Shown: positions 1 to 64,000 of the stretch, piece after piece | Position numbering within the stretch: position 1 is the stretch's first letter | Layout: every line of letters starts with the position of its first letter | From: Pseudorhodoferax soli | GTDB taxonomy: Bacteria > Pseudomonadota > Gammaproteobacteria > Burkholderiales > Burkholderiaceae_C | Reading direction: 5' to 3' | Length of the DNA: 64,000 nt | Assembly (NCBI RefSeq): GCF_003337555.1 | Contig: NZ_QPJK01000008.1 | Location: 124,001-188,000, forward strand | Notes under the pieces: generated by a model | The model's database searches: none | Told to the model about the DNA's origin: nothing | Seen by the model: only the letters and a program-made list of their open reading frames with translations | Made by a program: the position numbers and the translations under genes

Positions 1-664
1 GCAGGCCGCCGGTGGCCTGGCAGCCGCATTCGATGATGTGGCCGGCCAGGCTGCCCGAGGCCAACCTGTCGTAGTCGTCGGCCGCCCAGCCGAAGGCGTG
101 CATGAGCGCGCCCAGCGTCACGGCGCTGTCCACGCAGCGGCCCGTGATGACGACGTCGGCACCGGCCGCGAGCGCGGCCGCGATGGGCGTGGCGCCCAGG
201 TAGGCGTTGGCGCTCAGCACCTTCTCGGGCAGAGGCTCGCCGGTGAACATGTCGTGCGCGCCGGCCGTGCGCAGCGCCGGCATCTGTGCGCTCACGTCGT
301 CGCCCTCGACGACGGCGATGCGCAGCGCAACGCCCTGCGATTCGGCCAGCGCCTGCAGGGCCGCAGCGCAGCCCCTTGGGTTGATGCCACCGGCGTTGCT
401 GACCACGCGGATGCCCTGGCGCTTGACCTCGGCCAGCACGGACTTCATCGCGATGTCGACGAAGTCCGTCGCATAGCCCAGCTCCGGCTTCCTGGCCCGT
501 GCGGCGGCCAGGATGGCCATGGTGGTCTCTGCCAGGTAGTCGAATACCAGGTAGTCGAGCCGTCCGCCCAGCACGAGTTGCGGCGCCGCCACCATGCTGT
601 CGCCCCAGAAGCCGGACGCTCCGCCGATGCGGACGGTCTTGGCGGTGGTGGCGGCGGTGGTCAT
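1..664 (-). CDS. atuA: AtuA family protein (acyclic terpene utilization), 3' part cut by window edge
   Basis: The minus strand is open from an ATG at 664 to the window edge and gives about 221 residues. The start has a good Shine-Dalgarno (GACAGGAGAC). Visible family hallmarks are an N-terminal RIGGASGFWGDS, a SNAGGINPRGC stretch, GRCVDSAV, and AGHIIECGCQATGG near the cut end. These match the DUF1446/AtuA family, which is needed for growth on citronellol and geraniol in Pseudomonas; its exact reaction is unresolved. The gene is divergent from a chemoreceptor and next to carboxylase and dehydrogenase genes of the same pathway type. The C-terminal half lies outside the window, so integrity cannot be judged. 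AtuA is absent from classical leucine (liu) clusters, which favours a terpene role for the locus. Confidence 0.88.
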   Translation of the reverse strand, partial: MTTAATTAKTVRIGGASGFWGDSMVAAPQLVLGGRLDYLVFDYLAETTMAILAAARARKPELGYATDFVDIAMKSVLAEVKRQGIRVVSNAGGINPRGCAAALQALAESQGVALRIAVVEGDDVSAQMPALRTAGAHDMFTGEPLPEKVLSANAYLGATPIAAALAAGADVVITGRCVDSAVTLGALMHAFGWAADDYDRLASGSLAGHIIECGCQATGGL

Positions 665-746
665 GAGGGGTCTCCTGTCGGTGGCTACAAGCAGCTTAGC
701 CCCAAGGCCGCCGCCGCCGCTTGTGTCGAGGCGCTGGCGAAGCGCA

Positions 747-776
747 TTGCAATTTGATCGATAGGCCTCGCATAAT
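747..776 (+). promoter_or_regulatory. Sigma-70-like promoter in the atuA/chemoreceptor intergenic region
   Basis: TTGCAA at 747-752 and CATAAT at 771-776 are separated by 18 bases, in the only AT-rich part of the 665-890 gap. It would fire rightwards into the chemoreceptor at 891, with a leader of roughly 105 bases. This is a pattern match only. No flagellar sigma-28 promoter was recognised here. Confidence 0.35.
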
Positions 777-890
777 CAGCGCAAATATCGTTCAATTTTC
801 AGACAAGTAACCGCTCTCGCATACTGCCCCCGGTCCCCGCCGGGTGGCGTCCTCCAGACATCCGGCCCCGGCGTTCAGCCCGTTTCAACC

Positions 891-2468
891 ATGTTCTTCA
901 ACCGCCTGCGCGTCGCGCACAAGCTCTGGTCTTCCATGTTGCTGCTGTTGCTCGCCGTCGTGGCGCTCGGCGGCTTGACGCTCTACAACGCCGGCAAGGC
1001 GTACCGCCAGTCCCTGCTGGCCATGACGTCGGCGAATGCCCTGATCGAGCAGTCCATGCTCTGGAAGGGCCTGACCGAAGCGGCGGTCATCCGCAGCATG
1101 GCGTCGGCCATCAGCGCCGACCCTGCGGTGGGCGAGCTCTTCAAGGCCAACGTGGCCGGCGACGCCGACCGCATCGCCAAGCTGCGCGAGAGCATCACCC
1201 AACAGGCCACTGCGCCCACGGACCAGGCCCAGCTCAAGGACATCGTCGCCAAGGGCGGCGCGCTGCTGGCGGCCAGCCGCAAGGCCCGCGAACTCGGCGC
1301 CTCTGGCGACCGGGCCGCCGCGATCACACTGGTCCAGGGCGAGTACAGCGCCGCCGCGCGCGCCTACCTGGAGTCGATCGACGTGTTCGTCGAGCTGCAG
1401 CGCAAAAAGGGCGTCGATGCGGCCGCCGCGGCCGACCGCGCGCGCGAGGCCAGCGCCTCCTGGGGCGCGGCGGGCGCGGTCGTCGTGGTGTTGCTGGGCA
1501 TGCTGGTCGCGTGGTGGCTGGTGCGCTCGATCCGCCAGCCCTTGCAGGAGTCGATCCGCGTGGCCACCGCGATCGCCGAGGGCGACCTCACGCAGCGCAT
1601 CGATGCGCGCCGCTTCGACGAATTCGGCGAACTGATGCGCGCGCTGCAGCACATGAACAGCTCGCTGGCGAACATCGTGGGCAACGTGCGTTCGTCCACC
1701 GACAGCATCGCCACCGCTTCCAGCGAGATCGCGCAAGGCAACGCCGACCTGTCCAACCGCACCGAGCAGACCGCCAGCAGCCTGCAGAGCACCGCCTCGT
1801 CGATGGAGCAGCTGACCGCCACGGTGCAGCAGACGGCGGGCTCGGCCGGTACCGCCAGCCAGCTGGTGGCCTCGGCCAGCGAGGTGGCCTCGCGCGGTGG
1901 CCAGGTCGTGTCGCAGGTGGTCAGCACCATGAGCGACATCAACACCAGCAGCAAGAAGATCAGCGACATCATCGGCGTCATCGACGGCATCGCGTTCCAG
2001 ACCAACATCCTGGCACTCAACGCGGCGGTAGAAGCTGCGCGCGCGGGCGAACAGGGCCGCGGGTTCGCCGTCGTCGCCAGCGAGGTGCGCAGCCTGGCCG
2101 GCCGCTCGGCCGAGGCGGCCAAGGAGATCAAGGGCCTGATCGGCGACTCGGTGCAGAAAGTCGAGAGCGGCACCCAGCTGGTGGCCGACGCGGGCCGCAC
2201 GATGGAGGAGATCGTGCGTTCGGTGCAGCGCGTGAACGACATCATCGGCGAGATCCGCAGCGCCACATCGGAGCAGAGCCAGGGCATTTCCGGCGTCAAC
2301 CGGTCGGTCGCGGAACTGGACCAGATGACGCAGCAGAACTCCGCCCTGGTCGAGCAGAGTTCAGCGGCCGCGCAAAGCCTGCGTGAGCAGGCGCAGGGCC
2401 TGGCCGGGCTGGTGTCGGTGTTCCGGGTGGGCAGCGTGCACGACGCACGCCCGGCCTTGCCGGGCTGA
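891..2468 (+). CDS. Methyl-accepting chemotaxis protein next to the terpene locus
   Basis: 525 aa. Inner-membrane chemoreceptor that signals to CheA/CheW. TM1 is about residues 14-33, a short periplasmic four-helix-type domain spans about 34-190, TM2 is about 191-211, HAMP follows to about 264, and then a long signalling coiled coil. The hairpin tip is the invariant [19 protein letters not shown] segment followed by [14 protein letters not shown]. There is no C-terminal CheR/CheB pentapeptide (it ends in RPALPG), so adaptation would need help from other receptors. It lies between atuA and the acyl-CoA genes, which suggests the ligand may be a terpenoid or a pathway intermediate. That is inference from position only. 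The ligand domain is small, as in receptors for small organic molecules. Confidence 0.93.
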
Positions 2469-2495
2469 GCGGCGCTGCAAGGGGCGGCGCCAGCC

Positions 2496-2535
2496 AGTTC
2501 GCGCAAGACCGGGGCGCGTGCTGGCCGCTAGCCTT
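2496..2535 (+). promoter_or_regulatory. Promoter-like motif A upstream of acyl-CoA dehydrogenase
   Basis: AGTTCGCGCAAGACC (2496-2510), 18 bases, then TAGCCTT (2529-2535). The second block fits a TAnnnT -10 element, and the AAGACC end of the first block sits where a -35 would be. Close relatives of the same two-block motif occur at 3751, 18961 and 32659, each upstream of an acyl-CoA metabolism gene. The predicted start of transcription would be about 13 bases before the ATG at 2556. Confidence 0.45.
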
Positions 2536-2555
2536 GGCGCCTACCAGGAGGCCCC

Positions 2556-3731
2556 ATGGACTTTCTCGACGCGCCCGCGCTGCCCTTCTACTTCACGCCC
2601 GAGCACGAACAGTTCCGTGCCACGCTGCGTGGCTTCATCGCGCGCGAGATCGCGCCGCACGTGAACGCCTGGGACGAGGCCGAGACCTTCCCGCGCGAGC
2701 TGTATGCGCGGGTGGCGGCGCTCGGCGTGCAGGGCCTGGGCTATCCCGAAGAGTATGGCGGCACGCCGGCCGACATCTTCTACCAGCTCATCGTGGCCGA
2801 GGAGTTCGCCCGCTGCGGCTGTGGCGGCGTGCAGGCTTCGCTGAACTCGCACAGCATCGCCTTGCCGCCCATCTTGAAGGCCGGCAGTGCCGCCATCCGG
2901 CAGCGCGTGATCCCCCCCGTGCTGCGCGGCGAGAAGATCGCCGCCCTCGCCGTGACCGAGCCCAGCGGGGGCTCCGATGTGGCGCACCTGCGCACCACGG
3001 CCATCCGCGATGGCGGGCACTATGTGGTCGACGGCGAGAAGACCTTCATCACCTCCGGCATGCGGGCCGACTTCATCACCACGGCCGTGCGCACCGACCC
3101 CGCGGTCAAGGGCGCGGGCGGGATCTCGGTGCTGGTGGTCGATGGCGACACACCAGGCCTCACGCGCACGCCGCTGCGCAAGATGGGGTGGTGGAGCTCG
3201 GACACCGCCCACCTGCGCTTTGACGGATGCCGCGTGCCCGTGGCCAACCTCGTGGGCGAGGAGAACCATGGCTTCAAGGTGTTCATGCAGAACTTCAACA
3301 GCGAACGCCTGTTCATGGCCGCGCTGGCCTGCGGCTTCGCCGAGGTCTGCCTGCGCGAGGCCGTGGACTGGGCGCGCCAGCGCCAGATCGCGGGCAGCGC
3401 GCTGGCCGAACGCCAGGTGGTGCGCCACAAGCTGATGGACATGACCCAGCGCATCGACAGTGCCCGCACGCTGCTGTATGAGCTGGCCTGGCGCATCGAG
3501 CACCGGCATGCGCGCCCGGCCCAGCTCGTGGCCCGCGTCTGCCTGGCCAAGGTGCAGGCCACCCAGGCCATGCAGTTCTGCGCCGATCAGGCGGTGCAGC
3601 TGCTGGGCGGCATGGGCTTCATGCGCGGCACGGCCAGCGAGCGCATCTACCGCGAGGTCAAGGTCATGATGATCGGCGGCGGGTCGGAGGAGGTCATGAA
3701 GGACCTCGCGGCGCGGCAGCTGGGCCTCTGA
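2556..3731 (+). CDS. Acyl-CoA dehydrogenase, isovaleryl/citronellyl-CoA dehydrogenase type
   Basis: 391 aa, the usual length for the family. FAD-dependent alpha,beta-dehydrogenation of an acyl-CoA, passing electrons to ETF. The start has a strong AGGAGG nine bases upstream. Visible motifs are VTEPSGGSD (flavin/substrate region, about 133-141), FITSGMRAD and the C-terminal QLLGGMGFMRGT. The common EGTSE catalytic motif is absent (IGGGSEEV instead). The glutamate is at position 250 in NSERLFMA, the helix-G site used by isovaleryl- and long-chain enzymes. This suits branched substrates. It heads the right-hand gene string; the carboxyltransferase gene follows after 84 bases that include a second promoter-like motif. 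The exact substrate is not provable from sequence. Confidence 0.88.
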   Translation: MDFLDAPALPFYFTPEHEQFRATLRGFIAREIAPHVNAWDEAETFPRELYARVAALGVQGLGYPEEYGGTPADIFYQLIVAEEFARCGCGGVQASLNSHSIALPPILKAGSAAIRQRVIPPVLRGEKIAALAVTEPSGGSDVAHLRTTAIRDGGHYVVDGEKTFITSGMRADFITTAVRTDPAVKGAGGISVLVVDGDTPGLTRTPLRKMGWWSSDTAHLRFDGCRVPVANLVGEENHGFKVFMQNFNSERLFMAALACGFAEVCLREAVDWARQRQIAGSALAERQVVRHKLMDMTQRIDSARTLLYELAWRIEHRHARPAQLVARVCLAKVQATQAMQFCADQAVQLLGGMGFMRGTASERIYREVKVMMIGGGSEEVMKDLAARQLGL

Positions 3732-3750
3732 GCCCTTGTGGCCCGCAGCC

Positions 3751-3789
3751 AGTTGGCGCAAGACCGCCTTCGGGCCGCTGCCTAAGCTC
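3751..3789 (+). promoter_or_regulatory. Promoter-like motif B upstream of carboxyltransferase
   Basis: AGTTGGCGCAAGACC (3751-3765), 17 bases, then TAAGCTC (3783-3789). Same architecture as the elements at 2496, 18961 and 32659. It lies in the 84-base gap before the carboxyltransferase start at 3816, so that gene may have its own promoter as well as readthrough from the gene before it. Confidence 0.45.
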
Positions 3790-3815
3790 TTGGCCACACC
3801 CGAGCCAACAGCACC

Positions 3816-5438
3816 ATGAGCACCATCGAGTCCACCATCTTTCCCGGCAGCGACGCCTTCGAAGCCAACCGTGCCGGCATGCTGGCCCTGCTCGAACGCG
3901 TGGACGGCTACGTACAGCGCAGCGTCGCCACCTCGGGCAAGTCGCGTGAGCGTTTCGAGAAACGGGGCCAGTTGCTGCCACGCGAACGCCTGGCGCTGCT
4001 GCTGGACCCCGGCACGCCGTTCCTGGAAATCGGCGCGCTGGCCGGCCTCGGCCTGGACAACCCCGATCTGGAGAAGAGCGTGCCCGGCGGCGGCGTGATC
4101 GGCGGCATCGGCTGGGTGTCGGGTGTGCGCGTGATGGTCAACGCCTCGGACTCGGGCATCGACGCCGGTGCGCTGCAGCCCATGGGCATCCCCAAGCAGC
4201 TGCGCCTGCAGGAGCTGGCCCTGGAGAACAAGCTGCCCTATGTGCAGCTGGTCGAGAGCGCCGGCGCCAACCTCATGACCTACCAGGTCGAGGAGTTCGT
4301 CACCGGCGGCAACCTGTTCCGCAACATCGCGCGCATCTCTGCCGCAGGGCTGCCGGTGGTCACCGTCACCCACGGCTCGTCCACGGCGGGCGGCGCCTAC
4401 CAGACCGGCCTGTCGGACTACATCGTCATGGTGCGCGGCCGCTCGCGCGCCTTCCTGGCCGGCCCGCCGCTGCTCAAAGCCGCCACCGGCGAGATCGCGA
4501 CGGAAGAGGAGCTGGGCGGCGCCGAGATGCACACCACCATCTCGGGCCTGGGCGATTACCTGGCCGAGGACGACCGCGACGCGATCCGCCTGGCGCGCGA
4601 GATCCTGGCCGGCATCGACTGGCAGCGCGGCATGCCGGCCGAGCCCGCGCGCAGCTTCAAGCCGCCGCGCTACGAGGCCGAGGAGTTGCTGGGCATCATG
4701 CCCATGGACCACAAGCGCCCGGTGGACATGAAGCAGGTCGTCGCGCGCATCGCTGACGATTCCGAGTTCCTGGAGTTCGGCGCCAACTACGGCAGCGCCA
4801 CCGTGGTCGGCCACATCAAGGTCGAGGGCATGCCGCTGGGCGTCGTCACCAACAACGGCCCGATCGACCCGGCCGGCGCGAGCAAGGCCACGCACTTCAT
4901 CCAGGCCTGCTGCCAGAGCCGCACGCCGATCCTGTACCTCAACAACACGACGGGCTTCATGGTGGGCAAGTCGTACGAGGAGGCCGGCATCATCAAGCAC
5001 GGCTCCAAGATGATCCAGGCCGTGACCAACGCCACCGTGCCGCAGATCACCATCTACTGCGGCGCCTCGTTCGGCGCCGGCAACTATGGCATGTGTGGCC
5101 GCGGTTTCCACCCGCGCTTCTGCTTCTCCTGGCCGAATGCCAAGACCGCCGTGATGGGCGGCGAGCAGGCGGCGCAGACCATGGTCAACGTGACCGAGGC
5201 CGCGATGAAGCGCAAGGGCGGCGAGGTCGACCGCGCCAAGCTGGCCGAGATGGAGCGCCGCATCATCGATCGCTTCGACAGCCAGATGAGCGTGTTCACC
5301 ACCAGCGCGCGCATGCTGGACGATGCCGTGATCGACCCGCGCGACACGCGCGAGGTGCTGGCCCGTGTGCTGTCGATCTGCCGCGATGCCGCGCTGCGCC
5401 AGCCGCAGCCGATGCAGTTTTCCGTAGCCCGTCCCTGA
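3816..5438 (+). CDS. atuC: Acyl-CoA carboxylase carboxyltransferase (beta) subunit, geranyl-CoA carboxylase-like
   Basis: 540 aa, family-typical length. Transfers CO2 from carboxybiotin to the gamma carbon of an enoyl-CoA; partner of the biotin subunit at 6957. The N-terminal carboxyltransferase half carries LLPRERLALLLDPGTPFLE and the oxyanion segment HGSSTAGGAYQTGLSDY. The C-terminal half has NNGPIDPAGASKATHFIQ and LNNTTGFMVG. The Shine-Dalgarno is weak, but the start fits family N termini. Geranyl-CoA carboxylase (AtuC) and methylcrotonyl-CoA carboxylase beta (LiuB) are close relatives. AtuA nearby, and no HMG-CoA lyase gene in the window, favour AtuC. The call of the reaction class is firm and the substrate call is moderate. 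Confidence 0.85.
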   Translation: MSTIESTIFPGSDAFEANRAGMLALLERVDGYVQRSVATSGKSRERFEKRGQLLPRERLALLLDPGTPFLEIGALAGLGLDNPDLEKSVPGGGVIGGIGWVSGVRVMVNASDSGIDAGALQPMGIPKQLRLQELALENKLPYVQLVESAGANLMTYQVEEFVTGGNLFRNIARISAAGLPVVTVTHGSSTAGGAYQTGLSDYIVMVRGRSRAFLAGPPLLKAATGEIATEEELGGAEMHTTISGLGDYLAEDDRDAIRLAREILAGIDWQRGMPAEPARSFKPPRYEAEELLGIMPMDHKRPVDMKQVVARIADDSEFLEFGANYGSATVVGHIKVEGMPLGVVTNNGPIDPAGASKATHFIQACCQSRTPILYLNNTTGFMVGKSYEEAGIIKHGSKMIQAVTNATVPQITIYCGASFGAGNYGMCGRGFHPRFCFSWPNAKTAVMGGEQAAQTMVNVTEAAMKRKGGEVDRAKLAEMERRIIDRFDSQMSVFTTSARMLDDAVIDPRDTREVLARVLSICRDAALRQPQPMQFSVARP

Positions 5439-5450
5439 AGGACCCCAGCG

Positions 5451-6605
5451 ATGCAACTGACGCCCGAACACGAGAGCGTGCGCGACACGCTGGTCCGCTT
5501 CATCGACAAGGAGGTCAATCCGTTCGTCGACGAATGGGAGCGCGCTGAAATCTTCCCCGCCCACCAGGTCTTCGGCCGCCTGGGCGCGCTCGGCATGCTG
5601 GGCCTGACCAAGCCTGCCGAAAACGGCGGCGCCGGCCTGGACTACTCCTACGGCGCCGTGATGGCCGAGGCCCTGGCCCACATGCACTGCGGTGGCATCC
5701 CCATGGCCATCGGCGTGCAGACCGACATGGCCACGCCGGCGCTCGCCCACCGCGGCAGCCGGGAGCTGCGCGACGAGTTCCTCGCGCCCGCCATCTCCGG
5801 CGAGTACGTGGCCTGCCTGGGCGTCTCCGAAGTCGGCAGCGGCTCGGACGTGGCCTCGGTCAAGACCACCGCGCGCAAGGAGGGCGGCGACTACGTCATC
5901 GACGGCGGCAAGATGTGGACCACCAACGGCACGCAGGCCGACTTCTGCGTGGTGCTGGCCAACACCTCGGAAGGCGCCTCGCACAAGAACAAGTCGCTGA
6001 TCGTCGTGCCGATGAAAACGCCCGGCGTGAGCGTGGCGCGCAAGCTCCGCAAGATGGGCATGCACGCGTCTGACACGGCGCAGCTGCACTTCGACGGCGT
6101 GCGCGTGCCGCAGCGCTACCGGATCGGCGAGGAGGGCATGGGCTTCATCTACCAGATGGAGCAGTTCCAGATCGAGCGTCTGTGGGGCGCACTCAACTGC
6201 GGTGCCATGGCCCAGCGCGCCATCGACACCACCGTCGCCTACACACGCGAGCGCCGCGCCTTCGGCCGCTCCATCCTGGACAACCAGTGGGTGCACTTCA
6301 AGCTGGCCGAACTGCAGACCGAGGTGGCGGCCTTGCGCGCGCTGAGCTGGCAGGGCGTGCAGCAGGTCGTGGCCGGCCAGGACGCCACGCGCACCGCCAC
6401 CATGGCCAAGCTCAAGGCCGGCCGCGTGATCCGCGAGGTGGCCGACGGCTGCCTGCAGTTCTGGGGCGGCATGGGCTACATGGACGAAACGCCGATCTCG
6501 CGCATCTTCCGCGACGGGCGGTTGACGTCCATTGGCGGTGGGGCGGACGAGGTGATGCTGCAGATCTTGTCGAAGTTCATGGGCACGTTCCCGACGGGGC
6601 ATTGA
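5451..6605 (+). CDS. atuD: Acyl-CoA dehydrogenase, citronellyl-CoA dehydrogenase-like
   Basis: 384 aa. The start is eight bases after an AAGGA that overlaps the stop of the preceding carboxyltransferase gene, so the two are translated as a unit. Motifs: GVSEVGSGSDVASVKTT (about 124-140), MWTTNGTQADF, and ERRAFGRSI. The usual EGTSE glutamate is missing (IGGGADEVM). The catalytic base is most likely Glu242 in QIERLWGA, as in isovaleryl-CoA dehydrogenase. In the Atu pathway this enzyme oxidises citronellyl-CoA to geranyl-CoA, the substrate of the carboxylase encoded on either side. A second dehydrogenase at 2556 could share the role or act on a shorter branched intermediate. Confidence 0.82.
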   Translation: MQLTPEHESVRDTLVRFIDKEVNPFVDEWERAEIFPAHQVFGRLGALGMLGLTKPAENGGAGLDYSYGAVMAEALAHMHCGGIPMAIGVQTDMATPALAHRGSRELRDEFLAPAISGEYVACLGVSEVGSGSDVASVKTTARKEGGDYVIDGGKMWTTNGTQADFCVVLANTSEGASHKNKSLIVVPMKTPGVSVARKLRKMGMHASDTAQLHFDGVRVPQRYRIGEEGMGFIYQMEQFQIERLWGALNCGAMAQRAIDTTVAYTRERRAFGRSILDNQWVHFKLAELQTEVAALRALSWQGVQQVVAGQDATRTATMAKLKAGRVIREVADGCLQFWGGMGYMDETPISRIFRDGRLTSIGGGADEVMLQILSKFMGTFPTGH

Positions 6606-6654
6606 CATGCCGTTGCACGCATTCCTGCTGGCCGCGGCGCGGGACCCCGCCGAC

Positions 6655-6739
6655 GGCATGCCCTGTTCCGCGAATGTCCCCCGCCCCGGGCCGCAGGCGG
6701 CCCGGGGCTCCTCCTTTATTTCGCTGCACAGGGCATGCC
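6655..6739. repeat. Palindromic element, copy 1 of an inverted pair
   Basis: An 85-bp hairpin-forming element. The outer stem is GGCATGCCCTGT (6655-6666) pairing with ACAGGGCATGCC (6728-6739). The core contains a second stem, GCCCCGGGCC / GGCCCGGGGC, around a GCAGGC loop, flanked by CTCCTCCTTTATT. The core (6666-6728) recurs in inverted orientation at 6820-6880 with only a few differences. It lies between atuD and the biotin carboxylase gene and contains no recognisable gene. Confidence 0.8.
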
Positions 6740-6806
6740 ATCGACGTGGTCTATCAGCCTCGCGTCGCATGTGCCAGCACGACGAGGCGTCTCCAAGGTC
6801 GAGGGT

Positions 6807-6893
6807 ACCGGGTGGCTCCTGCAGCGAAATAAAGGAGGAGCCGGGGCTGCCTGCGGCCCTGGCGGGGGACATTCGCGGAAGGAGCCACCCGGT
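6807..6893. repeat. Palindromic element, copy 2 of an inverted pair
   Basis: An 87-bp element in opposite orientation to copy 1. The outer stem is ACCGGGTGGCTCCT (6807-6820) with AGGAGCCACCCGGT (6880-6893). The core 6820-6880 is nearly the reverse complement of 6666-6728. The outer stems of the two copies have different sequences, yet each pairs perfectly within its own copy. The two cores together could also form one long 60-bp stem with a 91-base loop. Possible roles are a REP/BIME-like repeat, a MITE remnant or an mRNA processing and stability signal between two operon genes. Confidence 0.8.
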
Positions 6894-6956
6894 GGCCTCG
6901 GCCGAAGCGCCACCCCTGCACGCGACCCCAGCAGCCCAGCGCCACGCACAACCGAC

Positions 6957-8933
6957 ATGACCACCCCCACCACCCCTTTCCGCAAGATCCTGATCGCCAA
7001 CCGCGGCGAGATCGCGCTGCGCATCATCCGCACGGCGCGCGCGCTCGGCTACCGCACGGTGGCCGTGTACTCGACGGCCGACGCTTGTGCGCGCCACGTG
7101 CGCGAGGCCGACCAGGCCGTCTGCATCGGCGATCCCTTGCCCGCACAGTCGTACCTGCGCATCCCCGCCATCGTCGAGGCGGCCCGCCTTGCCGGCGCCG
7201 ATGCAGTGCACCCGGGCTACGGCTTCCTGGCCGAAAACGAAGACTTCGCCCAGGCCTGCAAGGACGCCGGACTGGTCTTCATCGGCCCGTCGGCGGAGGC
7301 CATCCGTTCCATGGGCCACAAGGCCGGTGCCAAGGCCTTGATGATCGAGGCTGGCGTCCCCTGCATCCCCGGTTACCAAGGCGAGGACCAGGGCGAGGAA
7401 CGCATGGCGCAAGAGGCCGCGCGCATCGGCTTCCCGGTCATGATCAAGGCCACGGCCGGCGGCGGTGGGCGTGGCATGCGGCTGGCGCTTTCGGCCAAGG
7501 AGTTCCCCGAACTGCTGCGCAGCGCGCGCTCGGAAGCGCAGAGCGCCTTCGGCGATCCGGAGGTGATCCTCGAGCGCGCCATCGTCGAGCCGCGCCACAT
7601 CGAGATCCAGGTCTTCGCCGACCGGCACGGCCACGCCATCCACCTGGGCGAGCGCGACTGCTCGGTGCAGCGCCGCCACCAGAAGCTGGTGGAAGAGGCA
7701 CCATCGCCAGCCGTGACCGCCGAGTTGCGCGCGCGCATGGGCGCCGTGGCCGTGCGGGCCGTGCAGGCGATCCGCTACGAAGGCGCCGGCACGCTGGAGT
7801 TTTTGCTCGACCGCGAAGGCAACTTCTACTTCATGGAGATGAACACGCGGCTGCAGGTCGAGCATCCAGTGACCGAGGCCGTCACCGGCCTCGACCTGGT
7901 GGCGCTGCAACTGCGCGTGGCCGCCGGCGAGGCGCTGCCGCTCACGCAGGAGCACGTGCGCTTCTCGGGCCATGCCATCGAGGTGCGCCTGTGCGCCGAG
8001 GATGCGGACAAGGGCTTCATGCCCCAGAGCGGCACCATGGCGCTGTGGCAGATGCCCGGCGCGCTGCGCGTGGAGCATGCGCTGGAGCCGGGCGCCGAGA
8101 TTCCCCCGTTCTACGACTCGATGATCGCCAAGCTCATCGCGCACGGCGATACGCGCGAGTCCGCGCGCCGCCAGCTGTTGTCGGGGCTGGAGGATGCCGT
8201 GGCGCTGGGCGTCACCACCAACCAGGCCTTCCTGCAGCGCTGCCTGGCGCATCCGGTGTTCGCGGCCGGCGGCGCCACCACGGCCTTCATCGCGCAGCAC
8301 CAGGAGGCGCTGCTGATGCAGGACGCTGCCTTGCACGCCCGCGCTGCGGCCATCGCCGCCGTGCTGCTGGACGAGACCACGGGCGCGCAGCGTGCGCCCT
8401 CGGCGCAGCGCATGACGCACCGCCTGCCGACCGGCCTGCGCTTCGAGCTCCACGGCCAGGCCGTCGGCGCGCGGCTGACGCAGCCCAGCCGCCACCGCTA
8501 CCAGGTCGAGATCGGCGAAGCCCGCCACGACGTGGTGCTGGACGAACTCGGCGCAGGCACCGCGCGTTTCACCTGCGGCGGCCTGGCCGAACGCGTGGTG
8601 TTCCACCGCGATGGCGCCAGCCTGCTGTTGCTCCTGCGCGGCCAGCCGCTGCGCGTGCTGGACCAGACCCGCGCGGTGGCGCAGCGCCAGGGCGAGCAGG
8701 GCGGTGACGGCAAGCTGCGCGCCTCCATGAATGGCCGCGTGGTGGCCGTGTTGGCCGCCGTGGGCGACGTGGTGCAGGCGGGCCAGCCGGTGGTGACATT
8801 GGAGGCCATGAAGATGGAACACATCCACGCCGCGCCCTGCAGCGGCCGGTTGGTGGCGCTGCACGTGAAGACAGGCGACCAGGTCGCCTCCCAGCGCGTG
8901 GTCGCCGAGATCGAAGCTGCGGCCACCGCCTGA
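6957..8933 (+). CDS. atuF: Acyl-CoA carboxylase biotin-containing alpha subunit, geranyl-CoA carboxylase-like
   Basis: 658 aa. ATP-dependent carboxylation of biotin. The ATG at 6957 is chosen because the protein then begins with the conserved KILIANRGEIALRII; upstream in-frame codons read through the repeat element. Domains: biotin carboxylase about 8-450, with ATP-grasp glycine loop MIKATAGGGGRGMRL and EMNTRLQVEHPVTE; a middle linker domain; and a biotinyl domain at about 590-658 with EAMKMEH, where Lys619 is the biotin site. It pairs with the carboxyltransferase at 3816. Methylcrotonyl-CoA carboxylase alpha (LiuD) is the alternative. The Shine-Dalgarno is weak, and the 350-base gap before it holds the hairpin pair. 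Confidence 0.85.
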   Translation: MTTPTTPFRKILIANRGEIALRIIRTARALGYRTVAVYSTADACARHVREADQAVCIGDPLPAQSYLRIPAIVEAARLAGADAVHPGYGFLAENEDFAQACKDAGLVFIGPSAEAIRSMGHKAGAKALMIEAGVPCIPGYQGEDQGEERMAQEAARIGFPVMIKATAGGGGRGMRLALSAKEFPELLRSARSEAQSAFGDPEVILERAIVEPRHIEIQVFADRHGHAIHLGERDCSVQRRHQKLVEEAPSPAVTAELRARMGAVAVRAVQAIRYEGAGTLEFLLDREGNFYFMEMNTRLQVEHPVTEAVTGLDLVALQLRVAAGEALPLTQEHVRFSGHAIEVRLCAEDADKGFMPQSGTMALWQMPGALRVEHALEPGAEIPPFYDSMIAKLIAHGDTRESARRQLLSGLEDAVALGVTTNQAFLQRCLAHPVFAAGGATTAFIAQHQEALLMQDAALHARAAAIAAVLLDETTGAQRAPSAQRMTHRLPTGLRFELHGQAVGARLTQPSRHRYQVEIGEARHDVVLDELGAGTARFTCGGLAERVVFHRDGASLLLLLRGQPLRVLDQTRAVAQRQGEQGGDGKLRASMNGRVVAVLAAVGDVVQAGQPVVTLEAMKMEHIHAAPCSGRLVALHVKTGDQVASQRVVAEIEAAATA

Positions 8934-8953
8934 GCCACCGACAGGAGAAGCAC

Positions 8954-9736
8954 ATGGACACCGCACCCGAGCCCGTGGTCTGCGAGAAGCGCGGCCACGC
9001 GCTGTGGATCACGATCAACCGGCCCGACAAGCGCAACGCCATCAACAAGGACGTGGTGGCCGGCATCCGCGCCGGCTGGCGCGCCGCCCATGCCGACCCC
9101 GGTGTGCGCGTGATCGTGCTGACCGGCGCGGGCGAGAAGGCCTTCTGCGCCGGTGGCGACCTGCAGCCCGGCGCCGGCTTCGCGTTCGACCTGTCGCAGC
9201 CCAGCGTGGACTACGCCGACATGCTGCGCGAGGTGCAGAACGGCACGCTGCCCTCCATCGCGCGCATCAACGGCGTGTGCATGGCCGGCGGCGTGGGCCT
9301 GGCCTGCATGACCGACCTGGCCATTGCGGCAGACCATGTGCAATTCGGCCTGCCCGAAGTCAAGATCGGCCTCTTCCCCATGCAGGTGCTGAGCCTGCTG
9401 CAGGACATCGTTCCACGCCGCACCGTGCGCGAGTGGTGCCTGACCGGCGAGCCCTTCAGCGCGGCCGAAGCGCGCGAGGCCGGCCTCGTGAACCACGTGG
9501 TGCCCGGCGCCGAGCTGGACGCCAAGACCGAGTGGCTGGTGCAGCGCCTGGCCGGCAAATCACCCACCGCGATCCGGCGCGGCAAGTACGCCATGCGCGC
9601 GATGGCCACGATGTCCTTCGACGAAGGCATCGCCTACACCGAGAGCCAGATCGCCTTGCTGGCGATGACCGAGGACGCGCGCGAAGGCCTGGCTTCGTTC
9701 AACGAGAAGCGCAAGCCGGTGTGGACGGGGCGCTGA
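8954..9736 (+). CDS. Enoyl-CoA hydratase/isomerase family protein, AtuE-like position
   Basis: 260 aa crotonase-fold enzyme with Shine-Dalgarno ACAGGAGAAG and a start 20 bases after the biotin subunit. Motifs: ITINRPDKRNAIN near the N terminus, AFCAGGDL (oxyanion/CoA site), and INGVCMAGGVGLACMTD. Of the two glutamates used by classical hydratases, the first position appears to be glycine (in GGVGLACM), while the second is kept in LPEVKIGLFP. That pattern is shared by hydratases of branched enoyl-CoAs. In the Atu pathway the matching step is hydration of isohexenylglutaconyl-CoA, the carboxylase product. Last gene of the string. Substrate assignment rests on context. Confidence 0.8.
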   Translation: MDTAPEPVVCEKRGHALWITINRPDKRNAINKDVVAGIRAGWRAAHADPGVRVIVLTGAGEKAFCAGGDLQPGAGFAFDLSQPSVDYADMLREVQNGTLPSIARINGVCMAGGVGLACMTDLAIAADHVQFGLPEVKIGLFPMQVLSLLQDIVPRRTVREWCLTGEPFSAAEAREAGLVNHVVPGAELDAKTEWLVQRLAGKSPTAIRRGKYAMRAMATMSFDEGIAYTESQIALLAMTEDAREGLASFNEKRKPVWTGR

Positions 9737-9744
9737 CGAGGCAC

Positions 9745-10044
9745 TCAGCCGCTGCGTGCGCGCCGGTTCACGTGCTTGCGCAGCACCTCGTCCATGCGCG
9801 AGTGCCAACCGTCGCCGGTTGACTTGAAGTAGTCCACCACCTCGCGGCTGTAACGCACCGACGCCAGCACCTTCTGGTTGTTCGACGGGGGGCGGCCGCG
9901 CAATGCGCGCAAGGGAACCATGGCCTTGAGTTGCGCAGGCGTCAGCGGCTGGGCGTCCGGATCGCTGCGCGCAGCCGCATTGATGGCTCTGTCTTCGGCC
10001 GCCGTCGGAACCACGACGGCGGCTCGCCTAGATGTTGTCGACAT
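9745..10044 (-). CDS. BrnA-like antitoxin, without a BrnT partner
   Basis: 99 aa. The C-terminal half (VLASVRYSREVVDYFKSTGDGWHSRMDEVLRK, about 59-90) resembles the BrnA antitoxin ribbon-helix-helix domain: a beta strand with conserved R/Y, then two helices with the GWHSRMDE signature. BrnA normally binds DNA, represses its own operon and neutralises the RNase BrnT encoded just upstream. Here the upstream neighbour at 10082 is a hydrolase and the other side is the end of the terpene operon, so no BrnT is present. It may be a remnant or a stand-alone regulator. A weak Shine-Dalgarno (GTGAAG) precedes the ATG. Confidence 0.7.
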   Translation of the reverse strand: MSTTSRRAAVVVPTAAEDRAINAAARSDPDAQPLTPAQLKAMVPLRALRGRPPSNNQKVLASVRYSREVVDYFKSTGDGWHSRMDEVLRKHVNRRARSG

Positions 10045-10081
10045 CGTGCTTCACCGTGGATGTGCCAGGCGCCAGCGAACC

Positions 10082-11071
10082 TCAGGGGAAGCGCCGCCCG
10101 ATCCAGTCCAGCAGCAGTGCATTCACCTCCTCCGGCTTCTCCTGCTGCGTCCAGTGCCCGCAGTCGGCCACGGTGTGGCGCTCCAGGTCGGGCACGATGC
10201 GTTCCATGCCGCGCGTGGTCGAGGGCGGCAGGAAGATGTCCTGCGCGGCGCAGACCATCAGCGCCGGCACCTCGATGCGGTCGGGCGTGTTGGCGGTGTC
10301 CTCCCAGTTGCGGCGCAGGTTGCGGTACCAGTTGAGTGGGCCCGTGAAGCCGTTGCGTTCGTAGGCGCGCACGAACACGGCCAGTTCTTCATCGCTGAGC
10401 AGCGGTGCCCCCATCACCTTCTCATCGCCTTTGAACAGCTCGGCCGGCAGGGCCTGCAACGCCTGCGGCACCTGTGCGAACTGCTCGAGCGTCACGCCGG
10501 GCCGGCGCATCAGGCCGCGGAAGGTGGCGTCCACATCCTCGCCCAGCAGCTTCTCTCCGACGCCCGGCTCCTGGTACTGCACCATGTAGTGCGTGGGGCC
10601 GCGCGTGCGGCGCATGGTCTCCACCAGGTCGGTCTCGGTGCGGCGCGTGTAAGGCGTGTTCAGCGAGACGACGCCCAGCACGCGGTCCGCATGGTCGCGT
10701 GCCAGCGTCCAGGCCAGTGCGCCGCCGAAGTCGTGGCCGACGACCACCGCGCGCGCGATGCCCAGCGCATCGAGCAGGCCCGTCACGTCCAGCGCGAGGT
10801 TCTGCATGCGGTAGTCCTCCATCGCGCCCTGCGCACCGGTGGCGCCGTAGCCGCGCAGATCGGGCGCCAGCACGCCGTAGCCGGCGGTGGCCAGGGCGTC
10901 GATCTGGTGGCGCCAGGAGTAGGCCAGTTCCGGGAAGCCGTGCAGCAGCACGACGGTCGGCTTGCCCGGCGCCGCTGCCACCACGCTGGCGGCCATGGCG
11001 ATGCCGTTGCTCTGCAGACGACGCCAGCCCGGGAGTGCCGCCGCGGCGGGGGAGGGTGTGGTGGTGTTCAT
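10082..11071 (-). CDS. Alpha/beta hydrolase, epoxide hydrolase-like
   Basis: 329 aa. The nucleophile elbow is GHDFGG with Asp114 rather than serine. That is the hallmark of epoxide hydrolases and haloalkane dehalogenases, which form an ester with aspartate. HGFPE (44-48) supplies the oxyanion hole, a lid tyrosine is visible in NWYRN, the acid is in AAQDIFLPP, and the base histidine is in DCGHWTQQEKPEEV. The combination HGxPE plus lid tyrosine favours epoxide hydrolase. The start chosen is the ATG at 11071; a GTG nine bases upstream is also possible. No clear Shine-Dalgarno. It could detoxify epoxides from terpene oxidation, but this is only a contextual guess. Confidence 0.8.
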   Translation of the reverse strand: MNTTTPSPAAAALPGWRRLQSNGIAMAASVVAAAPGKPTVVLLHGFPELAYSWRHQIDALATAGYGVLAPDLRGYGATGAQGAMEDYRMQNLALDVTGLLDALGIARAVVVGHDFGGALAWTLARDHADRVLGVVSLNTPYTRRTETDLVETMRRTRGPTHYMVQYQEPGVGEKLLGEDVDATFRGLMRRPGVTLEQFAQVPQALQALPAELFKGDEKVMGAPLLSDEELAVFVRAYERNGFTGPLNWYRNLRRNWEDTANTPDRIEVPALMVCAAQDIFLPPSTTRGMERIVPDLERHTVADCGHWTQQEKPEEVNALLLDWIGRRFP

Positions 11072-11128
11072 GCCGCGCACTCTAGCGCGGCGGCCCGGGG
11101 CGCGGTGTCGCGCGCGGGTGGGCCGTTC

Positions 11129-12784
11129 TCAGGCGCCGGCCCAGCCCACGGGCAAGGCGTCGCCCCGCAGGCGCGAGGCGCTGGCACCGCGCTCCGGGCG
11201 GTGCGCGGCAGGCCGTTCTGCCTCGTCGGCCGTCAGGCGGAACACCGCCACCGCCTCGACCAGCTCGCTGGCCTGGCTTTGCAGGCTGGCGGCTGCCGCG
11301 GCGCTTTCCTCGACCAGAGCGGCGTTCTGCTGGGTCGTGAGGTCCATCTGCGCCACGGCCTGGCCGATCTGTTCCACGCCCAGGCTCTGCTCCTGGCTGG
11401 CCATGCTGATGGCCGCCATGAGTTCGGACACGCGCTGGACCGATGCCACGATCTCCTGCATGGTGTCGCCAGCGCGGCCGACCAGCACCGTGCCGTGCTC
11501 GACGCGCGACACGCTGGCTGTGATCAGCGAACGGATCTGCTTGGACGCTTCGGCGCTGCGCTGCGCCAGCGTGCGCACCTCGCTGGCCACCACCGCGAAG
11601 CCGCGGCCCTGCTCACCGGCCCGGGCTGCCTCCACGGCGGCGTTCAGCGCCAGGATGTTGGTCTGGAAGGCAATGCCGTCGATCAGGCCGATGATGGCGC
11701 CGATCTGTTGCGTGCTGTCCTGGATCCCGCCCATGGTGGTCACGACATCGCCCACCACGGCGCCGCCGCGCACGGCGACCGCGCAGGCATCTCCGGCCAG
11801 CACGCCGGCCTGGCGCGCGTTCTCCGCGTTGTGGCGCACCGTGCTGCCCAGTTGCTCCATGGCAGCGGCAGTCTGCTGCAGCGCCGACGCCTGCTCCTCG
11901 GTGCGCTGGCTCAGGTCGTTGTTGCCCTGGGCAATCTGCGTGCTGGCGGCCGAGACGCTCTCGGCGTTGCCGCGCACGGCCTGCACGGTGTCCACCAGGC
12001 CTTGCTGCATGCGCTCCAACGCGGCCAGCAAGAGGCCGGTTTCGTCGCGCGCCGTGGCTGCGATGAGCGTGCCCAGGTCGCCGGCGGCGATGCGGTCGGC
12101 TGCGTGCACGGCCCGGTTCAGCGGCCGCGTGATGCCGCGCGTGATCCACCAGCCCGCCACGATGGCTGCGGCCACCGCCAGCAGGCACAGCGCGATCAAC
12201 TGGCCGCGCTGGCGGCCGTAGTCCACGGCGGCCTGCAGTTGCAGGTCGCGGGTGCGCTGTTCGGTGTAATCCGCATAGGCGTTCGTGGCGCGCACCAGCG
12301 CAGCCAGCAGCGGCCGGCATTCGGCATTCATGCGGGCCACAGCCTGCTCGCGCTGCTGGTTCAGCGCCAGTTCGACGATGGCCAGCGCCACCGGGCCATA
12401 GCGCTGCTCGACCTGGCCGATGTCGGCCACGAGCTTGCGCGCCTGCTCCGACACAGTGGTGTCGGCCGCCAGCATGCGGCCCAGCTGCGCCAGCTGGTCC
12501 TGCACCTGCTGGTGTGCAGCGGCGACGGCGGCCTTCTCGGTGGCCAGGTCGGCCGCCTGCGTGACCAGCACGAGGTTGCGCGCGGCGATGGCGCGGTCGT
12601 CCACGGCGGCGCGCACGTGGGCGGCCACGGTGGCGCGGGCACTCAGTCCCTGGGTGTACTGAAGGAAGCGGTCGTTGGCCGCAGCCAGTTCCACCAGCGC
12701 CAGGCCGGCCACGGCCAGCACCAGGGCGGCCAGGCCGCCGAACGCCAGGCTCAGCCGGGCGCGAATGCTCAGGTTGCTCAACAT
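11129..12784 (-). CDS. Methyl-accepting chemotaxis protein
   Basis: 551 aa. The start at the ATG 12784 has AGGA ten bases upstream; the longer open frame adds an implausible leader before the membrane anchor. TM1 is about 8-31, followed by a four-helix-bundle type periplasmic domain of about 150 residues, TM2 in [14 protein letters not shown], then HAMP, then the signalling domain with the conserved [19 protein letters not shown] tip. It ends in PVGWAGA and lacks a CheR-tethering pentapeptide. The ligand is unknown. It is transcribed away from the TRAP transporter operon, so a role in sensing that transporter's substrate is possible but unproven. Confidence 0.92.
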
Positions 12785-12936
12785 CGTCGTGGTCCTGTTG
12801 TTGTGGAACCCGGTCTTTGCCGGGACTGGACCACTGTAGGACGAAGTCAGCCGCAAATGTCGCGCAACTGTGACGGATTCCACGCGCGCAACCTGGTGCA
12901 GACGGTGGGTAAACCCGAAGGCCTCCTCTGCTGTGC

Positions 12937-12975
12937 ATCGATATAGTAAATCGATTCAGTAAACCGATGCACAAA
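12937..12975 (+). repeat. Three tandem 13-bp repeats upstream of the TRAP operon
   Basis: Units are ATCGATATAGTAA (12937-12949), ATCGATTCAGTAA (12950-12962) and the weaker ACCGATGCACAAA (12963-12975). Each holds a central CG-containing hexamer of the kind LacI-family repressors bind. The array ends 12 bases before the dctP start at 12988. It is the likely operator for the LacI-family regulator encoded in the same operon at 15894; also see the palindrome AATCGATT inside it. Confidence 0.55.
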
Positions 12976-12987
12976 CCGGAGACCGCC

Positions 12988-14016
12988 ATGCCATCCCGCC
13001 GCAGCTTCTTGCAGACCGCCGCCCTGTCGTCCGTGGGTGCCAGCGCCGCCGCGCCATGGGTGGCGCGCGCCCAGGCGCCGATCGCGCTGCGCTTTTCCTC
13101 CTCCATGCTGGCCGACGACAACGCCGCGCACTTCGTCTGGTACCGCAGCTTCGAGACGGCGCTGAAAGCCAGCACCGGCGATCGCTTCAAGATCGACTAC
13201 TTCCCGAACAACCAGCTCGGCAAGGAAGCCGACGTGGTGCAGCAGGTCAAGGTCGGCTCCATCGACATGATGGTCACCGGCTCGTCGATCTTCGCCACCG
13301 TGGCGCCGGAAATCGGCATGCTGGATCTGGGCTACCTCTTCGACAGCTACGCCCATGCCGGCAAGGCGCTGGACGGCAGCGTCGGCAGGCAGCTCGACGG
13401 GATCCTCAACAAGCGCTCGGGCTGCTCGGTGCTGACCTGGGCCTCGCACTTCGGCGCGCGCAGCGTCTACACCAAGGCGCCCGTCAAGTCGCTCGCGGAG
13501 ATCAAGGGCGTCAAGCTGCGCGTGCTGCCCACGCCGGCCTTCATCGAGACCTTCAAGGCCATGGGCGCCATCCCCACGCCGATCCCGTTCGGCGAGCTCT
13601 ACATGGCGGCGCAGACCGGCGTGGTCGACGGCTTCGAGCACGACGCCGCCACGGTGCTGGCCAGCAAGCTCAACGAAGTCACCAAGTCCTGCTGGCTGAC
13701 CGAGCATTTGTTCAGCCCCATGGTGGTGGTGATCGGCAAGCGCGGCATGGGCAAGATCCCGGCCGACCTGCAGCCGGCCTTCATGCAGGCCGTGGCGACG
13801 GCCACCGCGCAGCAGCGCACCATCGCCAGCCAGAAGAGCACGGCGGCCGTGGAGGAACTCAAGGCCAAGGGCATGACCTTCTTCCCGATGGCCGCGGCCG
13901 AGCGTGCCGCAGTGCGTGCCGAGATGCAGAAGTCGCTGTGGTCCGGCTTCGCCAGGCAGCATCCGGTGACCGAGCCGCTGTTCAAGGCCATCGACGCAGC
14001 GCGGGGACAGGCATGA
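12988..14016 (+). CDS. TRAP transporter solute-binding protein (DctP family), Tat-type signal
   Basis: 342 aa. Periplasmic binding protein delivering a carboxylate-type substrate to the membrane subunits encoded next. The ATG at 12988 is preferred over the ATG at 12967 because GGAGAC precedes it and the protein then opens with a twin-arginine signal, SRRSFLQ, cut after ARAQA. Further in, KIDYFPNNQLGKEADVVQQ and MVTGSSIF are typical DctP segments, and the arginine expected to bind the substrate carboxylate lies in KLRVLPTPAF. The stop overlaps the next start (ATGA). Neighbouring dehydrogenase and lactonase-like genes suggest a sugar acid or dicarboxylate-lactone substrate. Confidence 0.9.
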   Translation: MPSRRSFLQTAALSSVGASAAAPWVARAQAPIALRFSSSMLADDNAAHFVWYRSFETALKASTGDRFKIDYFPNNQLGKEADVVQQVKVGSIDMMVTGSSIFATVAPEIGMLDLGYLFDSYAHAGKALDGSVGRQLDGILNKRSGCSVLTWASHFGARSVYTKAPVKSLAEIKGVKLRVLPTPAFIETFKAMGAIPTPIPFGELYMAAQTGVVDGFEHDAATVLASKLNEVTKSCWLTEHLFSPMVVVIGKRGMGKIPADLQPAFMQAVATATAQQRTIASQKSTAAVEELKAKGMTFFPMAAAERAAVRAEMQKSLWSGFARQHPVTEPLFKAIDAARGQA

Positions 14017-15890
14017 GCGCAGCGGCAGGCACCGCGCCGACGCTGGGTTTCCGCTCCGACACCACGGCCGGCAACTGGCTCGGCCGCCTCACGCGCGCGA
14101 CCGAGGCCCTTTCGGGCATCGTGCTCGCCGTCGACGTGGTCGTGGTCTTCTTGTCGGTGGTGTTCCGCTACTTCCTGCACGACCCGGTGGACTGGGCCGA
14201 GGAGATCGCGCGTGCCCTGATGATCGTGCTGGTCTTCTTCGGCGCCGCCACGGTGCTGGCGCGCAGCCAGCACGTGGGGGTGGACCTGTTCCGCGACATG
14301 CTGCCCACGCGCTGGCGGCCGGCCATGGTGCAGGTCGTGCACTGGATCATCGCGGGCGTGTCGGCCAGCCTGTGCCTGTCCTCGGTGCTGCTGCTGGTGG
14401 ATTCCTGGGAGCAGACCACCTCGATCGGGCTGCCGCAGTGGCTTTACGTGTTCCCCGTGGTGTTCGGCAGCGCGTTCATGACGCTGTTCGGCATCGCCAA
14501 CGCCTGCAACGGCCCGGGCCGCCTGGTGCGCGCCACGCTCATCGGGTGCGTGGTCGCCGCGCTGGTGGTCTACGGCTGGAACCTCGTGTTGCCCAGCCAC
14601 GCCATCCCGCACGGCCTGCTGCTGGCGGTGGGCTTCGTCGGCGGCCTGGTGCTGGGCGTGCCGATCGGCTTCGCGCTGGCGTTCGCGGCGCTGCTGTACT
14701 TCCTGTCCGACCCCAGCCTGCCGATGCTGGTGTATTCCCAGCAGGTGATGGCCGGGGCCGACCACTTCGTGCTGCTGGCGATCCCGTTCTTCGTGCTGGC
14801 CGGCCTGCTGATGGAGGCCAACGGCATGTCGGCCCGGCTCATCGAGCTGTTGCTGCGCATGTTCGGCCGCGTGCGCGGCGGGCTGGGCATCATCTCCATC
14901 CTGGCAACCGCCTTCTTCTCGGGCGTGTCGGGCTCCAAGCTGGCCGACATCGCCGCCGTGGGCGGCATCGTCATGCCGGCCGTGCGCCGCACCAAGCAGG
15001 ACCCGAACGAGGCCGCGGGCCTGCTGGCCTGCACCGCGGTGATGGCCGAGACGATCCCGCCGTGCATCAACATGATCATCATGGGCTTCGTCGCGAACAT
15101 CTCCATCGCAGGGCTGTTCATGGCGGGGCTGATCCCGGCCGCGGTGCTGGCGCTGTCGCTGGCGGTGATCGCCGTCATCGTGGGCAAGAAGATCAACCCC
15201 GACGACGCCTTCGACAAGCGCACGGCCATGCTGCCCCTGATCGGCGGCGCGCTGGTGGCGCTGCTGATGGTCGGCATGATCGGCAAGGGCGTCACATCGG
15301 GCGTGGCCACGTCGACCGAGGTCTCGGCCTTCGCCGTCGTCTACGCGCTGGTGGTCGGCGGCCTGGCCTTCCGCGAGCTGACCATGGCCTCGGTGGCGCG
15401 GTTGTTCGTGCGCTCGGCGTCGATGGCGGGCAGCATTCTGTTCATCGTGGCGGCGGCCTCCAGCGTGTCGTTCGCGCTGACCATCGAGCAGATCCCGCAG
15501 ATGGTCTCGGGCTGGATGATCGCCTTCGCACAGGACTACGGCAGCACCATGTTCCTGCTGCTGGCCGTGGGCATCATGATCGTGTTCGGTGCCGTGCTGG
15601 AGGGCGCCCCCGCGCTCATCATCTTCGGCCCGCTGCTGGCACCCATCGCGCAGCAACTGGGCATCGATCTGCTGCACTTCGGCACCGTCATGGTGATCGC
15701 CATGGGCCTGGGCCTGTTCGCGCCGCCGATCGGCCTGGGCCTGTTCGCCACCTGCGCCATCACCGGCACCACGGTGCGCGATGTGGCGCGCCCTATGATG
15801 AAGTACCTGGCAGTGCTGCTGGCCACGCTCATCGTGCTGGTGGTCGTGCCTGCGTTCTCGCTGTGGCTGCCGAACCGGCTCGGCCTGTAG
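14013..15890 (+). CDS. TRAP transporter fused permease (DctQ-DctM)
   Basis: 625 aa inner-membrane protein. The N-terminal part, about residues 25-190, is a four-helix DctQ domain (with DPVDWAEEIARAL). The remainder, from about 200 on, is a twelve-helix DctM domain with PIGFALAF, AIPFFVLAGLLM, SGVSGSKLADIAA and AEGAP-like EGAPALIIFGPL. Sodium-driven uptake with the DctP protein encoded just upstream. Start overlaps the dctP stop in ATGA, so translation is coupled and stoichiometry fixed. QM fusions are a known TRAP variant. Confidence 0.92.
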   Translation: MSAAAGTAPTLGFRSDTTAGNWLGRLTRATEALSGIVLAVDVVVVFLSVVFRYFLHDPVDWAEEIARALMIVLVFFGAATVLARSQHVGVDLFRDMLPTRWRPAMVQVVHWIIAGVSASLCLSSVLLLVDSWEQTTSIGLPQWLYVFPVVFGSAFMTLFGIANACNGPGRLVRATLIGCVVAALVVYGWNLVLPSHAIPHGLLLAVGFVGGLVLGVPIGFALAFAALLYFLSDPSLPMLVYSQQVMAGADHFVLLAIPFFVLAGLLMEANGMSARLIELLLRMFGRVRGGLGIISILATAFFSGVSGSKLADIAAVGGIVMPAVRRTKQDPNEAAGLLACTAVMAETIPPCINMIIMGFVANISIAGLFMAGLIPAAVLALSLAVIAVIVGKKINPDDAFDKRTAMLPLIGGALVALLMVGMIGKGVTSGVATSTEVSAFAVVYALVVGGLAFRELTMASVARLFVRSASMAGSILFIVAAASSVSFALTIEQIPQMVSGWMIAFAQDYGSTMFLLLAVGIMIVFGAVLEGAPALIIFGPLLAPIAQQLGIDLLHFGTVMVIAMGLGLFAPPIGLGLFATCAITGTTVRDVARPMMKYLAVLLATLIVLVVVPAFSLWLPNRLGL

Positions 15891-15893
15891 CCG

Positions 15894-16940
15894 ATGCCCG
15901 TTGCCAATGTGACCACCATCCAGGATGTCGCCCGCCATGCCGAGGTCTCGGCCAGCACCGTGTCCAACGTGTTGAACGGCCGAGGCGACCGCATGCGGCC
16001 CGAGACGCGCGAGCGCGTGCAGGCCGCCATCGCGGCCCTGCAGTTCCGCCCCAGCAAGCTGGCCCAGCAGCTCAAGACCGGGCAAACGCCGCTGCTCGGC
16101 CTGCTCGTGCCCTCCATGGCCAACCCCATGTACGGCTTCATCGCGCGCGAGGTCGAGAGCTGCGCGCAGGAGCGCTTCGGCCTGCGCCTGCTGATCGGCA
16201 GCACCTACCGCGACGCGGCCAAGGAGGCCGCCTTCTTCGAGGACATGCTGGCCCATGGCGTGCGCCGCGTGATCGTGATCTCTTCGCTCGCAGAGGAGCG
16301 CCACCTGGAGTCGGCCGTGGAGCGCGGCATGGCCGTCATGAGCTACGACCGCCGCGCCACGCCGGGCCAGCCCTCGGCCGTGGGCCACGTGACGCCCGAC
16401 AACTTCGAGGCCGGCCGCCTGGCCACGGCCCACCTGGTCGCGCATGGCCACCGGCGCCTGGCCTTCGTCACCGTCGCCGGCATGACCATGAGCCGGCGCG
16501 ACAAGATGGCGGGCTTCCACGCCGCGGCCACGGCCGCGGGCCTGGCCGGCAGCGCCAAAGTGCTGGACGGCGGCCCGCTGGACGAATACGGCGACTCGGT
16601 GATCGCCGAGGTCGGCCGGGCCATGGGCCTGCAGCTGGCGGCCGATCCCGAGCGGCCGACCGGCCTGGTCGCGCTCAACGACCTCATGGCGCTGGGCCTC
16701 ATGGCCGGGCTGCGCGAGGGCGGCGTGGCCGTGCCCCGGCAGGTCTCCGTGGTGGGCATCGACGGCCTGTTCCTCGCAGCGCTGTCCAACCCCGGCCTGA
16801 CCCACGTGCAGCTGCCCATCCGCGAGATGGCCCAGGCCATGGTCGAGGCCATCGCGGGCGAGGGAGCGCCGCCGCCCGAGCAGATCTTCCGCCAGGTGCG
16901 GCTCGTCGAGCGCGCCTCGGTGGCGGCGCCACCGCAATGA
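15894..16940 (+). CDS. LacI-family transcriptional regulator of the TRAP operon
   Basis: 348 aa. N-terminal helix-turn-helix TIQDVARHAEVSASTVSNVLNG (about 6-27) with the hinge helix RPSKLAQQLKTG, then a periplasmic-binding-protein-like effector domain. It starts three bases after the permease stop, so it is cotranscribed with the transporter it probably controls. The tandem 13-bp sites at 12937-12975 are the natural operator candidates. The inducer would be the transported acid or a catabolite. The family is clear; the ligand is not. Confidence 0.9.
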   Translation: MPVANVTTIQDVARHAEVSASTVSNVLNGRGDRMRPETRERVQAAIAALQFRPSKLAQQLKTGQTPLLGLLVPSMANPMYGFIAREVESCAQERFGLRLLIGSTYRDAAKEAAFFEDMLAHGVRRVIVISSLAEERHLESAVERGMAVMSYDRRATPGQPSAVGHVTPDNFEAGRLATAHLVAHGHRRLAFVTVAGMTMSRRDKMAGFHAAATAAGLAGSAKVLDGGPLDEYGDSVIAEVGRAMGLQLAADPERPTGLVALNDLMALGLMAGLREGGVAVPRQVSVVGIDGLFLAALSNPGLTHVQLPIREMAQAMVEAIAGEGAPPPEQIFRQVRLVERASVAAPPQ

Positions 16941-16953
16941 GAACAAGGCAGAC

Positions 16954-17964
16954 ATGACGACGGTTTTCGTGAGCCATCCGCAAGACAAGTTCGACCACTA
17001 CTTCGGCCAGCGCGCGCTGGCGCAGCTGCGCAGCGTGGCCGAGGTGCGCTGCAACCCCGAGGCGCGCGAACTCACGCTGCCCGAGCTCGTCGATGCACTC
17101 GACGGCTGCGATGCGCTGATCGCCTACCGCGGCACCGCCGGCCCCGAGGCCTTGTTCGCGGCGCGGCCCCAACTGGCCGCCTTCGTGCGCTGCGCGATCG
17201 ACATCCGCACCGTGGATGTGCCGGCCGCCAGCCGCCACGGCGTGCTGGTCACCCAGGCCAGCGCCGGTTTCATCGCTTCTGTGTCGGAATGGACCGTCGG
17301 CGCCATGGTCGACCTGGGCCGCGGCACGAGCCGCTACACCGCGGCCTACCACGCGGGCGAGGTGCCGGCGCCAGTGATGGGACGCCAGCTGCGCGGCAGC
17401 ACGCTGGGCGTGGTCGGCTACGGCCAGATCGCGCGCTACCTGTGCGATGTGGCGCTGGCGCTCGGCATGCAGGTGCGCGTGGCCGCGCCCGAGGCCGTGC
17501 CCGCACAGGGCGCGCTGCGCCCGGCGTCGCTGCCCGCGCTGCTGGCCGAGAGCGACTTCGTGGTCTGCCTCGCGCCCGCCAAGCCCGAGACCCACCACCT
17601 GTTCGACGCTGCTGCCTTCGCCGCCATGCGGCCGGGCAGCTTCTTCGTGAACGCAGCGCGCGGCGAGCTCGTGGACGAAGCCGCGCTGCGGGCCGCGCTG
17701 GACAGCGGCCACCTGCGCGGCGCCGCGCTGGACGTCGGCATGGCGCCGGACCAGATGCCCAGCCCCGCGCTGGCCGCCCACCCGCGCGTGGTGGCCTCGC
17801 CGCACATCGGCGGGCTCACGCCGCCGGCCATCGAGCACCAGGCGCTGGAGACCGTCGCGCAGGTGGGCGCGCTGGTGCGCGGCGAGATGCCGCCCGGCGC
17901 CGTCAACGCGGGCGATGCCACACGCGTGCGGCGCTGGCCCGCCTTCGCCGCCACCCCGGCCTGA
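16954..17964 (+). CDS. D-isomer-specific 2-hydroxyacid dehydrogenase family protein
   Basis: 336 aa, NAD(P)-dependent oxidoreductase for 2-hydroxy/2-keto acids. The nucleotide fold has GVVGYGQIARYL (about 149). The catalytic arginine lies in NAARGELVDEAAL, and the histidine in SPHIGG near residue 287. Genes on either side (TRAP transporter with LacI, lactonase-like amidohydrolase) suggest reduction or oxidation of a sugar-acid-derived 2-keto or 2-hydroxy acid. It begins 13 bases after the LacI stop. The glutamate of the usual R-E-H triad is not obvious by eye in this copy, so activity should be confirmed against family alignments. Confidence 0.85.
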   Translation: MTTVFVSHPQDKFDHYFGQRALAQLRSVAEVRCNPEARELTLPELVDALDGCDALIAYRGTAGPEALFAARPQLAAFVRCAIDIRTVDVPAASRHGVLVTQASAGFIASVSEWTVGAMVDLGRGTSRYTAAYHAGEVPAPVMGRQLRGSTLGVVGYGQIARYLCDVALALGMQVRVAAPEAVPAQGALRPASLPALLAESDFVVCLAPAKPETHHLFDAAAFAAMRPGSFFVNAARGELVDEAALRAALDSGHLRGAALDVGMAPDQMPSPALAAHPRVVASPHIGGLTPPAIEHQALETVAQVGALVRGEMPPGAVNAGDATRVRRWPAFAATPA

Positions 17965-17980
17965 CCTTCCCGAAAGCTCC

Positions 17981-18793
17981 ATGACCTCTGCTGCATTCGA
18001 CGGCGCGTGCGATTGCCACGTGCACATCTACACGCCCGGCTACGCGCTGGCGCCCACCGCCACCTTCACGCCGCCCGACGCGCCGCTGTCGGCCTACCGC
18101 GCCGTGCAACAGGCCCTGGGCCTGCGCCGCGCGGTGGTCGTGCAGCCCACGGGCTACGGCTTCGACAACGCCTGCACGCTGGCGGCCGTGGCGGAGCTGG
18201 GCGAGGACGCCCGCGCTGTCGTGGTCGTGCCGCCCGAGGTGACGGATGCCGAACTCGCGCGCCTGCATGGTGCCGGCGCCCGCGGCATCCGCTTCATGAT
18301 GCTGTCCGGCGGCCTGCTGGCATGGGACGCCCTGGAGACCCTGGCCGCGCGCGTCGAGCCGTTGGGCTGGCACATCGACCTGCAGTTCGACGGGCGCGAC
18401 ATGCCGCTGCATGTGGAGCGGCTGCGCCGGCTGCCGGGCCGGCTCGTGATCGACCACATCGGCAAGTTTCTGGGCCCGACCACGCCCGACGACGCGGCCT
18501 TCGGCACGCTGCGCCGCGTGCTCGACGCCGGCCGCTGCTGGATCAAGCTGGCCGCGCCCTACGAGACCTCGCGCAGTGGCCCGCCCGCCTATGCCGACGT
18601 GGCGCCGCTGGCGCGCGCGCTGGCCGCGCACCATGCGGAGCGCTGCCTGTGGGCCAGCAACTGGCCGCACCCCAACGTGCAGCCCGTACCCGACAACCGG
18701 GCGCTGCTCGACTGGGCGCTGGAGTGCATCGGCGACGCAGGGAAGACGCGCCACATCCTCGTGGACAACCCGGCCGCGCTGTACGGGTTCTGA
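17981..18793 (+). CDS. Amidohydrolase-2 family lactonase-like protein (LigI/GLI type)
   Basis: 270 aa. The ATG at 17981 gives the family N terminus with the metal-type HxH motif CDCHVHIY (His13, His15). Later segments GARGIRFMML, IDHIGKF and WASNWPHPN resemble 2-pyrone-4,6-dicarboxylate lactonase and D-galactarolactone isomerase, which work with little or no bound metal. With the TRAP transporter and 2-hydroxyacid dehydrogenase genes this looks like uptake and opening of a lactone of a sugar acid or dicarboxylate. Last gene of the operon; the next gene starts 290 bases on. Which lactone is used cannot be told from sequence. Confidence 0.78.
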   Translation: MTSAAFDGACDCHVHIYTPGYALAPTATFTPPDAPLSAYRAVQQALGLRRAVVVQPTGYGFDNACTLAAVAELGEDARAVVVVPPEVTDAELARLHGAGARGIRFMMLSGGLLAWDALETLAARVEPLGWHIDLQFDGRDMPLHVERLRRLPGRLVIDHIGKFLGPTTPDDAAFGTLRRVLDAGRCWIKLAAPYETSRSGPPAYADVAPLARALAAHHAERCLWASNWPHPNVQPVPDNRALLDWALECIGDAGKTRHILVDNPAALYGF

Positions 18794-18960
18794 GCGGCGG
18801 GCGCGCAGGCGCCGCACGCCGGCCATGCCAGGCGCTGGCACGCGTGCGTCCCTGCGCGACGTTTGCACGCGCGTTGCTCCATCGCAAGCGCCGCCATGTC
18901 TTGCGCCCAGGCGCTGCGCTGACCGGCGGTCCGTCCGGGCAGACCCGCAGTGCCTCAGCG

Positions 18961-18999
18961 AGTTGACGCAAGAGCCGGTGCAACCCCGCCGGTAGCCTT
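18961..18999 (+). promoter_or_regulatory. Promoter-like motif C upstream of acyl-CoA ligase/Liv operon
   Basis: AGTTGACGCAAGAGC (18961-18975), 17 bases, TAGCCTT (18993-18999). Third example of the two-block motif. It lies in a 292-base gap (18794-19085) in which no gene was recognised; the predicted leader to the ligase start at 19086 is about 80 bases. Confidence 0.45.
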
Positions 19000-19085
19000 C
19001 GGCATCGCCACGCGGGCATGGTGGCCGGTTGCAGGCGGCCGGCTGCTGGGCCGGCCGGACCTGCTTTCCAACGAAGGACATGCGC

Positions 19086-20666
19086 ATGCAAGACCCCGCC
19101 ACGAACGACCGCACCCTGGTCGATGGCCTGGCCCGCCAGTTGGCCACCCGGCCCCAGGCCACGGCCTACCGCTGCGGCGAGCGCCGCCTCACGTTCGCCG
19201 ACGTGGAGCGCGAGACCAACCGGCTGGCCAACGCGCTGGCGGCCACCGGCGTGTCCCGCGGCAGCCGCATTGCGGTGCTGACCAGGCACCACATCGAGTG
19301 CCTGCTGGTCACATTGGCGGCGTGCAAGCTCGGCGCCGTCTGCATGCCCGTGAACTGGCGCCTCACGGGGGCCGAGGTGGCCTACATCGTCAACCACGGC
19401 GAGGCCCGCTTCCTGATGGCCGATGCCGATTTCCTGCCCACCGTGCAGGCGGCCGACCTGCCGGGCATCACCACGCTGGTCAGCACGCGGGGCGGCAGCG
19501 GCGCCGTGCCCGGCCTGGCCGACTGGTACGCCGGCTTCGACGCGCAGCGCACGCCCGTGCCGGTGGATGCGCAGGACGCGGCGCTGCAGCTGTACTCCTC
19601 CGGCACGACCGGCCTGCCCAAGGGTGTGGTGCTCTCCCACGCGGGGCTGCTGTCGACCTCGCGTGTCGTCTCGCGCGACTGGAACTTCGACGCCCGCCAT
19701 GTGCTGGGCAACCCGCTGCCGGTGTTCCACGTGGCCGGCATGACCATGCTGCTGCTCACGCTCTACACGGGCGGACAGACCGCCTCGTACCCGGACTTCG
19801 ACCCCAAGGCCTACCTGGCGGCGTTCGCGGACCACGGCATCACCCACACCTTCGTGGTGCCGGCCATGCTGCTGTTCATGCTGCAGGTGCCGGGCGCGAG
19901 AGACATGCCCAAGCCCGCTCTGCAGCTGATCGCCTATGGCGGCTCGCCGATCAGCGAGACCGTGCTGCAGCAGGCCTTCGACGTGTTCGGCTGCGACTTC
20001 CTGCAGGTCTATGGCCTGACGGAGGTCTCGGGCCCGGCCACCTTCCTGATGCCGGCCGACCACCGCGGCGGCGACGCCGAACTGCTGCGCGCGGCCGGCA
20101 GGCCCATCGGCGGCGCGCGCTTGCGCATCGTCGACCCGATCACGCGCGAGGACCTGGCCGAGGGGGCGGTCGGCGAGGTCTGGATCGAATCCGACCGCAA
20201 CCTGCTGGAGTACTGGCGCAACCCCGAGGCCACGGCCGCCGCCTACCCCGAAGGCCGCAACGCCAACGGCGGCTGGTTCCGCTCGGGCGATGGCGGCTAC
20301 CTGAAGGGCGGCTACCTCTACATCCACGACCGCATCAAGGACATGATCGTCTCGGGCGGCGAGAACATCTACCCGGCCGAGGTCGAGAACGTGCTCATGC
20401 GCCATCCGGCCGTGGCCGACGGGGCCGTGATCGGCGTGCCCGACCCGACCTGGGGCGAGGCCGTCAAGGCCTGCGTGGTGCTGCGGCCGGGCATGGCCGC
20501 GGATGCGGCCGCCATCATCGGCTTCATGCGCGAGCACCTCGCGCACTTCAAGTGCCCCAAGAGCGTGGACATCGTCGACGCGCTGCCGCGCAACCCGAGC
20601 GGAAAGATCCTGAAGCGCGTGCTGCGCGAGCCGTATTGGCAGGGCCAGCGCCGCGCCGTCGGTTGA
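19086..20666 (+). CDS. AMP-forming acyl-CoA ligase
   Basis: 526 aa. Activates a carboxylic acid to its CoA ester through an adenylate. Start at the ATG 19086, seven bases after AAGGA; the ATG at 19080 is too close to that ribosome site. Motifs: LYSSGTTGLPKGVVLSH (P-loop, about 172-188), YGLTEVSG, GWFRSGDGGYL, DRIKDMIVSGGENIYPAEVE (hinge), and the C-terminal catalytic lysine in NPSGKILKR. It heads a six-gene run with a complete Liv-type ABC transporter, so the imported compound is probably the acid it activates (a fatty, cyclic or aromatic acid). Substrate class is inference. Confidence 0.88.
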   Translation: MQDPATNDRTLVDGLARQLATRPQATAYRCGERRLTFADVERETNRLANALAATGVSRGSRIAVLTRHHIECLLVTLAACKLGAVCMPVNWRLTGAEVAYIVNHGEARFLMADADFLPTVQAADLPGITTLVSTRGGSGAVPGLADWYAGFDAQRTPVPVDAQDAALQLYSSGTTGLPKGVVLSHAGLLSTSRVVSRDWNFDARHVLGNPLPVFHVAGMTMLLLTLYTGGQTASYPDFDPKAYLAAFADHGITHTFVVPAMLLFMLQVPGARDMPKPALQLIAYGGSPISETVLQQAFDVFGCDFLQVYGLTEVSGPATFLMPADHRGGDAELLRAAGRPIGGARLRIVDPITREDLAEGAVGEVWIESDRNLLEYWRNPEATAAAYPEGRNANGGWFRSGDGGYLKGGYLYIHDRIKDMIVSGGENIYPAEVENVLMRHPAVADGAVIGVPDPTWGEAVKACVVLRPGMAADAAAIIGFMREHLAHFKCPKSVDIVDALPRNPSGKILKRVLREPYWQGQRRAVG

Positions 20667-20698
20667 CCGCGCCAAGAACACACCCAAGGAGACAAGCC

Positions 20699-21898
20699 AT
20701 GCACAAGAACCTCGTCCTCGCGGCCACCGCGGCCCTGGCCTGCTGGGCCCTGCCGCACACCGTGCTGGCCCAGGCCGGCAAGCCCATCAAGATCGCACTG
20801 ATCGCGAGCAAGACCGGCCCCTCGGAGCAGTACGCGCGCGACACCGAGCGCGGCGTGCGACTGGCGCTGGACTATTTGACGCAGGGATCCATGACGCTGC
20901 TGGACCGCAAGATCGAGCTCATCGTCAAGGACGACCAGATGAAGCCCGAGCAGTCCAAGGCGCTGCTGACCCAGGCCTTCGCCGACGACAAGGCCGACAT
21001 CGCGATCGGCACCTCCTGGTCGGGCGGCGCGCTGGCCATGGCGCCCGTGGCCGAGGAGTACGGCAGGATCCTCATGCTGGAGCCGGCGATCGCCGACTCG
21101 CTGACCGGCTCGGCCTGGAACAAGTACCTGTTCCGCGCGAGCCGCAACTCCTTCCAGGACGCGCTGGCCACGGCCGCAGCGCTGGGCGATGGCGACAACG
21201 TGGCCTTCCTCGCGCCCGACTACGTCTACGGCAAGGACGGCGTCAAGGCCTTCAAGGAGGCGCTGGGCGCGACCAAGCGCAAGGTGAACCTCGCGCACGA
21301 GGAGTTCATCCCGCTGTCGACCACGGATTTCACGGCACCCATGCAGCGCATCTTCGACCGCATGAAGGACCTCAAGGGCAAGAAGTACCTGGTCGTGATC
21401 TGGGGCGCGCCCAACCCGATCCGCAAGATCTCCGAACTGAACCCGGGCCGCTACGGCATCGAGTTCCTGTCCATCGGTGGCGCCAACCTGGACAACGCCA
21501 AGCCCTGGAAGGGCCTGGACGTGGGCGGCGGCACCTTCTACTACTACGACTTCCCCAAGAACCCCATGAACGACTGGCTCGTGGCCGAGCACAGGAAGCG
21601 CTACAACGTGCCGCCGGACCTGTTCACCGCGGGCGGCTTCACGGCCGCGGCCGCCATCGTGGCCGGCATCCGCAAGGCCAGCAGCGTCGACACGCCCAAG
21701 CTCATCGCGGCCATGGAGGGCATGGAGTTCGACACGCCCAAGGGCAAGATGAGCTTTCGCAAGGAAGACCACCAGGCCATGCAGGTGCAGTACCAGTTCC
21801 GCATGAAGAAGGACGGGCAGGGCGAGTGGGACCTGTTCGATCTCGTGCGCGAGATCCCGGCTGCCGAGATGCCGGTGCCGGTCACCGTCAAGCGCTGA
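20699..21898 (+). CDS. ABC transporter substrate-binding protein, branched-chain amino acid (Liv) type
   Basis: 399 aa. Signal peptide cut after VLAQA (about 25), then a two-lobe periplasmic binding fold starting KPIKIALIASKTGPSEQYA. The long central FLAPDYVYGKDGVKAF segment is typical of Liv-type receptors for organic acids. Shine-Dalgarno AAGGAGA at 20686. The ligase gene stops 32 bases upstream and the first ATPase gene begins four bases after the stop. In catabolic loci such receptors usually bind aromatic or aliphatic acids rather than amino acids, which fits the acyl-CoA ligase beside it. Confidence 0.9.
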   Translation: MHKNLVLAATAALACWALPHTVLAQAGKPIKIALIASKTGPSEQYARDTERGVRLALDYLTQGSMTLLDRKIELIVKDDQMKPEQSKALLTQAFADDKADIAIGTSWSGGALAMAPVAEEYGRILMLEPAIADSLTGSAWNKYLFRASRNSFQDALATAAALGDGDNVAFLAPDYVYGKDGVKAFKEALGATKRKVNLAHEEFIPLSTTDFTAPMQRIFDRMKDLKGKKYLVVIWGAPNPIRKISELNPGRYGIEFLSIGGANLDNAKPWKGLDVGGGTFYYYDFPKNPMNDWLVAEHRKRYNVPPDLFTAGGFTAAAAIVAGIRKASSVDTPKLIAAMEGMEFDTPKGKMSFRKEDHQAMQVQYQFRMKKDGQGEWDLFDLVREIPAAEMPVPVTVKR

Positions 21899-21902
21899 GC
21901 CG

Positions 21903-22685
21903 ATGGCCGACACCCCCGCGCTGGCCAGCCGCGGTCTGGGCATCCGCTTCGGCGGCCACGCGGCCGTCGACGACGTGAGCGCAGCCTTCGAGGCCGGCAC
22001 GCTGACGGCCATCGTCGGGCCCAACGGCGCCGGCAAGACCACTTACTTCAACCTGCTGTCGGGCCAGCTGAAGGCCAGTGCGGGCGCGGTGCTCTACAAG
22101 GGCGAGGACATCACGCGGCTGTCTGCGGCGCAGCGCACGGCGCGCGGCATCGGCCGCGCGTTCCAGCTGACCAACCTGTTCCCGCGGCTGAGCGTGGCCG
22201 AGAACGTGCGGCTGGCGGTGCAGAGCCGGCACCGCGCCGGCTTCAACATGCTGGCGCTGTGGCGCCAGCGCGCCGACCTCATCGCCGAGGCCGAGGCCTG
22301 CCTGGAAGAGGTAGGCCTGGCCGCGCGCCGCGATGACCTGGCGGCCAGCCTGCCGCATGGCGACAAGCGCAAGCTGGAGGTGGCGATGCTCATGGCGCTG
22401 GCGCCAGAGGTCGTGATGTTCGACGAGCCCACGGCCGGCATGGGTGTGGACGAGGTGCCCGTCATCCTGGAGCTGATCCGCCGCCTCAAGGCGCGCGGCG
22501 ACAAGACCATCCTGCTCGTGGAACACAAGATGGACGTGATCCATTCGCTGGCCGACCGGATCGTGGTGCTGCACAACGGCCGCCTCGTGGCCGACGGCCA
22601 GCCGGCCGAGGTGATGGCCTCGTCCATCGTGCAGGAGGCCTACCTGGGTGTGCGCCGCGTGCGCAAGGAGGCCGCGCATGCCTGA
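21903..22685 (+). CDS. Liv-type ABC transporter ATPase (LivG-like)
   Basis: 260 aa. Walker A GPNGAGKTT at about 40-48, signature region LPHGDKRKLEVAM (about 152-164, with LPHG replacing the usual LSGG), Walker B VVMFDEPTAGM. The LivG-type C-terminal tail, with ADRIVVLHNGRLVADG, is present. It drives import by the permeases encoded at 23448 and 24479. The start overlaps the tail of the receptor gene by near contact (four-base gap), and its stop overlaps the next ATPase gene by eight bases. Confidence 0.92.
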   Translation: MADTPALASRGLGIRFGGHAAVDDVSAAFEAGTLTAIVGPNGAGKTTYFNLLSGQLKASAGAVLYKGEDITRLSAAQRTARGIGRAFQLTNLFPRLSVAENVRLAVQSRHRAGFNMLALWRQRADLIAEAEACLEEVGLAARRDDLAASLPHGDKRKLEVAMLMALAPEVVMFDEPTAGMGVDEVPVILELIRRLKARGDKTILLVEHKMDVIHSLADRIVVLHNGRLVADGQPAEVMASSIVQEAYLGVRRVRKEAAHA

Positions 22686-23415
22686 TGACGCCCAGGACAC
22701 GCTCTTGCGCCTGGAAGGCGTGCACACCCACATCGGCGAGTACCACATCCTGCAGGGCGTGGACCTCACCGTGCCGCGTGGCGCGCTCACGGTGCTGCTG
22801 GGCCGCAACGGCGCGGGCAAGAGCACCACGCTGCGCACCATCATGGGCCTGTGGCAGGCTAGCCGGGGCCGCACCAGCTTCGCGGGCCGCGACATCACCT
22901 CTGCCAGCACGCCCGAGATCGCACGCGCGGGCATCGCCTTCGTGCCCGAGGACATGGGCATCTTCGCCGGCCTCACGGTGCAGGAGAACCTGCGCCTGGC
23001 GGCCATCGCAGGGCGCTTCGACGCCGCCCGGCTGGACTGGATCTTCGGCCTGTTCCCCGCGCTCAAGCGCTTCTGGCTGCGGCCCGGCGGCCTGCTCTCG
23101 GGCGGGCAGAAGCAGATGCTTGCGATCGCGCGGGCCATCGTCGAGCCGCGCCAGCTGCTGCTGATCGACGAGCCGACCAAGGGCCTGGCCCCGGCCATCG
23201 TCGACAACCTCGCCCAGGCCTTCGAAGACCTCAAGGCGCGGGGCACGACCATCCTGCTCGTGGAGCAGAACTTCCACTTCGTGCGCGGCCTGGGCGACCA
23301 CGTGGCCGTGATGGACGACGGCCGCATCGTGCACACGGGCGCCATGGCCGCGCTGTCGGCCGACGAGGCCCTGCAGTCCCGTCTGCTGGGCCTGCACGCC
23401 GGGGCTGTTCATTGA
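22678..23415 (+). CDS. Liv-type ABC transporter ATPase (LivF-like)
   Basis: 245 aa. Start at the ATG 22678, preceded by AAGGAGG inside the previous gene; the frame open further upstream adds a non-homologous leader. Walker A GRNGAGKST, signature LLSGGQKQML, Walker B LLLIDEPTKGLAP, switch histidine after ILLVEQNFH. The short LivF form, partner of the LivG-like ATPase. Its stop overlaps an ATG of the permease frame. Confidence 0.92.
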   Translation: MPDDAQDTLLRLEGVHTHIGEYHILQGVDLTVPRGALTVLLGRNGAGKSTTLRTIMGLWQASRGRTSFAGRDITSASTPEIARAGIAFVPEDMGIFAGLTVQENLRLAAIAGRFDAARLDWIFGLFPALKRFWLRPGGLLSGGQKQMLAIARAIVEPRQLLLIDEPTKGLAPAIVDNLAQAFEDLKARGTTILLVEQNFHFVRGLGDHVAVMDDGRIVHTGAMAALSADEALQSRLLGLHAGAVH

Positions 23416-23447
23416 TGCGCACCGCCACCCCATCCCCTGGAGAAGCC

Positions 23448-24476
23448 ATGGCCGTCCTCGAACCGCCGCCGGCCGCCGCCGTGCCCGAGCCGCTGCCGGG
23501 CCGCCAGCGCGACTGGTTGCCGGCCGCCATGATCGTCGGCTTCATCGCGCTGGCGCTCCCGCTGATCGGCAGCGTGCCGACCTGGATCACGCTGACGGTG
23601 GCCGCGCTGGCCATGGGCATGATGCTGTTCATCATGGCCAGCGGGCTGACGCTGGTGTTCGGCCTCATGGACGTCATGAACCTCGGCCACGCGGCCTTCG
23701 TGGCCGTGGGTGCGTACACGGCCACGCTGCTGGTGGCGCCGCTCAAGGGCCTGCTGGCCTCGCCCGCGGTGGGGGCGGGCCTCGCCGCGATCGCGGCCGT
23801 GATCGTGGCAGCCATGGCCGTGACGGCCGCGCTGGGCTGGGCCTACGAGCGGCTGTTCGTCAGGCCGGCCTACGGCGACCATCTGAAGCAGATCCTCGTG
23901 ACCATCGGCGCCATGATCATCATCGAGCAGCTGGTGCTGGTGCTGTTCGGCGTCAACCAGATGCTGCTGCCGCTGCCGGAGGCCGTGCGCGGCTCGATCG
24001 TCATCGGCGAGGTGGGCGTGGAGCGCTACCGGCTCGTGGCCGTGGGCGTGGGCGCGGTGGTGTTCGTGGCGCTCACGCTGCTGCTCAACCGCACGCGCAT
24101 CGGCCTGTTGATCCGCGCCGGCGTGGAGAACCGCGCCATGGTCGAGGCCCTGGGCTACCGCGTGCGCGGCATCTTCGTGGGCGTGTTCGTGGCCGGCTCG
24201 GCGCTGGCGGGGCTGGGCGGCGTGATGTGGGCCTTCTACCGCGAGCAGTTCACGGTGGCCATCGGTGCCGAGGTGCTGGTGCAGATGCTGATCATCGTGG
24301 TGATCGGCGGGCTGGGCTCGGTCACGGGCTGCTTCGCAGGCGCCATGCTGATCGCGCTGGCCAGCAACTACGTGAGCTTCCTGCTGCCGGACCTGGCCCT
24401 GGTGTCCAGCATCCTCGTCATGACGGGCGTGCTGCTGTGGCGCCCGCAGGGCCTGTACCCCGTCAACCACCACTGA
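23448..24476 (+). CDS. Liv-type ABC transporter permease (LivH-like)
   Basis: 342 aa, about eight membrane segments, with the LivH signature SGLTLVFGLMDVMNLGHAAF and later GLGSVTGCFAGAM. The start is uncertain. The ATG at 23448 has GGAGAA just upstream; an in-frame ATG at 23415 overlaps the LivF stop and would add 11 residues by translational coupling. Forms the membrane channel with the LivM-like subunit. Confidence 0.9.
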   Translation: MAVLEPPPAAAVPEPLPGRQRDWLPAAMIVGFIALALPLIGSVPTWITLTVAALAMGMMLFIMASGLTLVFGLMDVMNLGHAAFVAVGAYTATLLVAPLKGLLASPAVGAGLAAIAAVIVAAMAVTAALGWAYERLFVRPAYGDHLKQILVTIGAMIIIEQLVLVLFGVNQMLLPLPEAVRGSIVIGEVGVERYRLVAVGVGAVVFVALTLLLNRTRIGLLIRAGVENRAMVEALGYRVRGIFVGVFVAGSALAGLGGVMWAFYREQFTVAIGAEVLVQMLIIVVIGGLGSVTGCFAGAMLIALASNYVSFLLPDLALVSSILVMTGVLLWRPQGLYPVNHH

Positions 24477-24478
24477 CC

Positions 24479-25549
24479 ATGCTGACCCACCTGCTCTCCG
24501 GCGACTTCCCGCGCAGCCGTGTGCTCTCGGGCGTGCTGCTGCTGATCCTGCTGTACCTGGCGACCGCGCCCTTCCTGTTCCCGGGCGCGCGTGCGCTCAA
24601 CGTGGCGGCCACGGTCTGCGTGTTCGTGGTGCTGGTCGCGTCCTTCGACCTGCTGCTGGGCTACTGCGGGGTGGTCTCGTTCGCGCATGCCATGTTCTAC
24701 GGCATCGGGGCCTATGGCGTGGCCATCGCCATGCACCGTCTCGGCCCGACCTGGGGCGCCATGGCGCTGGGCGCGCTTGCGGGCATCGCGCTGGCGGTGC
24801 TGCTGTCCTTTCTGATCGCACTGATCTCGCTGCGCGTGCGCGCGATCTTCTACACCATGATGACGCTCGCCTTCGGCGCCGCCTTCGGTGCGCTGGTGCT
24901 GCGCCTGTCGGATCTCACGGGCGGCGACGATGGCCGCAGCTTCCGCCTGCCGGAGGTGCTCATGCCGGCGTTCCGGCCGTTCGAGGGCGATGTGTTCGGC
25001 GTCACGGTCAACGGCAAGGTCTTCGTCTACTACCTCGTGTTCGCGGTGTCGCTGGTGCTGTTCCTGTTCATGCTGCGGGTGGTCAATTCGCGCTTCGGCC
25101 GCGTGCTGCAGGCGATCCGCGAGAACGACTTCCGCGCCGAGGCCATCGGCTACCGCACGCTGCACTACCGCATCGCGATCAACTGCCTGGCAGCCGCCAT
25201 GGCCGCCTGCGCCGGCGTGCTGATGGCCCTGTGGCTGCGCTACGTGGGGCCGCAGACCACGGTGGGTTTCAACGTCATGCTCAACATCCTGCTGATGGCC
25301 GTGATCGGCGGCCTGGGCACGGTCTACGGCGCGGTGGTCGGCGTCACGCTCTACGTGCTGGCCGAGAACTACCTGCAAAGCCTGCTGGGCGGCGTGAGCG
25401 AAGGCGCCCAGGGCCTGCCGCTGCTGCCCGCGCTGTTCCACCCGGACCGCTGGATGCTGTGGCTGGGGCTGGTGTTCGTGCTGGCGGTGTACTTCTTCCC
25501 GAGCGGGATCGTCGGGCGGTTGCGGAGCGCGCGTGGGCGCCCTGCGTAG
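24479..25549 (+). CDS. Liv-type ABC transporter permease (LivM-like)
   Basis: 356 aa with about nine to ten membrane segments. Signature LLLGYCGVVSFAHAMFYGIGAYGVA near 57-81, and IGGLGTVYGAVVG late in the protein. Begins two bases after the LivH stop. Completes the transporter (receptor, two ATPases, two permeases) and ends the operon. No intrinsic terminator with a T-run was seen after 25549. Confidence 0.92.
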   Translation: MLTHLLSGDFPRSRVLSGVLLLILLYLATAPFLFPGARALNVAATVCVFVVLVASFDLLLGYCGVVSFAHAMFYGIGAYGVAIAMHRLGPTWGAMALGALAGIALAVLLSFLIALISLRVRAIFYTMMTLAFGAAFGALVLRLSDLTGGDDGRSFRLPEVLMPAFRPFEGDVFGVTVNGKVFVYYLVFAVSLVLFLFMLRVVNSRFGRVLQAIRENDFRAEAIGYRTLHYRIAINCLAAAMAACAGVLMALWLRYVGPQTTVGFNVMLNILLMAVIGGLGTVYGAVVGVTLYVLAENYLQSLLGGVSEGAQGLPLLPALFHPDRWMLWLGLVFVLAVYFFPSGIVGRLRSARGRPA

Positions 25550-25812
25550 CCGCTGATGGCGCGTGCCGGGGAAGACCGGCTGCCGGAATGGGAGACACGG
25601 GCCGTGGAAAGTCTGCCGCGCTGCGGGCGACCGCCGCCGGCCGAGGTGGTCCCACGCAGGAGGGGGCCGGCCTGTGCATCCCGCCAACACGGTATTTACG
25701 GCTGGCCGCCCGCTCCAACACACTGCCCGGCATGCAGATTTCACGACGCAGCCGATCTGGTTCGAGTTCTTCGACCACTCCTGGTGTCACCTCATCGTCT
25801 GCAGGAGACCCC

Positions 25813-26397
25813 ATGACGCTTTTGGCCTCCGTGACGCGCGTCTCGGCCATGCTCCTACTTGGTTCCGCACTGCATATCGGGGCTGCGCAAGCCAGCCAGG
25901 TGTATGTGACCGTGGACGTTTCCGGCACCCTGGACATGGACGAGAGAGGCGCCGAAACCAACATCGTCAGAGAACTGTCTGTTGGCGCAGGAGCGACCAT
26001 CGAGAGCTTGAAGTGGGACCTCCAGCTCACCAGCTACGACCCGAGCTATCTGTCAGAGATGCAACTGACCTTCAGCGACTCGCTCGGCAATGGCGTGACC
26101 TTCACTCCGGGCGGCGGTGACGACTTCGAAGGCAGCAGCAGCTACGCCGGATTCCAGGACCTGCGCCTGCTTGGCCAGCACTTCCAGCTGGGCGACGACG
26201 GATTGCTGCGTTTGGAGTTTCACGATGCCTACAAGGACCTGGCGTTCGACGAACCCGAGGGCATGTGGCGATTTGGAACGCTCGCTTTCGGCGTTTCCAC
26301 GGTGCCGGAGCCGCAAGTGCTCTCGCTGATGCTGGGCGGGCTGCTGGCGATGCTGGGCGTCGGCAAGTGGCGCCCATCCAGGGCGCAACCCGCCTGA
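25813..26397 (+). CDS. PEP-CTERM sorted exported protein
   Basis: 194 aa. GCAGGAGA precedes the ATG. Signal peptide to about residue 27 (AAQAS), then a beta-rich acidic body of about 135 residues without a recognised domain, then VPEP at 164-167, a hydrophobic segment and a basic tail (KWRPSRAQ). That tripartite end is the PEP-CTERM signal read by exosortase/EpsH systems, associated with exopolysaccharide-forming bacteria. No exosortase gene is in the window. GC is visibly lower than in the flanking operons. The 263-base gap before it (25550-25812) holds no gene that could be supported. Confidence 0.82.
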   Translation: MTLLASVTRVSAMLLLGSALHIGAAQASQVYVTVDVSGTLDMDERGAETNIVRELSVGAGATIESLKWDLQLTSYDPSYLSEMQLTFSDSLGNGVTFTPGGGDDFEGSSSYAGFQDLRLLGQHFQLGDDGLLRLEFHDAYKDLAFDEPEGMWRFGTLAFGVSTVPEPQVLSLMLGGLLAMLGVGKWRPSRAQPA

Positions 26398-26455
26398 CGC
26401 GCGTCCCAGACGCGGGTGCCCCCGTCCCGAACTGCGCGTTCTTCCAGGACCAACC

Positions 26456-27697
26456 ATGCCGTCAAGCTCCCTTCTTCGCGCTTCTCTCGCGCGGCTCTGC
26501 CACCGTGTGGCTGTCCCGGCAGCGATGGCCGTTGTGTCCTGGATCGCGGGCCCCCCTGTGTTCGCGCAAGCCGTCTTCGAGGTCGCCAAGCCGGTTCCGC
26601 TCTATTCCTACTACGCCGAGGGCAATGTCAACGCCGTGGTCAAGGCGCCCACATCGCTCCCCACGCCCTCGTTCGTGCTGATGGGCGGCGGCCCGGACGT
26701 GGATTCCGCGTTCCGGTGGCTGATTCGACGCGCGGGCATCACGCGCGGTAGTGGCGGGCGCCTGGTCGTGATTCGCGCCAGTGGAACCGACGCATACAAC
26801 CCCTATATCCTCTACAGCGATGAAAGCCTCTCGACGTCCGACAAGGTCGCAGACCAGTGGGTCGGTGGTGCCTCTCTAGGCCTGTCGTCGGTCGAAACGC
26901 TCGTGATTCCGAGCGTGAAGGCGGCCAACAGCGCTGCCGTGAATGCCATCGTCGCCAAGGCCAATGTGGTCTTCATCGCAGGTGGCGACCAAGGCCAGTA
27001 CATCCGGTTCTGGAAAGGGACAGCGCTGGAGCAGACGCTCAAAGGCTTGATGCAAAGAAACGTCCCCCTCGGCGGAACGAGCGCGGGCTTGGCGGTGCTC
27101 GGGCAGTTCGACTATTCGGCGCTCTACCACTCGGCGACGTCAGAGCTGGCGATGCTCGATCCGTTCTACAGGGACATCACGTTCGACCCCTCTCCCTTGA
27201 GCCTGAGCGGTGGCTTCATTGCACCGCCTGCCTTGCAGAGTCTGATCTTCGATTCACACTTCGACAGCCGCGATCGCATGGGACGCCTGGTGACCTTCAT
27301 CTCGCGCATCGTCGCGCCCGTCAACATGTCGGGCAGCGTCTACGGATGCAGCGGCGGTGTTCTTCCGGCGTCTTCCAGCGGCGACAGGACGGCGCGGGGC
27401 ATCGGCATTGGTGTCGAAACCGCCCTCCTGGTGCAAGGCAATGGTGACGGCCGTCCGGTCACTGCGACCCGCGTCACCAACCCGTCGACGACGACTGAAA
27501 GCGCCGTCTACTTTGTCCGTCCCTCGATCCCCCCCGCCGTCTGCAAGCCGCTGACACCTTTGTCGGTGGCCACGGTGGAGGTGCGCAAGCTGGCCGATTC
27601 CGCCACCGTTTTCAACCTGACCGAATGGACGGGTGTGCCGCTCTACCGGTACGTCGATGTGAACGCCGGTCAATTGTCTCCGGCAGACTGGCAGTAG
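26456..27697 (+). CDS. Exported cyanophycinase-like (peptidase S51 family) protein
   Basis: 413 aa. Signal peptide cut after VFAQA (about 38). The catalytic-core pattern is VLMGGGPDVDSAF, then VVFIAGGDQGQYIRFW and GGTSAGLAVLG, whose serine is the S51 nucleophile; a later SVYGCSGGVLP and GIGIGVETALLV match the cyanophycinase fold. It would cut a beta-aspartyl polymer or a dipeptide-like substrate outside the cytoplasm. It starts 58 bases after the PEP-CTERM gene, so the two may be cotranscribed. No PEP-CTERM tail of its own. The substrate is unknown; intracellular cyanophycinase is normally not exported. Confidence 0.8.
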   Translation: MPSSSLLRASLARLCHRVAVPAAMAVVSWIAGPPVFAQAVFEVAKPVPLYSYYAEGNVNAVVKAPTSLPTPSFVLMGGGPDVDSAFRWLIRRAGITRGSGGRLVVIRASGTDAYNPYILYSDESLSTSDKVADQWVGGASLGLSSVETLVIPSVKAANSAAVNAIVAKANVVFIAGGDQGQYIRFWKGTALEQTLKGLMQRNVPLGGTSAGLAVLGQFDYSALYHSATSELAMLDPFYRDITFDPSPLSLSGGFIAPPALQSLIFDSHFDSRDRMGRLVTFISRIVAPVNMSGSVYGCSGGVLPASSSGDRTARGIGIGVETALLVQGNGDGRPVTATRVTNPSTTTESAVYFVRPSIPPAVCKPLTPLSVATVEVRKLADSATVFNLTEWTGVPLYRYVDVNAGQLSPADWQ

Positions 27698-27962
27698 CCG
27701 CGCATGTGGCCCGCCGCATGGCCTGGCTGCATCCGTCGCGCGGCGAGCTTTCGAGGCGCCACGAGGCGATGGACCAAGGCCTGTTTCCGGCTGCTGGCGG
27801 CGCACGTGTGCAGAGCGTTGGCGATCTCCGGTGCGCTGTGCGTCCTTGGGACGGACTCGGCCGACCGCAACCAGCGTTGGACCGGTCTTTCGTGGCTCCC
27901 GATTCCAAGGCGGTGGGTGGCCGTGATTCCGATCGATCCTGCCGAGGGGCTGGGTCGCGCCG

Positions 27963-29219
27963 CTAGCGCGTTGCTCTGCCGGACACCTCGTCGCGTTGCG
28001 CGCGCATGGCCCAGTTGAACGCCGGCGTGGCCAGCAGCGTCGAGGCGATGGCCATCAGCACCAGGATGGCGAAGAGCCCGTGCAGGATGACGCCGGCCTG
28101 CAAGCCGATGTTGATGATGATCAGCTCCATGAGGCCACGCGCGTTCATCAGCGCCCCGATCGCCAGGGCATCGCGCTGCGGCTCGCCGGCCAGCCGGGCG
28201 GCGGCCCAGCACGCCAGGCCCTTGCCGCCGAACGAGGCCGCCAGGATGGCCAGCGCGGCGACGCCGATGGCCGGATCGAACAGCACGTCCAGGCGCGTGT
28301 TGAGCCCCGAGTAGGTGAAGAACATCGGCAGCAGGAAGACCACGACAAACGGCTGCAACTGCTCGCGCAGTTTTTGCACAAAGACCCCGCGCGGCATGCA
28401 GGCGCCGAGCAGGAAGCCACCGAACACGGCGTGGATGCCGATGGCGTCCATGGCGAACGCGCTGAGCGCGAACAGCACCAGAACGATGGCCAGCGAGGCA
28501 TTGCCCACGGGCATGCCAGCCTGCAGGCCCCTGCCGAGCCCGCGCAGCAGCCGCGTGCCCACGCACACCATGAACAGTGCATAGGCGGCGCCGCCGCCGA
28601 TGGCCAGCCAGGCCCCGCCCCAGGAACCGCCGAAGCTGGCCAGCACCACGGCCAGGATGCACCAGGCCAGCGCATCGTCCACCGCGCCCGCGGTCAAGGC
28701 CAGCGTGCCGAGCGAGGTGCCGGCCAGGCCGCGCTCCTGGATGATGCGCGCCAGCATCGGGAAGGCCGTGATCGCGATCGCGGCGCCCAGGAACAGCGAT
28801 GCTTCCAGCGGCTGCACGCGCGCGGCGAACAGGCCGGGCACGTCGTGCAGCGCCGGCACCAGCGCGAACGCCAGCACGAAGGGCACCAGCACGCCGGCCA
28901 GCGATACCGACGCCGCGCTGCGCAGCCGCCTGCGGAAGTGCCCGGCCTGAAACTCCGTGCCGACGAGAAACATGTACAGCCCCACGCCGAGCTGGGCCCC
29001 CACGTAGAGCATGCCCAGCGTTTCCTTGGGAAACAGGGCCTGCTGCGCCTGCGGCCACAGCCAGCCGAACAGCGAGGGCCCCAGCAGCACGCCCGCAATC
29101 ATCTCGCCGACCACCTGGGGCTGACCCAGGCGCTGGGCCAAGCGGCCCACCAGTTGGGCGCTGGCGATGATCACCGCGATCTGCAGGAAAAAGTAGACGG
29201 AGAGCTGGTTGGTCGGCAC
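27963..29219 (-). CDS. Cation/proton antiporter, CPA2 (KefB/NapA-type) family
   Basis: 418 aa with about 12 membrane segments. GTG start at 29219, seven bases after AAGGA; an ATG seven bases further up is out of frame. Segments LGQPQVVGEMIAGVLLGPSLFG and the TAGAVDDALAWCILA unwound helix carry the Asp-Asp pair typical of electrogenic CPA2 exchangers. No TrkA-type nucleotide-binding tail, so not a full KefB/KefC. Isolated gene converging on the cyanophycinase gene; the 265-base gap 27698-27962 holds nothing recognisable. Confidence 0.88.
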   Translation of the reverse strand: MPTNQLSVYFFLQIAVIIASAQLVGRLAQRLGQPQVVGEMIAGVLLGPSLFGWLWPQAQQALFPKETLGMLYVGAQLGVGLYMFLVGTEFQAGHFRRRLRSAASVSLAGVLVPFVLAFALVPALHDVPGLFAARVQPLEASLFLGAAIAITAFPMLARIIQERGLAGTSLGTLALTAGAVDDALAWCILAVVLASFGGSWGGAWLAIGGGAAYALFMVCVGTRLLRGLGRGLQAGMPVGNASLAIVLVLFALSAFAMDAIGIHAVFGGFLLGACMPRGVFVQKLREQLQPFVVVFLLPMFFTYSGLNTRLDVLFDPAIGVAALAILAASFGGKGLACWAAARLAGEPQRDALAIGALMNARGLMELIIINIGLQAGVILHGLFAILVLMAIASTLLATPAFNWAMRAQRDEVSGRATR

Positions 29220-29324
29220 AGGGCATCCTTCCCGCCATGCGGCGGGCGGCCATTCTGCCGTGGCGGCGGCTGCGAGATTCGCCGTACGAAGTCTTGGGCG
29301 CGAGTCCCGAGATCATGGTCCTGG

Positions 29325-29981
29325 TCAGCCGTGCCGCGGCCGGCGCACCGCGCGCACCTTGCCGCTGGAGCCGCCACCGCAGTAGAACAGGCCGGCGCCG
29401 TCCCATTCCAGGCCGCTCACGTGCAGGCCGCTGGGCATGCGCAGGCGCTCGCGCACGGCGCCGCTGGCCGGGTCGAGGCGGCGCAGCTCGCTCTCGTCGT
29501 GCTCCCAGGTGCCGTGCCAGAGTTCGCCTTCCACCCAGGTCACGCCGGTCACGAAGCGATCGGATGCGATGGTGCGCAGCACGGCGCCGGTGGCCGGGTC
29601 GATCTGGTGGATGGCGCGGTCGCTGTACTGGCCGACCCACAGGTGCCCCTCGGCCCAGGTCAGGCCCGAGTCCTTGCCCTCGCCGGGCGCGGGGATGGCG
29701 TGCAGGATCTCGCCCGTGGCCGGGTCGAGCTTCTCGATGCGCGCGCCGGCGATCTGCCAGAGGTGCTTGCCGTCGTAGGCCGTGCCGGCGTCGCAGGCGC
29801 GGTCCAGCTGGCGCGTGGGCTCGCCGGTCGCGGGGTCGAACGCGCGCAGCGCGCCATCGGTCGCGGCCCAGACCTGGCGGCCATCGTGCGAGACGCCGTG
29901 CACGCGTGGGGCGGCGGGGAAGGGGCCGTACTCCCGCACGACTTCGGCGGTGTGGACGGGGGCTTGGGTTGCGGTGGACAT
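29325..29981 (-). CDS. Beta-propeller repeat protein, glutaminyl-cyclase/Vgb-like
   Basis: 218 aa cytosolic protein with no signal peptide. Five or so repeats of a DPATGxxxR element (for example FDPATGEP, LDPATGEI, IDPATGAV, LDPASGAV) each paired with a W or GL strand, a beta-propeller layout as in SMP-30, Vgb and plant-type glutaminyl cyclotransferases. Good Shine-Dalgarno (CAGGAGAAG). It lies 47 bases downstream of a regulator gene on the same strand, likely one operon. No catalytic residues could be named, so activity is open. Confidence 0.7.
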   Translation of the reverse strand: MSTATQAPVHTAEVVREYGPFPAAPRVHGVSHDGRQVWAATDGALRAFDPATGEPTRQLDRACDAGTAYDGKHLWQIAGARIEKLDPATGEILHAIPAPGEGKDSGLTWAEGHLWVGQYSDRAIHQIDPATGAVLRTIASDRFVTGVTWVEGELWHGTWEHDESELRRLDPASGAVRERLRMPSGLHVSGLEWDGAGLFYCGGGSSGKVRAVRRPRHG

Positions 29982-30028
29982 CGGGCTTCTCCTGTGGCGG
30001 CACCGAAGGGCGCCTGGTGAAGCCATTG

Positions 30029-31252
30029 TTAGCCCGGGGGCAGCGCCATGGGGAGTAACAAGACCGTCGTGAATCCGGCCAGCGGGGGCGCCAGCCAGCG
30101 CCTTGCGCGGGCCTGGCCGACCGCGCGCACGCGGCCTTGTTCTGCCAGTTCCACGAGCGCCCGTTGCATGGTGCGCTGGCTCGCGTCCAGTGCCAGCGCC
30201 AGTGCCGAGGTGGACCAGGCCGCGCCATCGGACAGCAGCGCGAGCAGCGCGGCCTGTTCTCCGGCGATCGGGGGTGCGAGCACCGCGACCTCTGGCGCCG
30301 CCGCTGGCCGCAGCGCATAGCCCGTGGCCGTGGCCTCGACCCCCGCGCAGCCCTTGAGCAGCGCGCGCAGCCGGCCCAGTTCGACGCGCAGCCGGGCGCG
30401 GTGCGTCTCGTCGGGCTGGCGGATGCGAAAGGCCGTGGCGATCAGCGCTGTGCGGTCGGCCGCGCCGGGCCAGGCCTCGGCCAGTGCGCGCGCGAGCGTG
30501 AACAGCACGGGCCGGCGTGCCAGCGCGATCCAGTGCGGCCCGCATTGCAGGCCACGGCGGCATCCGTCGACCACCAGCGCGCCCGAGGCGAGCAGGGCGG
30601 CCACCGCATCGAGCGTCAGCGCTTCGGCGCGGCCCTGGTCGACGCGCCGGGCGGCCGGGCACTCCAGTGCGGCCTGGGCCGCAGCCACCTCGGCCTGCAG
30701 GGCGGGCACGCCCGCCCGCGCAGCGGCCTCCTGCGCGCGCGCCAGCGCGGCGCGCGCAGGGCCGGTGCGCAGCGCACGCAGGTCGAGCTCGGCCGCGCAG
30801 AGCTCGGCCACGGCGCGCAGCCGCGCGGGCATGGCCGGTGCGGGATGCAGCGGCGCGAGCGCCTGCGCTGCATCGCCGAGCCGGCCCAGCAGCAGCGCGC
30901 GCCGCACCGCCACCAGCCGCGCCAGCAGTGCGTTGGCCAGGTCGCCCTGCGCCTCCAGTGTGGCCAGTGCGGCCAGCAGTGGGCGCGCGGGGCCGCCCAG
31001 TTCGCGCACAGCCAGCGCGATCTCGGCCTCGGCCACCACGCAGCGCGCCCGCGCGACCGTGGCACGCGGGCCGAAGCCGCGGGCCGCGCGGCGCAGCAGT
31101 GCGCGGGCGCGCCCGTGCTCGCCGAGCTGGGCCATGGCGATGCCGCGCAGCGCCAGCGCCGTGGGGTCGTCGTGCAAGGCGATGAGGCGCAGCGCGCCCA
31201 GCGCATCGCCGATGGCAAGTGCGCGGGCGGCGGCGGTGGCGAGGGCCTGCAT
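30029..31252 (-). CDS. Helix-turn-helix regulator with TPR-like N terminus
   Basis: 407 aa, alanine- and arginine-rich. The first 220 residues are repeated helical pairs in TPR style. A winged-helix of the OmpR/SARP type follows (about 235-325, with RLRVELGRLRALL and a GYALRP wing). A second compact helix-turn-helix ends the protein (LALDASQRTMQRALVELAEQGRVRAVG, about 365-391). It probably senses through the helical region and controls itself and the beta-propeller gene downstream. Such architecture is uncommon but seen in Burkholderiales regulators. Ligand and targets unknown. Confidence 0.65.
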   Translation of the reverse strand: MQALATAAARALAIGDALGALRLIALHDDPTALALRGIAMAQLGEHGRARALLRRAARGFGPRATVARARCVVAEAEIALAVRELGGPARPLLAALATLEAQGDLANALLARLVAVRRALLLGRLGDAAQALAPLHPAPAMPARLRAVAELCAAELDLRALRTGPARAALARAQEAAARAGVPALQAEVAAAQAALECPAARRVDQGRAEALTLDAVAALLASGALVVDGCRRGLQCGPHWIALARRPVLFTLARALAEAWPGAADRTALIATAFRIRQPDETHRARLRVELGRLRALLKGCAGVEATATGYALRPAAAPEVAVLAPPIAGEQAALLALLSDGAAWSTSALALALDASQRTMQRALVELAEQGRVRAVGQARARRWLAPPLAGFTTVLLLPMALPPG

Positions 31253-31282
31253 GCGCGCATTGTGGGCGCGCCGCGCCTGCCG

Positions 31283-32008
31283 CTAGAGCGACAGCCGCGC
31301 CATGCGCGGCAGCGTGCGCTCGCCGGACTTCTGCAGATGCCTGCGCATGCGCTTCTCGGCCAGGGCCGGGTCGCTGGCCAGGATGGCCTCGGTGATGCCG
31401 CGGTACTCGGCCACCATGGCGCGCAGGTCGGCCGCCGTCAGTGCATGGTAGAACTGGGCACGGAACAGGTGGGCGCGCGATTGCGGCAGCACGCGGTCGA
31501 GTTCCCGGTTGCCGGCGATGTCGAACATCACCTTGTAGTAGTTGGCGCGTGCATCGAGCACGCGGTCCAGTGCCTCGGGTGTGTCGGCGGTGACGAGCTT
31601 GTGCGCCGCGGCGGCGAAGCGGCGCGCGTTGTCGCCGATGCCGATGTGCACCGCGGCCAGCCGGGCCGCCAGGCCCGACAGCACCTCCAGCACCCCCAGC
31701 AGGTTGGCCGCGTCCTCGTGCGTGAGCGAGCGGATCACGGCGCCGCGGTGCGGCGTGAGCTCGACCACGCCGCTGGCGGCCAGGATGCGCAGGGCCTCGC
31801 GCACCGTGCTGCGGCTGACCTGCAGTTCACGGGTGAGATCTGCCTCCACCAGGCGCTGGCCCACCGCGAAGCGGCGCATCAGGATGCCCTTGCTGATTGC
31901 ATCGGCCACGCGGTCGGGCGTGCTGCGCGGGTGGCGTTCTGCCGGTGCGCCTGCGCGCAGGGCCGCGCGTGCCGCGGGCGCCGCGCTCTGGGGTAGGGTG
32001 GTGTTCAC
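31283..32008 (-). CDS. GntR-family regulator (FCD subfamily)
   Basis: 241 aa. GTG start at 32008 with GAGG about ten bases before it; no suitable ATG before the DNA-binding domain. Winged helix at about 30-90 with DRVADAISKGILMRRFAVGQ and TREL.VSRSTVREALRIL, then the all-helical FCD effector domain with metal-ligand-type histidines (RAHLFRAQFYHAL, RMRRHLQ). A perfect-type GntR palindrome, ATTGTCCGGCAAT, lies 88 bases upstream of its start, and a twin lies before the acyl-CoA dehydrogenase at 32840. It probably represses itself and that operon until an acyl-CoA or acid inducer appears. Confidence 0.85.
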   Translation of the reverse strand: MNTTLPQSAAPAARAALRAGAPAERHPRSTPDRVADAISKGILMRRFAVGQRLVEADLTRELQVSRSTVREALRILAASGVVELTPHRGAVIRSLTHEDAANLLGVLEVLSGLAARLAAVHIGIGDNARRFAAAAHKLVTADTPEALDRVLDARANYYKVMFDIAGNRELDRVLPQSRAHLFRAQFYHALTAADLRAMVAEYRGITEAILASDPALAEKRMRRHLQKSGERTLPRMARLSL

Positions 32009-32096
32009 AGGTCTGCCTCGGTCTGCGCGATGCTGCGTTCCGCAAGAAGCGCGCGGCGGCATCGCCGCCTTGCGCACCATGCGCCATCGTCGGCAG

Positions 32097-32109
32097 ATTG
32101 TCCGGCAAT
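32097..32109. promoter_or_regulatory. GntR operator-like palindrome upstream of gntR
   Basis: ATTGTCCGGCAAT, an interrupted palindrome of the form ATTGTC-N-GACAAT with one mismatch. It matches the perfect site at 32734-32746. It sits in the 167-base gap between rlpA and the gntR start and would allow autoregulation. Confidence 0.6.
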
Positions 32110-32175
32110 ATCGGCGGACATTTGCGGCCTGCAACCTGGCATCGGCTGCAGCGTGCCCCGGCACCGAACCCGCCG

Positions 32176-32628
32176 TTACTGCGGCGTGTGGCTGGCTTCG
32201 ACCAGCTCCAGCTGGGCGCGCACGACACCGCGCCCCAGCATGCCCAGCTCGCGCGCGGCCGCTGTCGAGACGTCGCCGATGCGGTCGGTGCTCCAGGCAC
32301 CGCGGTCGTTCACGCGCACCACCACGCTGCGCCGGTTGAGCAGGTTGGTCACGCGCACCAGGGTGCCGAACGGCAGCGTCTCGTGCGCCATGGTCATCTT
32401 CTCCGGGTCGAAGCGCTCGCCGCTGGCCGTCGGGCGGCCGGCGAGCCGGCGCGCGTAGTAGGTCAGCCTGCCCTCCAGTGCATGGACGGTGTCGGCCAGC
32501 AGGCCGGCCGGCGCACCGCTGGCCGGCTGCGCGCTGGCGGGCGCGGCGCAGGCGAGCAGCAGGGCGGCGCAACAGCCGGCAAGGCGGGCCGCGCGGCGGG
32601 CAGCACGGAAGAAGGGCAGGAACTCCAT
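32176..32628 (-). CDS. rlpA: RlpA-like septal ring lytic transglycosylase/lipoprotein
   Basis: 150 aa. Secretion signal to about residue 33; a cysteine after LLLA (about 27) could be a lipobox, but the fit is imperfect. The rest is a double-psi beta-barrel: LTYYARRLAGRPTASGERFD, TMAHETLPFGTLVRVTN (His) and VRVNDRGAW (Asp), the residues that make RlpA a lytic transglycosylase for naked glycan strands. It lacks the C-terminal SPOR domain of long RlpA forms. It is divergent from the acyl-CoA dehydrogenase operon and probably unrelated to it. Confidence 0.88.
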   Translation of the reverse strand: MEFLPFFRAARRAARLAGCCAALLLACAAPASAQPASGAPAGLLADTVHALEGRLTYYARRLAGRPTASGERFDPEKMTMAHETLPFGTLVRVTNLLNRRSVVVRVNDRGAWSTDRIGDVSTAAARELGMLGRGVVRAQLELVEASHTPQ

Positions 32629-32658
32629 GGCCCCGGCATTCTCGCGCAGGCCACAGTG

Positions 32659-32697
32659 CCTGGGCGCAAGACGCCGGGCGTGGCGCCGGCTACGCTT
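32659..32697 (+). promoter_or_regulatory. Promoter-like motif D upstream of acyl-CoA dehydrogenase operon
   Basis: CCTGGGCGCAAGACG (32659-32673), 17 bases, TACGCTT (32691-32697). Fourth example of the two-block motif, less conserved at its 5' end. The predicted start of transcription near 32704 puts the GntR palindrome at 32734 about 30 bases downstream, a good position for repression. Confidence 0.4.
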
Positions 32698-32733
32698 GCG
32701 CCATCGCAGCACTACGCCGGACAAACCCTGATG

Positions 32734-32746
32734 ATTGTCTGACAAT
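32734..32746. promoter_or_regulatory. GntR operator, perfect palindrome
   Basis: ATTGTCTGACAAT, perfect six-base arms around one base. Same consensus as the site before gntR (32097). It lies between the promoter-like motif D and the acyl-CoA dehydrogenase start at 32840. It also overlaps a TTG that could be taken as an earlier start of that gene, which argues against that start. Confidence 0.7.
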
Positions 32747-32839
32747 CCAGCCCTACCATCCGGCGCCAAGCAGGTGCCCGCGCGGGTGCCTTTCCTGCCC
32801 GTTCCCCCCGCGGTACGCCTGCCGCCCCGAAAGGAAGAC

Positions 32840-34042
<1,203 letters not shown>

Positions 34043-34077
34043 GCGCCAGCCGCACCAGCAGCAACAGGAGACAAGGC

Positions 34078-34926
34078 ATGCAGATCGATTTCCAGGGCAG
34101 CGGCCTGCAGGGCGCGCGCCCGCCGCCCGATGCCGACCGGCAACGCATGATGTGGATCAACGCCGACCGCGTGCTCTACCTGGGCCTGCTGGGCGAGCCC
34201 ACGGTGCGCTGCTTCGGCGGCTTCTCCGTTTACCTCTCGCTGCGCGGCACGCACCGCATCTGCGTGGACGGCGGCGATTGGCAGGATTGCGCGGTCTCGG
34301 TCGTGCCGCCCTATGTGCGCCACCGCATCGTCTCCGGCGAACGCATGATCTGCAACTTGCTGGTCGAGGCCGAGACGGTGGACGTGGCGGCGCTGCCGGC
34401 GCACCTGCGCGCGGGCCGGGGCGCCGTGGACGCACCGGCGGCGTTGCAGCGCATGCGCGAGGCGCTGGACATCCTGCGCCGCGCCGACAACCGGCGCTAC
34501 GCGAGCACGGCGGCCTTCGACGAGGCCTTCTTCGGCGCACCGCTGCGCACCCGGGCGCTCGATGCGCGCGTGCAGGCCGTGCTGGACCGCATCAAGTCCG
34601 ACCCCAACGGCCATGTCTCGGCGCAGGAGTGCGCGGTGGCCGCGCACCTGTCGGTCTCGCGCTTCCTGCACCTGTTCAAGGCCGAGACCGGCTCGCCGTT
34701 CCGCAGCTTTCGCACCTGGCAGCGCGCGCGCAGCCTGCTGTACTACGTGACGCAAAGCAGCAACCTCACCGACATCGCGCTGGACGCGGGCTACCCCGAT
34801 TCCACGCATTTCAGCCACTCGATCCGCCAGGTCTACGGGCTCACGCCCAAGTCCATCTTCGCGGGGAGCCGCAAGCTCGCGTTGTACGCCAGCGGCGCCG
34901 GTGTGCCACGCCTCGGTTACCACTGA
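34078..34926 (+). CDS. AraC-family transcriptional regulator
   Basis: 282 aa. CAGGAGAC precedes the ATG. The N-terminal half is a small beta-rich cupin-like sensor (VPPYVRHRIVSGERM). The C-terminal half holds two helix-turn-helix motifs: SAQECAVAAHLSVSRFLHLFKAETGSPFRSF (about 181-211) and NLTDIALDAGYPDSTHFSHSIRQVYGLTPKS (about 227-257). Lies between the acyl-CoA dehydrogenase and the SDR, so the operon has both a GntR and an AraC input. Likely an activator of this or a nearby operon. Confidence 0.88.
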   Translation: MQIDFQGSGLQGARPPPDADRQRMMWINADRVLYLGLLGEPTVRCFGGFSVYLSLRGTHRICVDGGDWQDCAVSVVPPYVRHRIVSGERMICNLLVEAETVDVAALPAHLRAGRGAVDAPAALQRMREALDILRRADNRRYASTAAFDEAFFGAPLRTRALDARVQAVLDRIKSDPNGHVSAQECAVAAHLSVSRFLHLFKAETGSPFRSFRTWQRARSLLYYVTQSSNLTDIALDAGYPDSTHFSHSIRQVYGLTPKSIFAGSRKLALYASGAGVPRLGYH

Positions 34927-34928
34927 AG

Positions 34929-35738
34929 ATGCAGATCGATCTCGACTATGCCGGCCGCCATGTCGTGGTGTTCGGCGGCACCACGGGCATCAATTTCGGC
35001 ATTGCACAGGCGTTCGCGCGGCAGTGCGCGCGCGTGACCGTGGCCAGCCGCCGGCGGGAGAACGTGGACGCCGCGGTGGCGCAGCTGAGCACGGCCGGCG
35101 GCGAGGTGCTGGGCGTCGTGGCCGATGTGCGCGACTTCGACGCCGTGGGCGGGGCGTTTGCGCAGTCGGTCGCGCGTTTCGGCCCGGTCGATGTGCTGGT
35201 CTCCGGCGCGGCCGGCAACTTCCTGTGCGCGGCCGAGGCCATGTCGTCCAACGGCTTCAAGGTGGTGGTGGACATCGACCTGGTCGGCAGCTTCCACGTG
35301 CTGCGCCAGGCGCATGCGCACCTGCGCAGACCGGGGGCGTCGGTGATCCAGATCACGGCGCCGCAGTCCTTCGTGCCGATGCGCTACCAGGCCCATGCCA
35401 GCGCGGCCAAGGCCGGCGTGGACCAGCTCACGCGCACGCTGGCGCTGGAGTGGGGCGGCGAGGGCATCCGCGTGAACTCGATCTCGCCCGGCCCCATCGA
35501 CGGCACCGAGGGCTTCCGCAAGCTGATGGCGCCGACGGCCGAAGACCGCGCTTTCGCGCTCGACCAGGTGCCGCTGCAGCGCTTCGGCAGCCTGGACGAC
35601 ATCGCCAACCTGGCGTTGTTCCTGGGCTCGCCCTATGCGGCCTACATCTCGGGGGCGCTGATCCCCTGCGATGGCGGCGGCGCGCTCGAGAGCGTCAAGC
35701 CGGCGCTGGAAGCCGCAGGCCGCCGCGCCACGGGCTGA
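34929..35738 (+). CDS. Short-chain dehydrogenase, 2,4-dienoyl-CoA reductase-like
   Basis: 269 aa. Starts two bases after the AraC stop. Glycine loop GGTTGINFGIA (16-26), VSGAAGNFL replacing the usual NNAG, then QAHASAAKAGVDQLTRTLALEWG with Lys161. The canonical Tyr-x3-Lys is missing; Tyr153 is eight residues before the lysine. That pattern is seen in 2,4-dienoyl-CoA reductases (DECR type), which use NADPH to reduce conjugated dienoyl-CoAs. With the dehydrogenase at 32840 it suggests breakdown of an unsaturated or branched acid. Confidence 0.8.
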   Translation: MQIDLDYAGRHVVVFGGTTGINFGIAQAFARQCARVTVASRRRENVDAAVAQLSTAGGEVLGVVADVRDFDAVGGAFAQSVARFGPVDVLVSGAAGNFLCAAEAMSSNGFKVVVDIDLVGSFHVLRQAHAHLRRPGASVIQITAPQSFVPMRYQAHASAAKAGVDQLTRTLALEWGGEGIRVNSISPGPIDGTEGFRKLMAPTAEDRAFALDQVPLQRFGSLDDIANLALFLGSPYAAYISGALIPCDGGGALESVKPALEAAGRRATG

Positions 35739-35778
35739 GCGGCGCCGCGCTGCCGGGCGGCCCGGCCGCACCGGCGCG

Positions 35779-35794
35779 TCCCGCGATCGCGGGA
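35779..35794. promoter_or_regulatory. 16-bp perfect palindrome upstream of the L7/L12-like PEP-CTERM gene
   Basis: TCCCGCGATCGCGGGA, a perfect palindrome 100 bases before the start at 35895, in the gap 35739-35894. Could be an operator for that gene or, read as RNA, a tight hairpin ending the upstream operon; no T-run follows. Confidence 0.4.
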
Positions 35795-35894
35795 TGTTCG
35801 CGGGCGCACGGCCTCCCCATACTCGCGCCACCACCCCCGTGGCGCATGGTGCGCCTGCACCGGGGCTCCCGTGCTGGAATCTCGGAGGTTCGCG

Positions 35895-37223
35895 ATGGTC
35901 AAGACGTGCTTGCGTGCCGCTGCGGTGGCGTTGGCGGTGTTCTGCGGGGTTCTGCTCGCCGGCCCATGGCAGCAGGCGCACGCCGCGCCCATCGTGTTGC
36001 ACAAGGCAACGGACAACGGCACGCCGGACACCGAAGGCCGCTTCATCGCGGCGCTGGAGCCGGCCGACAACGCCAGCCAGGCCCAGCTGCAGCTGACGAC
36101 GGCCGGCGGGCCGGGCGCCCGGATCACCGGCCTGTACCTGCAGGACACCACGGGCGCCATCGCCCGGGACAGCCTGTCGGGCGGTCCGCGGGTGCGCCTG
36201 GCCGAGACCCGGCTCTACGATGTGCTGCTGACCGACCCGGGCAGCCGCAAGATCGCGGTGATCAAGACGCTGTCGGACGCGCTGGGCATCACGCCCGGCG
36301 CCGCGAAAGACCTGGTGGACCGTGCGCCCACCGTGGTCCGCACGGCCTCCAGCCCCGACGGCAATGCGCAACTGAAGCAGGCGCTGGAGAGCGCCGGCGC
36401 CGTGGTGGCGCTCAACAGCCGCCAGAACCCGTCCGTGCCTGCCGGCGCGAACGAAGGAGCCTCGCTGCCCGGCGCCGCGCCGACGGCTTACGACCTGGTG
36501 CTGTCCAGCGTCGGCCCCCGCAAGGTCGCCGTCATCAAGGTGGTGCGCGACCTGACGGGGCTGAGCCTGACGGAGGCCAAGAAACTGGTGGACGGCGCAC
36601 CTTCCGTCATCCTGGCCAACGTGCTGGCGGCGGACGTGGAGGCGGCGCGCCAGGCGCTGCAGGAGAGCGGCGCCACGGTGGCGTTGACTCCGGTCGGCGG
36701 CAGCTTGGGCGGCGTGCCGATCGCGCTGCCGCCGGGCAGTGCCGGCTTCGTGCCCGACATCGGCCTGGCCTTCGCCTACGACGATCCCGACGCCACGCCG
36801 AGCCTGTGGCTCACGCTCGATCTGCAGGGTGTCTTCGCCGACCTGCTGGCCGCATGGGAGCGCGGGCAGTTCGTGCTCGGTCTGAAGGTGACGGATGCCA
36901 CCGGCCGCTCCGACCTGTACCTCGCGGGTGATGCCACGCCGCCCGCCGAGGTGCCCGAACCGCCCACGCTCGCGCTGTGGGCACTGGCGCTGCTGGGCCT
37001 GCGGGCGGTTCCGTTCGGCGGGCGCTGGCGCCCGGTGGCCGCCGCCTACCGCGCGGGGCGCCGGGCCCTGGCCCGCGTGGCGGGTGGCGCATCGGTCTCG
37101 CCCAGCCACTCGGCTTCCCAACGGCCGTTCGCGATCAAGGCGCGCGCCTGGTGTTCGAGCGCCTGCACCACCACCGTGGCCGCAGCGTCCAGCGGCCTGT
37201 CGGCGGCCGTGGCGAGGCTGTAG
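35895..37223 (+). CDS. PEP-CTERM exported protein with two ribosomal L7/L12-like domains
   Basis: 442 aa. GGAGG seven bases before the ATG. Signal peptide to about residue 32 (AHAAP). Two copies of a fold matching the C-terminal domain of ribosomal protein L7/L12 follow: about 108-173 (YDVLLTDPGSRKIAVIK, then AKDLVDRAP) and 199-264 (YDLVLSSVGPRKVAVIK, then LTEAKKLVDGAP). A region of about 85 residues without a known domain comes next, then VPEP at 353-356, a hydrophobic stretch and a basic segment: a PEP-CTERM sorting signal. Oddly the frame runs on about 70 residues past that signal, antisense to the end of the LysR gene at 37046. No ribosomal or translation gene is nearby. The function is unknown; a secreted or surface structural role is most likely. 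Confidence 0.82.
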   Translation: MVKTCLRAAAVALAVFCGVLLAGPWQQAHAAPIVLHKATDNGTPDTEGRFIAALEPADNASQAQLQLTTAGGPGARITGLYLQDTTGAIARDSLSGGPRVRLAETRLYDVLLTDPGSRKIAVIKTLSDALGITPGAAKDLVDRAPTVVRTASSPDGNAQLKQALESAGAVVALNSRQNPSVPAGANEGASLPGAAPTAYDLVLSSVGPRKVAVIKVVRDLTGLSLTEAKKLVDGAPSVILANVLAADVEAARQALQESGATVALTPVGGSLGGVPIALPPGSAGFVPDIGLAFAYDDPDATPSLWLTLDLQGVFADLLAAWERGQFVLGLKVTDATGRSDLYLAGDATPPAEVPEPPTLALWALALLGLRAVPFGGRWRPVAAAYRAGRRALARVAGGASVSPSHSASQRPFAIKARAWCSSACTTTVAAASSGLSAAVARL

Positions 37224-38059
37224 CTGCGCTGCAGTTCGGGCTCGACCACGCGGGCCACCAGCCAGGGCGCCGCGCGGCGCCCGGCGTCGGGCAGGGCGCA
37301 GGCGGGTGTGAACGTGAAGCCGGCACCGCTGGCATAGAGCGAGCGGATCACACGTGCCGAATCGTGCTCGTGCGCGATGTTGAGCACCACGTCCTGGCTG
37401 GCGGCGGCCTCCTCCACGCGCTGGCGGATCGAGAAGCGGCGCGACTGCAGCACCAGCGGCTGGGCGGCCGCATCGGCGAACGCAATGCGCGGATGGCGCG
37501 TGCGCGGCGCGCCGCGTTGCAGCAGCGGCGCCACCGTGCCCGCCGTGTCGTGGCCGCAGAAGTACATGGCCTCGCGTGCGAAGGGGCGGCTGCGCAGCCC
37601 GTCGACCTGGGCGGTGTCCACCAGGATGCCGACATCGGCGCGGCGGTCCACCATGGCCTTGCGTACGAGCAGGCTCAGGTCGTCGAGCACGAACACGCGG
37701 ATGCGCGGGTGCGAGGCCTTCAGTGCCGTCAGCACCGGGCCCATCAGCAACGAGGCCAGCAGGAACGGCAGGGCCACGGTGACCGAGCCCTCGGGCCCCT
37801 GCGGCAGGCTGCGCACGCGCTCGCGCACGGCGGCGGCGTCGGACAGCAGGCGGCGTGCGTCCTGGTACAGCTGCAGCCCGGCCGGCGTGGGGGTCATGCC
37901 GGCGTGCGAGCGTTCGAACAGCTGCGCGCCGAGGTCGTCCTCCAGCTTGCGGATCTGTGCCGTCAGCGCGGGCTGGGCCACGTACAGGGTGCTGGCCGCA
38001 CGCGACAGGCTGCCTGCCTCCAGCACGGCGATGAAGTAGCGCAGGGTTCGGAGTTCCAC
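37046..38059 (-). CDS. LysR-family transcriptional regulator
   Basis: 337 aa from the GTG at 38059, which gives the family-standard opening VELRTLRYFIAVLEAGSLSRAASTLYVAQPALTAQIRKLE. A GTG at 38128 overlapping the stop of the Bug gene (GTGA) would add 23 residues by coupling and cannot be excluded. Substrate-binding domain from about 90. Fourth gene of a minus-strand operon (ligase, dehydrogenase, Bug protein, LysR), probably its own regulator. Its 3' end overlaps the convergent PEP-CTERM frame by 178 bases; the tail after GRWEAEWLGE is arginine-rich and may be unstructured. Confidence 0.85.
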   Translation of the reverse strand: MELRTLRYFIAVLEAGSLSRAASTLYVAQPALTAQIRKLEDDLGAQLFERSHAGMTPTPAGLQLYQDARRLLSDAAAVRERVRSLPQGPEGSVTVALPFLLASLLMGPVLTALKASHPRIRVFVLDDLSLLVRKAMVDRRADVGILVDTAQVDGLRSRPFAREAMYFCGHDTAGTVAPLLQRGAPRTRHPRIAFADAAAQPLVLQSRRFSIRQRVEEAAASQDVVLNIAHEHDSARVIRSLYASGAGFTFTPACALPDAGRRAAPWLVARVVEPELQRSYSLATAADRPLDAAATVVVQALEHQARALIANGRWEAEWLGETDAPPATRARARRPAR

Positions 38060-38124
38060 GGGCGCCACTGTAAGACCGGGCCCGGCGCCGCGCCGGCCTG
38101 CGGCGCTGCGGCTGGCCGCAGGCC

Positions 38125-39117
38125 TCACATCGGCGCCAGCCCCACGCGCTTCATCATGGCCTCGGTGAAGGCCATCTCGCGGGTGAAGCCGCGCACGTAG
38201 TCCTCGCCGTCCTGCATGTCCACGCCGCCGCCCTGGGCCTGCAGGGCCTCGACCACCTGCGGCTGCTGCAGCGCGGTGCGAAAGGCGGCGCGGATGCGCT
38301 CGACCACCGCGTCCGGCGTGCCGGCCGGCACAGACACGCCGCCCCAGGACACCAGCTCGACGCCCGGCACGCCGGCCTCGGCCAGCGTGGGCACCTGCGG
38401 CAGCATGGGGTTGCGGCGCGGGCCCGCGACGGCCAGCGCGCGCAGCTGGCCGGCCTTGATCTGCTGGTAGGGCACCGACAGGATGGGCGTGCCGAACACC
38501 ACCTGCTTGCCCAGCACGGCGTTGACGAGCTCGGAGGCCCCCTTGTAGGGCACGTGCAGCGCGCGTGCGTCCAGCGCGCTGAGCAGCAGCTCCATGCCCA
38601 GGTGCGAGGGCGTGCCCACGCCGCCCGAGGCGTATTCAAGCGTGCCGGGCGCGGCGCGCAGCCGGGCGGCCAGCGCCTGCACGCTGTCGATGCCGGAGTC
38701 CGCACGCACGATCAGCACGATGTCCGAGCTCGTGAGCCGCATCACGTGGCGGAAGTCCTTCAGCGCATCGAAGCCTGGTTGCCGGTACATGCGCATGTTG
38801 GCCGCCATGGGTGCGGCCGAGTAGACCCAGGTGTAGCCGTCCGCCGGTGCCTTGGCCGCCAGCCGCGCGCCGATGTTGCCAGCCGCGCCGCCCTTGTTCT
38901 CGATCACCACGGGCTGGCCCAGCAGCGGGCCCACGGCCTCGGCCAGGATGCGGGCCGTGTTGTCCGGGCCGGTGGCGGCCAGGTAGGGCAGCAGCCACTT
39001 GATCGGGCGGCTGGGGTAGGGATCGGCGGCGTGGGCCATGGGTGCAAGGGGCGCCAGCGCGGCGGCCAGGCCGGCGCTTAGCAGGGCGCGGCGGTGCGGG
39101 TCGAATGGTGTCGTCAT
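38125..39117 (-). CDS. Tripartite tricarboxylate transporter substrate-binding protein (Bug family)
   Basis: 330 aa. The start at 39117 has GGAGA upstream. Signal with paired arginines (PHRRALLSAG) cut after MAHA; then PYPSRPIKWLLPYLAATGPDN, VVIENKGGAAGNIGA and PADGYTW, the Bug hallmark stretches. Bug proteins bind carboxylates in the periplasm; the TctA/TctB permease is not in this window, which is common. Gap to the dehydrogenase gene upstream is 33 bases. Presumably collects the acid activated by the ligase at 40354. Confidence 0.92.
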   Translation of the reverse strand: MTTPFDPHRRALLSAGLAAALAPLAPMAHAADPYPSRPIKWLLPYLAATGPDNTARILAEAVGPLLGQPVVIENKGGAAGNIGARLAAKAPADGYTWVYSAAPMAANMRMYRQPGFDALKDFRHVMRLTSSDIVLIVRADSGIDSVQALAARLRAAPGTLEYASGGVGTPSHLGMELLLSALDARALHVPYKGASELVNAVLGKQVVFGTPILSVPYQQIKAGQLRALAVAGPRRNPMLPQVPTLAEAGVPGVELVSWGGVSVPAGTPDAVVERIRAAFRTALQQPQVVEALQAQGGGVDMQDGEDYVRGFTREMAFTEAMMKRVGLAPM

Positions 39118-39150
39118 CTGTCTGTCTCCGGAGTTCTTGGCCAAGCCCGC

Positions 39151-40350
39151 TCAGGCGGATTCGAGCAATTCCTTGGCGATGGTGTTCTTCTGGATCTCGC
39201 TGGTGCCCGTCAGCACGCGGTACATGCGCAGCATGCGGAACAGGAACTCCACGCGCCGGCCCTGCACGATGCCCTCGCCGCCATGGATCTGCACCGCCCG
39301 GTCGGCCACGCGGAACGCGGTCTCCGAGCAGAACAGCTTGGCCATCGAGGTCTCGGCGCGGGCGGCGCCGCCCGCGTCCAGCGCGCGGGCCGTGCCCAGC
39401 ATCAGTGCGCGCGCCGCGGCCAGCTCGGTCGCCATCTCGGCCAGCATGTGCTGGATGGCCTGGAACTGCGCGATGCTGCGGCCGAACTGGCGGCGCTGCA
39501 GCGCGTAGTCGCGTGCGTCGCGCAACGCCAGCTGCGCCAGGCCCAGCATGGCCGGGCAGTGCAGCAGCCGGTTCACGCTGATGCGGCCCAGCGCCAGCGC
39601 CAGGCCGCGGCCGGGCGCGCCGATGCGGTTGGCCAGCGGCACGCGGCAGTCCTCCAGCACGATGTCGCCGGTGCTGGTCTGCCCGGCCATGGTCTTGTAG
39701 CCCGACTCCACGCGCGCGCCGGGGCTGCGCAGGTCGACGAAGAAGGCCGTGACCTCGCGCTCGGCCGCGCCCTCGGCGGCGGTGGAGGCCAGCAGCACGG
39801 CCGCATCGGCGAAGGGCGAGCCCGAGATGAAGCGCTTGCGCCCGTTCACGACGTAGTGCTCGCCTTCGAGCACGGCGCGCGTCTGCACGGCGCCGGCGTC
39901 CGAGCCGGCCTCGGCCTCGGTCAGCGCGAAGCAGATCGCCATCTCGGCCTGGGCCACGGGCACGATGAACTGCGCCATCTGCTGCGGTGTGGCCTGGCGT
40001 GCCAGCGCGCCCACGCGCGGCGGGCCGCTGAGTTCGCCGAACACGTGCGGCGCGAACGGCGAGCCGCTGGCGTAGATGGCTTCTTTGATGAGCACATGGT
40101 CGAGCACCGGCAGGCCGAGGCCGCCCATCTCCTCGGGCAGCGTCATGCCGTAGAAGCCCAGCGCGTGGGCGCGGCGCCAGACCTGCTGCAGCAGCGCGCG
40201 GTCGGCGCCGTGCTCGTGGTCGATGCCGTGGGCGCGGGCCAGTTCGGCCAGTTCTCCGTGCAGGAAGTCCTGCACACGGGCGACGATCTCGGCGGCGCGG
40301 GCACTGCCCTCGAAAGGGCCGTCGAACAGGGGTTGGGGGATGGCGGTCAT
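39151..40350 (-). CDS. Acyl-CoA dehydrogenase family protein lacking both usual catalytic glutamates
   Basis: 399 aa, full length. Normal family features: CFALTEAEAGSDAGAVQTRA, KRFISGSPFAD, RRQFGRSIAQFQAIQHMLAEM, and QIHGGEGIVQGRRVE. Two sites are odd. The C-terminal motif reads YRVLTGTSEIQ, with Thr where EGTSEIQ has the catalytic Glu. The alternative helix-G site reads SVNRLLHC, with Asn where isovaleryl-type enzymes have Glu. It may use another base, bind without oxidising, or work on an unusual substrate. The start is three bases after the ligase stop; tightly packed operon. Confidence 0.86.
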   Translation of the reverse strand: MTAIPQPLFDGPFEGSARAAEIVARVQDFLHGELAELARAHGIDHEHGADRALLQQVWRRAHALGFYGMTLPEEMGGLGLPVLDHVLIKEAIYASGSPFAPHVFGELSGPPRVGALARQATPQQMAQFIVPVAQAEMAICFALTEAEAGSDAGAVQTRAVLEGEHYVVNGRKRFISGSPFADAAVLLASTAAEGAAEREVTAFFVDLRSPGARVESGYKTMAGQTSTGDIVLEDCRVPLANRIGAPGRGLALALGRISVNRLLHCPAMLGLAQLALRDARDYALQRRQFGRSIAQFQAIQHMLAEMATELAAARALMLGTARALDAGGAARAETSMAKLFCSETAFRVADRAVQIHGGEGIVQGRRVEFLFRMLRMYRVLTGTSEIQKNTIAKELLESA

Positions 40351-40353
40351 GGT

Positions 40354-41922
40354 TCAGTTCACCTTGCGGTCGTGCTGGGCCCAGTAGGGCGCCTGGATGG
40401 CCTTGCGGGCCACCTTGCCGTTGCTGTTCTTCTCCAGCGCGGCGACGAATTCCAGGTGGCGCGGCCGCTTGAAGCCGGCCAGCCGCTCGGCGCAGAAGGC
40501 GTCCAGCGCACGCGCGTCCGCGGCCTGGCCAGGCTTGAGCACCACGTGGGCGGCGACGGACTCGCCCCACTTGTCGTCGGGCACGGCGAACACGCAGGCC
40601 TCGGCCACGGCGTCGTGCTGGTAGAGCACGGCCTCGACCTCGGAGGGATAGACGTTGAAGCCGCCGCTGATGACCATGTCCTTCTTGCGGTCGACGATGT
40701 AGACGAAGCCTTCCTCGTCCAGCCGCGCGAGGTCGCCGGTGTGGTAGCGGCCGTCCTTGAGCACCTCGGCCGTGAGCTCAGGCGCGCGCCAGTAGCCGGC
40801 GAACACGTCCTCGCCGCCGACCACGATCTCGCCGATCTCGCCCAGGCCCACGGGCTGGCCGGCGTCGTCCAGGATCTGCACGTCGCATTCGAGCAGCGGC
40901 CGGCCGCAGGAGGCCAGGCGCTCGGGCCGCGCTGCGCGGGCGTGCAGATGGTCTTCCACGCTGAGGCCGCAGACGCCCGAGGTGGTCTCGCCCGCGCCGT
41001 AGCCTTGCGACAGCACGGGGCCGAACACGTCCATCGCGCGCAGGATGCGGGCCGGCGCCATGGGCGCGGCGCCGTAGCCCAGGCGCTGCAGATCGGGCAG
41101 CGGCCGATACTGCCCCTCGAGCTCGGCGAGCAGCATGTTGATCATCGTCGGCACGAGGAAGGTGTGGGTCACGCGCTCGGCCCGCATCTCGGCCAGGAAG
41201 CGGCCGGGCTCGAAGCCGCTGAACAGCCGCACTGTGGTGCCGCTGCACAGCGCCGGCACCAGCTGCATGCCCGAGGCGTGCGTGACCGGGCCGACCAGGC
41301 CGAGGATGTGGTCCGGCCGCGTGGTGTCCGGCCGCATCAAAAACTTGCGCAGCTGCGCGAGCCGGTTGCCGAAGGTCTGCATCGCCGCCTTCAGCACGCC
41401 CGAGGAGCCCGAGGTGTAGTGCAGCACGGCCAGCTCGTCGGCGTGCACGGCCACGGCCTCGAAGCGGTCGCTGGCGCGGGCCAGCAGGGCCTCGTAGCCG
41501 CTGCCGGCCGGGCCGTCGAGCAGCAGCAGGCGCGGCATGGCGCCGCGCACGTGCGGGCGGAAGGCCTCGGCGCGCGCCGCCGTGGTGATCACCAGGCTGG
41601 CCTCGCTGTTGTCCACGGTGGCGCCCACCTCGGCCGGCGACAGCCGCGCGTTGTAGGGCGCCTTGACCAGCGCGGCCTTGTAGCAGGCCAGTTCGGTCTC
41701 GACGATCTCGGCGCAGTTGGGCAGGTAGATGCCGACGCGGTCACCACGCGCCAGGCCCAGGCCCAGCAGGGCGTTGGCCAGGCGGTTGGCGCGCGCATCG
41801 AGTTCGGCGTAGCTGAGGCTGCGTTCGGGCGTGACGATGGCCGGGCGCGCGGCATGGCGCCGCGCACTGCGGGCGACGAGGGCGGCCACGTTGGTCACGG
41901 GGCGAGAGGATGGCGCGGTCAA
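40354..41922 (-). CDS. AMP-forming acyl-CoA ligase, TTG start
   Basis: 522 aa. The frame has no ATG near the family N terminus. The TTG at 41922 has GGAGAC seven to eight bases upstream and opens LTAPSSRPVTNVAALVARSARRHAARPA, fitting homologues. Motifs: LHYTSGSSGVLKAAMQTF (P-loop variant, with VLK for PKG), GYGAGETTSG, YHTGDLARLDEEGFVYIVDRKKDMVISGGFNVYPSEVE, and the lysine in NSNGKVARKAI. Converts an imported acid to acyl-CoA for the dehydrogenase. The 250-base gap upstream (41923-42172) is shared with a divergent zinc-knuckle gene and holds the promoters. Confidence 0.86.
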   Translation of the reverse strand: MTAPSSRPVTNVAALVARSARRHAARPAIVTPERSLSYAELDARANRLANALLGLGLARGDRVGIYLPNCAEIVETELACYKAALVKAPYNARLSPAEVGATVDNSEASLVITTAARAEAFRPHVRGAMPRLLLLDGPAGSGYEALLARASDRFEAVAVHADELAVLHYTSGSSGVLKAAMQTFGNRLAQLRKFLMRPDTTRPDHILGLVGPVTHASGMQLVPALCSGTTVRLFSGFEPGRFLAEMRAERVTHTFLVPTMINMLLAELEGQYRPLPDLQRLGYGAAPMAPARILRAMDVFGPVLSQGYGAGETTSGVCGLSVEDHLHARAARPERLASCGRPLLECDVQILDDAGQPVGLGEIGEIVVGGEDVFAGYWRAPELTAEVLKDGRYHTGDLARLDEEGFVYIVDRKKDMVISGGFNVYPSEVEAVLYQHDAVAEACVFAVPDDKWGESVAAHVVLKPGQAADARALDAFCAERLAGFKRPRHLEFVAALEKNSNGKVARKAIQAPYWAQHDRKVN

Positions 41923-42172
41923 GGGCTTGTCTCCAGTGTGGCGGCGCGGTGCGCTGCGGTGAGGGCACTGTTCCAGAACCCCGGCCATCACGGAAATACG
42001 GATTGCTGATGCACACCCATTGATTTGTTTGATGGCCTGCGGCGCCCCGTCCGACAGGCCTGTGCGCATCGGCCGGCGCGCTGTGCGCAGCTGCCGACGC
42101 GAAGATCGGCCAACCGCGCTGGTGCGCAGGGCGGCGGCAGGCGCAAGCTGGAGATCGATTGAGGAGTACGCC

Positions 42173-42364
42173 ATGCACTGCATCGCCTGCGGCCGCGAAG
42201 GCCACAATTCCGCCCGCTGCCCCTTGCAACTGTGGAAGCGGGAAGCGCCTGCCCCCGTGCCGGCGGCGCCGCCAGCCGTGCAGCGCGCGGGCCGGCCGGA
42301 GCGACCGGTGTGCCGGCTCGACAGCCACGACCGCTCGCGCGAGGCTTGGCTGGATCCGCGCTGA
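42173..42364 (+). CDS. Small zinc-knuckle (CCHC) protein
   Basis: 63 aa. GAGGAG six bases before the ATG. Residues 3-16 read CIACGREGHNSARC, a C-x2-C-x4-H-x4-C zinc knuckle as in retroviral nucleocapsid and eukaryotic RNA-binding proteins. The rest is proline-, alanine- and arginine-rich, with no membrane segment. Such single-knuckle miniproteins are rare in bacteria; a single-stranded nucleic acid binding role is the natural guess. Stands alone between divergent operons. Confidence 0.75.
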   Translation: MHCIACGREGHNSARCPLQLWKREAPAPVPAAPPAVQRAGRPERPVCRLDSHDRSREAWLDPR

Positions 42365-42493
42365 CGCAGGCGGCCATCGGCGCCGCGTTGCAAATGTCAT
42401 CCAGGCGCGCGCCGCTGCAACGGGGCTGCAGTGCACGCGCGCCACAGTGCGTCCATGGCAGGGCGCCCGTCCTGCCGCCTGCAGGAGACGCGC

Positions 42494-43393
42494 ATGCTTG
42501 ATCCGACCACCTCTTCCCGCCGCCGCGGTGCGGCCCGCCTGCTGCTGGGGCTGGCCTGCGCCGCCGCGCTGGCCGGCCCTGCGCTGGCTGCCGACGCCAG
42601 CCTCGACCAGGTCTACCAGGCCGCGCACGGCGGCCATGTGGACCAGGCCCTGCAGATGATGGACCCGGTGCTGCGCGACCACCCGGGCAGTGCCAAGGCC
42701 CACTACGTCGAAGCCGAGTTGCTGGCCCAGCAGGGCCGCCTCGGGCCGGCGCGCACCGAGCTGGCGACGGCCGAGCGGCTCGCGCCCGGATTGCCCTTCG
42801 TGCAGGACCAGTCGCTGCAACACCTGCGCCGCGTGCTCGACCAGGCACCCGTGGCGGCCAGCCGCAGCCCGTTGACGATGCCGGCGGCCGAGGCCGCGCA
42901 TGGACGGTCGCTGGGATGGGGCCTGGCCCTGGCCGTGGTCTTCGGCGCGCTGCTGGGCTGGCTGCTCACGCGCGCCAACCGGCCGCGCCTGGCCCCGCCG
43001 GCCCCGGGCATGGCGCCGATGGCCGCGGCGGGCCCGTCCATGGCCTGGCCGCGCGGCCCCGTGGCCGCCGATGGTCCGGCGCCCTGGGGTGGCGCAGCGG
43101 CCGCGCCGGCTCCGGCCGGTCCGGGCTGGGGTTCGCATGTGGCGGCCGGTGTGGCCGGTGGCCTGGCTGCCGGCGCTGCGGCCGTGGCGGGGCAGGAGCT
43201 GGGCCGGCGCCTGTTCGGCCACGACACCGTGGCTGCGCCCGCGCCCTACGCGGCGCCGCTGGCGCAGGCGGCACCGGCCGCGGACGGCTGGTCCGATCCG
43301 GACTTCGGCATCCGCGGTGCTGGTGGCGGCTGGGACGATGCGACGGACGCGGACGCCGACGCGGGCGGCCTCGGCGGCAACTGGGACGTCTGA
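42494..43393 (+). CDS. Exported TPR membrane protein with glycine/aspartate-rich tail
   Basis: 299 aa. CAGGAGAC precedes the ATG. Signal peptide to about residue 33 (ALAADA), two TPR-like helical pairs (about 36-110), a membrane segment LGWGLALAVVFGALLGWLL at about 138-156, then a proline/alanine-rich linker, a glycine-zipper-like AAGVAGGLAAGAAAVAGQ stretch and a tail rich in Gly and Asp ending GGNWDV. A similar Gly-zipper plus C-terminal acidic layout occurs in small envelope proteins of Burkholderiales. No enzymatic motif. It converges on the response regulator gene. Confidence 0.6.
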   Translation: MLDPTTSSRRRGAARLLLGLACAAALAGPALAADASLDQVYQAAHGGHVDQALQMMDPVLRDHPGSAKAHYVEAELLAQQGRLGPARTELATAERLAPGLPFVQDQSLQHLRRVLDQAPVAASRSPLTMPAAEAAHGRSLGWGLALAVVFGALLGWLLTRANRPRLAPPAPGMAPMAAAGPSMAWPRGPVAADGPAPWGGAAAAPAPAGPGWGSHVAAGVAGGLAAGAAAVAGQELGRRLFGHDTVAAPAPYAAPLAQAAPAADGWSDPDFGIRGAGGGWDDATDADADAGGLGGNWDV

Positions 43394-43469
43394 GCAGCGG
43401 CGCAAGAGCCGGCTGCGGGCCGGGCGCCACGGCGCGGCGCACGCGCCTTGGGGGGTCAGAAGGAAAGAC

Positions 43470-43490
43470 GGCGCAGCCGATGGCTGCGCC
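43470..43490 (-). terminator. Intrinsic-terminator-like hairpin after the response regulator
   Basis: GGCGCAGCC (43470-43478), loop GAT, GGCTGCGCC (43482-43490): nine perfect pairs. On the minus strand it starts six bases after the stop of the response regulator and is followed by GTCTTTCCTTCT, a pyrimidine-rich run. It may also stop transcription from the convergent gene ending at 43393. Confidence 0.6.
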
Positions 43491-43496
43491 CCACCG

Positions 43497-44243
<747 letters not shown>

Positions 44244-44271
44244 ACTTGGGACTTCCGATGGGCTCGATGCA

Positions 44272-46797
44272 ATGGACGATTCCACTATAGCCGCGCCACC
44301 GCCCGGCCCCGACCGCGCGCACCTGCGCGGCGTCACCGCCGTGCTGCTGGTGGAGGCGCTGACCCTGCTGGCCCTGGCCTGGGGCCTGTGGGTGCTGCGC
44401 CAGCAGTCGCTGGATGGCGAGCTGCGCCGGCTGGGCTCGCTGGCCGCGGCCATGGCGACGCAGGCCGATGCCGGCCTGGACGTGGCCGAGGCCACGCTGC
44501 GCGCCACCCGCACCGAACTGGCCGAACGCCTGATCCGGCCCGGGACCGAGGCCGCGCAGAACCTGTTGCACACGCGCATGGCGGCGCTGCCGCAGTTTCG
44601 CGCGCTGGCGATCACCGATGCAGCGGGCCGCATCCTTGCCAGCTCGGTGCCCGGGCCGCCCCCGGACGGCACGCTGGCGGGGCTGGACTTCTTCCGCGCG
44701 GCCGAAGCCGGGCTGGCGGACCGGACCTTCGTCGGCACGCCGTTTCCGAGCCTGCGCGATGGCCGGCCGCTGGTGGGCGTCGCCATGCCCTGGAATGGCA
44801 GCGGTGGCGGCTTCCTCGGCGCGGTGGTGCTGCTGGCCGATCCCGAGGTGCTGGACGGCGACTTCCGCCGCATCGCCCCGGCCGCCGACACCAGCCTGGC
44901 GATCTACCGCAGCGACCGCGTGCTGGTGTCCGACGGCCCTGGCGAGGATCCGTCCCAGCTGCTGCCGTCCAGCGTGACCGATGCGCTTTGGGACGCGCCG
45001 GCGCCGCACCGCGTGCGCCTGCCCGACGGCCGCGAGCGCCTGGTGGCGGCACAGGCCCTGCACGGCCACCCGCTCATGGTGGTGGTGGCGCGCGACCTGC
45101 AGCCGGCGCTGGCCGACTGGACCGAACAGGCCTGGCTGGTGGCGGCCTTCGCGGCCTCGGCCCTGACGGTCACGCTGTTCCTGCTGGGACGCAACGTGCG
45201 CGAGCAGCGGCTGCGGCTGGCGGCGCAGCAGACACTGGCGGCCGAGCAGCAGCGCGCGCTGCGCGCCTTCCAGGCCGCGCAGGAAGGCAACTGGGAGTGG
45301 GATGCGCGCACCGGGCGCGTGGACCTGTCGCCACGCATGAAGGAGCTGCTGGGCCTGGCGCGCGACGCGCCCGTGCCGCCCGACCCCATGGCGCTGTTGC
45401 GCGAGCGCGTGCACCCGCGCGACCTGCGCGCGCTGCGCCATGCGCTGGCCGGGCATGCCCGCGGCCGCCGGCCGCTGTTCGACGCCACGGTGCGCATGCG
45501 CCAGTCGGGCGGCGGCTGGCGCCATGTGCGCCTGCGCGGCAATGCCCGGCGCGATGCGGCCGGCGCGCCGCTGCTGTTCTCCGGCATGGCGGCCGATGTC
45601 GGCGAGGAAGTGGAGGGCCGCGCGCGCGAACGCGCGCTGGAGGACCAGCTGCAGCGCGCGCGCCGGCTCGAAGCCATCGGCACACTGGCCGGCGGCGTGG
45701 CGCACGACTTCAACAACATCCTGGCCTCGGTGGTCGGCTATGGCGAGCTGGCGCGCGCGGCCGCGGGCGAGGGCTCGGACCAGGCGCGCCAGCTCGACCA
45801 GGTGCTGCAGGCGGGCCAGCGCGGCAAGGCGCTGGTCGAGCGCGTGCTGTCGTTCAGCCGCGGCACGCCGCATGTGGCGCAGCGCTTTGCGCTGCAGCCC
45901 GTGGTCGAGGAGGTGCTGCAGCTCCTGGCCGCCTCGCTGCCGGCCGGCGTGCAGCTGGCGCCGGACCTGCAGGCCCCCGCTGCGGTGCTCGCCGGCGACC
46001 CCACGCTGGTCTACGAGGCCGTGCTGAACCTGTGCACCAACGGTGTCCAGGCCATGCCCGACGGCGGCGCGCTGCGCGTGCTGCTGGATGTGGAGTGCGT
46101 GGACGCGCCGCGCACGCTGTTCGAGGCGCAACTGCAGCCCGGCCGCTACGCGCGGCTGCGCGTGCAGGACAGCGGCACCGGCATCGCGCCCGAGGCGCTG
46201 GACCGGCTGTTCGAACCTTTCTACACGACCAAGGGCCCGCGCAAGGGCACGGGCCTGGGCCTGGCCGTGGTGCATGGCGTGGTGGCCGAACTGGGCGGCG
46301 CCATCGACGTGCAGAGCAGGCCGGGCGAGGGCGCCTGCTTCACGCTGTACTTCCCGTGCCTGGATGCGCCGGCCGATGCCGCGGCCCCGGTGGCCGGCGG
46401 CGCGCTGCCGCTCGGCCAGGGCCAGGCGGTGCTGGTGGTGGACGACGAGCCTGCGCTCGTGGCGCTGGCCGAGGAGATGCTGGCCGGCCTGGGCTACGAG
46501 CCCTTCGGCCTGGCCTCCAGCACGGAGGCGCTGGCGCGCTTCACGGCCGCGCCCGATCGCTTCGACCTGGTGCTGAGCGACGAGCGCATGCCCGGCCTGT
46601 CCGGCACCGAGCTGGTGGCGGCGCTGCGCCGCATCCGGCCAGACCTGCCCGTGGTGCTGGCCAGCGGCTACGGTGGCCCCGGGCTCGCACAGCGCGCGGC
46701 CGCGGCCGGTGTGCGCGTGCTGGTGGCCAAGCCGCTGGCGCGGGCCGAGCTGGCGCGGGCCGTGGCGCAGGCGCTGCAGCCCGGGTTGCAAACGTAA
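44272..46797 (+). CDS. Hybrid sensor histidine kinase (Cache-like sensor, PAS, HisKA, HATPase, receiver)
   Basis: 841 aa. TM1 20-42, then a periplasmic Cache-like domain of about 240 residues (with GPPPDGTLAGLDFFRAAEAG, typical of the dCache proximal region), TM2 about 287-306, a PAS domain about 325-450, an H-box with His478 in GGVAHDFNNILASV (the CckA-type motif), ATPase domain with VLNLCTNGVQAMPDGG and GTGLGLAVVHG, and a C-terminal receiver with Asp770 in LVLSDERMPG. Start at ATG 44272. Divergent from an OmpR-type regulator. Senses a small extracellular molecule, identity unknown. Confidence 0.9.
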   Translation: MDDSTIAAPPPGPDRAHLRGVTAVLLVEALTLLALAWGLWVLRQQSLDGELRRLGSLAAAMATQADAGLDVAEATLRATRTELAERLIRPGTEAAQNLLHTRMAALPQFRALAITDAAGRILASSVPGPPPDGTLAGLDFFRAAEAGLADRTFVGTPFPSLRDGRPLVGVAMPWNGSGGGFLGAVVLLADPEVLDGDFRRIAPAADTSLAIYRSDRVLVSDGPGEDPSQLLPSSVTDALWDAPAPHRVRLPDGRERLVAAQALHGHPLMVVVARDLQPALADWTEQAWLVAAFAASALTVTLFLLGRNVREQRLRLAAQQTLAAEQQRALRAFQAAQEGNWEWDARTGRVDLSPRMKELLGLARDAPVPPDPMALLRERVHPRDLRALRHALAGHARGRRPLFDATVRMRQSGGGWRHVRLRGNARRDAAGAPLLFSGMAADVGEEVEGRARERALEDQLQRARRLEAIGTLAGGVAHDFNNILASVVGYGELARAAAGEGSDQARQLDQVLQAGQRGKALVERVLSFSRGTPHVAQRFALQPVVEEVLQLLAASLPAGVQLAPDLQAPAAVLAGDPTLVYEAVLNLCTNGVQAMPDGGALRVLLDVECVDAPRTLFEAQLQPGRYARLRVQDSGTGIAPEALDRLFEPFYTTKGPRKGTGLGLAVVHGVVAELGGAIDVQSRPGEGACFTLYFPCLDAPADAAAPVAGGALPLGQGQAVLVVDDEPALVALAEEMLAGLGYEPFGLASSTEALARFTAAPDRFDLVLSDERMPGLSGTELVAALRRIRPDLPVVLASGYGGPGLAQRAAAAGVRVLVAKPLARAELARAVAQALQPGLQT

Positions 46798-46911
46798 CCG
46801 GCCCGGTGCCGGGCCGCATGGCGGCGTAACCGGGCGGGCGCAGAGTGGATGCCAACGGAGCCGCTGGCGCATGGCGCACCCGGCCCGTCACGCAGAGGAA
46901 AGGAATCCACC

Positions 46912-47541
46912 ATGCGCAACATGTCGAACCGCCGGGCCGTGCAGGCCCTGGCTGCAGCCGCCGCGCTGCTGGCCGGCAACGCCATGGCCACCGAATACGG
47001 CACCGTGGTCTCCAAGACGGCCGTCTACAGCCAGGTGGCCATGCCGGTGCAGCAGTGCGTGCGGCAGGACCAGATCAGCCGGGCCCAGCCCAGCGGTGCC
47101 GGTGCATTGATCGGCGCCCTGGTCGGCGGTGGGGCCGGCAACCTCATCGGCCACGGCGGCGGGCGGGCGCTCGCCACCGGCGTAGGCGTGCTGGCCGGTT
47201 CCATCACCGGCAACAACGTGGAAGCCAATGGCGCACCGACCGTGGTGACACCCGTGCAGACCTGCCACCAGGAGCAGCGCGTGGAGAACCGGCTGGTCGG
47301 CTTCGATGTGGTCTACGACTACAACGGCCAGCGCTACAGCACGCGGCTGGCCAGCGACCCCGGCGACCACGTGCCGCTCAACGTGAGCGTGACGCCGGCG
47401 AACGCGGTGGTGCAGCCCGCACCCGTGGCCTACGGCGGCACCACGGTGCTGGCGCCCGTGGTGGTGCAGCGGCCCTGGGCCGCGCCTGTGGGCGTGGAGG
47501 TCGACACCGGCTGGGGTTGGGGCGGCCACCACTGGCGCTGA
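46912..47541 (+). CDS. Glycine-zipper 2TM-domain envelope protein
   Basis: 209 aa. GGAAAGGA before the ATG. Signal peptide cut after NAMA (about 26). A glycine zipper runs from 62 to 101 (GAGALIGALVGGGAGNLIG, then VGVLAGSITG), the Rick_17kDa-like domain of outer-membrane lipoproteins, but there is no lipobox cysteine. The C-terminal half is beta-rich with aromatic GWGWGGHHW at the end. Probably an envelope structural or stress protein. Start of a small cluster with a helical protein and hemerythrin. Confidence 0.78.
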   Translation: MRNMSNRRAVQALAAAAALLAGNAMATEYGTVVSKTAVYSQVAMPVQQCVRQDQISRAQPSGAGALIGALVGGGAGNLIGHGGGRALATGVGVLAGSITGNNVEANGAPTVVTPVQTCHQEQRVENRLVGFDVVYDYNGQRYSTRLASDPGDHVPLNVSVTPANAVVQPAPVAYGGTTVLAPVVVQRPWAAPVGVEVDTGWGWGGHHWR

Positions 47542-47644
47542 GATGTTGCAGATGCAACCGGCGCCGCCCGCGGCGTAGCCCGGCGGCAATGCCTGCGGTG
47601 CACCATCGATCCATCACAACAGCATTCCTCGAAAGGAGTTCACC

Positions 47645-47989
47645 ATGTACAACGACACCGCTTCCCATTCGGTCCTGCTCGGCGCCATCGTCGGTGCCGG
47701 TGGCTACGACGGCCACCTGGACGCCAGTGCGCCACAGGCTTCGCACGAGGCCGCCGAGCGCGAGGCCCGGCATGACCTGCAGATGGCCCAGGTCGAGCTG
47801 TACTGCGACCACCGCGCGCAAGCGCTGGTCGCGATCCGGCACGCCATGCAGCTGCTCGAGGCCTGCGACGACAAGGCGCTGGAGCCCCAGCTGGCCAAGC
47901 TCAGCGAGGCCGCCTGGCATGTGCGCCACAACGAGAGCCTCGTGGCCGTGGACCTGCTGGACGAGGCCAAGCACCAGCTTCACGCCTGA
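47645..47989 (+). CDS. Small helical protein of unknown function
   Basis: 114 aa. AAAGGAG before the ATG. After a short glycine-containing N terminus it is almost wholly predicted helix, with a histidine-rich spread (12 His by eye) and heptad-like leucines. No signal peptide and no domain I recognise. It lies between the glycine-zipper gene and a convergent hemerythrin gene. A metal- or stress-related role is possible given the histidines, but not shown. Confidence 0.55.
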   Translation: MYNDTASHSVLLGAIVGAGGYDGHLDASAPQASHEAAEREARHDLQMAQVELYCDHRAQALVAIRHAMQLLEACDDKALEPQLAKLSEAAWHVRHNESLVAVDLLDEAKHQLHA

Positions 47990-48000
47990 GCCTGGCGTGA
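47980..48000. terminator. Hairpin between convergent genes
   Basis: TCACGCC (47980-47986), seven-base loop, GGCGTGA (47994-48000), spanning the stop codon of the small helical protein and facing the hemerythrin gene end at 48022. Perfect seven-base stem without a T-run; may serve as a bidirectional stop. Confidence 0.35.
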
Positions 48001-48021
48001 GGCCGTGCAGGGCTCGCGGCT

Positions 48022-48510
48022 TCAGGCCGATGCCATGTGCTCCTCGAGCAGTTCGGCCTTGCGCGCCTCCAGCTGGTCGCGCATGGCGACAAGGTCCAGC
48101 TTGCGCGCGCTGCGGGCCTTGGGGAAGATCTCGTTGCGCTCTTCCTTGACGTGGTGGTCGATGTACTCGCCCAGCACCTTGACCTTGGCGTCGTGCAGTT
48201 CGGGGCTGTCGTTGCCGGCCTCGATCTGCGCGATGAGGTCCTTGGCGCTCTGGTGCTCCACCTCGGCCTCGTCCAGCAGGTCGGTGGCCGACATCGCGGC
48301 GCGCAGCGCCGGGTAGAAGATCTCTTCTTCGATCTGCGCGTGCACGGTCAGCTGCAGGCAGATCTCGCGCGCGAGTTCCTCCTTACGGGCCACGGCGGTG
48401 CGGGCGCGCGAGCCGGCCAGTTCCTCGTATTCCTTGAACAGCTTCTTGACAGCGCGGTGGTCGGCGTCCAGCAGATCGCAGGCGTCCTTGGTGGTCTTGG
48501 TCGTGGCCAT
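48022..48510 (-). CDS. Hemerythrin-like (HHE domain) protein
   Basis: 162 aa, helical. Di-iron ligand pattern: His18 (DADHRAVK), His57 and Glu61 (HAQIEEEIFYP), His86 (EVEHQSAK), His119 or 120 with Glu123/124 (DHHVKEERNEIFP). Hemerythrin-like cation-binding proteins sense or scavenge O2, NO or peroxide, or store iron. Cytosolic, without a signal. Convergent with the helical protein; divergent from the chemoreceptor at 48832. Confidence 0.9.
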   Translation of the reverse strand: MATTKTTKDACDLLDADHRAVKKLFKEYEELAGSRARTAVARKEELAREICLQLTVHAQIEEEIFYPALRAAMSATDLLDEAEVEHQSAKDLIAQIEAGNDSPELHDAKVKVLGEYIDHHVKEERNEIFPKARSARKLDLVAMRDQLEARKAELLEEHMASA

Positions 48511-48573
48511 GGCGTGGGTCCTTCGTGGGGAGTTGTAGGAGCCCCTATGCTGGCCAGCCGCAAGCCGCGCCGA

Positions 48574-48614
48574 TGTAGGCCCACGCAGCCAGTGCGCGGC
48601 ATCGCGGGCCTACA
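48574..48614. repeat. Inverted repeat in the hemerythrin/chemoreceptor gap
   Basis: TGTAGGCCC (48574-48582) and GGGCCTACA (48606-48614), nine perfect pairs around 23 bases. The gap 48511-48831 (321 bases) has no gene I can support; apart from this repeat it looks like ordinary high-GC leader sequence for two divergent genes. Could be an operator or a dispersed repeat unit. Confidence 0.5.
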
Positions 48615-48831
48615 GGCATGTCGCCCACAGGGCGTCAAGGCTGTGGGTGGCGGCCGCGTGCGCGGGTCAGGGCCGGTGACGGCCACTGCGGGGGCGTGGT
48701 AGAAATCCCCCTGATGGCTGTGGCGGCGACGGGAGGAGGCCGGCTGGATGCGTTGGGCAGGCTGGGCTCGTGGACACGGGTTCGCAGGGTCGCCAGGGCT
48801 TGGTTTCACCACAAAGCGCTTGGGGGTCTCC

Positions 48832-50565
48832 ATGAAGTTTCTGTCCCGCCTGAACATCGGCCCACGCCTGGGCGTCGGCTTCGGCACCGTGCTGCTGCTC
48901 TCGGTCCTGGTCGGCGTGCTCGCGCTGCACCGGCTGGGCACCGTCAACGACGCGACCCGGGACATGGCCACGAACTGGCTGGTGTCGATGGACGCGCTCG
49001 ACGACTACCGCACCGAGCTGGCGGTGGTTCGCAACGCCGAGGGCGCGCACCTGTCGGCCACGGCGCAAGGCGACATGAACGCGCAGGAGGCGGCCATCAA
49101 GGCGGCGCAGGGCACGATGAACAAGGCTTGGCAGCGCTATGCGCCGCTGGTCGGGGACGGTGAGGAGCGCAGGCTGGCGACAGCCATCACGGCGGGGCAG
49201 CAGGCCTACTTCGGGGCGGTCGACAGGATGCTGGTCGCCTCGCGCAAGGCAGAGGCGGGTGCCGAGGAGGCCCGCCGCCTCTACACGGCCGACAGCGGCA
49301 AGGAATACAGCGCCTTGGTGGCCTCGCTGGACAAGGCCGTCGCGCTGCAGGTGCAGGGCGGCGAGGAGGCTTACGCGCAGTCGCAAAGCACGTTCTCGCA
49401 GGCGCGGCTGGAGGTCATCGGCATCCTCGCTGCAGCGGTGGTGCTCGGCGCCGCGCTCGCCTGGCTGCTGACACGCTCCATCACCCAGCCGCTGGCGCGC
49501 GCGGTGCAGGTGGCGCAGACCGTGGCGCAGGGCGACCTGACCTCGGTGATCGAGGTGCAGAGCAAGGACGAGACCGGCGTGCTGCTGGGCGCGCTGCGCG
49601 AGATGAACGCGAAGCTGGCCACCATCGTGTTCCAGGTGCGCGACAGCTCGGACTCGATCTCCACCGGCTCCACCGAGATCGCCAGCGGCAACTCCGATCT
49701 GAGCGCGCGGACCGAGGCCCAGGCCAGCAGCCTGGAGCAGACGGCCGCCTCCATGGAGCAGCTGACGGCCACGATCCGGCAGAACTCCGACACGGCGCAG
49801 CAGGCCGCGCAGCTGGCGCAGTCGGCCTCGACCTCGGCCCAGGCCGGCGGGCGCGTGGTGTCCGAGGTCATCCAGACCATGCAGGGCATCTCGCAGTCCT
49901 CCTCCAAGGTGGCGGACATCATCGGCGTGATCGACGGCATCGCCTTCCAGACCAACATCCTGGCGCTGAACGCCGCCGTGGAAGCGGCGCGCGCGGGCGA
50001 GCAGGGCCGCGGCTTCGCGGTCGTGGCCGGCGAGGTGCGCAGCCTGGCGCAGCGCAGCGCCGACGCGGCCAAGGAGATCAAGGAGCTCATCACGCAGAGC
50101 GGCGACCGCGTCGAGAGCGGCGCCAGGCTGGTCGCCGAGGCCGGCACGTCGATGGACGAGATCGTGGGCCAGGTGCGGCGCGTGAACGACCTCATCGCCG
50201 AGATCAGCGCCGCCAGCCGCGAGCAGAGCAGCGGCATCGGGCAGATCGGTGAGGCGGTCTCGCAGCTGGACCAGGTCACGCAGCAGAACGCGGCCCTGGT
50301 CGAGGAGATGGCGGCCGCGGCCGACAGCTTGAAGAGCCAGGCGGTGCGCATGACGGGCGCGGTGGCGGTGTTCCGCGTGGCGGCGAACGCCTCGGCACCG
50401 CTGGAGCCGGTGCCGCGGGCGGCGGCCCCGATGCCGCCGCGCAGTCCGCAGCGGCCGGCCACCGTGCGCACGCCGGGGGCATCCGCCGCGCGCGCCTTGC
50501 CGCCCAAGGCCACGGTCAAGGAGAAAGAGAAGGCGACGGCAGAGGCGGACTGGGAGGCCTTCTGA
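48832..50565 (+). CDS. Methyl-accepting chemotaxis protein with CheR-tethering pentapeptide
   Basis: 577 aa. TM1 about 9-33, a four-helix-bundle periplasmic domain to about 188, TM2 about 191-213, HAMP, then the signalling domain with the conserved [19 protein letters not shown] tip. After the coiled coil comes a proline/alanine-rich flexible linker of about 50 residues and the C-terminal DWEAF. That matches the xWxxF pentapeptide (NWETF in Tsr/Tar) that docks CheR and CheB. It is the only one of the three receptors in the window with the tail. Ligand unknown. Confidence 0.93.
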   Translation: MKFLSRLNIGPRLGVGFGTVLLLSVLVGVLALHRLGTVNDATRDMATNWLVSMDALDDYRTELAVVRNAEGAHLSATAQGDMNAQEAAIKAAQGTMNKAWQRYAPLVGDGEERRLATAITAGQQAYFGAVDRMLVASRKAEAGAEEARRLYTADSGKEYSALVASLDKAVALQVQGGEEAYAQSQSTFSQARLEVIGILAAAVVLGAALAWLLTRSITQPLARAVQVAQTVAQGDLTSVIEVQSKDETGVLLGALREMNAKLATIVFQVRDSSDSISTGSTEIASGNSDLSARTEAQASSLEQTAASMEQLTATIRQNSDTAQQAAQLAQSASTSAQAGGRVVSEVIQTMQGISQSSSKVADIIGVIDGIAFQTNILALNAAVEAARAGEQGRGFAVVAGEVRSLAQRSADAAKEIKELITQSGDRVESGARLVAEAGTSMDEIVGQVRRVNDLIAEISAASREQSSGIGQIGEAVSQLDQVTQQNAALVEEMAAAADSLKSQAVRMTGAVAVFRVAANASAPLEPVPRAAAPMPPRSPQRPATVRTPGASAARALPPKATVKEKEKATAEADWEAF

Positions 50566-50575
50566 ACGCCGCGGC

Positions 50576-51355
50576 TCAGCCCCGCGTGAGGCGGATGCCG
50601 CCGTCGACCACCAGGATCTCGCCCGTGGTCTTGGCCGCACCCACGCCGAGCCACCAGGCCGCCTGGGCCACGTCTTCTGGCTGGATGATCTCGGCCAGCG
50701 CGGCGCGCTGCTTGTAGCTCTCCACCGAGGCGGCGTAGGTCGTCTCGCCCAGCCCGTTCTTGAGCCAGGGCGAATCGACCAGGCCGGGCGCGATGGCGTT
50801 GACGCGGATCTTCGGCCCGAGTGCGCGCGCCAGGCCGATGGTCATCGCATTGAGCCCGCCCTTGGACGCCATGTAGGCGATCGACGAGCCCGCGCCCATG
50901 AACGAGGCGGTGGACGACACGTTGACGACGGCGGTGACGGGGTGCTGCTCCAGCAGCGGCACGAAGGCGCGGGTCATCTGCCAGGCGCCGACCACATTGA
51001 CGGCGTAGATGCGCTGGAAGTCCTCGGCCTGCAGGGCGTCGAGGTCCTTCAGCGGCACGAAGCGCGTGGTGCCAGCGTTGTTGACCAGCACGTCGGTGCG
51101 GCCCCAGCGCGCCTGCACATCGGCGGCGAAGCGCCGGCAGTCGGCATCGTTGGACACGTCGGCCTTGACCACCAGTACGTCGGCGCCGAGCGCGCGGCAT
51201 TGCTGCGCCACCTCCTCGGCCGGCGCCGGATCGCGCGAGTAGTTGACGGCCACGTCCCAGCCGTGGGATGCGTAGAGCCGGGCGGTGGCGGCGCCGATGC
51301 CGGAGGAGGATCCGGTGACGACGCAGACCTGGCGTGCGGATGGTTTCACGGTCAT
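50576..51355 (-). CDS. Classical short-chain dehydrogenase/reductase
   Basis: 259 aa. Cofactor loop TGSSSGIG (14-21), NNAG (92-95), catalytic Ser148, Tyr161 and Lys165 in SSTASFMG and YMASKGG, and the C-terminal substrate cap. NAD(P)-dependent oxidoreductase; NYSRD after the second strand suggests NADPH (basic residue). Overall like 3-oxoacyl-ACP reductase (FabG-type) enzymes. Stands alone, next to a LysR gene also on the minus strand. The substrate is not inferable. Confidence 0.88.
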   Translation of the reverse strand: MTVKPSARQVCVVTGSSSGIGAATARLYASHGWDVAVNYSRDPAPAEEVAQQCRALGADVLVVKADVSNDADCRRFAADVQARWGRTDVLVNNAGTTRFVPLKDLDALQAEDFQRIYAVNVVGAWQMTRAFVPLLEQHPVTAVVNVSSTASFMGAGSSIAYMASKGGLNAMTIGLARALGPKIRVNAIAPGLVDSPWLKNGLGETTYAASVESYKQRAALAEIIQPEDVAQAAWWLGVGAAKTTGEILVVDGGIRLTRG

Positions 51356-51448
51356 GTATGTCCTTGCGGTGAGACGGCGCGAGTATCGATGTGGCCTCTG
51401 GGCGGCGCTGTCCCAGAGGGCACTGGGCCGGCCGCGCCCGGATCGTCT

Positions 51449-52360
51449 CTAGGCAGCGGCTTGGGCCAGCGGGTACAGTCGCGGCGCCAGCGGCGACTGC
51501 GCGGCCAGGCATTGCGCAAAGGCCTTCATGGCCGTGGTCTCGTAGGCTTCCTTGCGGCGGATGAACAGCGTCGGCGCGCGCGCGATGCTCACATCGACCT
51601 GGTGCACCAGCAGTTCGGCCGGCGCGGGGTAGCGGTCGACCACCTGCCGGGGCAGCAGCGTGATGCCCACGTCGGCCGCCACGCAGCCCAGGATGCCATC
51701 GAGCGAGCCGAATTCCAGGCGCTTGAACGCGGGCTTGCCGATCTGCACCAGCAGTTGTTCGAGCTTCTGGCGGTACGAGCAGCCGGTGCGGAACATCAAC
51801 GCCGTCAGCGGGGCCGGGTCGTTCCGCAGGATGGACAGGTCGGCCCAGCGGCGCGAGGTGACCAGGACGAGTTCCTCCTCGAACGCACGCTCCACTTGCA
51901 GGGCGGGGTGGTCGATCGGCCCGGCCACGAAGGCGCCGTCGACCTCGTTCGCCAGCACCTTGTCGACCAGCTCGGCGGTGGGCCCGGCGCGCACCACGAG
52001 TTCCACGGCCGGGCACAGGGCGCCGAACGCGGCCAGCACCGGTGGCAGCCGCACGGCCACGGTGGTCTCCATGGTGCCGATGGTCAACGTGCCCTTGGCC
52101 TGGCCGTCGTCGCGCGCGGTGGCGGTGGCCTCCAGCAGCAGCGCTGCGGCGCGCGCGGCGTAGGGCAGCAGGCGCTCGCCGGCGCTTGTGAGCACGACGC
52201 CGCGGCTGTGCCGCTCGAACAGGCGCATGCCCACTTCCTCCTCGAGCGCCTTGATGCGGTTGGTCACGTTGGACTGCACGGTGTGCAGTTCCTTGGCTGC
52301 GCGCGTGATGCCTTCGCAACGCGCCACGGCAGCGAAGGTGGTCAGGTCGGCGACTTCCAC
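51449..52360 (-). CDS. LysR-family regulator divergent from nitronate monooxygenase
   Basis: 303 aa. GTG start at 52360, with AAAGGG about nine bases upstream; this gives VEVADLTTFAAVARCEGITRAAKELHTVQSNVTNRIKALEEEVG as the DNA-binding end. Effector domain from about 90. Divergent from the nitronate monooxygenase gene over a 256-base gap with a TTTGTA-N4-TACAAA palindrome, the usual layout for an activator of that gene. Confidence 0.88.
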   Translation of the reverse strand: MEVADLTTFAAVARCEGITRAAKELHTVQSNVTNRIKALEEEVGMRLFERHSRGVVLTSAGERLLPYAARAAALLLEATATARDDGQAKGTLTIGTMETTVAVRLPPVLAAFGALCPAVELVVRAGPTAELVDKVLANEVDGAFVAGPIDHPALQVERAFEEELVLVTSRRWADLSILRNDPAPLTALMFRTGCSYRQKLEQLLVQIGKPAFKRLEFGSLDGILGCVAADVGITLLPRQVVDRYPAPAELLVHQVDVSIARAPTLFIRRKEAYETTAMKAFAQCLAAQSPLAPRLYPLAQAAA

Positions 52361-52535
52361 ATCGATCCCTTTCGAAGATTCACAACCGCATCGATCATTC
52401 TGAACTAAAGATGGATGCACGAAGCATGCCGGCACGGCGCGGTGTGTGTGCCGCCGTTCGGTGCGCTCTGGGCTCTGCAATGGTGCGTCGTCGGCCTGGC
52501 GGCGCACCCGATCAAAGCATCTTTTATCAGGATGG

Positions 52536-52551
52536 TTTGTATCTCTACAAA
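52536..52551. promoter_or_regulatory. LysR-type operator candidate
   Basis: TTTGTATCTCTACAAA: six-base arms around TCTC, in the gap between the divergent LysR and nitronate monooxygenase genes. It sits 66 bases before the monooxygenase start in an AT-rich patch (52519-52556) that would suit a promoter. Confidence 0.5.
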
Positions 52552-52616
52552 TCGTTTCTCGCGATGAGTGCTTCTCCCTAGCATCGCCGCCGAGTTCAAC
52601 CCAGTGGAGATCCCAG

Positions 52617-53624
52617 ATGCTCAGTACCCGATTCACGCAGCGCTTCGGCTTGAAGGTGCCAATCGCGCTCGCTCCCATGGACCCGGCTTCCGGCGGCCGG
52701 CTCGCTGCCGCCGTCTCCAACGCCGGCGGGCTGGGCCTGCTGGGCGGCGGCTACGGCAGCCACGACACCTTGCAAGCGGAGTTCGACCTGGCCGGCGATG
52801 CCGCCATCGGCTGCGGCTTCATCACCTGGTCCATGGGCCGCGATGTGTCGCTGCTCGAGCGGGCGCTGGCGCGCCGGCCGCGCGCGTTGATGCTCTCGTT
52901 CTCCGACCCGGCGCCCTACGCGCGGATGGTGACGGACGCCGGCGTGCCGCTGATCTGCCAGGTGCAGACGCTGGCGCATGTGCAGCGCGCGGTCGACTGC
53001 GGCGCCGCGGTGGTCGTCGCGCAGGGCACCGAGGCGGGCGGCCACGGTTTCGACCGCCAGGCCACGATGACCTTCACGCCCGAGGTGGCCGACCACCTGG
53101 CCGGCCATGCGCCCGGCACGCTGCTGCTCAGCGCGGGCGGCATTGCCGACGGCCGTGGCCTGGCCGCAGCCCTGATGCTGGGCGCCGACGGCGTGCTGAT
53201 GGGCACGCGCTTCTGGGCCACGCAGGAAGCGCTGATCCACCCTGCAGCCAAGGCGCTGGTGGTCGGGGCGACGGGCGGGCAGACCGTGCGCACCTCGGTC
53301 TACGACATCGCGCGGGGCCGCCAGTGGCCGCCCGAATACACGGGCCGGCTGATGGTGAACGACTTCATCCGCCGCTGGCACGGCCGGGAGGAAGCGCTCA
53401 AGGCCGTGTGGCAGGACGAGAAGGTGCGGGTGGAGAGCGCCTGCGAGGCCGGCGACCACGACTGCGCCAACGTCACCGTGGGCCAGGCCATTGGCCTGGT
53501 GTCCGATGTGCCGCCCGCCGCGCTGGTGGTGCGGCGCGTGGCCGAGCAGGCCGCTGCGCTGCTGCGCGCGCGGGGCGCGTCTGCCTGCGCTGCCATGCCG
53601 CAGGCCACCGCCGCAACCGCCTGA
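52617..53624 (+). CDS. Nitronate monooxygenase family protein
   Basis: 335 aa TIM-barrel flavoprotein. Start at ATG 52617 (GGAGA upstream). It opens RFTQRFGLKVPIALAPMDPASGG, has the catalytic-type His143 in QGTEAGGHGFD, and FMN-binding SAGGIADGRGLAAALMLGADGVLMGTRF. FMN-dependent oxidation of alkyl nitronates; some members are enoyl reductases. Followed by DUF485 and an ActP-like symporter (11-base gap), so an imported small acid may be the substrate, for example 3-nitropropionate. That last point is inference. Confidence 0.85.
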   Translation: MLSTRFTQRFGLKVPIALAPMDPASGGRLAAAVSNAGGLGLLGGGYGSHDTLQAEFDLAGDAAIGCGFITWSMGRDVSLLERALARRPRALMLSFSDPAPYARMVTDAGVPLICQVQTLAHVQRAVDCGAAVVVAQGTEAGGHGFDRQATMTFTPEVADHLAGHAPGTLLLSAGGIADGRGLAAALMLGADGVLMGTRFWATQEALIHPAAKALVVGATGGQTVRTSVYDIARGRQWPPEYTGRLMVNDFIRRWHGREEALKAVWQDEKVRVESACEAGDHDCANVTVGQAIGLVSDVPPAALVVRRVAEQAAALLRARGASACAAMPQATAATA

Positions 53625-53635
53625 CGGAAGCCCTC

Positions 53636-53884
53636 ATGCCATCCGCAACCCCATCCCATGCACAAGAGCGGGTCGGCCTGGGCCTGGTGCTCACGGCGCT
53701 CCAGCTGCTCGTGTACTTCGCGTTCGTCGCGGCCTGCTGCTTCGACCCCGGTTTCGCCAGCGGCGCGGCAACGCGCAGCGGCGTGCCGTATGCATTCCTG
53801 TCCGGCCTGGCCGTCATTGCCACGGGCGTGGTGCTGACCGTCGTCTATGTCGTGCTCACCAACCGCAAGGAAGCCTTGAAATGA
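53636..53884 (+). CDS. DUF485 small membrane protein
   Basis: 82 aa, two membrane segments (about 16-36 and 50-74) and the tail TNRKEALK. DUF485 proteins precede ActP-type symporters and are thought to assist them. The start is 11 bases after the monooxygenase stop; its stop overlaps the symporter start in ATGA. By family size and pairing the call is firm, though the function is not known. Confidence 0.88.
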   Translation: MPSATPSHAQERVGLGLVLTALQLLVYFAFVAACCFDPGFASGAATRSGVPYAFLSGLAVIATGVVLTVVYVVLTNRKEALK

Positions 53885-55470
53885 AGAAGCTCTTGACCGT
53901 CCTCGCCGCCCTGGGCTGCACGGGCGCACTGGCACAGGGCGGCGGCGCGGCAGCGACCAGCCCGATCGCGCTGGCCCTGTTCGCCGGCGTGATCGGCATC
54001 ACGCTGCTGATCACCTGGTGGGCCGCGCGGCGCACCGCCTCGACCAACGATTTCTACGCGGCCGGGGGCAACATCTCGGGTTTGCAGAACGGGCTGGCCA
54101 TCACCGGCGACGCGCTGTCGGCGGGGGCGTTCCTGGGGCTGTCGGCGTTGGTGTTCGGCAGCGGCTTCGACGGGCTGTACTACGCCATCGGCTACACCAC
54201 CGGGTTGCCGGTGGTGGTGTTCCTGATGGCGGGCAAGCTGCGCCAGCTGGGCAAGTACACCTTCACCGACGTGGTCTGCGCCAAGCTGGGCGGCAACGGC
54301 GTGCGCATCTTCTCGGCCTGCGCGTCGCTGACCATCGTGGCCTTCTACCTGGTCGCCCAGATGGTGGGCGCGGGGCAGCTGGTGCAGCTGCTGTTCGGCA
54401 TCGAGTACAGCCTGGCCATCGTGCTGGTGGGCGTGCTCATGATCCTGTACGTGGCCTTCGGCGGCATGTTGGCCACCACCTGGGTGCAGATCGTCAAGGC
54501 CGTGCTCATGCTGTGCGTGGGCTGTGCGATTTCCATCATGGTGCTGGCGCGGTTCGACTACAGCTTTGCGGCGCTGCTGGCCAGCGCGGTGGCGTTGCAC
54601 CCCAAGGGCCAAGCCATCCTGGGCACCGCGACCATGGCCCGCGACCCCTGGTCGGCGTTCTCGCTGGGCCTGGCGGTGATGTTCGGCACCGCCGGGCTGC
54701 CGCACGTGCTGATGCGCTTCTTCACGGTGCCCGATGCCAGGGCCGCGCGCACCTCGGTGCTGTGGGCGGCGGTGTGCATGAACGGCTTCTATGCGCTGAT
54801 CTTCGTCATCGGCTTCGGCGCGCTGTCCCTGGTGCGCGCGGACAAGACCTACCTGGATGCCGCCGGTGCATTGGTCGGCGGCGGCAACACCGCGGCGCTG
54901 CACCTCTCGCGCATCCTGGGCGGCGACGTGATGTACGGCATCGTGGCGGCCGTGGCGTTCGCCACCATCCTGGCGGTCGTGGCCGGCCTCACCTTGTCGG
55001 GCGCGTCTGCGGTGAGCCACGACATCTATGGCGCGATCTTCAAGAGGCGCGCTGCCACCGAGCGCGAGGAGTTCCGCATCGTGCGCATCGCGACGGTGGT
55101 GCTCGGTGTCTTCGCCGTGGTGCTGGGCATCGCCTTCAAGGGCCAGAACGTGGCCTACATGATCAGCCTGGCGTTCTCGATCGCGTGCTCCTCCACCTTC
55201 CCGGTGCTGCTGCTGGCCATCTACTGGAAGAAGCTGACCGCGTTCGGCGCCGTGCTGGGCGGCGGTGCCGGCATCGTGGCCTCGCTGGTGCTCACCGTGC
55301 TGGGGCCGTCGGTGTGGGTCAAGGTGCTCGGGCATGCGGCGCCGGTGGTGCCGCTGGACCCGCCGGCGCTGGTCACCGTGCCGCTGGCCTTCGCGCTGTG
55401 CATCGTGGGCAGCTGGCTCAGCGCACCGGCGCGGTCGGCGCCCGGCGTGCTGTCTTCGGCCCGTCTCTAG
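53881..55470 (+). CDS. actP: Sodium:solute symporter, cation/acetate symporter ActP-like
   Basis: 529 aa. An N-terminal hydrophobic segment looks like a signal peptide cut after ALA, then about 13 membrane helices. Family stretches: DFYAAGGNISGLQNGLAITGD, YTFTDVVCAKLGG, LPHVLMRFFTVPDARAAR. Takes up acetate or other short monocarboxylates with Na+. In this operon with nitronate monooxygenase the cargo may be a nitro acid or its product. Coupled to DUF485 by ATGA overlap. Confidence 0.9.
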   Translation: MKKLLTVLAALGCTGALAQGGGAAATSPIALALFAGVIGITLLITWWAARRTASTNDFYAAGGNISGLQNGLAITGDALSAGAFLGLSALVFGSGFDGLYYAIGYTTGLPVVVFLMAGKLRQLGKYTFTDVVCAKLGGNGVRIFSACASLTIVAFYLVAQMVGAGQLVQLLFGIEYSLAIVLVGVLMILYVAFGGMLATTWVQIVKAVLMLCVGCAISIMVLARFDYSFAALLASAVALHPKGQAILGTATMARDPWSAFSLGLAVMFGTAGLPHVLMRFFTVPDARAARTSVLWAAVCMNGFYALIFVIGFGALSLVRADKTYLDAAGALVGGGNTAALHLSRILGGDVMYGIVAAVAFATILAVVAGLTLSGASAVSHDIYGAIFKRRAATEREEFRIVRIATVVLGVFAVVLGIAFKGQNVAYMISLAFSIACSSTFPVLLLAIYWKKLTAFGAVLGGGAGIVASLVLTVLGPSVWVKVLGHAAPVVPLDPPALVTVPLAFALCIVGSWLSAPARSAPGVLSSARL

Positions 55471-56402
55471 CCGGGCGCGGCAGCGGCTCGCCGCAGCGCG
55501 AACGGCCCGTCGCCCGCGAGCTCCTCGCGCAGGAACTGCACGCAGGCCCGCACCTTGGCCGAATGGCTCAGCCGCACGGTGCTGGCGGCCCAGATGTCGG
55601 CCGGCTGCGTGCTGCCGGGCAGCACCGGCACCAGCCGGCCGGCGGCCAGGTCGTCGTGCAGGTCCCAGTCGGCCTGCAGCACGATGCCGTGGCCGTCGAT
55701 GCCCCAGCCGCGCACGATCTCGGCGTTGTTGGACGCGAGCCGGCCGGTGACCTTGGCCTTCTCCTCGCCGGCCGGGCCGGCCAGGCGCCACACGCCGAAG
55801 GCCTGGTTGCGGTCGCGCAGCACCAGGCAGTCGTGCCGGCTGAGTTCGGCCACGCTGGCCGGGGCGCCGCGCCGCGCGAGGTAGCTCGGCGCCGCGCACA
55901 GCAGGCGCGCGCCCGCGGCCAGCTGGTGCGCCACCAGGTGCGGCTCGTCGACGGCGCCCACGCGCACATCCAGGTCCACGTTCTCGGCGATCAGGTCGAC
56001 GCGGCGGTCCACCGCGTCCAGCGTGATGTCCAGCGCCGGGTGGCGCTGCGCGAACTGCGAGAGCAGGGGGCCGATGTGGCGCCGGCCGAGGCGAAAGCTC
56101 GTCGTCACGCGCAGCGTGCCGCGCGGGGCCAGCCGGCCGCCGGCCACGGTCTCGCCCAGGTGGTCCACGCCCTGGAAGATCTGCTGGGCCGCCGCGTAGA
56201 CGCGCTCGCCGTCCTCGGTCACCGTCACGCGCCGCGCGGCGCGGTGGAACAGCGTCACGCCCAGTGCCTTCTCCAGCAGCGCGATGCGCTTGCTGACATA
56301 GGCGGGCGAGGTGCCGAGCTCGGTCGCGGTGGCGGCAAAGCTGGCCTTGCGCGCCGCGAGGCAGAACACGCGCAGGTCGTCGAGCTGGAAGTTGAGGTTC
56401 AC
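55467..56402 (-). CDS. LysR-family regulator divergent from a TIM-barrel isomerase
   Basis: 311 aa from GTG 56402; an ATG at 56426 would add eight residues but would put the operator-like repeat at 56403 inside the gene. DNA-binding end LNFQLDDLRVFCLAARKASFAATATELGTSPAYVSKRIALLEKALG. Of the CrgA/DsdC-like group by its overall layout. Overlaps the end of the symporter gene by four bases tail to tail. Likely controls the divergent operon at 56489. Confidence 0.85.
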   Translation of the reverse strand: MNLNFQLDDLRVFCLAARKASFAATATELGTSPAYVSKRIALLEKALGVTLFHRAARRVTVTEDGERVYAAAQQIFQGVDHLGETVAGGRLAPRGTLRVTTSFRLGRRHIGPLLSQFAQRHPALDITLDAVDRRVDLIAENVDLDVRVGAVDEPHLVAHQLAAGARLLCAAPSYLARRGAPASVAELSRHDCLVLRDRNQAFGVWRLAGPAGEEKAKVTGRLASNNAEIVRGWGIDGHGIVLQADWDLHDDLAAGRLVPVLPGSTQPADIWAASTVRLSHSAKVRACVQFLREELAGDGPFALRRAAAAPG

Positions 56403-56422
56403 GGTTCGTGAATCATAGAACC
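56403..56422. promoter_or_regulatory. LysR-type inverted repeat at the regulator start
   Basis: GGTTCGTGAATCATAGAACC: GGTTC/GAACC arms around ten bases, containing a T-N11-A core. Directly before the LysR GTG and 67 bases before the divergent gene. Typical of autoregulated, divergent LysR operons. Confidence 0.5.
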
Positions 56423-56488
56423 ACATCTGGGTGCTTGTTGACGCGAAGTGTCGTCAGTAGAGTGCCGGCTTCCCGAGGAGCCATCCGC

Positions 56489-57304
56489 ATGACCCGCCCG
56501 CTTTCGCTCGCCGCGCTCACGGTGCTCGAGCTGACCCCGCCCGCCATGGTGCGCTGCGCTGCCGAGGCCGGCTACAGCCACATCGGCATCCGCCTGATCC
56601 CCGCGACCGGCACCGACCCGCAGCACGACCTGGTGGGCGATACGCCGCTGCTGCGCGAGGTGGAGGCTGCGCTGGCCGACACCGGCGTGCAGGTGCTCGA
56701 TGCGGAGATCTTTCGCCTGCTGCCGGGCCAGCGCGTGGCGGCGTACGAGGCCGCCGTCGCCACCGCGGCGCGGCTGGGCGCGCGCGAACTGCTGGTGGCC
56801 GGCAACGACCCCGACGACGCGCGCCAGCTTGACGCCTTTGCCGCGTTCTGCGCACTGGCCGGCCGTTACGGCCTGGGCGCGGTGCTGGAGTTCATGCCCT
56901 GGACGGACGCGAAAGACCTGGCCGCGGCCGCGCGCACCGTGGCGCAAAGCGGCTGCGCGAATGCGGGGGTGCTGATCGACCCCTTCCACTTCAGCCGCTC
57001 GCGCAGCCGTCTCGAGGACATCGCGCTGGTGCCGCCCGCACAGCTGCGCTACCTGCAGTTCTGCGACGTGCCGGCCGCGATCCCGTCGAGCATGGACGCG
57101 ATCCTGGCCGAGGCGCGCGCCGAGCGGCTGTTCCCGGGCGAGGGCGAGCTGGACCTCGTGGCCCTGCTGCGCGCCGTGCCGGCCGGCATCCCGCTCAGCA
57201 TCGAGGTGCCGAGGCAGACGCTGGCGCGCACCGTCGATGCGACCGAGCGCGCGCGCCGGGCGTTGGCCGCGACGCGGCGCGTGCTCGCGCAGGTGGGCGA
57301 ATGA
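56489..57304 (+). CDS. Sugar phosphate isomerase/epimerase-like TIM-barrel protein
   Basis: 271 aa. GAGGAG eight bases before the ATG. Xylose-isomerase-like TIM barrel (AP endonuclease 2 family): LSLAALTVLELTPPAMVRCAAEAGYSHIGIR, a metal-type Glu in LGAVLEFMPW, and LIDPFHFSRS. Members isomerise or epimerise sugar acids or inositol derivatives. Its stop overlaps the flavoprotein start (ATGA), so the two work together. The substrate is unknown. Confidence 0.78.
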   Translation: MTRPLSLAALTVLELTPPAMVRCAAEAGYSHIGIRLIPATGTDPQHDLVGDTPLLREVEAALADTGVQVLDAEIFRLLPGQRVAAYEAAVATAARLGARELLVAGNDPDDARQLDAFAAFCALAGRYGLGAVLEFMPWTDAKDLAAAARTVAQSGCANAGVLIDPFHFSRSRSRLEDIALVPPAQLRYLQFCDVPAAIPSSMDAILAEARAERLFPGEGELDLVALLRAVPAGIPLSIEVPRQTLARTVDATERARRALAATRRVLAQVGE

Positions 57305-59055
57305 GCACCGCCGGGCCGCCCCAAGGTGCTCAGCACCGCAGCGCGCAGCGCGGAGGTCTTGCTGGACGGCGCATCGACTGCGACCTGCTGGTTGTCGGCT
57401 CGGGGGCTTCGGGGCTCTCCGCTGCCGTCACCGCGGCCTGGCATGGCCTGAAGGTCGTCGTGGTCGAGAAGGCCCCCGTGTTCGGCGGCGCCACGGCCTG
57501 GTCGGGCGGCTGGATGTGGGCGCCTGGCAACCCTTTGGCGAAGCGTGCCGGCATCCACGAGGACCCGCAGCAGCCGCGCACCTACCTGCGCAACGAACTG
57601 GGGCCGCACTACGACGCAGCACGCGTCGATGCCTTCCTGGACAACGCGCCGGCCATGGTGGCCTTCTTCGAGCAGCACACGGCCCTGCAGTTCGTGGACG
57701 GCAACGGCATCCCCGACATCCATGGGCAGGTGCCCGGCGCGGCCACGGGCGGCCACCAGCTCATCGCCGCGCCCTGCGACGCGCGCACCCTCGGCGCACT
57801 GAACAAGCAACTGCGCCCGACCATGCGCGAGACATCGTTCCTGGGCATGCCCATCATGGCGGGCGCCGACCTCGCGGCCTTCCTGAGCATGACGCGTTCG
57901 GCCAAGTCCTTCCTGCACGTGACGGGCCGCTTCCTGCGCCACCTGCGCGACCTCGCGCTGCACGGCCGTGCCATGCACCTGGTGAACGGCGTGGCGCTCG
58001 TCGGGCGGCTCGCCAAGTCGGCGCAGGATCTCCAGGTGCAGCTGATCGCCTCGGCGCCAGCCCGGAGGCTGTTGCTGGAGCAGGGGCGGGTGTGCGGCGC
58101 CGTCGTGGCCATGGACGGTGGCGAAACCGAGATCCGCGCCAGCCGCGGCGTGGTGCTGGCGGCCGGCGGCTTCCCGCACGACACGGCGCGGCGACAGGCG
58201 CTGTTCCCGCGCACGCCCACGGGCCACGAACACCTGGCGCTGCCGCCAGAGAGCTGTTCGGGCGACGGCATCCGCCTGGGCGAAGCGGCCGGCGGCGTGC
58301 TGGCCACCGGCCTGGCCTCGCCCGTGGCCTGGGCACCGGTCTCGCGCGTGCCGCATGCAGACGGCACGGTCGGCCACTTTCCGCACATCATCGACCGCGG
58401 CAAGCCCGGCGTGATCGGCGTGTTGTCCACCGGCCGGCGCTTCGTCAACGAGGCCGACGGCTACCACGACTACACGGCCGCCATGGTGGCCCAGGCGCCC
58501 GCGGGCGAGGAGGTGTGTTCCTGGCTGGTCTGCGACCACCGCTTCCAGCGCCTGTACGGCCTGGGCCATGCGCGGCCCTTCCCGCTGCCCGTGGGCCCGG
58601 CCGTGCGCAGCGGCTACCTGCAGCGCGGGGCCACCATCGAGGCCCTGGCCCGCGCCTGCGGCATCGCACCGGCGGCGCTGGCCGCGACGGTGCAGGAGTT
58701 CAACGACCATGCGCGGCGCGGCGAAGACCCGGCGTTCGGCCGCGGAAGCACGCCCTACAACCGCAAGATGGGCGATGCGCTGCACCGCGGCCCCAACCCC
58801 TGCGTGGCGCCCATCGAACAAGGGCCGTTCTACGCCGTGAAGGTGCTGCCCGGCAGCTTCGGCACCTTCGCCGGGCTGCGCACCGATGCCAGCGCGCGCG
58901 TGCTGGGTGCCGACGGTGCGGCCATCGCCGGCCTGTACGCGGTGGGCACCGACATGGCCAGCGTGCTGGGCGGCTGCTACCCCTCGGGCGGCATCAACCT
59001 GGGCCCGGCGATGACCTTCGGCTACATCGCCGGGCGCCACGCAGCCGGGGTCTAG
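57301..59055 (+). CDS. FAD-dependent oxidoreductase, 3-ketosteroid dehydrogenase/fumarate reductase family
   Basis: 584 aa. Dinucleotide loop VVGSGASGLSA with Gly33, Gly35 and Gly38, followed by EKAPVFGGATAWSGGWMW, the FAD-binding signature of FrdA/KstD-type flavoproteins. Near the end SVLGGCYPSGGINLGPAMTFGYIAG matches the C-terminal flavin contact. The N-terminal 25 residues are a low-complexity extension. Probably dehydrogenates a ring or an aliphatic acid. Translationally coupled to the TIM-barrel gene by a four-base overlap. Confidence 0.85.
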   Translation: MSTAGPPQGAQHRSAQRGGLAGRRIDCDLLVVGSGASGLSAAVTAAWHGLKVVVVEKAPVFGGATAWSGGWMWAPGNPLAKRAGIHEDPQQPRTYLRNELGPHYDAARVDAFLDNAPAMVAFFEQHTALQFVDGNGIPDIHGQVPGAATGGHQLIAAPCDARTLGALNKQLRPTMRETSFLGMPIMAGADLAAFLSMTRSAKSFLHVTGRFLRHLRDLALHGRAMHLVNGVALVGRLAKSAQDLQVQLIASAPARRLLLEQGRVCGAVVAMDGGETEIRASRGVVLAAGGFPHDTARRQALFPRTPTGHEHLALPPESCSGDGIRLGEAAGGVLATGLASPVAWAPVSRVPHADGTVGHFPHIIDRGKPGVIGVLSTGRRFVNEADGYHDYTAAMVAQAPAGEEVCSWLVCDHRFQRLYGLGHARPFPLPVGPAVRSGYLQRGATIEALARACGIAPAALAATVQEFNDHARRGEDPAFGRGSTPYNRKMGDALHRGPNPCVAPIEQGPFYAVKVLPGSFGTFAGLRTDASARVLGADGAAIAGLYAVGTDMASVLGGCYPSGGINLGPAMTFGYIAGRHAAGV

Positions 59056-59062
59056 CCGCCGC

Positions 59063-60262
59063 TCAGCGGCGCAGCCACCAGGCCAGGCCCGAGGCGGCGG
59101 CGGCCAGGGCCATCACCGCAGCCCAGCCGGCCTGCGCGAGCAGCACGGCGGCCAGGGCCGAGCCGGCGGCCATGCCGACGAACATGCCCGTCAGCAGCAC
59201 CGCGTTGAGCCGGCTGCGCGCGGCCGGGTCGATGCCGTAGACGATGCTCTGGTGCGCCACCAGCGTGGCCTGCACCCCCAGGTCGAAGGCCACGGCGCCT
59301 AGGGCCAGCAGCACCAGCTGCGCGGCCACCGGCAGGGAGGCACCCAGGCCCATGACCACGAAGCTCACGGCGGCCAGCCCGGCGCCCAGGCGTGCCACAC
59401 GGGCCGGGCCACTGCGGTCGGCCAGCCGGCCCGCGAGCGGAGCGGCCAGCGCACCGGCGGCCCCGGCCAGGCCGAAGGCGCCCGCCACGCTGGCGCCGAT
59501 GTGGAAGGGCGCGGCCTGCAACATCACGGCCAGCGTGGACCAGAACGCGCTGAAGCCGACCGACAGCAGCGCCTGCGCGGCCGTGGCGCGGCGCAGCGCC
59601 GGGTGCGCCCGCCACAGCTGCGCCAGCGACGCCAGCAGCGCGCCATAGCCCAGCTGCGTGGTGGCCGCGAAGCGCGGCAGCATGCGCCAGGCCGCCAACC
59701 CCACGGCCGCCACGCCCACCGCGGCGCCCGCGTAGACCACGCGCCAGTTCCAGTGCTCGGCCACGAAGCCGCTGACCACGCGCGACAGCAGGATGCCCAG
59801 CAGCAGCCCCGTCATGACCGTGCCCACGGCCCTGCCGCGCTCGGCGGCCGGCGCCAGCGTGGCGGCGGCCGGCACGATGTCCTGGGCCAGGGTGGCGGCC
59901 AGGCCGATCGCCAGGCTGGTGGCCAGCAGCAGGTGCAGCGTGGGCGCGGCGGCCGTGGCCAGCAGCATGGCGGCCAGCACCGCGGCCTTGACGAGGATGA
60001 TGGCGCGCCGGTCGAAGCGGTCGCCCAACGGCGCCAGCAGGGCGATGCCGGCCGCATAACCCAGCTGCGTGAGCGTGGGCACGGCGCCCACCGCGCCTGT
60101 GGTGGCCTGCAGGTCGGCCGCCATGCGGCCCAGCATGGGCTGGCTGTAGTAGAGCGCGGCCACGCCCATGCCGGCGCCCGTGGCCAGAAGGCCCAGCAGA
60201 GGCGCTGGCAACGGGGCCGGCTGGGCCGGCATCGCATCGGTTTTGATATTCATGGTTTGCAT
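59063..60262 (-). CDS. Major facilitator superfamily exporter
   Basis: 399 aa with 12 membrane segments. Start at ATG 60262 with GGAAGG six bases before it. LGYAAGIALLAPLGDRFDRR is the motif-A-like loop between helices 2 and 3, as in YnfM/Bcr-type drug exporters. Divergent from a LysR gene (96-base gap), which probably controls it. Substrate unknown. Confidence 0.85.
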   Translation of the reverse strand: MQTMNIKTDAMPAQPAPLPAPLLGLLATGAGMGVAALYYSQPMLGRMAADLQATTGAVGAVPTLTQLGYAAGIALLAPLGDRFDRRAIILVKAAVLAAMLLATAAAPTLHLLLATSLAIGLAATLAQDIVPAAATLAPAAERGRAVGTVMTGLLLGILLSRVVSGFVAEHWNWRVVYAGAAVGVAAVGLAAWRMLPRFAATTQLGYGALLASLAQLWRAHPALRRATAAQALLSVGFSAFWSTLAVMLQAAPFHIGASVAGAFGLAGAAGALAAPLAGRLADRSGPARVARLGAGLAAVSFVVMGLGASLPVAAQLVLLALGAVAFDLGVQATLVAHQSIVYGIDPAARSRLNAVLLTGMFVGMAAGSALAAVLLAQAGWAAVMALAAAASGLAWWLRR

Positions 60263-60358
60263 GATGCCTTCCTTCGGTGATTCAACAGAAAGGAGTGTCG
60301 GTCTGCGGCCCTCCTGTTGGAAGTACCGCAGCCCGCACAATTGCTATACGCTCAGCGC

Positions 60359-61327
60359 ATGAATGATGCGACAACCAGCCCTGCGGCGGGCGACCGGCTG
60401 CTGCTCATGGAAACCTTCGTGCGCATCGTCGAGGCCGGCAGCCTGTCGGCCGCGGCGGCGCAGCTGCAGGCCACCCAGCCCACGGTGAGCCGGCGGCTGC
60501 AGCTGCTCGAACGTTCGTTGGGCGTGCGCCTGCTGCAGCGTTCCACGCATGCGATGCGGCTCACGGTGGATGGCGAGCGCTGCTTCGCCCGCGCCAAGGA
60601 GCTGCTGGCCAGCTGGGACGCGTTCGAGGCCGAACTGCGCGGCGCCCAGCAGGAGCCCGAGGGCCTGCTGCGCGTGGCCATGCCGCATGCCTTCGGCCAG
60701 GAGCGCTTCGTCGCGCCGCTGGCCGGCTTTCTGCGTGCGCACCCGCGCGTGTCCGTGGAATGGCTGCTGCGCGACGACGTGCGCGACTTCATCGCGACCG
60801 GCATCGATTGCGCCGTGCAGGTCGGTGAGCCGGCCGACCCCTCGGTGGTGGCGGTGCGCCTGTCGGAGGTGCCGCGCATCGTGGTCGGCGCGCCGCAGCT
60901 GCTGGGCGGCGCACCGCCACCGCAGGACGCACAGGCGCTGGCCGCGCTGCCCTGGCTGGCGCTGCAGACCTTCTACCGCCATGAACTTGCGCTGCGCCAC
61001 CGCGCCAGCGGCCGGCTGGCGCGCATCGCGATGCAGCCGCGCATGAGCACCGACAGCCTGTACGCGCTGCGCAGCGCGGCCCTGCAGGGCCTGGGCGTGT
61101 GCGCGGGCTCCGCCTGGCTGCTGGAGGACGACATCGCCCAGGGCCGGCTGCTGCACCTGGCCCCACAGTGGGAGGCCGCGCCGCTGCCCGTCTACATCGT
61201 CTACCCGCAGGCGCGCTACTACCCCTCGCGGCTGCTGCGCTTCGTGGCGGCGATGCGGGCGGCGGTGCCGGGGCTGACGGGGGCCGAGGAGGGCGCAGGC
61301 GAGGAGGGCGGCGGCAGTCAGGCATGA
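60359..61327 (+). CDS. LysR-family regulator divergent from the MFS exporter
   Basis: 322 aa from ATG 60359. DNA-binding end [41 protein letters not shown]. Effector domain follows, and the C terminus is an acidic-glycine tail. Its last ten bases overlap the end of the convergent integrase gene. The integron thus begins right at the end of this chromosomal gene. Confidence 0.88.
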
Positions 61328-62364
61328 GCGCCGACCAGCCGGTCGAGCGGGCTGCGCACGGCCATGCCGCCCATGCGCATCACGTGTGTGTAGACCATGG
61401 TGGTGGCCACATCGGCATGGCCCAGCAGCTCCTGCACGGTGCGGATGTCGCTGCCGGCCTGCAGCAGGTGCGTGGCGAAGCAATGGCGCAGCGTGTGCGG
61501 TGTGGCCGGCTTGGCGATGCCGGCCCGCTGCACGGCGCGCTTGAAGGCGCGCTGGAAGGTCTCGGCATAGAGGTGGTGGCGCCGGATGACGCCGCTGCGC
61601 GGATCGGTCGACAGGTGGTCTTGTGGAAACACCCAGAACCACGTCCAGCTGCTGCCGGCGCGCGGGTACTTGCGCTCCAGCGCGTGGGGTAGCTCGACAC
61701 CGCCCTGGCCGGCTGCCACGTCGGCGCCCCAGATCAGCCGGCTGCCGCCCAGCTGCGCGCGCAGATCGGCCACGAGGCTGTCGGGCAGCATCACCACGCG
61801 GTCCTTGCCGCCCTTGCCCTCGCGCACGAACACGGCGCGCTGCGAGAAATCGAGGTCCTTCACACGCAGGCGCAAGCCTTCGTTGATGCGCAGGCCGGTG
61901 CCATACAGCAGCCTGGCCATCAGCGCGTGTTCGCCAGTCAGGTGGGCCAGCACGGCGGCCACCTCGTCTGCCGACAGCACCACTGGCAGGCGCCGCTTGG
62001 GCACAGGCCGGCCGATCTCGGCCATCCACGGCAGCTGCACCTCCAGCACCTTGCCGTACAGAAACAGCAAGGCGGACAGTGCCTGCCGGTGCGTGGACGG
62101 TGCCACGCCCCGATCGGAAGCCAGATGCGTCAGGAACGCCTCGACCTCCTCCTTGCCCATGTCGGACGGGTGACGCAGGGCGTGGAAGCGGATGAACGCG
62201 CGGCACCAGTGGACGTAGGCCCGCTCGGTCTGCAGGCTGTAGTGCATGAGACGAATGCGCTCGCGGAGCCGATCGAGCAGCCGGGGCGCTTGCAGGGGCG
62301 GAAGGGCAACGACGTTGTTCGCATGCAAACTGCGGCGATCGAATGCAATGGCGGAAGGGGACAT
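61318..62364 (-). CDS. intI: Integron integrase (IntI-family tyrosine recombinase)
   Basis: 348 aa. Start at ATG 62364 with GAGGG eight bases before it; a further ATG at 62400 would add 12 residues. Core-binding domain about 28-115. Catalytic residues: Arg159 ([12 protein letters not shown]), His290 and Arg293 ([11 protein letters not shown]), His316 (LGHAD) and the nucleophile Tyr325 (TMVYTHV). The segment around 225-247 ([20 protein letters not shown]) is the extra domain found only in integron integrases. Transcribed away from the cassette array at 62567 on, the standard integron arrangement. Intact by reading. Base composition still high GC, so the integrase looks resident. Confidence 0.93.
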
Positions 62365-62441
62365 CGGCAGTCCCTCATGGCAACATGGCGCGGCGGTCAA
62401 GCAAGTTTGTAACAGCCGAGAGGTTCGGCGGCAAATTTATC

Positions 62442-62572
62442 ACTGGATGAAGATCCAGTAAATTGGATGAAAAGTGATGAAGATCAACGAGCTATTTGCG
62501 CATTCGGCGATCGAATCACACGACAAGGGTTGTGATAAATCGCGGTTGGGTGCGTGATACAACAAGTTAAAG
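62442..62572 (+). other. Integron attachment site attI with accessory repeats (candidate)
   Basis: The first-cassette junction is GTTAAAG (62566-62572), close to the GTTRRRY core. Upstream lie a direct repeat GATGAAGATC at 62446-62455 and 62476-62485, 30 bases apart, and a palindrome ACTGGAT-gaag-ATCCAGT (62442-62459), which could be the accessory integrase sites seen in attI1. The stretch 62365-62581 is much richer in A and T than the chromosome to the left and must also hold the integrase and cassette promoters; I could not fix those. No LexA box was recognised. Confidence 0.65.
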
Positions 62573-62849
62573 GTGACGACGATGGAGCACGCATATAAAA
62601 AAAAGCATGTCCAAGTCTCGGTCGCTGCGGCCACAGGTTTTGGCATGCTATTTGGGTTCTGGCTCGGCAAGAGATCCGGTGATGCCGGCTTTATTGAAGC
62701 AACCGTTGTTTGGCTCAGCTTTTTCGTATTGTCAAGCTATGTATTCTCTCGGATAGACAAAAAGCACCTTCCCGAAGAGCAATGAAAGAGCCCGTTACCT
62801 TTAACACTTCGCTGCAGCTGACGGCTTCGCCGCCCGCTGAGCTTGAGCG
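62567..62849 (+). mobile_element. Integron gene cassette 1
   Basis: Runs from the base after the G of the attI core to the G of the next core site (GTTAGAA at 62849). 283 bases, one small membrane-protein gene (62582-62785) and a canonical attC at its end. Confidence 0.75.
62582..62785 (+). CDS. Small two-helix membrane protein, cassette 1
   Basis: 67 aa. The start at ATG 62582 is six bases after AAAGGTG, a ribosome site formed right at the attI/cassette junction. Two hydrophobic segments (about 14-30, VSVAAATGFGMLFGFWLG region, and about 38-58, EATVVWLSFFVLSSYVF) and a charged C terminus (RIDKKHLPEEQ). No known domain. Cassette membrane proteins of this size are common in chromosomal integrons; the function is unknown. 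Confidence 0.6.
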   Translation: MEHAYKKKHVQVSVAAATGFGMLFGFWLGKRSGDAGFIEATVVWLSFFVLSSYVFSRIDKKHLPEEQ

Positions 62850-62855
62850 TTAGAA
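62799..62855 (+). repeat. attC site 1 (canonical)
   Basis: R'' CTTTAAC (62799-62805) and R' GTTAGAA (62849-62855) pair, as do L'' GCTGCAGC (62811-62818) and L' GCTGAGC (62836-62842 region) with one extrahelical base; the middle is a GACGG-cttcg-CCGCC type hairpin. Layout and length (about 57 bases) match the aadA1-type attC, and the GC-TTAGAA end is the recombination point. Confidence 0.85.
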
Positions 62856-63340
62856 CTCAGCATGGAATCGCTGCAAATAGTTACTGCTGCTGACAAGCAA
62901 GATGTTGTGCTCATCCACAGATTTCTGTCGCAAGAGTCCGCATGGGCCAAAGGCATTCCTTTCGAGACTGTTCGCGAATCGGTTAGGAACTCCTTGAACT
63001 TCGGAGGCTTGATTGGTGCGTCTCAGATCGCCTACGCGCGAGTGGTATCCGACTACGCTACGTTCGCAGACCTCCTTGACGTCTTTGTTCTTCCAGAGCA
63101 TCGCGACCGAGGCTACAGCGCACAACTCATGGCGGCGGTCATGGCACACCCCCGTCTGCAGGGCCTGCGTCGGTTCATGCTTCACACCAGTACGGCGCAT
63201 CGGCTTTATGCCAAGTACGGCTTCACGCCGCCAGCACGCCCGGAGATCCTCATGGAGAGGTTTATTCCTAATGCTTACGGACATGGACTCTGACCTGTTG
63301 ATGCAGTGGACGGCTTCGCCGCCCGCCGCCGATACGTGGG
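62850..63340 (+). mobile_element. Integron gene cassette 2
   Basis: From the TTAGAA after the first attC to the G of a second, degenerate core site GTCAGAA (63340). About 491 bases with one acetyltransferase gene whose stop lies in the attC. Confidence 0.65.
62862..63293 (+). CDS. GNAT-family N-acetyltransferase, cassette 2
   Basis: 143 aa. ATG at 62862, 12 bases into the cassette; no clear ribosome site, typical for cassettes read from an upstream promoter. Acetyl-CoA motif A reads VFVLPEHRDRGYSAQLM (about 74-90), with Arg-x-x-Gly-Tyr in the loop, followed by HTSTAHRLYAKYGFTPP. A GNAT fold enzyme; substrate unknown (antibiotic, polyamine or protein N terminus are all possible). GC about 53 %, unlike the chromosome left of the integrase. 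Confidence 0.85.
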   Translation: MESLQIVTAADKQDVVLIHRFLSQESAWAKGIPFETVRESVRNSLNFGGLIGASQIAYARVVSDYATFADLLDVFVLPEHRDRGYSAQLMAAVMAHPRLQGLRRFMLHTSTAHRLYAKYGFTPPARPEILMERFIPNAYGHGL

Positions 63341-63345
63341 TCAGA
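63289..63345 (+). repeat. attC site 2 (atypical core)
   Basis: TCTGACC (63289-63295) pairs with GGGTCAGA (63338-63345), so the outer arms are kept but read GTCAGAA in place of GTTAGAA. The middle GGACGGCTTCGCCGCCC (63308-63324) equals the middle of attC 1. L boxes are poorly paired. Either an older, drifted attC or one with changed core preference. Confidence 0.55.
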
Positions 63346-64000
63346 AGGCCAAGGAATATTTAGCGCGTGCGCAGAATGTTGAGGAGATGCCATGGTTCTA
63401 TCCAAGCCGACCTTTCTGCTAGCGCTCTGGGGCCTTTTGCTCAGTTGTGCGCTCGCGCAGCCCATCGATCAGCTACCCATGTACGGAGGGGCCGATCGAG
63501 CGGGTAATGCTCAGCTAAAGGCTGCAGACGATCGCCTGATCGCTGAGACCACCAAGCACTATGGCACCCGCGAGAAGGCCAGTGCAGCTTTTGTCAGCAA
63601 CGGATTCGCGTACTACAACCGCGACGATCTCGTCGCGGCCATGCGGCGGTTCAATCAGGCTTGGCTTCTTGATCCGAACAATCCAGAGGCCTATTGGGGC
63701 TTTGGCGCGGTTCTGCACGACAAAGGCATGAACTGCGAGGCAATGGCCCAGTTTCAGAAAGCGCTGTCCTTTGGTCGTTACATCAAAGGCATGAACCCCG
63801 ATGCCGCGCGCGTCATCACCCTGTGCGCCATCGGCGACAAAACATCAGATGAAGAGCGCAGCAAGCTCTTTGTTCAGGCCGACGCGTTGTACGCTGATGC
63901 TTTGGCCAAAGATCCGAACAAAGGCTATGTCTACGCCTCCCTGGCGACGGCGCACTATTGGAGAGGGCAGTATTCACAAGCATGGGCCGCTGTGAAACTC
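63341..64000 (+). mobile_element. Integron gene cassette 3, cut by the window edge
   Basis: Begins after the second core site and continues past the window. The visible part holds a TPR lipoprotein gene from 63392. How many cassettes follow is unknown. Confidence 0.55.
63392..64000 (+). CDS. TPR lipoprotein, cassette 3, 3' end outside the window
   Basis: At least 203 aa, open to the window edge. GAGGAG five bases before the ATG. Signal with lipobox-like LLLSCALAQ (Cys about 19). TPR helices follow: DLVAAMRRFNQAWLLDPNNPEAYWGFG (about 79-105) and CEAMAQFQKALSF, then ALYADALAKDPNKGYVYASLATAHYWRGQY. An outer-membrane anchored scaffold, likely periplasmic. Lower GC than the chromosome. Own ribosome site is unusual for a cassette gene and would let it be expressed from any transcript. 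Confidence 0.8.
   Translation, partial: MVLSKPTFLLALWGLLLSCALAQPIDQLPMYGGADRAGNAQLKAADDRLIAETTKHYGTREKASAAFVSNGFAYYNRDDLVAAMRRFNQAWLLDPNNPEAYWGFGAVLHDKGMNCEAMAQFQKALSFGRYIKGMNPDAARVITLCAIGDKTSDEERSKLFVQADALYADALAKDPNKGYVYASLATAHYWRGQYSQAWAAVKL

Follow-up and report, generated by a model that had tools for sequence, protein, structure and literature searches.

Tandem ribosomal L7/L12-type domains in a predicted exported, PEP-CTERM-like protein of Pseudorhodoferax

Ribosomal proteins are usually regarded as cytoplasmic. In ribosomal bL12 (L7/L12), we take K65, I69, K70, R73 and K84 to be the residues that contact translation factors. The C-terminal domain of L12 is described as the common site for translational GTPases in one published study (PMC10931766), and PepA, a PEP-CTERM protein of Aquincola tertiaricarbonis, is described as having a part in floc formation in another (PMC9850573). 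In a 64,000-nucleotide window of the Pseudorhodoferax soli genome (the whole stretch of DNA that we analysed, whose numbering is used throughout), we confirmed an open reading frame at 35895–37223 on the forward strand, with the translation given in the initial annotation. The frame is a coding gene; its product starts like a signal peptide, contains two true L7/L12 C-terminal domains and carries a PEP-CTERM-like tail, and this layout was kept in all six species examined.

Compared with the C-terminal domain of ribosomal bL12 (PF00542), the domains of this protein are alike in sequence and fold over the entire domain, and their identity to the domain of the cell's own rplL is 39–52% for the second copies and 36–46% for the first copies. 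They differ from ribosomal bL12 in standing in tandem within an export-type chain, in having few lysines off the hairpin face, and in that an N-terminal dimerisation domain was not seen. With PEP-CTERM proteins (TIGR02595) the protein has in common the signal-peptide-like start, the VPEP motif, the hydrophobic segment and the presence of an exosortase in the genome, whereas the region ahead of VPEP matches no NCBIfam PEP-CTERM family. Against the floc_PepA family (NF033554, cut-off 80 bits), the window copy scored 18.9 bits and the members that matched (five of six) scored 16.3–21.7, and no match to this family was reported once residues 351 onward were removed.

Two L7/L12 C-terminal domains in an export-type chain

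PF00542 (Ribosomal_L12) was the sole Pfam family found in the protein, matching two stretches with an E-value of 3e-35 and 120.8 bits against a gathering threshold of 25.9. These were the same residues in which two L7/L12 C-terminal domains had been proposed from the sequence: residues 108–173 (36216–36413, forward strand, 52.1 bits) and residues 199–264 (36489–36686, forward strand, 77.2 bits), each covering positions 1–66 of the 67-position model. The family was also matched by all six genus orthologues. A sequence search of the PDB aligned the second domain with 1ctf at an E-value of 1.7e-12; every one of the 18 solved-structure matches with an E-value below 0.001 was an L12 chain, and the remaining three had E-values of at least 0.88. 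Chance is excluded as the source of the L7/L12 match. AlphaFold2, run on the mature region with six sequences, gave a mean pLDDT of 58.6 and a pTM of 0.31, and modelled both L12 copies in the beta-alpha-alpha-beta-alpha-beta order, with pLDDT values of 72–91 in the 10-residue blocks inside the first domain and 75–91 in those inside the second. A Foldseek comparison with the PDB returned 1ctf as the top match of the model (target TM 0.95, rmsd 0.7 over 67 columns), and no other fold was obtained for either repeat, so the structural check suggested for the repeats came out as an L12 fold. The linker between the domains (residues 174–198, 36414–36488, forward strand, NPSVPAGAN-type) is invariant at 10 of 25 positions in the six orthologues and had the lowest regional mean pN, 0.15 for residues 175–196.

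In the mature protein, the N-terminal flank (residues 31–107, 35985–36215, forward strand) has a few strands predicted at low confidence, and the C-terminal flank (residues 265–350, 36687–36944, forward strand) is invariant at 35 of 86 positions in the six orthologues. Both were modelled poorly by AlphaFold2, with pLDDT mostly below 50, and no family match was found for either. A resemblance of the flanks to a known PEP-CTERM beta-sandwich was considered. When both flanks, fused after removal of the L12 part, were searched against 299 family genomes at E-values up to 0.01, ten matched. Four of these belong to the genus; in the other six (E 1.9e-4 to 0.0097) the frames looked unrelated by eye, for example LysR-like, acyl-CoA dehydrogenase or GMC oxidoreductase-like. 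In 399 order genomes at an E-value of 0.001, P. soli itself was the sole match, and comparison of the flanks with 30 genus PEP-CTERM proteins, out of 172 matches, revealed no relative (best E 0.048). The NCBIfam matches of the C-terminal part disappeared without VPEP and the residues downstream of it. The flank searches gave no support to the idea that the L12 pair was inserted into such a beta-sandwich, and structure prediction left the flanks unresolved.

The predicted signal peptide comprises residues 1–30 (35895–35984, forward strand) and was assigned from sequence features, with an A-x-A motif ahead of A31. All six orthologues start with a short basic region followed by a hydrophobic run and A-x-A, and A28, A30 and P32 are invariant among them, so a signal-peptide-like start is present in every orthologue; its absence from close homologues, which the initial annotation had named as a ground for refutation, was not seen. 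At the other end, VPEP (residues 353–356) is invariant and followed by a hydrophobic segment in all six, and this PEP-CTERM-like sorting tail occupies residues 353–371 (36951–37007, forward strand) of the window copy. The TIGR02595 profile, with a cut-off of 16 bits, scored the other five orthologues at 21.0, 19.0 and 17.3 bits, above the cut-off, and at 15.9 and 15.3 bits, below it. For the window copy TIGR02595 gave no match, even with E-values up to 10 admitted. Features of the proposed combination, a signal peptide and a VPEP sorting motif, are seen in all six orthologues, with the profile silent on the copy from which it was proposed. An exosortase (TIGR02602) scored above its cut-off in all six genus genomes, each of which also contains 25–32 PEP-CTERM matches at E-values up to 0.1 (172 in total), indicating that the sorting machinery is present in the genus. 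As judged by eye from 30 of the 172 matches, ordinary PEP-CTERM tails of the genus stop soon past the hydrophobic segment and are rich in Arg and Lys, while those of the L12-pair proteins run on for longer and contain fewer Arg.

Distribution, evolution and neighbourhood of the gene

A full-length orthologue with the same domain order, 59–67% identical to the window protein, was present in all six Pseudorhodoferax genomes examined, the five other carriers being P. aquiterrae KCTC 23314 and strains Leaf265, Leaf267, Leaf274 and DE0202. The record of the last strain is labelled Variovorax boronicumulans but its genome is classified in Pseudorhodoferax, and the strain is possibly mislabelled. No full-length relative beyond the genus was found among 149 related, 299 family and 399 order genomes. 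A search with the whole protein matched 136 of the 149 related genomes, P. soli included, and the matches outside the genus were confined to residues 160–319, around the second L12 domain, which is what ribosomal L12 itself would give. More than one PF00542 match was found in 14 of 398 phylum genomes, including P. soli; in the other 13 the second match was partial, except in one (G482). This genome, from another family of the phylum, has a second full-length L12-like frame (G482:C4:76725-76925, 187 aa, 91.5 bits) beside the usual rplL. Among 399 family genomes, more than one match occurred in the six of the genus and in 29 of the 393 others (one of these, G185, is also in the phylum set), and the extra matches of the 29 were partial except in G194, where a second L12 frame is full-length, and in G215, where it is split.

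Among plasmids, 46 records matched, no one of them over 80% of the query, and among the matches listed (15 of 46) the L12 part alone aligned. The fold search also returned several phage proteins named as bL12 C-terminal domain proteins, for example one of 308 aa from the uncultured phage cr126_1; these are further occurrences of the fold beyond bacterial genomes. In the open-licence literature, where the slash spelling of 'L7/L12' was not searchable and silence is weak evidence, we found no paper on a PEP-CTERM or exosortase protein with L12; in a paper that mentions both PEP-CTERM and L12, the latter served as a phylogenetic marker and the former occurred just in the references. This is consistent with the earlier remark that no such architecture had been described.

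Third-position GC was 0.89–0.95 in the six genes (0.92 in the window copy), and dN/dS over residues 31–350 ranged from 0.34 to 0.65 in 15 pairs, as computed by the Nei-Gojobori method, uncorrected for base bias. The gene is real and fast-evolving, with dN/dS near 0.5. Per pair, dN/dS was 0.35–1.01 for the first L12 domain and 0.36–0.89 for the second, compared with 0.22–0.91 and 0.28–0.64 for the flanks; likewise, the first L12 domain has 27 invariant positions out of 66 and the second 31 out of 66, compared with 31 out of 77 for the N-terminal flank, 35 out of 86 for the C-terminal flank and 10 out of 25 for the linker. The L12 domains are under no more constraint than the flanks. In a midpoint-rooted tree of 43 L12 domains (12 exported and 31 ribosomal, 67 columns), in which the bootstrap was unsettled and the program warned of long branches meeting, the 12 exported domains separated from the ribosomal set (99/97), and a single group contained all six first copies (100/99). 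The second copies grouped against the first copies, while their separation as a group from the ribosomal rows was unresolved. A single recruitment followed by a single internal duplication before the genus diversified fits this tree, without being proved by it.

The gene lies between a short-chain dehydrogenase gene (34929–35738, forward strand, start approximate; PF13561, E 1.3e-46, match from 34941) and a convergent LysR-type regulator gene (37046–38128, reverse strand, start approximate; PF00126 and PF03466). This order was kept in four of the six genomes, although in Leaf265 some 3 kb of unrelated sequence precedes the LysR gene. In DE0202 the LysR side was kept, about 3 kb off, and on the upstream side just AraC fragments and the far ORF at 30029–31252 were matched; in Leaf267 none of the eight neighbours was matched within its 20-kb locus. 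Full-length matches of seven of the eight neighbouring proteins were 86–97% identical, and those of the ORF at 30029–31252 were 78–89% identical, compared with 60–67% for the L12-pair protein. Pfam assigned the six window neighbours searched to metabolic or regulatory families, bar one TPR-like protein 5 kb away (42494–43393; PF13432/PF14559, about residues 46–101). As a candidate for the PEP-CTERM system protein PrsT, the TPR-like protein was rejected at 16.3 bits against a cut-off of 312.2.

About 100 bp ahead of the start codon, alignment of six upstream regions revealed an operator-like palindrome with a CCCGCGATCGCGGG core (35780–35796, forward strand). It can be made out in all six species including Leaf267, with bases altered in some of them, and at up to one mismatch CCCGCGATCGCGGG occurs at a single place in the 8.16-Mb genome of P. 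soli, which is listed for both strands owing to the palindromic symmetry. A dedicated regulator binding the palindrome is a guess. A consensus scan found no sigma-70-like promoter.

Kept lysines and the possible role of the L12 pair

There are 12 lysines in the L12 domain of the cell's own ribosomal protein and 2–5 in the exported domains. Lys65 was kept in 11 of the 12 exported domains (Arg in the other), and Ile69, Lys70 and Lys84 in all 12. Among the nine remaining lysines, seven were kept in none of the exported domains, one in three and one in two. Every first copy has Ser or Thr in place of Arg73, which four of the six second copies retain, and Glu82 was variable.

We consider it probable that the protein is a Pseudorhodoferax-specific, exosortase-sorted surface or matrix protein, with a predicted location outside the cytoplasm and with its L12 domains acting as binding modules. 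In such a model, Sec would carry the protein out of the cytoplasm, the exosortase of the genome would handle the tail, and the mature chain would come to lie at the cell surface or within the exopolysaccharide matrix. The L12 C-terminal domain would have been recruited into an exported chain and duplicated within it before the genus diversified, yielding a compact pair of protein-binding modules whose face would be the Lys65/Ile69/Lys70/Lys84 helix hairpin, the remaining surface of the domains having presumably lost its lysines. By analogy with PepA of Aquincola, the most likely candidate ligand would be a cell-surface or matrix partner in adhesion or aggregation, and it is on this parallel that a matrix role would rest. 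The original suggestion had been that the fold was duplicated and reused outside the cell, perhaps in a biofilm matrix. Duplication and reuse of the fold in an export-type protein are supported by profile, fold, orthologues and tree (99/97), with export itself predicted; for the matrix role, no matrix gene was found among the neighbours examined.

A hairpin of the same kind was also observed among the partial PF00542 matches of the family genomes, in small proteins that each contain one or two helix hairpins of L12 type (L137–L148; KIEAIKLLR..TGLGLKEAKDAVE). They resemble the L12 pair in having a non-ribosomal K-x-x-A-I-K ... EAK helix hairpin, frequently in tandem, but match just 24–55 of the 67 domain positions. 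When examined whole, 10 of the 12 end in a membrane segment, often behind a PGEV- or PGRV-like stretch, and neither a signal-peptide-like start nor VPEP was seen by eye in any of the 12. One of them (L148) continues, past its two hairpins and its membrane segment, into a long region that by eye resembles a solute-binding protein. Since the hairpin is kept in membrane-segment proteins as well, it may serve generally as a binding face or may be kept for a structural reason.

The strongest competing view, a doubtful one in our judgement, is that the protein is exported with its L12 domains as mere structural spacers or bulk that bind no ligand, forming a fast-evolving surface decoration. The divergence of the protein (60–67% identity against 86–97% for full-length matches of seven of its eight neighbours), a dN/dS of about 0.5 and the fact that the domains evolve as the flanks do are all in line with this; the preservation of K65, K70 and K84, while the other nine lysines were lost in at least nine of the 12 domains, argues against it and for the domains as binding modules.

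The window copy is 442 aa long, compared with 379–393 aa in the orthologues, because its frame runs on opposite the LysR gene (37046–38128). The end of the extra tail, antisense to that gene (37046–37223, forward strand), is absent from the orthologous proteins, so the end coordinate in the initial annotation includes a part that is not shared. An assembly error at the 3' end may be the source of the tail. It is unlikely that the window copy is instead a decaying gene that has lost its stop and whose sorting tail has degraded: the entry of the tail into the antisense LysR gene and the lack of a reported TIGR02595 match speak for decay, but the frame is fully open, the L12 domains are complete, the third-position GC is 0.92 and dN/dS is like that of the other pairs, and decay would say nothing about the other five species.

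We regard it as very unlikely that the exported pair has retained binding to translational GTPases or to a GTPase-like partner, either as an extracellular stalk mimic capturing surface-exposed or released EF-Tu or EF-G, or as a decoy for secreted stalk-docking agents. This reading arises from the retention of K65 in 11 and of K70 and K84 in all 12 of the exported domains, compared with 0–3 for the other nine lysines.

The whole window protein also exceeded the cut-off of the NCBIfam ribosomal L7/L12 equivalog (TIGR00855; 108.9 against 84.4), as did all five orthologues, and automated annotation may for this reason name the gene '50S ribosomal protein L7/L12'. That it is a cytoplasmic L12 paralogue or ribosome-associated factor, its start being no signal peptide and its role lying in translation, is highly improbable even with the equivalog cut-off passed and the presumed factor-contact lysines kept, since the score sums two stretches of which the best begins at model position 41–50 of 125 (41 in the window copy), no Pfam match lies before residue 108, where no L12 N-terminal dimerisation or L10-binding domain was seen, an ordinary rplL is present separately in the same genome, and the hydrophobic A-x-A start and the VPEP tail are kept in all six.

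We thus favour the reading of a sorted surface or matrix protein with L12 binding modules, in which the lysines retained at the factor-binding face open the way to testing binding directly. If an L12 domain does sit in an exosortase-sorted protein, it would offer a clear example of ribosome-module reuse outside the cell.
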